Assembly (NCBI GenBank): GCA_013360185.1
Contig: JABWCO010000021.1
Span: 1 to 32,451 of the forward strand
DNA from: Bdellovibrio sp.
GTDB taxonomy: Bacteria; Bdellovibrionota; Bdellovibrionia; Bdellovibrionales; Bdellovibrionaceae
Reading direction: 5' to 3'
Length of the DNA: 32,451 nt
Shown here: positions 1 to 32,451 of the stretch, in pieces
How the letters are laid out: each line of letters starts with the position of its first letter
Position numbering within the stretch: the stretch's first letter is position 1
Notes under the pieces: generated by a model
The model's database searches: none
What the model saw: only the letters and a program-made list of their open reading frames with translations
Told to the model about the DNA's origin: nothing
Position numbers and translations under genes: made by a program

Positions 1-202
1 TCATGAAAAGCACGATTTTGTTTTGGCGGGCCCATTTAACTAATTTAACAACATCATCGGTGCTGCGTGGGAAGGCAATTGCCGAGGCTTTGACGTCAAA
101 ATAAGTCGTCCAGTCTTTGCCCCAATATTTCAGACTTTCCTCGTCAGTTTTAATTTGGTCTTTACCTAAAATACTTTCGAGTTCTGCAATATGGGAAGAC
201 AT
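1..202 (-). CDS. FAD-binding oxidase, N-terminal fragment (GlcD-like)
   Basis: This is the first 67 codons of a protein that runs off the left edge. The ATG lies at 200-202. The visible N-terminus has a short helical segment, then a stretch ending in FPRSTDDVVKLVKWARQNKI. That is the typical start of the PCMH-type FAD-binding domain of GlcD/D-lactate dehydrogenase-like oxidases, where cofactor-binding strands follow. In such proteins NKI is normally followed by something like ALVPSGGRTG. Here the last visible residues are VLFM, which copy the downstream glutaredoxin, so the edge may be unreliable. It is the fourth gene of the BolA-Grx-DUF2892 series, 10 bases after the previous stop. The family is inferred from the N-terminus only. 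Confidence 0.6.
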   Translation of the reverse strand, partial: MSSHIAELESILGKDQIKTDEESLKYWGKDWTTYFDVKASAIAFPRSTDDVVKLVKWARQNKIVLFM

Positions 203-212
203 TCAAGACGTC

Positions 213-422
213 CTATTCTTTATCGAGCCGGGCTCGCGAAAATGTTCTTAAGGTTCTGATTCTAAAGAAAGCATAGACGGGACACAAGCCCCATGCTGCG
301 GTGACAAGACCATAAAGTCCGATGTACGCCCAAAAAGGACCACCCGCAATTGCATACGTCGTCAAGAAGACGCCAAGTATGAATCTAAGGCTGCGATCCC
401 AAAGGGCGACATTGCATTTCAT
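213..422 (-). CDS. Small DUF2892/YgaP-type inner membrane protein
   Basis: A 69-residue protein with a short N-terminal segment (MKCNVALWDRSLRFILG), two hydrophobic stretches at about residues 12-30 and 33-50, and a basic C-terminal tail. The N-terminal pattern followed by GLYGLVTAAWGLCPVY is typical of the DUF2892 domain. In YgaP that domain anchors a rhodanese in the inner membrane, but no rhodanese domain is present here. It starts one base after the glutaredoxin stop, so it is almost certainly cotranscribed. A role in membrane sulfur or redox chemistry is inference from context and the CP pair in the second segment. Its molecular function is unknown. Confidence 0.75.
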   Translation of the reverse strand: MKCNVALWDRSLRFILGVFLTTYAIAGGPFWAYIGLYGLVTAAWGLCPVYAFFRIRTLRTFSRARLDKE

Positions 423-423
423 A

Positions 424-729
424 TTACTTCAAAAGCTCTTGAAGTTCGCCAGATTGGTACATTTCCATCATGATATCGCTGCCGCCCACAAGTTGTTTGT
501 TGATGTACAATTGTGGAATTGTCGGCCAGTTGCCGTATTCTTTAATACCGTTACGGATTTCTTCGTCTTCCAAAACATTGATGTCGTGAAATTTCACTCC
601 GATGTCTTGCAAGATGGCGCATGCACGTGCTGAAAAACCGCACATTGGGAATTGTTGAGTGCCCTTCATGAAAAGCACGATTTTGTTTTCGTTCAGAAGA
701 CCTTCGATTCTTTCGTTTACTGATGCCAT
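424..729 (-). CDS. grxD: Monothiol CGFS glutaredoxin (Grx4/GrxD family)
   Basis: At 101 residues this is the usual length for single-domain monothiol glutaredoxins. The active site MCGFS is at residues 29-33 with Cys30. The glutathione-contacting Lys22 lies in FMKGT, and the TIPQLYINKQLVGGSDI block carries the conserved cis-proline region and GG-D motif. Members of this family bind a [2Fe-2S] cluster with glutathione, deliver it to apo-proteins, and pair with BolA proteins in heterocomplexes. The BolA gene lies 15 bases upstream on the same strand, which fits that partnership. A 24-base piece of this gene (666-689) recurs exactly at the left window edge. Confidence 0.93.
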   Translation of the reverse strand: MASVNERIEGLLNENKIVLFMKGTQQFPMCGFSARACAILQDIGVKFHDINVLEDEEIRNGIKEYGNWPTIPQLYINKQLVGGSDIMMEMYQSGELQELLK

Positions 730-744
730 AGTACTTCCTTTTAA

Positions 745-972
745 TTACTTGATTTTAGTTTTGATCGACAACGCATGCACTTCGCCGGTTTTTAGTTCCG
801 GACTAAAGCACGACATCACATGCTGATGTTGTTGGATGCGCGACATTCCTGTGAAAGCCGAGCTTTCCACAAAAACCTCATAGTGATCCTGAGTGCCTGT
901 CAGGTCATAGACCTCAACTTTACATTCTGGGTAGTGCTTCTCTAAACGTTCTTTCATTTGATCTGGTGTCAT
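745..972 (-). CDS. bolA: BolA family protein
   Basis: A 75-residue protein with the BolA fold signature. It has an N-terminal helix (MTPDQMKERLEKHYP), a strand segment DHYEVFVESSAF, then SRIQQHQHVMSCFSPEL and a terminal HALSIKTK. The usual invariant histidine near the end is His68 in VHALSIKT. BolA proteins bind [2Fe-2S] clusters jointly with CGFS glutaredoxins and act in Fe-S trafficking, and the next gene is that glutaredoxin. No Shine-Dalgarno sequence precedes the ATG, because the sense strand there is pyrimidine-rich. Translation may begin at the internal Met6. A 9-base direct repeat (1002-1010 and 1013-1021) lies in the presumed promoter region. Confidence 0.9.
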   Translation of the reverse strand: MTPDQMKERLEKHYPECKVEVYDLTGTQDHYEVFVESSAFTGMSRIQQHQHVMSCFSPELKTGEVHALSIKTKIK

Positions 973-1031
973 AGGAGGGGAAAGTAGCAGAGGAGGCCCG
1001 CGAAGTCAGCTTGAAGTCAGCACGTCTCGTC

Positions 1032-1060
1032 TTGTATGACGCTTAATGTCGTTGTAGTAT
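1032..1060 (+). promoter_or_regulatory. Candidate promoter abutting the sulfatase start
   Basis: TTGTAT at 1032-1037 and TAGTAT at 1055-1060 are separated by 17 bases. They match the sigma-70 consensus at 3/6 and 4/6. Initiation would be at about 1067, the A of the start codon, which would make the message leaderless. The absence of a ribosome-binding site before 1067 agrees with this. The call is weak because it rests on pattern matching alone. Confidence 0.3.
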
Positions 1061-1066
1061 GGCACT

Positions 1067-2992
1067 ATGTTTGGACCAAGCCACCGTTTACTAAAAACTT
1101 TCTCGCTAGCTGGGCTGGCGGTGCTGTTTTACTTCTTTGCTCGCCTGGAATTTCTTCTGTGGAATTGGAGCTTATTTCAAAACAAACCCGCTCTGGACAT
1201 CCTCTGGTCATTTTTTGTGGGTTTGCGTTTTGATATCTCAGCAGCTCTGAGCGTTGTGGCGCCGTTGCTTTTAGTGGCTTTTTTACCCTGGCCGCGCCGC
1301 TGGCAAGGTGTGTGGGAGTCCTTTACCTGGATCACCTTTGCCATTCTGCAGGTGCCGTTTATGACCCTGAACCTGGTCGATACCGAATTTATTAATTTCG
1401 TCGGTCGCCGTTTTACTTCAGACAGCTTTTTTATTTTGGGCGAAATTCAAGGCAAGATGTGGAACTTTGCTTCTAGTTACTGGCAACTTTTCGTCATTAA
1501 CACGGTGCTGTTGATTTTGCTCGTGCTAGCTGGCCGTAAAATTGTTAAGGCACCGTGGGGACAGGTCGTTTGGGCAAGCAAAGACGGGAAAACGGCGCGC
1601 TTGTGGGCGGCCCATGGCTTTCTGTGTTTTGTGGCGCTTGCGATTTCAGTTGTGGGAATCCGCGGAGGCCTGCAAGGCAAGCCCATCAGCTTTGTGAATG
1701 CCAATATTTTTACAGCACCACTTTTAAATAATCTGATTCTGAATTCCACATTCACGGTCATTAAAAGTTATGGTGCAGAGACTTTAAAAAAAGAAACGTT
1801 CTTTACCGACAAAGAAGAAATGCTTCAGAATCTTAACGGGTCTTTGAGTGGTTCGCTTTTAGACGGCAAGCGCCCAGCAAAGCCGCAAAATATCATGATC
1901 ATTGTTCTAGAAAGTTTCGGCCAGGAATATGTGGGCCCCGTGGAGGGCGGCAAGTCGTACACGCCTTTCTTAGATGAGCTGATGCAGAAGTCTTTAGTTT
2001 TTCAAAACTCCTACGCCAATGGTCGTCGCTCGATTGAAGGCATCGGGGCTGTGATGGCGGGGATTCCGGCGTTGATGAATGAGCCGTTTATTTCTTCGCA
2101 TTTTACTGCAAATTATTTTGTCGGCTTAGGCACAGTGCTGGGACAAAAGGGATATTCGACGAGTTTCTTTCACGGCGGGCACAACGGGACTATGTACTTT
2201 GACTCTTTCATGCAAAGTGCGGGCGTGGAAAAATATTTCGGTTCTACAGAATACGGAAACTCTGCCGACGACGATGGTGTGTGGGGCATTTGGGATGAAC
2301 CGTTCTTGCAGTGGATGCTCACTCAGTTGGACACGTTGCCACAGCCTTTTATGACGTCAGTTTTTACATTGAGTTCCCATCAGCCCTTTAAGGTGCCAGA
2401 GCAGTACACAGAGATGTTTCCGGAAGGGCCATTGCCTATTCTGAAAACAATCGCGTATTCAGATTTCGCTTTAAGAAAATTTTTTGCCGAAGCTGAAAAG
2501 AAACCTTGGTATAAAGACACACTCTTCATTGTTACGGCGGACCACACCGGTATGCACTATCGCAAAGAGTATGAAAACGACATGGGCAGTTATCGCATTC
2601 CGCTGTTCCTTTTTCATCCTTCATTCCCGCTGCCGAACGTTGATAAAACCACGTTAGCACAACAGGTCGACGTGATGCCGACGGTGTTGGATTTCTTAGG
2701 GATCTCGCAAACGGATAAAATCTTTTTAGGAAGTTCCCTGTTCATTCCAGGCGACAAGGTCGTCGTGAACTTTATCGATGGCCGATACATATTGTTTGCG
2801 AAAGACTATTTCCTACGTTGGACGTCTGGCGGCGGAGAGCCTCAGATGTTTTCGATCCTAGATCGCGACGGAACCTCTGAAGTCATCGATCAGCCTGCGC
2901 GCAAGAAGGAATTGGTTAATAAACTAAAAGCCCACATTCAATATTTCACCGAAGGCATGTGGGACAATAAGCTTTATTATCCCAGCAAATAG
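1067..2992 (+). CDS. LTA synthase/OpgB-type membrane sulfatase
   Basis: A 641-residue protein. The first ~210 residues hold about five membrane segments, followed by an extracytoplasmic sulfatase-fold domain (about 270-560). Key sites seen are LESFGQE (Glu282, metal ligand), NGRRSIEG (Ser322, at the position of the nucleophile, normally Thr in LtaS), SSHQPF, and TADHTG with Asp492 and His493. The family transfers glycerol-phosphate or phosphoethanolamine groups, or acts as a phosphatase, on the outer face of the inner membrane. In a Gram-negative cell the likely acceptors are periplasmic glucans, lipid A or another envelope glycan rather than lipoteichoic acid. The substrate cannot be read from sequence. 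There is no ribosome-binding site before the ATG. The gene is divergent from the bolA operon. Confidence 0.85.
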   Translation: MFGPSHRLLKTFSLAGLAVLFYFFARLEFLLWNWSLFQNKPALDILWSFFVGLRFDISAALSVVAPLLLVAFLPWPRRWQGVWESFTWITFAILQVPFMTLNLVDTEFINFVGRRFTSDSFFILGEIQGKMWNFASSYWQLFVINTVLLILLVLAGRKIVKAPWGQVVWASKDGKTARLWAAHGFLCFVALAISVVGIRGGLQGKPISFVNANIFTAPLLNNLILNSTFTVIKSYGAETLKKETFFTDKEEMLQNLNGSLSGSLLDGKRPAKPQNIMIIVLESFGQEYVGPVEGGKSYTPFLDELMQKSLVFQNSYANGRRSIEGIGAVMAGIPALMNEPFISSHFTANYFVGLGTVLGQKGYSTSFFHGGHNGTMYFDSFMQSAGVEKYFGSTEYGNSADDDGVWGIWDEPFLQWMLTQLDTLPQPFMTSVFTLSSHQPFKVPEQYTEMFPEGPLPILKTIAYSDFALRKFFAEAEKKPWYKDTLFIVTADHTGMHYRKEYENDMGSYRIPLFLFHPSFPLPNVDKTTLAQQVDVMPTVLDFLGISQTDKIFLGSSLFIPGDKVVVNFIDGRYILFAKDYFLRWTSGGGEPQMFSILDRDGTSEVIDQPARKKELVNKLKAHIQYFTEGMWDNKLYYPSK

Positions 2993-3210
2993 CTCTTAGA
3001 TCTTTGTATCAAGGCCTACAGGTTTAGGTCAGTGTGCCCTTAATGAAGGTGCAGTATCATTATTCATCGGTGTTCTCGGTATAGCCGGCGTAAATCATAT
3101 TCTTACAAAATGCAGCAGCAGGAGTGGTCGCCCCCGCGCACCCGTAACAGGCGCACCAAACCAGCCAATGTGCCAGTACAGATTCTGGTAAAAACCCCGA
3201 TAAAATTCTT

Positions 3211-3957
3211 ATGAGAAAACTTGTCTTCAGCTTAAGCTTTGGGATCTGCGTCTGTGCTTTGTCCGTGCAAGGGGAAAGTGCACGATTTGAAAACACTTTG
3301 TTCATCGGGGATTCCCATTCTTATGGGGCCTTTGGTAAGTCTGTGGATGCCTATTTGCGCACGATCAGTACCAACGTCACGTCCATCGCCAGCTGTGGCT
3401 CTTCGCCATCGAACTGGATGCGAACGAAGGATAACTACCAAAAAACGGTGTGTGGCTATTGGCGAAAAGATTCCCAAAACAAAGAGACTCGGGTGAAGGA
3501 TCACAACATAAATCCTTTTCCTGATGAACTAAAAGCCAATAACCCTGACCTGACAGTGATCGCCCTGGGAACAAACATTCTGTCCAGTCCTGCAAATATC
3601 CAGCGTGAAAAAGCAGCGGCAGAAAAAATGTTGATACAGATTTCTCAGGCTAATAGTAAGTGCATTTGGGTGGGACCGCCAGACGCAGACAAACAGCCTT
3701 TTAAGAAAAACCTAGCCGCCGGAGTCGCCGAGCTGCGCAGTCTTGCCGAAAAGTACAACTGCCTCTTTATCGACAGCTCCCAAATGACGGCCTATAAAGA
3801 GGGCTCTTCAGACGGTATCCACTATGGAAATAATGAGGCGCGTGCTTGGGGAGACCGAGTCACGGCAGATATAAAAATGCGCTTAAAACCTTTGAAAGAC
3901 AAAAAGCCTGTGCGAACAGAAGGTGTGAAAGTGTCACCGGGAAGCAACACGCAGTAA
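3211..3957 (+). CDS. Secreted SGNH/GDSL hydrolase
   Basis: A 248-residue protein with a Sec signal peptide (about residues 1-22, MRKLVFSLSFGICVCALSVQG). Block I is FIGDSHSYG with nucleophile Ser35. Block II has the glycine in SCGSS. Block III is ALGTNIL with the oxyanion Asn. Block V is SDGIHYG with Asp201 and His204. Together these give a complete SGNH catalytic set. Such enzymes are esterases or acetylesterases that act on lipids, polysaccharides or peptidoglycan O-acetyl groups. The substrate is unknown, though periplasmic or prey-directed deacetylation is plausible. No Shine-Dalgarno precedes the ATG. A TAAAAT hexamer sits at 3201-3206, so the start is moderately certain. A strong bidirectional terminator follows. 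Confidence 0.85.
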   Translation: MRKLVFSLSFGICVCALSVQGESARFENTLFIGDSHSYGAFGKSVDAYLRTISTNVTSIASCGSSPSNWMRTKDNYQKTVCGYWRKDSQNKETRVKDHNINPFPDELKANNPDLTVIALGTNILSSPANIQREKAAAEKMLIQISQANSKCIWVGPPDADKQPFKKNLAAGVAELRSLAEKYNCLFIDSSQMTAYKEGSSDGIHYGNNEARAWGDRVTADIKMRLKPLKDKKPVRTEGVKVSPGSNTQ

Positions 3958-3960
3958 GGA

Positions 3961-3987
3961 AAAACGCAGCTTTTTAGGCTGCGTTTT
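3961..3987. terminator. Bidirectional rho-independent terminator
   Basis: A ten-base stem (3961-3970 with 3978-3987) encloses a seven-base loop, with A-rich and T-rich arms on both sides. It serves the convergent SGNH and PilZ genes. The last codons and stop of the PilZ gene lie inside the hairpin. Confidence 0.85.
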
Positions 3988-4660
3988 TAAGAAAGATACT
4001 TCTTTGTAAATCGGCAATCGCCGTGACGATGCGATGCTCACTGGCCGCCGCCATATGATTAAATTCAATGCCTAATACCCAGCGCAGTTCATCTTTTTCG
4101 CGGATATTCTTGATCAACCCTTGCACAGGGATAGGTGCATTATCGCCAAGGATGATTTCTGCCTCTAGCAAGCTTGAAGACGTGACTTTGATATCGGAAA
4201 ATTCCACCTCAACGGCACAGCCCTCGGTGCTTAAATCTAATAAGCGGCAAGAGTACTGGATCGGGGTGTGACTTAAAGTCTTAAATTTAAAGGTCGCGAT
4301 ATAGCTCTTAGGTAAAACATAGCGAAAGTTTTTGCGCTTTTGTACGTGAAACAAGTTTTTTACGCTTACACTTAAGTTGCTGTCGTTTTTTTCAATCTTC
4401 GTTTCCAGAATGTATTTGTCGTCATTTAACTGAAAGCTGGCAGTGTAAAAAGCTCCCGAAGACACAGTGGCTGATGCGGGGTCTGGCATTTGGCAGCGCA
4501 AATCTAAATTCGTTCCTAACATCAATGGTTTTAACGAAAAAGTTTCGTCAGCATGATTCTTAAACTGCAAAGGTCCTTGTGTCGCCAGCAGTTGCTGCAA
4601 GATGCCTTCGACTTCCGTTAGTTTCGTAATAGATTTAAAAATAAGTAAAGCTTCACCCAT
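3974..4660 (-). CDS. PilZ domain protein (YcgR-like), putative c-di-GMP receptor
   Basis: A 228-residue soluble protein. Residues 1-105 resemble the N-terminal beta domain found before PilZ in YcgR-type proteins. The PilZ domain (about 106-222) has the RxxxR motif RKNFR (109-113) and the D/NxSxxG motif DLSTEG (Asp142, Ser144, Gly147). Both motifs needed to bind cyclic di-GMP are therefore intact. In predatory bacteria such receptors control motility, gliding and prey entry. It starts one base after the stop of a cyclic-nucleotide-binding protein, so the two second-messenger sensors are cotranscribed. The downstream partner is unknown. Confidence 0.88.
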   Translation of the reverse strand: MGEALLIFKSITKLTEVEGILQQLLATQGPLQFKNHADETFSLKPLMLGTNLDLRCQMPDPASATVSSGAFYTASFQLNDDKYILETKIEKNDSNLSVSVKNLFHVQKRKNFRYVLPKSYIATFKFKTLSHTPIQYSCRLLDLSTEGCAVEVEFSDIKVTSSSLLEAEIILGDNAPIPVQGLIKNIREKDELRWVLGIEFNHMAAASEHRIVTAIADLQRSIFLKNAA

Positions 4661-4661
4661 G

Positions 4662-5807
4662 TTAGGCCGCCGCTACGATCTTGTGACCGCACTCGTGGCA
4701 GAACTTAGCTCCGGCCTGTAATTCCACCGAGCAGGCAGGGCAAGATGGGCCGCCAGAAGCTTTTTTCTTAGGTTTGTCGTCTTTTTCATCCATATCGACA
4801 TAACCTTTTTCATTCCACTTTTCGATTTCGCGCAGCATTTTCCAGCTTTGAAAGATAGAACGGAATTCTTTGACTTCAAATTGCAAAAGGACGCCAGAAC
4901 CACCATTTTTTCTTTTCATGAAGACACCTTTGCCTTCAAGACGAGTAAAATGGTCGTTATTTAAATTAATGCCAATTTCATTTTTGCAGTATTCGCCAAA
5001 TTTAGCGAAGTCAGCACTCACGATGCCAAAGCGGTCGGGCTGTTCGTTTTCGACAAGCTTTAAAAGACCTTCAAGCATTTGTTGGCACAGCTCATCGACT
5101 TTTAAGAGGTCAGCTCTGCCACCTTTGAAATAGTAATACTGATAAAACTCAAAAAAGCTTTCCAATAACCCCAAATCTAAAAAGTGAACTTTTTGAATCT
5201 CGTCAGGACCCTCTGGATTGTCCGGGGCTTTACCCATTTCATACAGAGCAAGCTTTTGCTTCACAAGAATATTGATCACTTGTTCAACACGCTTGGGACC
5301 TTCGCCCATCACGCGTTGAGAATACTGTTTCATCATATTCCAATCCATAATCACGCGACCCGGGGTCGAACGATCTCCTTTATGATTGGCAGCATGAAAA
5401 ACCGCACCGAAGGCTTTGGCCACTTGATCTTCCGGACATGGCGAGGAATCTTTTTCTAACTTTGACGAACGGACATCATTCATCGCTAAACGCAAACGAT
5501 CCGCCAAGGATTTAATCACGACTTTTAACATCTGTGGCGCAGACTCGTAAGCCTGCTTTAAAGTCTCTACAGGAATTTCTAAGACTTTTGTTTCTGTCGT
5601 CGCAATCGCTGAAGTTGGGTGAGTGTTTTGTCCCAAGATCACTTGATCGCCCAGAATGTGTGATGAGCCTAATTGAAAAAGATCGATGGTTTTTTTTCCG
5701 CGCACCAGGCATTGATTTGCGCCACCTGATTGAATCAAAAAAACAGACGTGATTTTATCGCCATCTTTATAGATCAATTCACCTTTTTTGAATGTTTTTA
5801 CAGACAT
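4662..5807 (-). CDS. Cyclic nucleotide-binding protein with C-terminal zinc ribbon
   Basis: A 381-residue protein. Residues 1-115 form a cNMP-binding beta-roll, with KKGELIYKDGD near the start and a helical segment around 100-115. The middle (about 130-340) is mostly helical, without a recognisable helix-turn-helix, so this is not obviously a CRP/FNR activator. The last 26 residues are a zinc ribbon with Cys356, Cys359, Cys370 and Cys373. A KKKA-type basic linker precedes it. The nucleotide (cAMP or cGMP) cannot be told, because the phosphate cassette is degenerate. Ribosome site AAGGAG precedes the ATG, and the spacer can be paired by an upstream repeat. It is the first gene of a pair with the PilZ protein. 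Confidence 0.82.
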   Translation of the reverse strand: MSVKTFKKGELIYKDGDKITSVFLIQSGGANQCLVRGKKTIDLFQLGSSHILGDQVILGQNTHPTSAIATTETKVLEIPVETLKQAYESAPQMLKVVIKSLADRLRLAMNDVRSSKLEKDSSPCPEDQVAKAFGAVFHAANHKGDRSTPGRVIMDWNMMKQYSQRVMGEGPKRVEQVINILVKQKLALYEMGKAPDNPEGPDEIQKVHFLDLGLLESFFEFYQYYYFKGGRADLLKVDELCQQMLEGLLKLVENEQPDRFGIVSADFAKFGEYCKNEIGINLNNDHFTRLEGKGVFMKRKNGGSGVLLQFEVKEFRSIFQSWKMLREIEKWNEKGYVDMDEKDDKPKKKASGGPSCPACSVELQAGAKFCHECGHKIVAAA

Positions 5808-5809
5808 GG

Positions 5810-5871
5810 GCCCACACTCCTTCAGCGCCTTTATCGGTCGAAAAGGCGATTCAATGAAGTCTAATGTGGGC
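5810..5871 (-). promoter_or_regulatory. 5' leader stem structure overlapping the translation start region
   Basis: GCCCACA at 5810-5816 and TGTGGGC at 5865-5871 form an outer stem. CGCCTT at 5826-5831 and AAGGCG at 5843-5848 form an inner stem. In the minus-strand transcript the 3' arm of the outer stem lies between the ribosome-binding site and the ATG of the cNMP-binding gene. Folding would therefore mask initiation. This is a possible translational switch or RNA thermometer. Confidence 0.45.
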
Positions 5872-5905
5872 GGCCAAAGGTCTAGAACAAAGCAGGAAGC
5901 CAGTC

Positions 5906-6952
5906 TTATCCCGGAAGCTCACTTCCAGCGTGGGCTTCTTGAGGAAGCAGTGGCGCTTCACGGAAATTTTTCGGCAATTCCCCCGTCAAACTTTCTAAGA
6001 AAGCTTTTATGACACTGACCTGGTCATCAGAAAGGTCTTTGTTCAGCTGCAGCTTACCCATCCAACGAATGGCTGTGCCTAGGTCCTTGGTCGAGGCATC
6101 ATGAAAATACGGAGAGGTCTCTGCGATGTTACGTAAAGAAGGGACTTTGAAAATATAAAGATCTTCTTCTTTTTTAGTGACCTCGAATCGTCCCTTATCA
6201 GGAGTGGTCACTTTCGTAACATTCCAATAATTTTGAAAGACACCAAATTTTTGTAAAGAGCGTCCCCCGATGGCCGGCCCATTATGGCAAGAGGCACAAC
6301 CCACAGTGACGAACTCTTGCAGCCCCTTTTGTGCCGCTACGGAAAGAGCTTTAACGTCGCCTTCTAAATACTTATCAAACGGGGCTCTTGTCGTTAAAGC
6401 ACGTTGGTAGGTGCCAAGGGCACTGGCCGCATTTTCTAAAGTCAGAGCCTTTTCAGATTTCGGAAAGGCTTTCGCAAAAAGAGGTGCGTATCCAGCAAGC
6501 TCCAGTCTTTTCAGAGCTTCCTCGGTGGAAGAATTACCGAGGCTCAGTGGCGTAGTAAAGGCTTTCAACGCTTGCTCTTCAAGGCTTTCTCGATCATTGC
6601 GCCAGTGAACGACAGGTTGATACTTCAAATTCAAGATCGATTGAGCATTGCGTGCGCCCTTGTTCCCGTTAAATCCAGAGGACTGTGCCAGGCGATCTGT
6701 GCTGAAGTATTGCGGCTGATGGCATCTTACACACGCCGTGCTGCCATCTTTAGAAAGTCGATAGTCAAAGAACAGCTTTCGTCCCAATTCAATTTGTTCT
6801 TGGGTGATTTTGTCTGGGGCTGATTCCTTCGCGGGAATAGTTCCAAACAGAGCCTTCGCTGTTTGGACAAATTCTTTGTCAGCGGCGGAAGAGCTCAAAG
6901 AGACAGAAGAGAGTAAAAATGCAGCAGAGATAAGTAAGGAAAACTTCATCAA
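5906..6952 (-). CDS. Di-heme cytochrome c peroxidase (CcpA/MauG family)
   Basis: A 348-residue periplasmic protein with a signal peptide at about residues 1-24 (cleavage after SSSAA). There are two c-type heme motifs, CVRCH (Cys74, Cys77, His78) and CASCH (Cys219, Cys222, His223). The conserved GxxxARNAQSILN region follows the first heme, and SLRNIAETSPYFHDAS is typical of bacterial cytochrome c peroxidases. The enzyme reduces hydrogen peroxide to water in the periplasm using electrons from cytochrome c. The length matches the family. It lies upstream of the cNMP-binding gene on the same strand, with 98 bases between them. A peroxide-defence role is established for the family. A MauG-like maturation role cannot be excluded. 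Confidence 0.92.
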   Translation of the reverse strand: MMKFSLLISAAFLLSSVSLSSSAADKEFVQTAKALFGTIPAKESAPDKITQEQIELGRKLFFDYRLSKDGSTACVRCHQPQYFSTDRLAQSSGFNGNKGARNAQSILNLKYQPVVHWRNDRESLEEQALKAFTTPLSLGNSSTEEALKRLELAGYAPLFAKAFPKSEKALTLENAASALGTYQRALTTRAPFDKYLEGDVKALSVAAQKGLQEFVTVGCASCHNGPAIGGRSLQKFGVFQNYWNVTKVTTPDKGRFEVTKKEEDLYIFKVPSLRNIAETSPYFHDASTKDLGTAIRWMGKLQLNKDLSDDQVSVIKAFLESLTGELPKNFREAPLLPQEAHAGSELPG

Positions 6953-7243
6953 CGACCTCTGTCTTTAAAGATTAAGTTTCTATCTTAGGCCAAATTCTAA
7001 AGAATATAATAAAAATGATACGAGTATTGCCCGCAATACGAAGAATGTTATGAGGCGATACCCGCGAGACTTCGGGAAAACGAACAAGGACCGAGGTGTT
7101 GCCTTGGACTGCGAAAAAACTGTCAAGAAAGCACAAAAAATGGGGCTTTTTTAGCGTTCCTAGCTATTGAAAATGAGACATCTTGAGCGCTCTTCGTGGA
7201 GCAAAGCTTGTCGCGAGCTCCTCTTTCGATTATAAAGACCTGC
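6953..7243. other. Intergenic gap of 291 bases with structured sequence
   Basis: This gap separates the divergent cytochrome peroxidase and HNH genes. It contains a perfect TATAAT, three successive hairpins and a T-run, described separately as a small RNA candidate. No convincing protein-coding frame was found in it. A GTG at 7196 could extend the HNH gene upstream but lacks a ribosome-binding site. Confidence 0.6.
7017..7152 (+). ncRNA. Candidate small RNA or structured leader
   Basis: A consensus TATAAT (7005-7010) would start a transcript at about 7017. Hairpins follow at 7024-7039 (GTATTG/CAATAC), 7061-7076 (CCCG/CGGG) and 7091-7107 (CCGAGG/CCTTGG with one G-T pair). A T-run at 7147-7152 has a weak stem before it. 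There is no clear -35 box. It matches no RNA family that I recognise. It may be a free small RNA of about 135 bases or the 5' leader of the HNH gene. Confidence 0.3.
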
Positions 7244-7561
7244 ATGGATCATTTCTTTTCCCCAGCTTCCCCTGAACATCAAAAGCGCGAAAAAGCGAAA
7301 GCCCGTGAGTTGCGCCAGGGACAGTGGTGGAGGCAAGAGGTTGGAAAAGGTTTATGCTATCATTGTGGGCAAAAGTTCAAACCAGCCGATCTAACCATGG
7401 ATCACTTGATCCCAATCGCCCGGGGTGGGAAGTCGAATAAGAACAACTGTGTGCCTTCCTGCAAAGATTGCAATAATAAAAAGGGCTATAAAACACGGGC
7501 TGAAATGGCCTTGGAAGGCCTGCAAAACCCCCCTTTTTCTGAGCCTGAAAGCGACGAATAA
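7244..7561 (+). CDS. HNH endonuclease
   Basis: With the ATG at 7244 the protein has 105 residues. An in-frame GTG at 7196 would add 16, but neither start has a good ribosome site. The N-terminal third is highly charged (KREKAKARELRQGQ). The HNH domain follows, with zinc pair CYHC, then LTMDHLIPIARGG carrying the first catalytic His, an asparagine cluster SNKNNCVPSC, and CKDCNNKKG with the second Cys pair and the terminal N. This compact McrA-like single-domain form is common in bacteria outside restriction loci and mobile elements. It lies 209 bases upstream of the topoisomerase VI genes in the same direction. Whether it nicks or cuts a specific target is unknown. Confidence 0.85.
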   Translation: MDHFFSPASPEHQKREKAKARELRQGQWWRQEVGKGLCYHCGQKFKPADLTMDHLIPIARGGKSNKNNCVPSCKDCNNKKGYKTRAEMALEGLQNPPFSEPESDE

Positions 7562-7624
7562 CGAATCCGAGAATCCACTCACATTCATTTTTGCGCTGCG
7601 CATTGCTCCGCCTTTAGTCTTGCT

Positions 7625-7655
7625 TTGACACCCGGCGTTCGAGTTAACCTATGAA
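7625..7655 (+). promoter_or_regulatory. Candidate promoter for the topoisomerase VI operon
   Basis: A perfect TTGACA at 7625-7630 is followed after 19 bases by TATGAA at 7650-7655. The spacer is longer than ideal. Initiation near 7662 would give a leader of about 108 bases containing the competing hairpins at 7701-7730. Confidence 0.35.
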
Positions 7656-7700
7656 AGTCATTCATTAAAAAATTGCCAGGATGGGAATTTTTCGCGCAAG

Positions 7701-7730
7701 CCCCGAAGGGGGCATGGGCTGGATGCCCCC
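7701..7730 (+). promoter_or_regulatory. Mutually exclusive hairpins in the Topo VI leader
   Basis: CCCC at 7701-7704 can pair with GGGG at 7708-7711. The same G-run also forms the 5' arm of a stronger eight-base stem, GGGGGCAT (7708-7715) with ATGCCCCC (7723-7730). The two cannot form together. No T-run follows, so this is not a simple terminator. The element ends 40 bases before the likely start codon. Confidence 0.4.
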
Positions 7731-7770
7731 TGACAAAATTCGTTAACATCTCGTGAAGGGCCAAGCGACC

Positions 7771-9537
7771 GTGAGCAAAATTACCAAAAGTAGTACCGCT
7801 GAATATTTTGCGAAAAACCTCCAGCAAGTGGGGTTTTCATCCCCATTAAAAGCCGTTTTGACGACTTTAAAAGAGGCTGTCGACAACTCATTAGATGCCT
7901 GTGAGGCGTCTGGAATTTTACCTGATCTCTTGATTGAGGTTTCAAAAGTAGGCGCAGGGTCTACTAAAAATACTGATTTAATTCGCATCGTTGTCGAAGA
8001 TAACGGCCCTGGTATCGAGGGTGAAGACCTTGCAAAAGTTTATGGTGAGTACCTGGCATCTTCTAAGTTTGGCCGTGGCCAGTGTTCTCGTGGACAACAA
8101 GGTATCGGTATTTCTGCGGCGACCACATGGGCACAAATGACCAATGCCCGTGGCGTAAACGTGACTTCTAAGACCAAAAAAATGCGTAAAGCGATCAGCG
8201 CGCAAGTCGATGTCGACATCAAATCCAATACGGGTGTGGTTAAAAATAAAGAAACTATCGACTGGGACCGCGAGCATGGCACGCGGGTTGAGTTTATTCT
8301 TGATGGTCGTGTGCAATTAAACGGTGACGGTGGTATCGTCACTTATATTGAGGGCACCATCTTGGTAAATCCGCACATGACGGTGACTTACAAGTTGATG
8401 GAACAAGATTTTGTCACCATCACTCGGGTCAGTACAGATGTGCCACAGGTTCCAGAAGCTTCTTTACCGCATCCGCACACATTTAAGTTGGGCGAATTTA
8501 TCACGCATGCAACTTTGTTTGGAAAAACCACTCTTTCTAAGTTCTTAAAGACAGGTTTTTCACGCATTTCTGATCAATCCATCCAAGAATTTACTAAAAA
8601 GGGATTGCCAAAAAACCTTCTTGAAAAGTCTTTGACCGCATTGACGGAAGAAGACTTTAAAAAGGTTTTCCAAGCGGTGCAAAACACCGATTTGATGGCG
8701 CCTTCCACGAGGTCTGTTTTGACAGTCGGTGAAGAAGCCCTGTCAAAATCCATCACGCGTTTGGGCGAGATCGATTTCTTTGCAGTGGTGACTCGTAAAC
8801 CGACAATTTGTGACTTTAAACCGGTGGTGGTCGAAGTCGCTTTAGCACGTTTCAAAGATCGTAACCAGTCTCCAGATTCTCCGGTGACTTTATTACGTTT
8901 TGCCAATCGTGTGCCGTTGCAATTTGATAAATCAGGTTGCGCGATCACGTGGGCGATTGAGTCCGTGAACTGGAAATCATATGGCTTGGGTCAACCGAAA
9001 GACAGCTTGCCATTAGGGCCTTATATTTTCGCGATCTCGATTGTTTCGCCGTTTATTAAGTTTAAAAATGCTTCGAAAGAAACGATTGATGCTTCTGAAG
9101 AGTTAGTGGCAGAGATCCGTTTAGCTTTGATCCAAGCGGGTCAAAAGCTTTCTCGTCACATCAAAAAAGAAGTGAAAGAAGCAGATCTCGAAAGAAAATT
9201 AGCTCATATCGAGCAATTTGGTCCTATTCTGGTTGAGGGATTGGCAAGAATCGTGAAAGCACCCGATGCGCGGAAGAAAAGAGCCGAAGAAGGTCTTAAA
9301 AAACTTCTAGGTCGTGATTCTGAAGAGGCAATTGCGGATCTTGAGGCGGCAGAATCTAAACTTCTTGAGCAGAAAAAGCGCGAGAAGAAAAAAGGTATCG
9401 ATCATGGTGACGAAGATGAAATCGACGTGATTTCCTCTTCCGATTTAGTGGAAGAAGCTTCGGTACCGCAAGGGACTAAGAAGACAACAACTAAAAAAAC
9501 CGTAGCGACTAAGAAAACGACTGGGAAAAAAGCGTAA
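7771..9537 (+). CDS. top6B: DNA topoisomerase VI subunit B
   Basis: Subunit B of a type IIB topoisomerase, the ATPase half of an A2B2 enzyme that passes one duplex through another to relax or decatenate DNA. The GHKL fold shows EAVDNSLDA with Asn39, VEDNGPGI with Asp77, and the GQQGIGIS ATP-lid glycines around Gly111. The transducer domain carries the ATP-sensing Lys436 in ASKET. The length (588) is close to archaeal Top6B. An extra Lys/Thr-rich tail (last ~25 residues) could bind DNA. I chose GTG 7771, preceded by AAGGG and closer to family N-termini. GTG 7753 would add six residues. The stop overlaps the subunit A start (TAATG), implying translational coupling. Topo VI is typical of archaea and plants and is rare in bacteria. 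Confidence 0.93.
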   Translation: MSKITKSSTAEYFAKNLQQVGFSSPLKAVLTTLKEAVDNSLDACEASGILPDLLIEVSKVGAGSTKNTDLIRIVVEDNGPGIEGEDLAKVYGEYLASSKFGRGQCSRGQQGIGISAATTWAQMTNARGVNVTSKTKKMRKAISAQVDVDIKSNTGVVKNKETIDWDREHGTRVEFILDGRVQLNGDGGIVTYIEGTILVNPHMTVTYKLMEQDFVTITRVSTDVPQVPEASLPHPHTFKLGEFITHATLFGKTTLSKFLKTGFSRISDQSIQEFTKKGLPKNLLEKSLTALTEEDFKKVFQAVQNTDLMAPSTRSVLTVGEEALSKSITRLGEIDFFAVVTRKPTICDFKPVVVEVALARFKDRNQSPDSPVTLLRFANRVPLQFDKSGCAITWAIESVNWKSYGLGQPKDSLPLGPYIFAISIVSPFIKFKNASKETIDASEELVAEIRLALIQAGQKLSRHIKKEVKEADLERKLAHIEQFGPILVEGLARIVKAPDARKKRAEEGLKKLLGRDSEEAIADLEAAESKLLEQKKREKKKGIDHGDEDEIDVISSSDLVEEASVPQGTKKTTTKKTVATKKTTGKKA

Positions 9538-10700
9538 TGGCAAAATTACTTAGTATTCGTGATTTAAAAATCGATATTCCAAAAGAAGCGCGCATTTTGG
9601 CCGACAAGATGTTGAAGGACCTGGAGTCTTCAAAACGCCCTGTTTTGGAAGCCGTAAAAACATCTTTAGATAATTCTTTGTACAATTCAAAAGTGGGTTA
9701 TTTAACCCCTGGCGACAAAGTTGTTCGTACGGAACTGAACGTTTCTTCGGTGCAAAAATTGGCGCGCGTGGTTTTCATTTTGGAAATCCTTCTGCGCAAT
9801 TTAGAAATCGAATCTGTTAATACGAAGCGTGAAATTTATTACGTCGCCAAAGGTTTGATCAAAGGAAACAGTCGTTTAAAACCGTTGGATTTCGAAGATC
9901 AACCTGAATCAGACGCGATCATCGATTTTATCGGTGATATGTTAGAAGTGTACCGCGAAGAATTAAACGTTTTCGCCAATGACCGAGGTGGCCAGACTTA
10001 CTCGCAACAACTTATTGTGACAGAAACTTTGACCGACGGTGAAAAAGCCGTGGTCGATCTTTCAAGTCTGGGAACTTCGCCTTTCCAACCAAAAAACAAA
10101 CCACAATCTTTAAAGCTGAAAGCTAAAAAGAAAATCGACTTCTGCCTGATCGTCGAGTCCGAAGGTACTGCCAATACTTTGGTAACGATGGGTTTCACCA
10201 AACGTAACAACTGTATCGTGATGGGTGCCCAAGGGGTTCCATCAAATGGTGTGCGTGGTTGGTCAAAACTAATTCAAGACGAACTTGACGTGCCAATGTA
10301 CTTCTTCGGGGATCTGGATGCGTACACATTGCAAAACATTTTCCGTACATTAAAAGCGGGATCTGCGGCTTCATTGATTCGTAACGCTGACTTCTCGGCT
10401 CCGAATGTGAAGTTCTTGGGTGTTCTTCCGGAAGACGTTAAGAAATACGATCTGCCTCACTATAAAGTAAGAGAATCAGATCCAGCAGAAGCGCGCGCTT
10501 TGAAAAAAGCCAAAGATGCTTTGGAAAACGATCCGTTCTTCTTAGACAAGAAAAATAAAAACCTGGCAGACATCTTGCGTTGGTTGATCAAAGAGAAAAT
10601 TCGTTGCGAGCAACAGTCTTTCTTCTCGGTTGATCCGAATGACCCGATCAAGACTGAAAAATTGATCTTAGAAAAGATCAAACGCGGATCTTACGTATAG
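9537..10700 (+). CDS. top6A: DNA topoisomerase VI subunit A (Spo11-like)
   Basis: The 387-residue cleavage subunit, a homologue of Spo11. The winged-helix CAP domain contains TKREIYYV with Tyr101/Tyr102. One of these, probably the second, is the nucleophile that links to the DNA 5' end. The Toprim domain has the metal-binding Glu207 in IVESEG and the DxD pair Asp259/Asp261 in FFGDLDAYT. The order and spacing match archaeal Top6A, including the NNCIVMGAQGVPS segment between the Toprim elements. All catalytic residues are present, so the enzyme should be active. It starts inside the stop of subunit B. A hairpin terminator follows at once, which makes a two-gene operon. Confidence 0.94.
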   Translation: MAKLLSIRDLKIDIPKEARILADKMLKDLESSKRPVLEAVKTSLDNSLYNSKVGYLTPGDKVVRTELNVSSVQKLARVVFILEILLRNLEIESVNTKREIYYVAKGLIKGNSRLKPLDFEDQPESDAIIDFIGDMLEVYREELNVFANDRGGQTYSQQLIVTETLTDGEKAVVDLSSLGTSPFQPKNKPQSLKLKAKKKIDFCLIVESEGTANTLVTMGFTKRNNCIVMGAQGVPSNGVRGWSKLIQDELDVPMYFFGDLDAYTLQNIFRTLKAGSAASLIRNADFSAPNVKFLGVLPEDVKKYDLPHYKVRESDPAEARALKKAKDALENDPFFLDKKNKNLADILRWLIKEKIRCEQQSFFSVDPNDPIKTEKLILEKIKRGSYV

Positions 10701-10720
10701 TTTCAAATAGTTTCTAAAAG

Positions 10721-10745
10721 GAGCCGGGATGACCGGCTCTTTGTT
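10721..10745. terminator. Terminator after topoisomerase VI operon
   Basis: A seven-base GC-rich stem, GAGCCGG (10721-10727) with CCGGCTC (10733-10739), is followed by TTTGTTT on the plus strand. It also closes the convergent gene that ends at 10745. Confidence 0.8.
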
Positions 10746-11215
10746 TATGGATTCAATTGGCAAGTTTCACTGCGATAAAACGAAAGATCGCCTTGAGCTG
10801 GATCAGCGGACAGTGCTGCCAACATACCTTTTACTAATTCGCTGTTTGCAGATTTAAAGCTCACTTCTTGACCTTCTTTAACGTCGCCAACAACAACTTC
10901 AAGCTTCGTCTTCTTTTTGTCTTTAAAAGTGATTAGCACTTTGTTGCCGTTCACAGTGGCATCCGCGTCAGCAAGTAAAGCTGTGTTATCGGCCGTTGTA
11001 TATCCACGAACAACGACAAGGTTTGCGTCACTTTCATCTGATCGGTCGGCATAAACCAGACCACGATCAAAAGTGCTGCGTGTGATGCTTAATTGATCGC
11101 CGTCGGCAGTGACCGTAAGAGAATTGAATTTTTCAGTGCAACTGAGTAAAACTTTTTGATTCGCAAACGCACTTGTAGAAAATAAAAGAGATAATAAAAG
11201 TAATGCTGACTTCAC
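10745..11215 (-). CDS. Secreted protein of unknown function
   Basis: I do not recognise the family. The start chosen is GTG 11215, preceded by AGGAG seven bases upstream. A longer reading frame upstream (to 11332) has no signal and no ribosome site. The 156-residue product has a clear signal peptide (VKSALLLLSLLFSTSAFA, cleavage before NQ). The mature part is about 135 residues, rich in beta-strand patterns and lysine/aspartate. It has two cysteines, one near each end (LSCTEKF and SETCQLNP), which could form a disulfide. A periplasmic or exported beta-rich protein is inferred. Confidence 0.7.
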   Translation of the reverse strand: MKSALLLLSLLFSTSAFANQKVLLSCTEKFNSLTVTADGDQLSITRSTFDRGLVYADRSDESDANLVVVRGYTTADNTALLADADATVNGNKVLITFKDKKKTKLEVVVGDVKEGQEVSFKSANSELVKGMLAALSADPAQGDLSFYRSETCQLNP

Positions 11216-11488
11216 AAAAAAACTCCTAATTATTTGTTTATTTCGTGCGGCGAGGATAGCAGACTCTTGCCTAATATCCATAGAGGCGATGGTCCTAGGC
11301 ACTAATTGCTTAATTGTCCAAAGCTTGTTCATAGCAGGAGATTTGCGATTCTTTTTGCAAAAAGTCCCTGATTTCAGGGGGCTATTTTCACTAGATTTTC
11401 AATTGGCGGGGTAAAATGATGATTTTGTCCCGAATTTGCCAGGGGCGTTGAGTTTTAACGCTTAAGCTCTTATAACCCATTTAAGCTT
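11216..11488. other. Divergent intergenic region
   Basis: This 273-base gap separates the secreted protein and the TonB-like gene. It holds a good promoter for the TonB-like gene (11448-11476), a short perfect inverted repeat CCCTGA/TCAGGG at 11366-11379, and a sequence at 11263-11278 that matches one upstream of the GT39 gene at 14 of 16 bases. No coding region was seen. Confidence 0.5.
11448..11476 (+). promoter_or_regulatory. Sigma-70-like promoter of the TonB-like gene
   Basis: TTGAGT (11448-11453) and TATAAC (11471-11476) are separated by exactly 17 bases. Initiation would be at about 11482-11484. That leaves only some five bases before the ATG at 11489, consistent with the lack of a ribosome-binding site. 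Confidence 0.55.
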
Positions 11489-12157
11489 ATGCAATTGCCA
11501 AAGTTCTCATTCAATATTCAAAAATCCGTTGTGATCTCTGCTGGGATTCACGTCGCTTTGTTTTTGATAGCGGTGACGATAGGCTCAGTTCCGACCTCTG
11601 TCCCTGTGCCTGTGGGGGTTGAGTTAAAGTACGGAGACGGTGGGGACGTTGCAGCTGCGAAAGAAAAAACTGTCGTGCAACCCGCGAAAGTGAAACCCGC
11701 AGTGGTGGCCGACGCCTCGGATGCTCCGGCAGTTAAAAATGAAAAAGTTGAAAAAGTCGCAGCACAGGAAGTCACTCCTGCGGGTAAAACCAGTGGGTCG
11801 CTTGCCGGCACCTCAGACAAAGGTGCCTCAGAGGGGCGTGAAGGTGTCGCTAATGGCAGCGAAGTTTCGCCAGAGCAAAGATACCTGTATGAAGTCAGAA
11901 AGCTCTTAGAGCGCCGCAAGCGCTATCCGATGATGGCTAAAAAAATGGGTCAGGTTGGCAGAGTACTGGTGCGCTTCACTTTAGCGCAAGACGGATCGTT
12001 GCAAGCTTCAGAAATTATCGAAAAAGCAGAACACGAGGCCCTAAATAAGGCCGCCCATGAATTGGTTCAAGGCATCGACAAAATGAAACCCTTCCCCGAA
12101 GAAATCCCAAAAACTTCTTGGGTTATCACAGTCCCGATCGAGTATTCCCTGAACTAA
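11489..12157 (+). CDS. TonB-family energy transducer-like protein
   Basis: A 222-residue protein with the TonB layout: a short cytoplasmic N-terminus, one membrane segment (about 14-32), a long Ala/Pro/Lys/Val-rich periplasmic linker (about 55-125), and a C-terminal TonB domain (about 130-222). That domain contains RRKRYPMMAKKMGQVGRVLV, the usual YP and G-x-V-x-V pattern. TonB proteins couple the proton-motive force from ExbBD to outer-membrane receptors. No exbBD or receptor genes are adjacent, so the partner is unknown. Other TonB-like proteins of this shape serve gliding or secretion machines, which is possible in a predator. Confidence 0.83.
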   Translation: MQLPKFSFNIQKSVVISAGIHVALFLIAVTIGSVPTSVPVPVGVELKYGDGGDVAAAKEKTVVQPAKVKPAVVADASDAPAVKNEKVEKVAAQEVTPAGKTSGSLAGTSDKGASEGREGVANGSEVSPEQRYLYEVRKLLERRKRYPMMAKKMGQVGRVLVRFTLAQDGSLQASEIIEKAEHEALNKAAHELVQGIDKMKPFPEEIPKTSWVITVPIEYSLN

Positions 12158-12172
12158 AATTCACACAAGCAA

Positions 12173-12200
12173 AGATAAAGTCCGGTCAGGGGCTTTATTT
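12173..12200. terminator. Terminator between TonB-like and GT39 genes
   Basis: The stem ATAAAGTCC (12173-12181) pairs with GGGGCTTTAT through a G-T pair and is followed by a T-run. It sits between two convergent genes and may work both ways. Confidence 0.7.
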
Positions 12201-13754
12201 TTAGCGCGTAATTCCTTGAAAGTTTCGGCAGTAATAAACATTAAACGTCCTGGCGTGAATGCCATGGCGGAATGTTTTCATTTCCTCTTTTTGGCAGCCA
12301 TCCCAAGCAGCCCAACCCATCGGATCGGCAGGATACTTTTCAGTGCTGACAAAGATCGCATCTTGTCCTTTAAGATTGCTCATCTCTTCCGGGGATTGCA
12401 TCACGGTATAGTGACTGACCGTTGAACTTAGCATGTAAACTTTCTGTTTCGTGCCCCAGGTTGTCTGCGCCGTATTTTCATAGCGGTGAGCCGCAATAAA
12501 CGGTTTACGTCCACTTTCAGCATGGATCTCGCGTTGACGACGATTCACAAAACGTCCCAAGTCTTCCCAACCCGTGAACTCGTTACTGAAATCATAAGTC
12601 GTTTGCCATTCAGCGTTCGGCGCAAAAAATTTAAATGCCTTTGGGATCCATGGATACGCAAACGGCGTGTACGAAATAAGTCCCAAGACGATAAAGAAAC
12701 CTAAAATTCCCCGTGTAAAAATCTTACTGCGCGGAACCACGATTTTGCGATGGCCCCACAGCAAACCTTGTGACCAAATAGCCCCAGCCCCCATTAGCAG
12801 CAACGTATAAGCCGCGCCACTCCAATGGGGTTTGTATTCCGCAAAGAAGGGTTGAGGGTAAAACACCGCCAATGACGGAGCCGTTAAGCAGAATAAAAAT
12901 CTCCAGCGGGCTTCTTTGATTTTTACAATCGAAGTGATGAAGGCCAAAACAATCATCACGTACAAGAACGGTGTCGTGAATAACAATTGTGCAGCAAAGA
13001 ACACAAACCAGCGACTTAAGTTGAAAGTTTCACCTTGGTGGCGATCGTGGAATTGATATTTAAAACCAGGCCACTCATGCATGATGTTCCAAATGAAGAT
13101 CGGAGAGCACAAAGCGGTTGCAATTAAGAATCCCACCCATGGCCATGGTGTCAGTAAATCTTTACGACGAGACGGCGTTGCCAATAAATACAAACCAAAC
13201 CCTGGCGCAAGCAATGCGATAATGAACTTAGAATTTAAACCTAAGCCCATCAAGACACCCAGCCACAGCCAAGTTTTTTTGGTGCTCCAGCGTTTGTCGT
13301 CCTCGCGCACACCTTGCCAGAAAACGTAAGCTGCCATCACCCAACAAAACATGAACGGAGGCTCTGGTGAAGCCACATAGCCACCGAAGCCCCAGAATGG
13401 AGACCACAATAAAATAAAGCCGACAAAAATTGCCGCCCATTCATCGAAAAGATCTTTTGTCAGTTTGTATAAAAAGATTGTGGTCGCCGTAAAACATAAA
13501 AAGCCCGGCAAGCGCACACCCAAATAAGTGTCACCAAAAACGCTCGTAGTTATCGCTTCTAGCCACGCAATCATCGCCGGGTGATCGAAATATGAAAGTT
13601 GCAACCACTTGGCCCACGACCAGTGATAAGCTTCGTCATCAATCAGGCCAATATTCAGAGAGAAAAAGGCGCGAAACAAAAGAGTCAGAATGAACAGAAT
13701 TGTGACCTTCTGCGCTGTAGTTTGTTGCTTCCAAAACTCACGAATCACGGGCAT
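12201..13754 (-). CDS. GT39-family membrane glycosyltransferase (ArnT/PMT-like)
   Basis: A 517-residue integral membrane protein with about 10-12 hydrophobic segments. The first periplasmic loop has GLIDDEAYHW (Asp39, Asp40, Glu41), the acidic signature of GT39/GT83 enzymes. YFDHPAMIAWL and the GVRLPG block follow, as in ArnT-like proteins. These enzymes use polyprenyl-phosphate sugars to glycosylate lipid A, proteins or other envelope glycans on the periplasmic side. The acceptor cannot be inferred. The C-terminal ~150 residues form a soluble periplasmic domain with two paired cysteines near the end. Start ATG 13754 is preceded by AAGGA. It is a single-gene unit divergent from the lipoprotein hydrolase gene. 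Confidence 0.85.
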   Translation of the reverse strand: MPVIREFWKQQTTAQKVTILFILTLLFRAFFSLNIGLIDDEAYHWSWAKWLQLSYFDHPAMIAWLEAITTSVFGDTYLGVRLPGFLCFTATTIFLYKLTKDLFDEWAAIFVGFILLWSPFWGFGGYVASPEPPFMFCWVMAAYVFWQGVREDDKRWSTKKTWLWLGVLMGLGLNSKFIIALLAPGFGLYLLATPSRRKDLLTPWPWVGFLIATALCSPIFIWNIMHEWPGFKYQFHDRHQGETFNLSRWFVFFAAQLLFTTPFLYVMIVLAFITSIVKIKEARWRFLFCLTAPSLAVFYPQPFFAEYKPHWSGAAYTLLLMGAGAIWSQGLLWGHRKIVVPRSKIFTRGILGFFIVLGLISYTPFAYPWIPKAFKFFAPNAEWQTTYDFSNEFTGWEDLGRFVNRRQREIHAESGRKPFIAAHRYENTAQTTWGTKQKVYMLSSTVSHYTVMQSPEEMSNLKGQDAIFVSTEKYPADPMGWAAWDGCQKEEMKTFRHGIHARTFNVYYCRNFQGITR

Positions 13755-13822
13755 GTCCTTGCTTCAAGATGTCAAAACTCTGTCCTAATATCTTGCTGCC
13801 CGCATGGCAACAGATCCTCGGA

Positions 13823-13852
13823 TTGACAGAATGTGTAAAGTGAAGGAATCAT
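13823..13852 (+). promoter_or_regulatory. Candidate promoter of the metallo-hydrolase gene
   Basis: A perfect TTGACA (13823-13828) is followed after 18 bases by AATCAT (13847-13852, 4 of 6). Initiation would fall at or next to the ATG at 13859. An AAGGA at 13843-13847, eleven bases before the ATG, is an alternative ribosome site if transcription starts earlier. Confidence 0.3.
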
Positions 13853-13858
13853 ACCTGC

Positions 13859-14890
13859 ATGAAATGGCTGCTTATCGCAACGACTGCATTACTGGTATTT
13901 TCGGGCTGTCAAAGTTTCCGCTATTATGACCCTAATAAGCCTCATCGGGGCAAGACGCAGTTTTATAACAACTATGACAATTCACCCAAAGCCAACTTCT
14001 GGAAGTGGCAGTGGGAGCGTCTGACGAAAAAAAAGCCTGTTGAACCGGAGTTTAAGCCTGAAGTGGTAAAAACCGATGTGGCTTTTTTGCAAGGTAATCA
14101 AAGCGAAAACACCCTGACGTGGATTGGTCACTCTTCGGCACTTTTACAAATTGATGGTGTCAATATTTTGCTGGATCCAGTTTTCTCTGATCGGGTTTCG
14201 CCGGTGTCTTTTATGGGGCCGAAACGTTTGGTGCCTTTGCCGTTCGCTTTGCCTGAACTGCCGCGCATCGATGTGGTTTTAGTTTCTCACAACCACTATG
14301 ACCACATGGATCTGCCCACGTTGCGCCAATTGGCCCAGCGAGATTCGCAGACCTTGTTCTTAGTGCCCCTAGGAAATCAAAAAATGTTGCAGTCTGAAAA
14401 TATTAAAAACGTCAAAGAATTTGACTGGTGGGAATCGGTCCGCGCCAAAGATGTGACGCTGACATTTACGCCGGCACAACATTGGACGGCTCGCGGTCTT
14501 TTTGACAGTGACGAAACATTGTGGGGCGGCTGGCATTTGCAGGGCAAAGGCTTTCCCGTTTTATATACGGGGGACACGGGGTATTCGCAAGACTTCTCTG
14601 ACATTCGTGCGCGTCTGGGAGCTGTTGACTTGGCGTTGATTCCGATTGGCGCTTACGAACCTCGCTGGTTTATGAAAAAGCAGCATGTCAATCCAGAAGA
14701 AGCTCTCTTCATTCATCGTGATCTTGATGCCAAACTTTCTATCGGCATGCATTGGGGAACCTTCCGTTTGGCGGATGAGTTTATGCAAGCCCCCCGTGAC
14801 GAAATGCAAACGGCCATCCAAACCCATCCTGAAATTAAGGGCGTTTTCCGTGTGATGAAACACGGAGAAATTTTAAAACTTAAGAACTAA
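13859..14890 (+). CDS. Lipoprotein metallo-beta-lactamase-fold hydrolase (NAPE-PLD/UlaG-like)
   Basis: A 343-residue protein with a lipoprotein signal (lipobox FSGC, Cys17, +2 Gln). Residues ~70-330 form the MBL fold. They include TWIGHSSALLQIDG, the metal motif SHNHYDH (His144, His146, Asp148, His149), YTGDTGY with the bridging Asp, and GMHWGTF near the end for the last metal ligand. The nearest well-known group is the N-acyl-phosphatidylethanolamine phospholipase D/UlaG type. These are metal-dependent phosphodiesterases or lactonases. Anchored in an outer or inner membrane leaflet, it may act on phospholipids. The substrate is inferred only from family resemblance. The aspartase gene follows after nine bases. 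Confidence 0.85.
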   Translation: MKWLLIATTALLVFSGCQSFRYYDPNKPHRGKTQFYNNYDNSPKANFWKWQWERLTKKKPVEPEFKPEVVKTDVAFLQGNQSENTLTWIGHSSALLQIDGVNILLDPVFSDRVSPVSFMGPKRLVPLPFALPELPRIDVVLVSHNHYDHMDLPTLRQLAQRDSQTLFLVPLGNQKMLQSENIKNVKEFDWWESVRAKDVTLTFTPAQHWTARGLFDSDETLWGGWHLQGKGFPVLYTGDTGYSQDFSDIRARLGAVDLALIPIGAYEPRWFMKKQHVNPEEALFIHRDLDAKLSIGMHWGTFRLADEFMQAPRDEMQTAIQTHPEIKGVFRVMKHGEILKLKN

Positions 14891-14899
14891 AAGGGACCT

Positions 14900-16318
14900 A
14901 TGCAAAACTTCAGAATCGAAAAAGATCTTTTAGGTGAAAAGAAAGTTCCAGTAAACGCTTACTATGGTGTGCACACCGTGCGCGCCGTTGAGAACTTTCA
15001 AATCTCTGGCAACTCGATCGGCGAAGATGCCCTTTTTGTGCGCGCTTTGGCTTTGGTTAAAAAAGCCACAGCGCAAGCTAATGGTGAATTGGGGACAATT
15101 CCTGATGATGTCGCAAAATCCATAGTGCTTGCTTGTGATGCTATTTTAAAAGATCCAGAAAAATGGGGACCGCAATTTCCATCGGATGTTTTTCAAGGTG
15201 GGGCAGGCACTTCGGTGAATATGAACGCGAATGAAGTGATTGCTAATATTGCCTTGGAGCTACGTGGTTTAGAAAAAGGCAACTACTCGGTGATTCATCC
15301 CAATGATCACGTAAACAAGTGCCAATCCACGAACGACGCTTATCCGACAGCTTTTCGCGTGGCATTGTATGAACACTTGAATGTTGCGATGAAGGCAATT
15401 GATGAGCTGGCTTCTGCCTTTGAAAAAAAAGGCCAAGAGTTTAAAAAAGTTCTGAAAATGGGTCGTACCCAGCTGCAAGACGCTGTGCCGATGTCTTTAG
15501 GACAAGAGTTTAATGCCTTTGCGACATTGTTAAAAGAAGACAGTCGTTTGCTTAAGAGCGTACAGAAATTAATTTTAGAAGTGAACTTGGGTGCTACGGC
15601 AATTGGTACAGGTATTAATGCGCCGCCAGAGTATGCTCCGTTATCAGTTAAAAAATTAGGCGAAGTTACAGGCTACGCCTTTGTGCAGTCAGAAGACTAT
15701 ATCGAAGCCACCAGCGATTGTGGGGCGTATATTATTATTTCTAGTGCTTTAAAGCGCACGGCTGTGAAGCTTTCAAAAATTTGCAATGACTTGCGTTTAT
15801 TAAGCTCAGGTCCGCGTGCAGGCTTAAAAGAAATTAATTTGCCAGAAATGCAGGCGGGGTCTTCGATCATGCCGGCAAAAGTAAATCCGGTGATTCCTGA
15901 AGTTGTGAATCAAGTCAGCTTTAAAATTATTGGCAATGATTTAGCAGTCACTTTGGCGGCCGAAGCTGGGCAGTTGCAATTAAATGTGATGGAGCCTGTG
16001 ATTGCGTCGAGTTTATTTGAATCCATCAAACTTTTAACTAGTGCTTGTAAAACCTTAGAGGAAAAATGCGTCGTCGGCATCACGGCCAACGCCGAACGCT
16101 GTCGCGATTATGTCATGAACAGTATCGGCATCATTACCTTCTTAGATCCCATCATCGGTCATGCAGAAGGGGATAAAGTCGGAAAGATCTGTGCACAGAC
16201 AGGGAAAAGTGTCGCAGAGGTGGTGCTTGAACGTGGCTTAGTGACGCAAGAGCAGTTGGACGAGATTTTTTCGCCAGAAAATTTATTAAACCCAAAATAC
16301 ATGGGAAAGATGAAATAG
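14900..16318 (+). CDS. aspA: Aspartate ammonia-lyase
   Basis: A 472-residue cytoplasmic enzyme that converts aspartate to fumarate and ammonia. It has [22 protein letters not shown] at the start, MNANEVIAN, and the fumarase/aspartase signature [11 protein letters not shown] (residues 320-330), whose flexible loop holds the catalytic serine. The length equals E. coli AspA, and the N-terminal pattern favours AspA over FumC. In an amino-acid-consuming predator it would feed aspartate from digested protein into the TCA cycle. An AAGGGA ribosome site lies just upstream. A small hairpin (16323-16337) follows the stop without a clear T-run, so read-through into the next gene is likely. Confidence 0.94.
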
Positions 16319-16374
16319 ATTTCGGTCAGAAGGACCGTTGAAAGGCCTCTGCTAACAAGTCTGGAGTTATAAAT

Positions 16375-17013
16375 ATGAAAAAGAAATTATCCATAGAATT
16401 AGTTGTCGATATCGTGTGCCCTTGGTGTTTTGTGGGAAAAAAGAATTTTCTTGATGCCGTCAACGCCAGCAAAGACCAATACGATTTCGATATTCGTATT
16501 TTGCCTTATCAATTAGATCCGTCGTCCCCAACCGCAGGTGTCAACCGTAAGCAATATCTTGTCAATAAGTTCGGCAGCGAAGCGCGTGTGAATGAAGCCG
16601 AAGGTCGCGTAAAAATGGCAGCCCAAGCCGCAGGCACGGACATTCACATGGAAAAAATGCTTGTGCACATCAACACCTTTGATTGCCATCGGGTGATTTG
16701 GTGGGCGGGCACAAAGGGCAAGCAACTTGAAGTGACCAATGCAATTTATGATGCTTATTACTTACAAGGTGCGGACTTTTCAAAAAATAAAAATCTTGCG
16801 CAAGTGGTAAGTTCTGTCGGTTTTAACTTACAAGAAGTCGAAGCCTTCCTAGAAAGCAAAGAAGGCCGTCCCGAAGTGTTGGCTATGATCGAAGAGATCG
16901 CCGAACTTGGCATCAGTGGTGTCCCGTTCTTCATCTTTAATCGCGAGGCAGGTGTTTCAGGTGCTCAGCCGAAAGAAGCCTTTTTACAAGCCTTTCAAGA
17001 GCTAGCTAAATAA
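16375..17013 (+). CDS. DsbA/FrnE-like thioredoxin-fold oxidoreductase
   Basis: A 212-residue protein with no signal peptide. It has DIVCPWCFVGKK near the start (Cys15 and Cys18), a helical insertion (about 55-150), and GISGVPFFIFN containing the cis-proline Val-Pro. This is the FrnE/2-hydroxychromene-carboxylate isomerase-like group of the DsbA superfamily. Its members are cytoplasmic disulfide oxidoreductases or isomerases, some involved in oxidative-stress tolerance. Ribosome site CTGGAG lies about nine bases before the ATG. It is probably cotranscribed with aspA, 56 bases upstream, and ends at a strong terminator. Confidence 0.87.
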   Translation: MKKKLSIELVVDIVCPWCFVGKKNFLDAVNASKDQYDFDIRILPYQLDPSSPTAGVNRKQYLVNKFGSEARVNEAEGRVKMAAQAAGTDIHMEKMLVHINTFDCHRVIWWAGTKGKQLEVTNAIYDAYYLQGADFSKNKNLAQVVSSVGFNLQEVEAFLESKEGRPEVLAMIEEIAELGISGVPFFIFNREAGVSGAQPKEAFLQAFQELAK

Positions 17014-17044
17014 AAAAGCGAAGACAGTGACTTCGCTTTTTCTT
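17014..17044. terminator. Rho-independent terminator
   Basis: The ten-base stem AAAAGCGAAG (17014-17023) with CTTCGCTTTT (17031-17040) and a seven-base loop is followed by TCTT. It ends the aspA-dsbA-like unit and faces a convergent gene. Confidence 0.85.
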
Positions 17045-17069
17045 GCTTGTTGAATTTAAGCCGAGAAAA

Positions 17070-17555
17070 CTAATTTCGTTTTTTACGCGCCTGATGGCGA
17101 TGCTCTTCAGCCCAGTTTTTTCTTTCGGTCAGCGAATGCATCTTTTCCATTTTTACTTTCGGTAAAGGGTGCAGGGCTGCTTTAAGGTGTGAATGCAGAG
17201 GCAGCAAAGACATGCCACTCATCAACATATCACGATAGATTTTTTCGAAGGTCTCATCCGGTGGGTCTTCGTTTAATAGCAAACGTTCAATTTCAGCACG
17301 AGCTACGGCCGCATGTTGTTCGGTGATAAAATCTAACTCTGTCATGACATCAATATCGGCCATTAAAGAGGTTAACTCACGCAACCATGTATAGCGTTCG
17401 GCGGTAGTTAAAACTTGAAACCATTCTGTTGGGGTCGCTTGATAGCCGACTTCGCGGTCGAATTCTTCTTTGAGCGTATTAAGAACTTCTTTTTGCAGAT
17501 TCCAAAGGGCTTGGCGAAGGACAAGGGCATTGGATTTATGAGAGTCTGATGACAT
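17070..17555 (-). CDS. Helical conserved-type hypothetical protein
   Basis: I do not recognise this protein. The 161-residue product is predicted to be cytoplasmic and almost wholly helical, with long amphipathic stretches (about 5-35, 48-110). A short loop with LPLHSHLKAALHPLP follows, then a very basic tail (HRHQARKKRN). The frame is uninterrupted, has coding-like composition, and is preceded by AGGAG about ten bases before the ATG at 17555. The basic tail could contact nucleic acid, but nothing shows that directly. It stands alone between a terminator and the DUF4360 genes. Confidence 0.7.
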   Translation of the reverse strand: MSSDSHKSNALVLRQALWNLQKEVLNTLKEEFDREVGYQATPTEWFQVLTTAERYTWLRELTSLMADIDVMTELDFITEQHAAVARAEIERLLLNEDPPDETFEKIYRDMLMSGMSLLPLHSHLKAALHPLPKVKMEKMHSLTERKNWAEEHRHQARKKRN

Positions 17556-17653
17556 GCGCAGGGCTCCTGTTTAGGCAAAGTCGTAATTTAGCGTATTTTT
17601 ATACGGAAAATCAACTTTTGCCGCACGCAGGAACCCCGGCGTATTAAATCGAA

Positions 17654-18247
17654 TTAGTAGCAACGTCTCCATTGAAGGTGGTAAATAACGCCAGATGAAA
17701 TGTCAGCGCTATCTACCGTCGCCAAAGTTTGCTCTCCGCGGCCGTTAGTTTGCGCCATCATTGAAGTATTGACGCGCAAGTTAACGCTTTCGCCGCACGG
17801 TGACCAGATCTGTGCTGTTGCAATTAAATTGTCAGTCAAAGTGTAAACGTCATTTACCGGGCCTATAAACGTGCGAGAAATGCGAGGTCCACGAGCACCA
17901 GCCCAGAAGTATTCTGCGTCAAAGCGTGATTGGCCGCCGCGAGGGATCGCATTGAAACCACGGTAGTCAACTTGGAAAACAGACACACTATAACCTTGTG
18001 GAACTTGAACCGGGACAGAGATATTACAAGATTTACGGTCCACGCGGCGACCGCCGCCGGCTTCAGTGACATAACCGTCAAACAAAATACTCAGTGCAGT
18101 TTGGTCAGGACTTAATGTAACACTCGCAGTGCCTGCAGGACATCCTGTGCCGCCGTAAGCCGGTTCGCCTAAGCGAATTTGTGCTTCAGCTTTCATTCCG
18201 ATCACTGATAAAACTCCAGCAAGTGTTAATAGTATTCTCGATTTCAT
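17654..18247 (-). CDS. Secreted DUF4360 protein, copy 1
   Basis: A 197-residue protein with a signal peptide (about 1-22, ending KAEAQ). The mature part follows the DUF4360 plan. It has GGTGCPAGTASVTLSPDQTALSILFDGY, then a cysteine in RKSCNISVPVQVP, a VDYRGF motif, a middle Cys in WSPCGESVNLRV, and a C-terminal QWRRCY. The four cysteines probably form two disulfides. DUF4360 domains are found in secreted bacterial and fungal proteins of unknown function. A G-rich ribosome site (AAGGGGG) precedes the ATG. It lies 50 bases downstream of a paralogue on the same strand. The pair arose by tandem duplication. Confidence 0.87.
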   Translation of the reverse strand: MKSRILLTLAGVLSVIGMKAEAQIRLGEPAYGGTGCPAGTASVTLSPDQTALSILFDGYVTEAGGGRRVDRKSCNISVPVQVPQGYSVSVFQVDYRGFNAIPRGGQSRFDAEYFWAGARGPRISRTFIGPVNDVYTLTDNLIATAQIWSPCGESVNLRVNTSMMAQTNGRGEQTLATVDSADISSGVIYHLQWRRCY

Positions 18248-18297
18248 GGTTCCCCCTTGTTAAAAACAGTTTTTGTTCTAAATTTTTTTTCTTAAAA

Positions 18298-19044
18298 TTA
18301 ACGTCGTCCTGGGCCTGGGTATCGAGGCGGTCTGCCTGGATCTGGCACTTGCGGATTTGGGCGTGGTGGCTGTGCAACCCCTGAAGAAGGAGTGCATTGT
18401 CGCCATGCCAGTTGATAGCGTTGAGATTGAATCTGTCCATCCAGACTGTCCAAGCTAATCTGCGCTTGCACTAATGAGGATCTGTTCAGATTCTGAGCCA
18501 TCAAATAAGTCGTAATATAAAGCGCTTGCAAATTTTGATTGCCACAAGGGGCCCACGGGGCTACGCGAGGATCGACTTCGTGGCGAATATAGTAGTTGTC
18601 ATTGTAAGGCCCGCGGAATTCTTGAGCACGGAAGCTAAAAGTTCCACCATTTTCAAATCCAGGTCTTTCATTGCGTGGTTGGCTGCCATCAAAAGAATAC
18701 AACGCTTGATGAGTCACCACGGTCCCAGCTTCAGCGTATGCAAAACCTCGGTATTCGGCAGAGATCACGGCAAATGTCCAACCACTTGGAACACTTAAAT
18801 TTGCTTTGATTTGGCAGTTCGTGCGTTGCAAAGTGTTTTGCATCGTTGAAGCTGCTGTGAAGTTGTCTAAAAGGACAGAGAAGGTTCGGCCATCTGGAGA
18901 AATCGTAGCGCTGTGAGAGCCTGCTGGGCAACCTGACCCAACAAGCTGCAAGCCTTGCACGCGAACTCCTGGAGGAGTTTGGGCTTGAGCGATGAACGCC
19001 GTAGGTAGAGTCAAAAATGTTAAAGCTGCTATCTTACGCCACAT
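18298..19044 (-). CDS. Secreted DUF4360 protein, copy 2 with Pro/Arg tail
   Basis: A 248-residue paralogue of the gene at 17654. It has a signal peptide (about 1-20, ending AQAQ) and the same landmarks: GSGCPAGSHSATISPDGRTFSVLLDNF, RTNCQIKANLSVP, EYRGF, APCGNQNLQ and AWRQC. It differs by an extension of about 30 residues after the last shared cysteine. The extension is rich in Pro, Arg and Gly (PPRPNPQVPDPGRPPRYP), looks unfolded, and could bind wall or envelope polymers. The tail is inferred to be a surface or wall anchor, since nothing in it matches a known sorting signal. It is the first gene of the tandem pair. Confidence 0.86.
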   Translation of the reverse strand: MWRKIAALTFLTLPTAFIAQAQTPPGVRVQGLQLVGSGCPAGSHSATISPDGRTFSVLLDNFTAASTMQNTLQRTNCQIKANLSVPSGWTFAVISAEYRGFAYAEAGTVVTHQALYSFDGSQPRNERPGFENGGTFSFRAQEFRGPYNDNYYIRHEVDPRVAPWAPCGNQNLQALYITTYLMAQNLNRSSLVQAQISLDSLDGQIQSQRYQLAWRQCTPSSGVAQPPRPNPQVPDPGRPPRYPGPGRR

Positions 19045-19129
19045 GTCTTTAATCCCCCGGTGACAAACGTTACCTGGTTTCCCTTATAGCAAGGGCTAGG
19101 CCAAAGAAAGTGGTGGCAGGTTGGCTCTG

Positions 19130-21769
19130 CTAGGATGTCAAATCAGCTAAATGATTTAGCAGATCTAGGCGTTTAATAGGTTTTACAAGATGCAAATTGC
19201 ACCCGGCCTGAAGACTTTTTTCGATTTCTTCTTTCAAAGCGTAAGCCGTTAAAGCCCAGATCGGAATCGGGCGTAAGTTGTGGCTTTTTTCCCAGTTGCG
19301 AATTTCTTCTGTGGCAGCGACTCCATCCATCACGGGCATTTGCATGTCCATCAGGATTAAATCCACGGGCTGGGTCTTAAAAATGCGCACGGCTTCTTGG
19401 CCGTTTTCGGCTTCAATTAAAATGTGGGCCGTGTTTCTTAAATAGGCTTTCACTAAGTCGCGGTTGTCGACAGTATCATCAACTAATAGAATTTTCAAAA
19501 CTGTGGGACAGAGAGGGACCGAGAGACCGCGTTCTGTATCCTTGCGTTTTAAGCGCTGTTCGCTGGCGGGGCGAACTTTTGGTAAATCTAAAGTGAAACT
19601 AAAGGTGCTGCCGGCAAGACCATTGCTTTTGACAGTGATATCGCCACCCATCATGGTCGTAAGACGCTTGCAGATCGACAGGCCCAAACCGGTGCCACCG
19701 AACTTCCGCGTGATCGTAGAATCAGCTTGCGTGAAAGGGTGAAAGAGCTGTGTCAGTTTTTCTTCGGGAATGCCAATGCCTGAATCGGAAATTTCAAAAA
19801 GCAGATTGCCGGGTCGTTGTGGATCGTGATTTTCAGAAACCAATATATCAACGTGCCCTTGCTCTGTGAATTTAAGAGCATTGGAAAGCAAGTTTGAGAT
19901 AACCTGGCGGATGCGCGTCGGATCCCCCAGATAAATATTTTTAACTTCGTCTTTGATCTGCAAAGACAGACGCAAATCTTTCTGCTGCGCTTTTGGCAAA
20001 AACATCTCATAAACTTCCCCGGTGATCTCGGGAATATCAACTTCGGTCTTTTCCAAAGTTAAAAGACCCGCTTCGATCTTAGAGATGTCTAAAATGTCAT
20101 TCACGATATTGAGAAGATTTGCTCCGGCTTTTTTTGAAATATCAATATAGTAACGTTGCTCTTTGTCTAGCGGCGTGTCTTCAAGTAGATCCGCCATACC
20201 CAAGAGGACATTTAAAGGAGTGCGGATTTCATGGCTCATATTTGCCAGGAATTCGGATTTTGTTTGAGAGGCTTTTTCTAAGCGTAAATTCAGTTCATTT
20301 AGGTGCAAGGTTTTCTGTTTCACTATTTCTTGAACTCTAACGAAGCCATTGGCAATCGAAAGTAAAATCGCACAAATCAAAAACGTAAAAATAATCATCG
20401 AGACCAAAAACAATTCCGTATGAAGGTGTGAGCTTGCGCGCAGTGAGGTGTCTTGCGAAATATGGATTGTCCAGGCCAGGTTACCCAGAGTGAATAAATG
20501 TGAGGTGGTCATTGTCGGCGAAAAATGCAAGCGTTCGTCGGGCGTCGCTCGAGCGATTGAATCGACGATCATTCGCGTGGGACGTGCGGGGTCGGTTAGA
20601 GTGTGTTCGATGGTGATGCGATAACTCGGGTCTCCGATGATTTCCATCGTAGAAGCTAAAAGTTCTTGCAAACGAATCACTGCAAATAAGATTCCGCCCT
20701 TGTGGCCATACGCCAAAATAAGCAAAGGCGAGGGGTCCAACTGGGAAATCTTGATGGGCGCTAAGCTAATGACGTTATTATAAGTGCGCGCGACCTGAAA
20801 GATATTCTGAATTTCGGGTGAAAAAACGTGCTGGGGTTCCAAGAAGAACTTGTTTGTTTCAGGTGGAGCCACAAATTGGCTTTTGAAGCTGTTACGGCCT
20901 TGAAGGGGGGCCGCGATCCAGCCTAAGGTTCGAATTTCTGGGTTGTTGGCGTTTAACGTCTTAGCGAAGTCTTGGAACTCTTGAGACGTGACTCTTTCCG
21001 AGTTCGCGAAGAAGCTGCGCAAGGTGACTAAGATCGCCCGGTGAGTCCGTACGCTCTTTTCAATTTGGTTATAGGCTAAGTCTGATTTTTTTTGAAATTC
21101 CGCAAGGGATCTTTGATCTTCCACACTGTTTAAGAAATTAAGAGCCCCAACAATTAAAGCAAAACAAATAAATATGGGAAGGATAACGGTCTTGGTCGAA
21201 CGCATCCAAAAAGCCCGAGAGTCTTTAGAGAAAATCAATCCTAAGGGGCCGAACAGCAAACCTCCGGTGGCATCCCCAGAGAACCAGTGCAGCCAGTTCA
21301 TAAAGATATTTGCGGAATGCACTTGGTGTCCCAAAGTTAAAGCCAAAGTTCCTAGGCCGGAGCTGATCAGGGCCGCAAACGGGCCCGCTATGACCAGAAA
21401 TAAAATACAATCGCGTTCGATAAAAAATGCTTTTGGAAATTTGAGAAATCGTCGAATAAGTCTGTCAGCGGTGACTAAGCTTACGGTGTTGCCCATGGCG
21501 ATGGCGACAGCTAAGGAAAGCTGGGACATATCGCTTGGGGCGAATCTTGTAGACGTGATATTGATGAGCAAGGAACCCAGGAAAATCCCAGGCCAACGAT
21601 TTGGCCCCCACAAAAGCAGGGCCGCCAGTCCCAAGCCCGCTGGAGGCCATACGGGGGAGGCGTATCCCGGTGGCGTCGCCCACAATAGGCCCAGCTTTCC
21701 GGTCAAGAAGTATATCAAGACAATCACCAAGACTTGTAGGCCCGGGGATGTCCAAATTTTTTTGTTCAT
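19130..21769 (-). CDS. MASE1-CHASE hybrid sensor histidine kinase
   Basis: An 879-residue membrane kinase. An N-terminal MASE1 sensor of about eight membrane segments (1-210, with [18 protein letters not shown]) is followed by a periplasmic CHASE domain (about 225-445) and one more membrane segment (about 450-470). HisKA carries the phosphorylatable His513 in MSHEIRTP. The HATPase domain (about 615-730) shows [16 protein letters not shown] and GGTGLGLS. The C-terminal REC domain has acceptor Asp808 in [11 protein letters not shown] and a conserved Lys in LVKPI. There is no HPt, so phosphate must pass to a separate protein. The signal is unknown. It is transcribed alone. Confidence 0.92.
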
Positions 21770-21888
21770 GCTAAAACTGTAGTCGCCATTTTACACAGAC
21801 TCAACAAATTCATCAGATCGATCCCGGCGAGCTTTCTTTGAAGTGCTGTCAATTATGTGGTATCACGGGGACTCGCAGGAGTTCATGT

Positions 21889-22365
21889 ATGTCAGAAACG
21901 CTAGGATATAAATTCAATCACACAATGTTAAGGGTCAAGGATCCCAAAGCGTCTTTGGATTTTTATACCCGCATTTTAGGAATGAAATTAGTGCGCCAAT
22001 TGGACTTTGCGGAATGGAAGTTTTCTTTATTTTTTGTCGCGTACGTTCCCGAGGGTGCAAGCGTCCCTGAGGACAATGAAGCCAATGCACGTTATACCTT
22101 TGGTCGGGAGGCCGTTTTAGAGCTGACTCACAATTGGGGAACGGAAGAACAAGAAAAAACTCCATATCATAACGGTAATACAGAACCCCGCGGCTTCGGT
22201 CATATCTGTATTACGGTGCCGGATATTCAGGCGGCCTGCGCGCGATTTGAGAAGCTCAATGTGACTTTTCAAAAAAAATTAGGCCAGGGCGGTATGAAGA
22301 ATATCGCTTTCATCCGTGATCCTGATGAATACTGGATAGAGATCGTTCAAGCAGGTTTATTGTAA
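21889..22365 (+). CDS. gloA: Glyoxalase I (lactoylglutathione lyase), long form
   Basis: A 158-residue enzyme that isomerises the hemithioacetal of methylglyoxal and glutathione to lactoylglutathione. The start ATG 21889 has AGGAG six bases before it. A longer in-frame start at 21838 lacks one and adds an unlikely N-terminus. Metal ligands read as His11, Glu78, His105 and Glu151. Their spacing (67, 27, 46) is like the longer eukaryotic and zinc-type pseudomonad enzymes, not the short E. coli nickel type. Zinc dependence is therefore a reasonable inference. It begins a closely packed plus-strand series, with mtgA starting two bases after its stop. Confidence 0.92.
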   Translation: MSETLGYKFNHTMLRVKDPKASLDFYTRILGMKLVRQLDFAEWKFSLFFVAYVPEGASVPEDNEANARYTFGREAVLELTHNWGTEEQEKTPYHNGNTEPRGFGHICITVPDIQAACARFEKLNVTFQKKLGQGGMKNIAFIRDPDEYWIEIVQAGLL

Positions 22366-22366
22366 A

Positions 22367-23116
22367 ATGAAAGAGTTTTTGCTGAAGGTCAGAAAATGGA
22401 TATGGCAGGCGATGCTGCTGTTCTTCGTGAGCAGTTTAGGCATGGTGTTGTTTTATCGTTTCGTACCTGTGCCGGCCACACCACTAATGGTTTGGCGAAC
22501 CCTGCAAGGCCTGGCGGCAGGAGAGTTTATTGGCATCAGCAAAGATTGGGTTGCCTTAGATGATATTTCTCCATCCGTGCAAAAGGCCGTGTTGAAAGCG
22601 GAAGACTATCGATTCTTTGAACATAACGGTTTTGATTTCGATGCAATTCAAAAAGCCATGAAGTACAACAAGACCAGTAAGCGGATTAAAGGCGCCAGCA
22701 CCATCTCGCAACAGACGGCTAAGAATGTGTTTCTGTGGCCGGGACGCGATTGGGTGCGCAAAGGTTTTGAAGCTTATTATACTGTTTTGATCGAGTTGGT
22801 TTGGCCCAAGGATCGCATCTTAGAAGTTTATTTAAACGTGATTGAAATGGGTCCCGGAGTGTATGGGGTTGAGGCTGCCGCACAAAAGTATTTTAAAAAG
22901 ACGGCAAAGAAGTTAACGGCGGGAGAGGCTTCTTTGATTGCTGCTGTTTTGCCAAATCCACGTAAGTTGCGTATTGATCGCCCCTCCATTTATGTCATGT
23001 CTCGGCAGCGACGCATTTTACGTCGGGTATCGCCCGAATTTCCTAAGCCGATCGAAGCGTCCTTGCTGGACTTCTTGGATCTGAAATTTGATGACACAGA
23101 AGAGAGCAATAACTAG
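22367..23116 (+). CDS. mtgA: Monofunctional peptidoglycan glycosyltransferase
   Basis: A 249-residue GT51 enzyme that polymerises lipid II into glycan strands. There is one N-terminal membrane anchor (about 12-32). The GT51 motifs are all present: KAEDYRFFEHNGFD with the catalytic Glu79, KGASTISQQTAKN, RKGFEAYYTVLIE, and KDRILEVYLNVIEMGPGVYGVEAAAQKYF. No transpeptidase domain follows, as expected for MtgA. It may act in the predator's septation or filament growth inside prey. It is translationally close to gloA, two bases after its stop. Confidence 0.94.
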   Translation: MKEFLLKVRKWIWQAMLLFFVSSLGMVLFYRFVPVPATPLMVWRTLQGLAAGEFIGISKDWVALDDISPSVQKAVLKAEDYRFFEHNGFDFDAIQKAMKYNKTSKRIKGASTISQQTAKNVFLWPGRDWVRKGFEAYYTVLIELVWPKDRILEVYLNVIEMGPGVYGVEAAAQKYFKKTAKKLTAGEASLIAAVLPNPRKLRIDRPSIYVMSRQRRILRRVSPEFPKPIEASLLDFLDLKFDDTEESNN

Positions 23117-23148
23117 CCTGCGCCCTTGATTCCCATTAGAATTTCCCC

Positions 23149-23814
23149 ATGACTAGGCAAAATAAAAAACAAAAAATGATCGCCGCCATAGAAAAAAAAG
23201 GGTGCCTGCTTGTTTATCCTTTGCAGAATCGCAAAGAGCCGGCGAGCTTGTGGTCAGAACTTTATCCGCGCACCAAAATGCGTTGGGCTTGGGATGAAAG
23301 TGGGGACAACCGCGTGGGCGAGCTGTGGGTCCTGCGCGAAGAGCTATCGCGTTCTAAAAAAGTCGTTTATGCCAAATGGTTTCAAAATCGCGCGACGTTT
23401 TTTTCACGTGAGGTGTTTGTGTGTTTGTTGGCGTTTCTAGGTTCGGCCAAAGGGCACGTCCATCTGCCGCGTGCTTCGCAAGAAGCTTTGGAAAGCTTCT
23501 TAATGGATTCTCCGCAGTCCACGAAGGTTATAAAGGAAAATCTGGGATGGCAGGGTAAAATGATGGAAAGCCATTTCAATCGTGCGATGAAGCCTCTGTG
23601 GCAAGGTCTTTTTTTAGTCGGTTTTGGCGAAGTCGCAGACTCTAGCTTTGCGTCGTTAAATATGGCAGCCACGCAGAATATTTTCGAAGACCTGTGGGGG
23701 CAAGCGCAGGGACTTGATGCTGCCGTCGCGGAAAAAAGACTGCTTAAAATTTTAGGCGAAGACAACCCGTTTATGAAATTCGCCCGTAAGTGTGTTGCCA
23801 AGGAGGCGTTATGA
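23149..23814 (+). CDS. Hypothetical cytoplasmic protein (possibly AlkZ/YcaQ-related)
   Basis: I do not recognise this gene securely. The 221-residue soluble product has a basic N-terminus, then a Trp- and charge-rich block (LWSELYPRTKMRWAWDESGDNRV), a segment FQNRATFFSREVFVCLLAFL, and a helical C-terminal half that probably forms winged-helix-like bundles. Its style recalls proteins loosely tied to the AlkZ/YcaQ DNA-glycosylase family, but I see no diagnostic motif. Its stop overlaps the start of the YbaK-type gene (ATGA), so the two are translationally coupled. The upstream gene mtgA is 32 bases away. Confidence 0.7.
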   Translation: MTRQNKKQKMIAAIEKKGCLLVYPLQNRKEPASLWSELYPRTKMRWAWDESGDNRVGELWVLREELSRSKKVVYAKWFQNRATFFSREVFVCLLAFLGSAKGHVHLPRASQEALESFLMDSPQSTKVIKENLGWQGKMMESHFNRAMKPLWQGLFLVGFGEVADSSFASLNMAATQNIFEDLWGQAQGLDAAVAEKRLLKILGEDNPFMKFARKCVAKEAL

Positions 23815-24317
23815 GTGACAAGGAAAAGACACCCATGACCTTGGCCGTTCGCGCCCTCCAGGAGGCGGGAGTGCCTTTTCAGAGTCATCTTTTTAACTAC
23901 GAAGAAAAAGGGGGGACTGCGGTTTCTTCGAGAGAATTGGGCGTAGCAGAACACAGTGTGATCAAAACCCTGATCATGGAGAAAGACGACAAAGAACCCT
24001 TGATAATTTTAATGCACGGCGATTTACAAGTTTCAACCAAACAGCTGGCCAGAGATTTGGGTGTAAAAACAATTTCTCCATGCAAACCGGAGGTGGCCGA
24101 TCGTCATTCCGGATACCAAGTGGGCGGGACTTCGCCCTTTGGTACGCGCAAGAAAATGCCAGTCTATATGGAAAAAACGATCTTATACTTAGATGTAATT
24201 TACATAAACGGAGGCAGGCGTGGATACCTAGTGTCTGTTTCACCTCGGGACGTGCAACGAATTTTACAGCCCCAATTGGTCTCTGTAGGCATTCCTGCGA
24301 AAGGTCTTCGGAGCTAG
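23811..24317 (+). CDS. ybaK: YbaK/EbsC-type aminoacyl-tRNA deacylase
   Basis: A 168-residue protein of the YbaK fold, which hydrolyses mischarged Cys-tRNA(Pro) and related species. TPMTLAVRALQEAGVPFQSH is the usual start. HSVIKTLIM carries the conserved lysine, and QVGGTSPFGTRKKMPVYME is the family signature, followed by INGGRRGYLVSVSP. An AGGAGG ribosome site lies four bases before the ATG, which overlaps the stop of the preceding gene. Proofreading of prolyl-tRNA charging is the established role. Editing of other mischarged species is possible. Confidence 0.93.
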   Translation: MSDKEKTPMTLAVRALQEAGVPFQSHLFNYEEKGGTAVSSRELGVAEHSVIKTLIMEKDDKEPLIILMHGDLQVSTKQLARDLGVKTISPCKPEVADRHSGYQVGGTSPFGTRKKMPVYMEKTILYLDVIYINGGRRGYLVSVSPRDVQRILQPQLVSVGIPAKGLRS

Positions 24318-24356
24318 TCTGCGACGATGGTCTAGCAAATTCAAATAACCATTCAT

Positions 24357-26894
24357 TTGCAATCGGAAAATGCCGAAACGCCCTCTATGGGTTCGGTCTC
24401 TTTTTTTCGCAAATTTATGCAAAACTTTGGAGTGGAATTAGGTCTCTTAGGAGCCCTTGCGATAGCATTTTACCTCTTTAACGTGCCGGGCTTTGCGGTC
24501 ACCAAAAACCAAAATGGTGTAAGCTCCTTGTCCAATCAGGCCCGCACCACCGTTGAAAAAATTAAAGAAATCGTAGTGCAAGCATCGGAATCGGAAAAGG
24601 CTTTTATCAAGGCACGTCGCGAACAAGATCTGTCGGCGTATAATCAGTATGTCGGTCAGTTGAATCACCACATGCGCCAATTAATTCAATATTCAGGCAA
24701 TAATCCTGATGTGTACAAGCAGGTTTCCGAATTAAATAAGAATCTGCGCCTGCACTTTGAAGCCGTGAATGAAATTCTGACCTCGCGACAAAATGGCAAG
24801 TCTGTTTCGGGCCGAGTGCCGGCGAGCACCGGAATTATTCAATCTTTGGATGTATTACTTGAGTCCACGCAACCCCATGTCCCGGCATTTTTGCGTTGGG
24901 ATGTTATTGTCTCAGCTTTGGGGGGGTGCATATTCTTAATATTTTTAAGTCGCCTGTGGCAAGGGCAAGAGCTGCGTCGGCAAACGCAGCGATCACAACG
25001 TCTGCAAAGTCGTTCTATCTTGCTGGATACGATTTTAAACTCGATGAGTGAAGCACTGATCGTCGTCGACGCAAAGGGGCGCTTCACCCATTATAATGCC
25101 GCCGCACAAAGAATTATCGGCACCCGGATTAAGGAAGTTGCTTCCGAAGCGAGTGCCGAAGAGTTGGGTTTTTACGATGCCACAAGTGGCGAAATATATT
25201 CACGCAAACAATTGCCTTTCCATCGTTCTTTGCGGGGTGAGCAAATAGATGAATTAGAAATCTATGTACAGAACGAGACCCATGCAGAGGGCGTGTATAT
25301 CAGCGTGAGCAGCCGTCCTTTAAATGGGATCGATGGTGGTATTGACGGGGCTCTGGTGGTGTTCCGTGATGTGAGTCGTCGTAAGATGGTTGAGCAAGAG
25401 TGGCAGCGCGCGCGCGAAGCGGCTTTGGATGCCTCTTTAAAGAAGTCAGACTTTCTGGCAGCAATGAGTCACGAAATTCGTACGCCCATGAACGGTGTTC
25501 TTGGCATGACAACACTGCTCGCAGATACGGCGCTGAATGCTGAACAAAAAGAATACGTCGGCACTGTAAAGCGCTCTGCAGAGTCTTTGTTGATGCTTAT
25601 CAATGACATTTTAGATTATTCGAAAATCGAAGCGGGCAAAGTGACTTTGGATCCTCAGCCTTTTGATTTGCATCTGCTGGTTCAAGATGTGGTCGAGATG
25701 TTTAAACCGGCTATTTCGGAAAAGAACGTCGGCATTCGCTTACTAATTAACGATACGAGCAACTGGTGTTTTTCAGCCGATCAGGGACGTTTGCGCCAAG
25801 TCTTAGTCAATCTGATGGGTAATGCGGTGAAGTTCACAGAAAAAGGCTCGGTCATTTTAGAAGTCTCTAAGGCAGATGCCAACGAGGGATTCAGTACTTT
25901 AAAATTTGAAGTCAAAGATACAGGCCCCGGTCTTAAAGAAGAAGAGCGGCGTGCCCTATTCCAAAAATATTTCCAAACCAAGATGGGCATGAAATTTGGG
26001 GGGACAGGCTTAGGTCTGTCGATTTCCAAACAGTTGGTTGATCTTATGGGGGGTGAAATTGGGGTTGAAAGTGTTGTCGGCTTGGGCTCTAACTTTTGGT
26101 TTACGGTCACTCTGCCGAATGTAGCGCAACAGCAAGTGCCGCGCTTAAATGAAGTGAAATTCGCACCTGTATTTTCTGGCTATGTGTTGCTTGTCGAAGA
26201 TCAAGTGGTCAATCAAAAGGTCGCGCAGATGTATTTGCAAAAGTTAGGTCTTAAGGTCGATGTGGCCAATAACGGTCTGGTGGCTTTTGAAAAGTGCATG
26301 GCCCAAAACTATGATTTGGTGTTGATGGATTGTCAGATGCCGGTCCTTGATGGCTATGAAGCTACGCGCAGAATCCGTAAAGAGGAACAAAAGACGGGCA
26401 AGCGAGTTCCGATTGTGGCGCTGACCGCAGAGTCTTATCAAGACGAAAAAATATATCGCGAAATTGGCATGGATGATTTTTTAGCCAAGCCTTTGGAGTT
26501 GAACCGCTTAATGGAAGCCTTGCACAAGTGGATTAAGTCTTCTGGCGATTCCTTAGATCTATCGGCCTTAGATAAATTGCAGAACTATGTGGTCAATGAT
26601 CAGAACTTAATTGTGGCCCTGGTGGAGGAATTTGCCCTTTCGACTCCGGAATTGATTCAAACAATGCAGACTTCATTACAAAAGTCCGATTTGCGTGGAA
26701 TCAGTGAGGCCGCACATGCTTTAAAGTCCGCCAGTGCAACCTTAGGGGCAAAAAAATTATCTGAGCTTTGTGCTGCCTTGGAAGCCCTTGAAGATATTAA
26801 GAGCGCGCAAGCGCTTGTTGCAGAAGTAGAGCAGCAGTTTGACAAAAGCCTTAAAGACTTGAAAGACTATACACCTAAGAAACAAGTGGCATAA
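24357..26894 (+). CDS. Hybrid histidine kinase with PAS, REC and HPt domains
   Basis: An 845-residue membrane protein. Two membrane segments (about 27-45 and 180-200) enclose a helical periplasmic domain. A PAS domain follows (about 222-345). HisKA carries His372 in [11 protein letters not shown], and the HATPase shows NLMGNAVKF, DTGPGL and GGTGLGLS. The REC domain has Asp658 in LMDCQMPVLDG, and a C-terminal HPt has His787 in AHALKSAS. All four phosphorelay stations (His-Asp-His) except the final receiver are in one chain. The REC-PilZ-like regulator gene 13 bases downstream is a natural partner. The start is uncertain: TTG 24357, or ATG at 24387 or 24417. None has a good ribosome site. Confidence 0.9.
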   Translation: MQSENAETPSMGSVSFFRKFMQNFGVELGLLGALAIAFYLFNVPGFAVTKNQNGVSSLSNQARTTVEKIKEIVVQASESEKAFIKARREQDLSAYNQYVGQLNHHMRQLIQYSGNNPDVYKQVSELNKNLRLHFEAVNEILTSRQNGKSVSGRVPASTGIIQSLDVLLESTQPHVPAFLRWDVIVSALGGCIFLIFLSRLWQGQELRRQTQRSQRLQSRSILLDTILNSMSEALIVVDAKGRFTHYNAAAQRIIGTRIKEVASEASAEELGFYDATSGEIYSRKQLPFHRSLRGEQIDELEIYVQNETHAEGVYISVSSRPLNGIDGGIDGALVVFRDVSRRKMVEQEWQRAREAALDASLKKSDFLAAMSHEIRTPMNGVLGMTTLLADTALNAEQKEYVGTVKRSAESLLMLINDILDYSKIEAGKVTLDPQPFDLHLLVQDVVEMFKPAISEKNVGIRLLINDTSNWCFSADQGRLRQVLVNLMGNAVKFTEKGSVILEVSKADANEGFSTLKFEVKDTGPGLKEEERRALFQKYFQTKMGMKFGGTGLGLSISKQLVDLMGGEIGVESVVGLGSNFWFTVTLPNVAQQQVPRLNEVKFAPVFSGYVLLVEDQVVNQKVAQMYLQKLGLKVDVANNGLVAFEKCMAQNYDLVLMDCQMPVLDGYEATRRIRKEEQKTGKRVPIVALTAESYQDEKIYREIGMDDFLAKPLELNRLMEALHKWIKSSGDSLDLSALDKLQNYVVNDQNLIVALVEEFALSTPELIQTMQTSLQKSDLRGISEAAHALKSASATLGAKKLSELCAALEALEDIKSAQALVAEVEQQFDKSLKDLKDYTPKKQVA

Positions 26895-26907
26895 GAAAGG
26901 GGAGAAT

Positions 26908-27594
26908 ATGGCAAAGATTCTTATCGTTGACGATCAAAAAAGTATTCTCCTTACGCTAGAAGCGTTATTGAAACAAGACGGCCACATCGTGACGGCTTGT
27001 ACGAATGCTGTTGATGCAATCAAGATTTTAGCTGCGCAAGCTTTTGACTTAGTTATCACTGATGTGATCATGCCCGGTGGCAGTGATGGTTATACCTTAA
27101 TCAAAGCCATCCGTAACCACCCGGTACTGGCAAAGATGCCGGTTATTTTGTTAACGGGAAAACGGGAAAAAGTGGATGTAGAAAAGGGAATCGAGTCCGG
27201 CGCAACAGATTACGTGGTGAAGCCGATTGATCCAGAATTTTTATTGGTGAAAGTACGCCATCTATTACCCCCTGGTTCTGTTGTAAAGACGGAATTTGTT
27301 TCTGCAGCGGTTAGCTATAAAGGTGCGTGGGACATAAAAACAGAAATTACGGCCATTTCAGAACTTGGTTTTGATATCGTCAGCAGTCTGCCCTTGCCTC
27401 TTGGAAAAATCTTAAAGTTGCAAAGTCCGATATTTGACGAAATCGGCATTCCGCCGATTCCGTTGCGCATTGATTCTTGTGATGAAGTCGCCGGAAACGA
27501 TCCCGTATATCGGATAAAAGCCCTTTTTGTCGGCGTGACTGAAAAAGAGCTCTCTCCGATCCGCGTGTGGACACGCACTAAAAAAAGTTTCTAG
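26908..27594 (+). CDS. Response regulator with REC and PilZ-like output domain
   Basis: A 228-residue protein. Residues 1-120 are a receiver (ILIVDDQKS, acceptor Asp52 in VITDVIMPG, conserved Thr/Lys in LLTGK and VVKPID). After a short linker, residues ~130-225 have the strand pattern of a PilZ-like barrel (KTEITAISELGFDIVSSLPLPLGKIL). The two c-di-GMP motifs RxxxR and NxSxxG are not seen, so this is probably a degenerate PilZ that does not bind the nucleotide. Ribosome site GGGGAG precedes the ATG. It is likely the final receiver of the preceding hybrid kinase. A short palindrome (27589-27598) at the stop faces a convergent gene. Confidence 0.82.
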   Translation: MAKILIVDDQKSILLTLEALLKQDGHIVTACTNAVDAIKILAAQAFDLVITDVIMPGGSDGYTLIKAIRNHPVLAKMPVILLTGKREKVDVEKGIESGATDYVVKPIDPEFLLVKVRHLLPPGSVVKTEFVSAAVSYKGAWDIKTEITAISELGFDIVSSLPLPLGKILKLQSPIFDEIGIPPIPLRIDSCDEVAGNDPVYRIKALFVGVTEKELSPIRVWTRTKKSF

Positions 27595-27598
27595 AAAT

Positions 27599-28978
27599 TT
27601 ATTTACACATCTCCATAGATTTAACCATTGAGATGATCTTGTTGATCTGCTGATACTTACTATTTGTCTTAATCACAGCCCAGTAAGCTCCCGAACCCAC
27701 CATTATTTTCCCTGTACGTGCGACCTGTTTTGCCATGATACCGACTCCGCAATGCAAGTTGATATAGGGATCTAAGATCGTCTTGCGAGGATCTGTGGGA
27801 CTTAAGTTTTTATCTTTCGACCAATCAAATTTACAAAAGCTCCAGCCGGTGATGTCTTGGTAAGACAACTGTAACAAGCCTTCTGAATAAACTGGTTTTT
27901 TTGTTACGGGGTCTGTGCCCATCGTGGTTTCTTGCATGCGCGAAAGGGGGTTGTAAGAACTTTCATATTTTGCCATGGCGACAAAAAGTTGTGACCACAC
28001 ATTGGCGCGCTCCTGGGTGCTTAAGCTGGCATAACGCGGGCAGAATTGGTCCATATCATCGGCACCCTTTAACAAGGAACTCCAGTCTTCTTGGACCAAT
28101 TTCATTAAGTACTGCGACCATTGCTTGCGCTCTGGTTTGCTTGAAGCCTCCCAGGAAAGCATGGTCATCTCCTGCGGAGTTGTTGGCACAGGAGGCGCTG
28201 GCGTGGGACGTTCGTTGCCGCCTTTGTCGACGACAGCGTAAATCAAGCTGCCACCTTTTAGATACTTGATCACGGCATCGCGGTTGGACTGTGTCACGGC
28301 CGGGCACCCCCAGCTGCGACCTTGGATTACATTCGACTCTTGCACGTAATCCGCCCCATGTATGACGATGGCTCTGGCGCGTGCATTTGAGTTCGTAGAG
28401 GAAAGGCCATCAAGTCTTAACGACAAACCGTGGCTGCCATAGTAAGTTTCCGCGGCTTTATAAAAGCCCAGCGAACTCGCATTGGAGCCAGACACGTTGC
28501 TAAACTTTTCTGCGAAGCCATCGTGATTGCTGTCGGAACCTTTACCGTGGGCGGTGTGCAGAGCCCAGACGGATCCGGTTTTCATATTAATAATATAAAA
28601 ACGTTTTTCTTTCGAACTTTGTCCAAAGTTAATGACCGAAACATACTGAGTATTAGCAAACTTCACTTTGTTCTGGTGGAAGTACAACAATACCTCCGTC
28701 AAAGCTTGGTATGGAACGATGCGAGTCGGATCAACATAGTCATAGTTTTTTAAAATTTCATCGGCGTCGCTGCTGGCGAGATCTGTAGATCCGCTATCTA
28801 CAAAACCAATGGGTTCAGTAGTGTCTGGTGTATCAACAACGGCTTCTTCACTTGTGTCATCTGGCAAAGAGATTTCGTCGGTATTGCCTGCGCAGGCGGC
28901 TAGGGTTAAAAATGTGGCTGTCACTAAAATGGTTCTGAAACGTGAGAATAATGTGATTTCACTTGGCGTCTGATTCAT
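27599..28978 (-). CDS. Lipoprotein fusing an L,D-transpeptidase-type domain to a lysozyme-like domain
   Basis: A 459-residue protein with a lipoprotein signal (lipobox LAAC, Cys29; +2 Ala favours the outer membrane) and an acidic linker to about residue 70. Residues ~75-260 match the YkuD_2-type murein L,D-transpeptidase catalytic family, with VIHGADY (His207) and RSWGCPAV (Cys225). Residues ~315-455 resemble a lysozyme-like SLT domain, with AKYESSYNP (Glu339 as catalytic acid), EGLLQLSYQD and a LHCGVGIMA segment. One enzyme could thus alter peptide crosslinks and cut glycan strands. That suits prey-wall remodelling, though this is an inference. Ribosome site GGAGG precedes the ATG. Confidence 0.85.
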   Translation of the reverse strand: MNQTPSEITLFSRFRTILVTATFLTLAACAGNTDEISLPDDTSEEAVVDTPDTTEPIGFVDSGSTDLASSDADEILKNYDYVDPTRIVPYQALTEVLLYFHQNKVKFANTQYVSVINFGQSSKEKRFYIINMKTGSVWALHTAHGKGSDSNHDGFAEKFSNVSGSNASSLGFYKAAETYYGSHGLSLRLDGLSSTNSNARARAIVIHGADYVQESNVIQGRSWGCPAVTQSNRDAVIKYLKGGSLIYAVVDKGGNERPTPAPPVPTTPQEMTMLSWEASSKPERKQWSQYLMKLVQEDWSSLLKGADDMDQFCPRYASLSTQERANVWSQLFVAMAKYESSYNPLSRMQETTMGTDPVTKKPVYSEGLLQLSYQDITGWSFCKFDWSKDKNLSPTDPRKTILDPYINLHCGVGIMAKQVARTGKIMVGSGAYWAVIKTNSKYQQINKIISMVKSMEMCK

Positions 28979-29032
28979 TATTCCTCCAATAGGATTTGTC
29001 CTTTAGCAAAGCCTAAAAGAGGAAGATTACAG

Positions 29033-29119
29033 ATGGGTAAATTTCATTACGGAAATGGTGAAAACCAGACGAAGTGTCAGGAAGAATGTGAGAACTCACT
29101 AGAACATATAAAAATATAA
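29033..29119 (+). CDS. Possible 28-residue small protein
   Basis: A short frame (MGKFHYGNGENQTKCQEECE start, ending HIKI) is preceded by GAGGAAG at a workable distance. It is hydrophilic with two cysteines (KCQEEC). It lies in the gap upstream of the divergent lipoprotein gene, where no other gene is present. Nothing links it to a known family, and chance is a serious alternative. Confidence 0.25.
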   Translation: MGKFHYGNGENQTKCQEECENSLEHIKI

Positions 29120-29146
29120 CTCAAAAAAGACCGGCGAGAAGATGGG

Positions 29147-29824
29147 TTATTGGCGCGTTTTTTCTGTTTCCGCAGACGGTGGATTAAAGCTGTCAGCTTC
29201 TTTGAGTATCGTCAGAATATCCACTTCGGAAACTTGATCGAAGTCTTCATACCAAGAACTAACGGAAGAAAAATTATCTGGAATAGTCAGACAAATCACA
29301 TCGTCGGCCATCTGTTTTAAGATTTCTATAGAATTTTTTGAGCCGACGGGTGTCGCTACGATAATTTTTTTCGGAGCTTTTTGTTTAGCCCACAGTAACG
29401 CCGCCGTTAAAGTTGCGCCCGTCGCAACACCGTCGTCGACAAGAATTAAAACCTTGTTACGCCAAGACGGGTGGGGATGGTACTGACTGATTTTGCGGTA
29501 TTGCGTGCGCAGTTCGCGAAAGGAGCGAATACAAGTTTGTTCCAAATAGGCCCCACTGATATTCATGGTATCAATCATTTTGTCATCGAAGCAGGTTTCG
29601 CCTCCCTCGGCAATTGCCCCAATAGCTACTTCCGGCTGTTGAGGAGCACAGATTTTCTTTACCATCAAGATGTCCAGGGGACATTGTAGAACTTGTGCGA
29701 CTTTCATGGCGACGGGAATGCCGCCGTTGGGAATGCCGATGACCAAGGGTTTCTGTTTTTTATAAAATAGAAGTTTTTGACCTAAAAGTTCTCCGGCATC
29801 ACTTCGATTGGTAAAAAGCTTCAA
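29147..29824 (-). CDS. Phosphoribosyltransferase-fold protein
   Basis: A 225-residue protein starting at TTG 29824. An AAGGAGG ribosome site lies five bases before it, and the LFTNRSDAGELLGQKL opening matches this family. An upstream in-frame extension to 29932 is unlikely. The type I phosphoribosyltransferase loop VLILVDDGVATGATL is at about residues 125-139 (Asp130, Asp131). VIGIPNGGIPVA near residue 30 is the PPi loop-like element. The group is annotated as predicted phosphoribosyltransferases that are often linked to stress proteins or hydrolases. The nucleobase substrate is not known, and the C-terminal 25 residues are acidic and probably disordered. It is transcribed alone, opposite the metalloprotease gene. 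Confidence 0.83.
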   Translation of the reverse strand: MKLFTNRSDAGELLGQKLLFYKKQKPLVIGIPNGGIPVAMKVAQVLQCPLDILMVKKICAPQQPEVAIGAIAEGGETCFDDKMIDTMNISGAYLEQTCIRSFRELRTQYRKISQYHPHPSWRNKVLILVDDGVATGATLTAALLWAKQKAPKKIIVATPVGSKNSIEILKQMADDVICLTIPDNFSSVSSWYEDFDQVSEVDILTILKEADSFNPPSAETEKTRQ

Positions 29825-29956
29825 GTGAACCTCCTTGTTTCGGCTATGCAAGATCTCATGATACGCGCACAGAGCCCATTTGAACAAGACAGGTACTTCC
29901 CAAGTTTTTGACATGCGTCTGTTAGGTGACACTTTGACGAAAAAAATTTGTCACTT

Positions 29957-29976
29957 CGACAGCTCCGGGGCTGTCG
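29957..29976. other. Inverted repeat in a divergent promoter region
   Basis: CGACAGC (29957-29963) pairs with GCTGTCG (29970-29976) across a six-base loop. It lies between the phosphoribosyltransferase and metalloprotease genes with no T-run. It may be an operator or a hairpin at the start of the metalloprotease transcript. Confidence 0.35.
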
Positions 29977-30049
29977 TAAGACGTTAAAATAACTCTGAAT
30001 CAGCGCAGTTTTTGCAGCTCTTAAGTTATGTGGAACCGGGAGTATTAAT

Positions 30050-30823
30050 TTGAGACATTTTTTATCCCTATGCATTTTTGCAGTACTGGTCGTTTGTGCC
30101 CCGCTTGCCCAAGCTCAGGTGCAAGCGTATGAGTTGCAAATTGTTATCCACGCTTTCAACGCCGAATATCGTGAAGAGTTGGCGAAAGCTAATGCGCAAC
30201 TCGTGATCAATAACCCTCCGACGGCGGGGGCGACAGATTTTTGGTGGAACCGAGATGAGGTCCGCGCATCGTATTCAACAAGTCAGGAAAACGGTGTACG
30301 AACCCATTATATTTTTATGATGGGTGGTTATGCACGCATGCAAGGGATGACCGTCGACGGAGTTATTGCAACGATTTGTCACGAGTTAGGTCATGGCTTG
30401 GCGGGCTCCCCTTATAAGGAGGGGCAAGACGGAGGCGCAAAAATTTCTGTCGAAGGTCAAGCAGACTATTTTGCCTATACATCTTGTTTGCCGAGAATGT
30501 TTAAACGCCTTACTGGAGCAAAATCAACATCGTCAGCTTCTGAATATGCGGAAAAAATTTGTTCTGCTAGATTTATCCAGAGCCGATCTGATCAAAAGCA
30601 ATACGACTACTGCCTCCGTGCCATACAAACGCTCGAAACAGAAAAAACATTTTTTTGGCAGTCGACGCGAACGAGCGTGGATCTTTCCATCGCGGATCGC
30701 AGTGTGATACTGAAAACTGATTTAAGTGCGGACTATTATCCCTCACCGCAATGCCGTTTCGACACGATGCTAGCTGGAATCCTTCAAGGCACACGCCCCC
30801 GTTGTTGGTTTAAAGAAGAATAG
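30050..30823 (+). CDS. Secreted zinc metalloprotease (HExxH)
   Basis: A 257-residue protein starting at TTG 30050, preceded by GGGAG. It has a signal peptide (about 1-24, LAQAQ). The zinc motif is CHELGHGLAG (His111, Glu112, His115), and a third ligand is suggested by VEGQADYFA (Glu135 with Asp139 four residues later). The ExxxD arrangement resembles that of M48-type gluzincins, although the spacing from the HExxH is shorter. Five further cysteines in the C-terminal half suggest disulfides. It could be a degradative enzyme released into prey periplasm, but that is inferred. No family assignment beyond metallopeptidase is safe. Confidence 0.78.
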   Translation: MRHFLSLCIFAVLVVCAPLAQAQVQAYELQIVIHAFNAEYREELAKANAQLVINNPPTAGATDFWWNRDEVRASYSTSQENGVRTHYIFMMGGYARMQGMTVDGVIATICHELGHGLAGSPYKEGQDGGAKISVEGQADYFAYTSCLPRMFKRLTGAKSTSSASEYAEKICSARFIQSRSDQKQYDYCLRAIQTLETEKTFFWQSTRTSVDLSIADRSVILKTDLSADYYPSPQCRFDTMLAGILQGTRPRCWFKEE

Positions 30824-30859
30824 TCACGGAAATCTGCCTCTTTGCAGCAGGACTTAGGC

Positions 30860-30924
30860 CTAGTAATTGGTGTCGCCCCCCCTTTTGGGGGATGTTCAGT
30901 ATCCCAAAATATACCAATAATTAG
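30860..30924 (+). promoter_or_regulatory. Large stem-loop leader of the TPR-like gene
   Basis: The segment 30860-30873 pairs with 30911-30924 over 14 positions with one A-A mismatch and two G-T pairs. Inside, C-run 30876-30882 can pair with GGGGG 30887-30891. Alternatively GGGAT 30889-30893 can pair with ATCCC 30901-30905. The inner pairs exclude each other. No T-run follows. It ends 28 bases before the GTG start at 30953. Confidence 0.45.
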
Positions 30925-30952
30925 GTACGACAGTCATCGGAGCGGGATCAGA

Positions 30953-31312
30953 GTGATTAAAACGACAAAGAAAACGGACGAAACTGCCGCTTGGCAGGCT
31001 TTTGAAAAAGGCGATTACACTAAGGCGGAAGAGCTTTGGCAGAGTCTTTTATCTGTTGAAGCCAATGTTCAGTCTCGCGATCAATATCTCAGTGCTTATT
31101 GCTATACCCTGTGCAAACTGAAAAAGTACGAAGTGGCTTTAAAAATCTATGAGGAGCTGTATGAAAAGTACGGCAGCCCCATTTACCTAAGACAAATGGC
31201 CACGGTGGAGCTAGAGCGCGGAAATTACCATCGTGCTTTGCAGTACATCTCCGCAGAACAATCCCAAGTCTACTCCCGTTCGGATATCGAATTTTCTAAC
31301 GGCGAAGACTAA
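30953..31312 (+). CDS. TPR-like small protein
   Basis: A 119-residue protein starting at GTG 30953, with GGAG about ten bases upstream. A frame open to 30842 runs through the structured leader and is not credible. The helical repeat pattern WQAFEKGDYTKAEELWQSLL, then LCKLKKYEVALKIYEELYEKYG and ATVELERGNYHRALQYIS, corresponds to three TPR-like helix pairs. Such repeats mediate protein-protein contacts. The partner is unknown. It stands 129 bases after the metalloprotease and may be cotranscribed with it if the leader structure permits. Confidence 0.75.
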   Translation: MIKTTKKTDETAAWQAFEKGDYTKAEELWQSLLSVEANVQSRDQYLSAYCYTLCKLKKYEVALKIYEELYEKYGSPIYLRQMATVELERGNYHRALQYISAEQSQVYSRSDIEFSNGED

Positions 31313-31452
31313 GACACAAAAAAATTAAAATTTTGACGCGCATATCAATTGGCGGTGCCGTTTCGCTTCTTAAGAAATGGCATCGTTGTTGCTTTATAGT
31401 CTTCGTGATTAAAAATAGGTGTCAAAATTGCACCTGCAACTAAGGAGACGAC

Positions 31453-32016
31453 ATGAAAGCGTTAGTATTGGGATTGTTTTTGAGCGTTGTATCTTTCGCA
31501 ACGTCAGCCATGGCTCAGCAATCGGGCTCATTTTGTAACGAGCGCAATTCCCGCGTGGAATTCGTGTGCGGTTATTCCCCAGGTGGCCCGGGTTGGGTTC
31601 GCGCTGCCGATGGATGTTTTCATCGCGATACAGGGATGCGCTGTTCGAACGGTGGCGGCGGTTATTATCCTCCTCAGCAACCTCCTTACAATCCAGGCTA
31701 TGGTGGCGGACGCGTAACTTGTTCTGCACAAGATAAAGGTTGGGAAGAACACAGTGCCCATCGTTCTTGTGGAGAATGTCTAGCGGAACACGGTCGTTGT
31801 ATCGAAACTTGTTCTACTTCGGACTACACTTGTGAAGCTCAAGGTGTTGATTACCGCGGCAACGTAACTCGTTTCGTCGGTAACGGGGCAGATCGTTATC
31901 AGGCAGAAAATCAAGCCATCCGCAATTGCGCGTACAACTCTAGCCGTTGCCAAATATTAAGCTGCCGCAGCTCAGAGCAAGTGGTGTCCCGTCGCGAGTG
32001 CGCGGGTGGAAGATAG
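31453..32016 (+). CDS. Secreted cysteine-rich protein
   Basis: A 187-residue protein with a signal peptide (about 1-21, cleavage after SAMA). The mature part has 14 cysteines. Four lie before a Gly/Pro/Tyr-rich flexible linker (residues ~68-86, GGGGYYPPQQPPYNPGYGG) and ten lie after it in a compact domain (SCGECLAEHGRCIETCS and later CQILSCRS). An even cysteine count suggests up to seven disulfides. No family is recognised. Ribosome site AGGAG lies about seven bases before the ATG. A strong terminator follows. A secreted adhesin, inhibitor or toxin-like role is possible but unsupported. Confidence 0.8.
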   Translation: MKALVLGLFLSVVSFATSAMAQQSGSFCNERNSRVEFVCGYSPGGPGWVRAADGCFHRDTGMRCSNGGGGYYPPQQPPYNPGYGGGRVTCSAQDKGWEEHSAHRSCGECLAEHGRCIETCSTSDYTCEAQGVDYRGNVTRFVGNGADRYQAENQAIRNCAYNSSRCQILSCRSSEQVVSRRECAGGR

Positions 32017-32041
32017 TTTTTTAGTTTTAAAGGTTAAAATG

Positions 32042-32073
32042 AAAAATCCCGACTCACATAGGTCGGGATTTTT
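32042..32073. terminator. Bidirectional rho-independent terminator
   Basis: The twelve-base stem AAAAATCCCGAC (32042-32053) with GTCGGGATTTTT (32062-32073) and an eight-base loop serves the cysteine-rich gene and the convergent methyltransferase gene, whose stop lies at its edge. Confidence 0.9.
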
Positions 32074-32451
32074 TATTTTGAGTGCGCGGTTTCTAATTGC
32101 AGCAATGCTGTTTTGGTCTGTACGCCGCCCGCATAACCACCCAGTCCTCCGCCAGAGTTGATCACTCGGTGGCATGGAATGATCAGTGAAATGGGATTTT
32201 TTCCATTCGCCGTACCCACGGCGCGACAGGCTTGGGGAGATTGCAGAATTTTTGCGATATCTTTATAAGAGCGAGTCTCTCCATAGGGAATTTTTAAAAG
32301 TTCTTGCCACACCTTCAGTTGGAACTCGCTGCCGCGCAAATCCAGCGTTAAAGAAAATTCTTTTCTTGTGCCATCAAGATATTCCGTAAGTTGCTGCTGG
32401 GCATGGCGCAGCAGCAGCCCTTGCGGAGACTCGCGGAGCTCACTTTCGGAG
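32073..32451 (-). CDS. ogt: Methylated-DNA-protein-cysteine methyltransferase, 3' part
   Basis: The frame is open to the right edge, so the N-terminus is missing. The roughly 125 visible residues contain a piece of the N-terminal domain (LRHAQQQLTEYLDG) and the complete C-terminal domain. That domain has FQLKVWQELLKIPYGETRSY, ACRAVGTANGKNPISLIIPCHRV with the alkyl-acceptor cysteine in PCHRV, and GGLGGYAGG. The protein removes methyl groups from O6-methylguanine by suicide transfer to that cysteine. The TTG at 32339 is only an internal codon. Whether an Ada-like domain precedes it cannot be seen. Confidence 0.93.
   Translation of the reverse strand, partial: SESELRESPQGLLLRHAQQQLTEYLDGTRKEFSLTLDLRGSEFQLKVWQELLKIPYGETRSYKDIAKILQSPQACRAVGTANGKNPISLIIPCHRVINSGGGLGGYAGGVQTKTALLQLETAHSK

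Follow-up and report, generated by a model that had tools for sequence, protein, structure and literature searches.

A predicted L,D-transpeptidase–lysozyme fusion in Bdellovibrio: a new combination of two known cell-wall enzyme families

Bdellovibrio bacteriovorus HD100 encodes three stand-alone deacetylation-specific lysozymes (Dsl), namely DslA (Bd0314), DslB (Bd1413) and DslC (Bd1440), whose substrate is deacetylated, not acetylated, peptidoglycan (PMC7511926). DslA requires both E143 and E154 for activity, Y228 is tied to its specificity for the deacetylated wall, and its lipobox led to the proposal that it is displayed on the outer membrane (PMC7511926). A single catalytic Glu without a second acid, by comparison, marks lytic transglycosylases as opposed to hydrolytic lysozymes (PMC7511926). 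L,D-transpeptidases (LDTs) of Bdellovibrio modify the prey wall during invasion (PMC12546842), and L,D-crosslinks were shown to impede lytic transglycosylases while leaving hydrolytic lysozymes unaffected (PMC11390936). Active work on how an intraperiplasmic predator preserves its prey shell and later opens it has centred on HD100, a strain without the protein described here.

The gene and its two domains

The window, that is, the whole stretch of DNA analysed, is an entire contig of 32,451 nucleotides from a Bdellovibrio sp. genome of 3.54 Mb that is 96% complete. It carries a gene for one chain in which an LDT domain is followed by a Dsl domain (Table 1). The start codon is ATG, with GGAGG four bases upstream as read from the sequence. 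An assembly chimera was ruled out, because full-length orthologues are found in 15 other genomes, several of them single-contig. The gene is convergent with a response regulator gene (ending at 27594), itself preceded by a hybrid histidine kinase gene, and this neighbourhood is common to several orthologues. The window holds two related hybrid histidine kinase genes (19133-21769 and 24357-26891); the fusion gene is next to the second of them and its response regulator gene.

Table 1 Features of the fusion gene and its product in the window
Feature	Position	Strand	Evidence
LDT-Dsl fusion protein gene	27599..28978	-	ORF, 459 aa (range includes the stop codon); orthologues in another 15 Bdellovibrio genomes
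Probable ribosome-binding site GGAGGA	28982..28987	-	Read from sequence
Putative signal peptide with lipobox LAAC (C29), residues 1-29	28892..28978	-	Read from sequence by eye
Variable, disordered segment, residues 30-68	28775..28891	-	pLDDT <50 for residues 1-65; dN/dS above that of domains
YkuD_2 LDT domain, residues 72-252	28223..28765	-	PF13645 E 1.8e-48; YkuD fold Z 11.4; dN/dS 0.01-0.12
His207, LDT active site	28358..28360	-	Present in 57/57 stand-alone LDTs and 12/12 fusions
Cys225, LDT nucleophile, in SWGCPA	28304..28306	-	56/57 stand-alone LDTs (remaining one gapped) and 12/12 fusions
Pro/Thr-rich linker, residues 253-268	28175..28222	-	Length differs among orthologues; residues 261-266 pLDDT <50
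Dsl domain, residues 269-459	27602..28174	-	6TA9 Z 21.6; SLT barely above cut-off; dN/dS 0.01-0.08
Glu339 = DslA E143 (general acid)	27962..27964	-	DslA alignment; 63/63 stand-alone Dsl
Glu350 = DslA E154 (second catalytic Glu)	27929..27931	-	DslA alignment; 62/63 stand-alone Dsl
Tyr432-Trp433 = DslA Y228-W229, linked to deacetyl specificity	27680..27685	-	Y 62/63, W 63/63 stand-alone Dsl; 12/12 fusions

The product is probably a lipoprotein, exported and lipid-anchored, as its N terminus suggests: the LAAC motif occupies residues 26-29, and its Cys is kept in all orthologues except L017, L019 and L020, whose signal regions end in an AANA-type sequence and resemble substrates of signal peptidase I. 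No NCBIfam family was matched, and the PHROGs matches were weak. A structure model built on a 132-sequence alignment, which replaced a first model based on 12 fusions (pLDDT 60), reached a mean pLDDT of 86, with most ten-residue blocks of both domains at 92-98; its pTM of 0.57 leaves the arrangement of the domains uncertain.

The original prediction assigned the motifs HGADY and SWGCPAV to a YkuD_2-type LDT, and the domain search bears this out, with a Pfam YkuD_2 match (PF13645) at residues 89-248 (E 1.8e-48; 164.6 bits against a cut-off of 27). HGADY contains the catalytic H207 and SWGCPAV the Ser-x-Gly-Cys motif S222-W-G-C225, all invariant in the aligned fusions. In the model, residues from about 100 to 252 align with YkuD-type LDTs at Z scores of about 10-11, among them Bacillus subtilis YkuD (Z 11.4, 2.7 Å, 110 residues). 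Known counterparts in HD100 include two stand-alone YkuD_2 LDTs, one encoded at 737.7 kb and one at 1326.7 kb; they are probably Bd0782 and Bd1402 of PMC11656739. They have the same domain (57-60% identity over about 240-250 aa) and a similar lipobox-type start, but stop where the linker of the fusion begins.

The same prediction placed a lysozyme-like segment downstream, and the fold on which that proposal hinged is present in the model. Residues 269-459 superpose on DslA (6TA9) with a Z score of 21.6 (2.3 Å, 174 of 182 residues), and DslA was the only match when the C-terminal half was searched by sequence against the PDB (6TA9/6TAF/6TAD, E about 1e-12). The segment AKYESSYNP holds E339, and EGLLQLSY corresponds to residues 366-373. 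In an alignment with HD100 DslA (L191; 254 aa, the same length as the 6TA9 chain sequence), E339, S340, E350, S365, Y432 and W433 correspond to E143, S144, E154, S166, Y228 and W229; DslA M150 is replaced by Ser346, and DslB and DslC likewise have Ser. Pfam matched residues 321-443 to the lytic transglycosylase family SLT (PF01464), although only marginally (21.9 bits against a cut-off of 21.3), and we rejected a simple lytic transglycosylase because the second Glu, E350, is present and conserved. By modelled fold and aligned residues, the C-terminal half is thus a predicted deacetylation-specific lysozyme of the DslA/B/C family. It is of the DslB/DslC type and 63% identical to the source genome's own stand-alone copy. 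The three HD100 enzymes share its fold and its catalytic and specificity residues but are stand-alone, whereas here the Dsl domain sits behind an LDT.

Both halves are under purifying selection: pairwise dN/dS (Nei-Gojobori, where defined; several dS values saturated) is 0.01-0.12 in the LDT half and 0.01-0.08 in the Dsl half, with looser values in the linker and the N-terminal segment. Each aligned fusion retains an intact active site in either half.

Distribution and history of the fusion

Both domains occur in one ORF in 16 of 24 Bdellovibrio genomes (G000, G001, G003, G005, G007, G008, G009, G011, G013, G014 and G017-G022). Carriers appear to include NC01 (G005), B. reynosensis LBG001 (G017), SKB1291214 (G021), KM01 (G022) and ZAP7 (G011), whereas genomes that we take to be HD100 (G006), Tiberius (G002), kdesi (G015), SSB218315 (G023) and W (G012) are without it. 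Across 369 genomes of the phylum, a profile search (E 1e-8) detected the Dsl domain in 111, but the fusion was not found outside the predatory genus Bdellovibrio among the matches listed; a wide occurrence outside predators, which would have counted against the earlier proposal, was thus not seen in the genomes searched. Long Dsl ORFs outside the genus (L114-L122, among the matches listed) gave no LDT with the LDT profile, and Pfam, run on nine, found SLT only. Beyond the phylum, the search was a GTDB-wide pattern scan led by the LDT motifs, which returned 51 LDT loci, three of them fusions and all three from Bdellovibrio sp. Neither domain was found in G025, taken for the epibiotic P. exovorus. 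We found no description of an LDT-Dsl fusion in the open-access papers searched; it joins two known families in an arrangement that is new.

Two further loci stood out in these searches. Three neighbouring long Dsl ORFs (L119, G226:C542:2402-5028; 356-393 aa) carry N-terminal extensions, and Pfam gave no match for the one searched (381 aa). An LDT from a metagenome-assembled genome of Candidatus Riflebacteria (L052, JACQZM010000134.1; 49% identical) falls among Bdellovibrio-type LDTs, through either transfer or mis-binning.

Trees of the two domains, both quick searches with many open forks, suggest that the pairing has changed over time. In the LDT tree, 16 fusion halves form one group with two stand-alone LDTs, those of G010 and G035 (support for the whole group, 87). 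The G010 protein is nested among KM01-like fusions (support 99) and is best read as a loss of the lysozyme half; this orthologous LDT occupies the same locus (L022 / L169, G010:C5:1440244-1440951), and the G010 genome carries two DslA-type genes at other sites. In the Dsl tree, 15 fusion halves lie among the genus's DslB/C-type enzymes, and that of G019 is sister to G019's own DslA (SH-aLRT 99), which indicates that the LDT there took on another Dsl partner. The G019 fusion (L016 / L167, G019:C6:60794-62173) thus combines the same LDT with a DslA-type lysozyme half, 70% identical to HD100 DslA. In a sister genus (g3), G203, G206 and G209 each have an LDT gene followed directly, after 72-82 bp and on the same strand, by a Dsl gene (L138, L113/L154 and L111), probably one locus in few genomes; these tandem LDTs branch elsewhere in the tree, so LDT and Dsl came together separately there.

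Proposed action on the prey wall

We propose, with moderate confidence, that the fusion is a bifunctional cell-wall enzyme for prey peptidoglycan that the predator has deacetylated. The LDT half (Cys225/His207) would make or edit L,D-links, or exchange D-amino acids, in the bdelloplast wall, reworking or strengthening it. The Dsl half (Glu339/Glu350, Tyr432-Trp433) would be a hydrolytic muramidase, cutting glycan in which glucosamine replaces GlcNAc, and may spare the predator's acetylated wall; since assayed DslA/B/C members are deacetyl-specific, its family points to the prey wall and not to the predator's own. Polysaccharide deacetylase genes are present in the source genome. Because lysozymes, unlike lytic transglycosylases, are not inhibited by L,D-crosslinks (PMC11390936), a two-Glu lysozyme is a compatible partner for an LDT, and a prey wall stiffened by L,D-links would still yield to the fusion enzyme. 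If the two activities follow an order, strengthening would come first and cutting at exit. A DslA-type gene was not detected in the source genome, where HD100 DslA matched only the fusion and a stand-alone copy on C98 (both 32%); allowing for the 4% of sequence missing, these two may share the exit work. The fusion is not essential to predation, because HD100 and W lack it and one species has lost the lysozyme half.

The reaction of the LDT half leaves room for a different account, in which this half is an L,D-carboxypeptidase or endopeptidase and both halves dismantle the prey wall, most likely at exit. Csd6, Pgp2 and Bd1075 are among its structural matches, and because these LDT-fold relatives are L,D-carboxypeptidases, the fold alone does not fix the reaction; nor can it be read from a closer relative, since a PDB sequence search for YkuD_2 found no solved structure. 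A lysozyme partner also suits a degradative role. These hydrolytic proteins are only 11-16% identical to the LDT half, however, which is YkuD_2 by sequence; Bd1075 itself (PDB 7O21), described in PMC8938487 as a peptidoglycan hydrolase with a part in shaping the curvature of the predator's own cell, has a similar LDT-like fold (Z 9.8) but 16% identity. We regard a purely degradative enzyme as unlikely.

Modular wall hydrolases often bear binding domains, and the lysozyme half has been lost or swapped while the LDT half was retained, as might be expected if the LDT half mainly bound stem peptides to keep the lysozyme on the wall, its catalysis being of minor importance. That all aligned fusions keep H207 and C225, that purifying selection on the LDT half is strong and that G010 retains the LDT alone, odd for mere targeting, make this improbable. 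Less credible still is a fusion devoted to remodelling the predator's own wall, with no function in prey. As a lipoprotein it could be turned towards the periplasm of the predator, but the predator wall is reported to stay acetylated, and so a poor Dsl substrate (PMC7511926), and several Bdellovibrio are without the fusion.

The preferred reading, in which one enzyme acts in two ways on the deacetylated prey wall, admits a more speculative extension to which we give only a small chance. The LDT half would stiffen the prey wall with L,D-links that shield the bdelloplast from lytic transglycosylases of the prey, phage or rival predators, and the deacetyl-specific lysozyme would open the same wall on demand, like a lock made with its own key. 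A conserved single chain of LDT and predicted deacetyl-specific lysozyme, re-paired at least once, would tie the upkeep of the shell to its opening, and point mutants of either active site could test that link.

Probable fused copies in pangenome counts

The fusion may already lie within a published gene cluster. In PMC11656739, a Bdellovibrio 'transglycosylase' cluster contains Bd1413 and Bd1440, with one member each in KM01, ZAP7 and SKB1291214; the passages on this cluster that were consulted make no mention of an LDT fusion and take the lower count as gene loss. The genomes matching these three strains each have one DslB/C-type domain, the fused one, so the fusion is probably counted in the cluster without being noted as such. 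This suggests that pangenome counts of 'transglycosylases' can conceal fused enzymes. DslA-type genes also vary in number: G017 carries three in a row (L194, G017:C1:220880-222943) and a fourth about 28 kb away, which fits the four copies given for LBG001 in PMC11656739.
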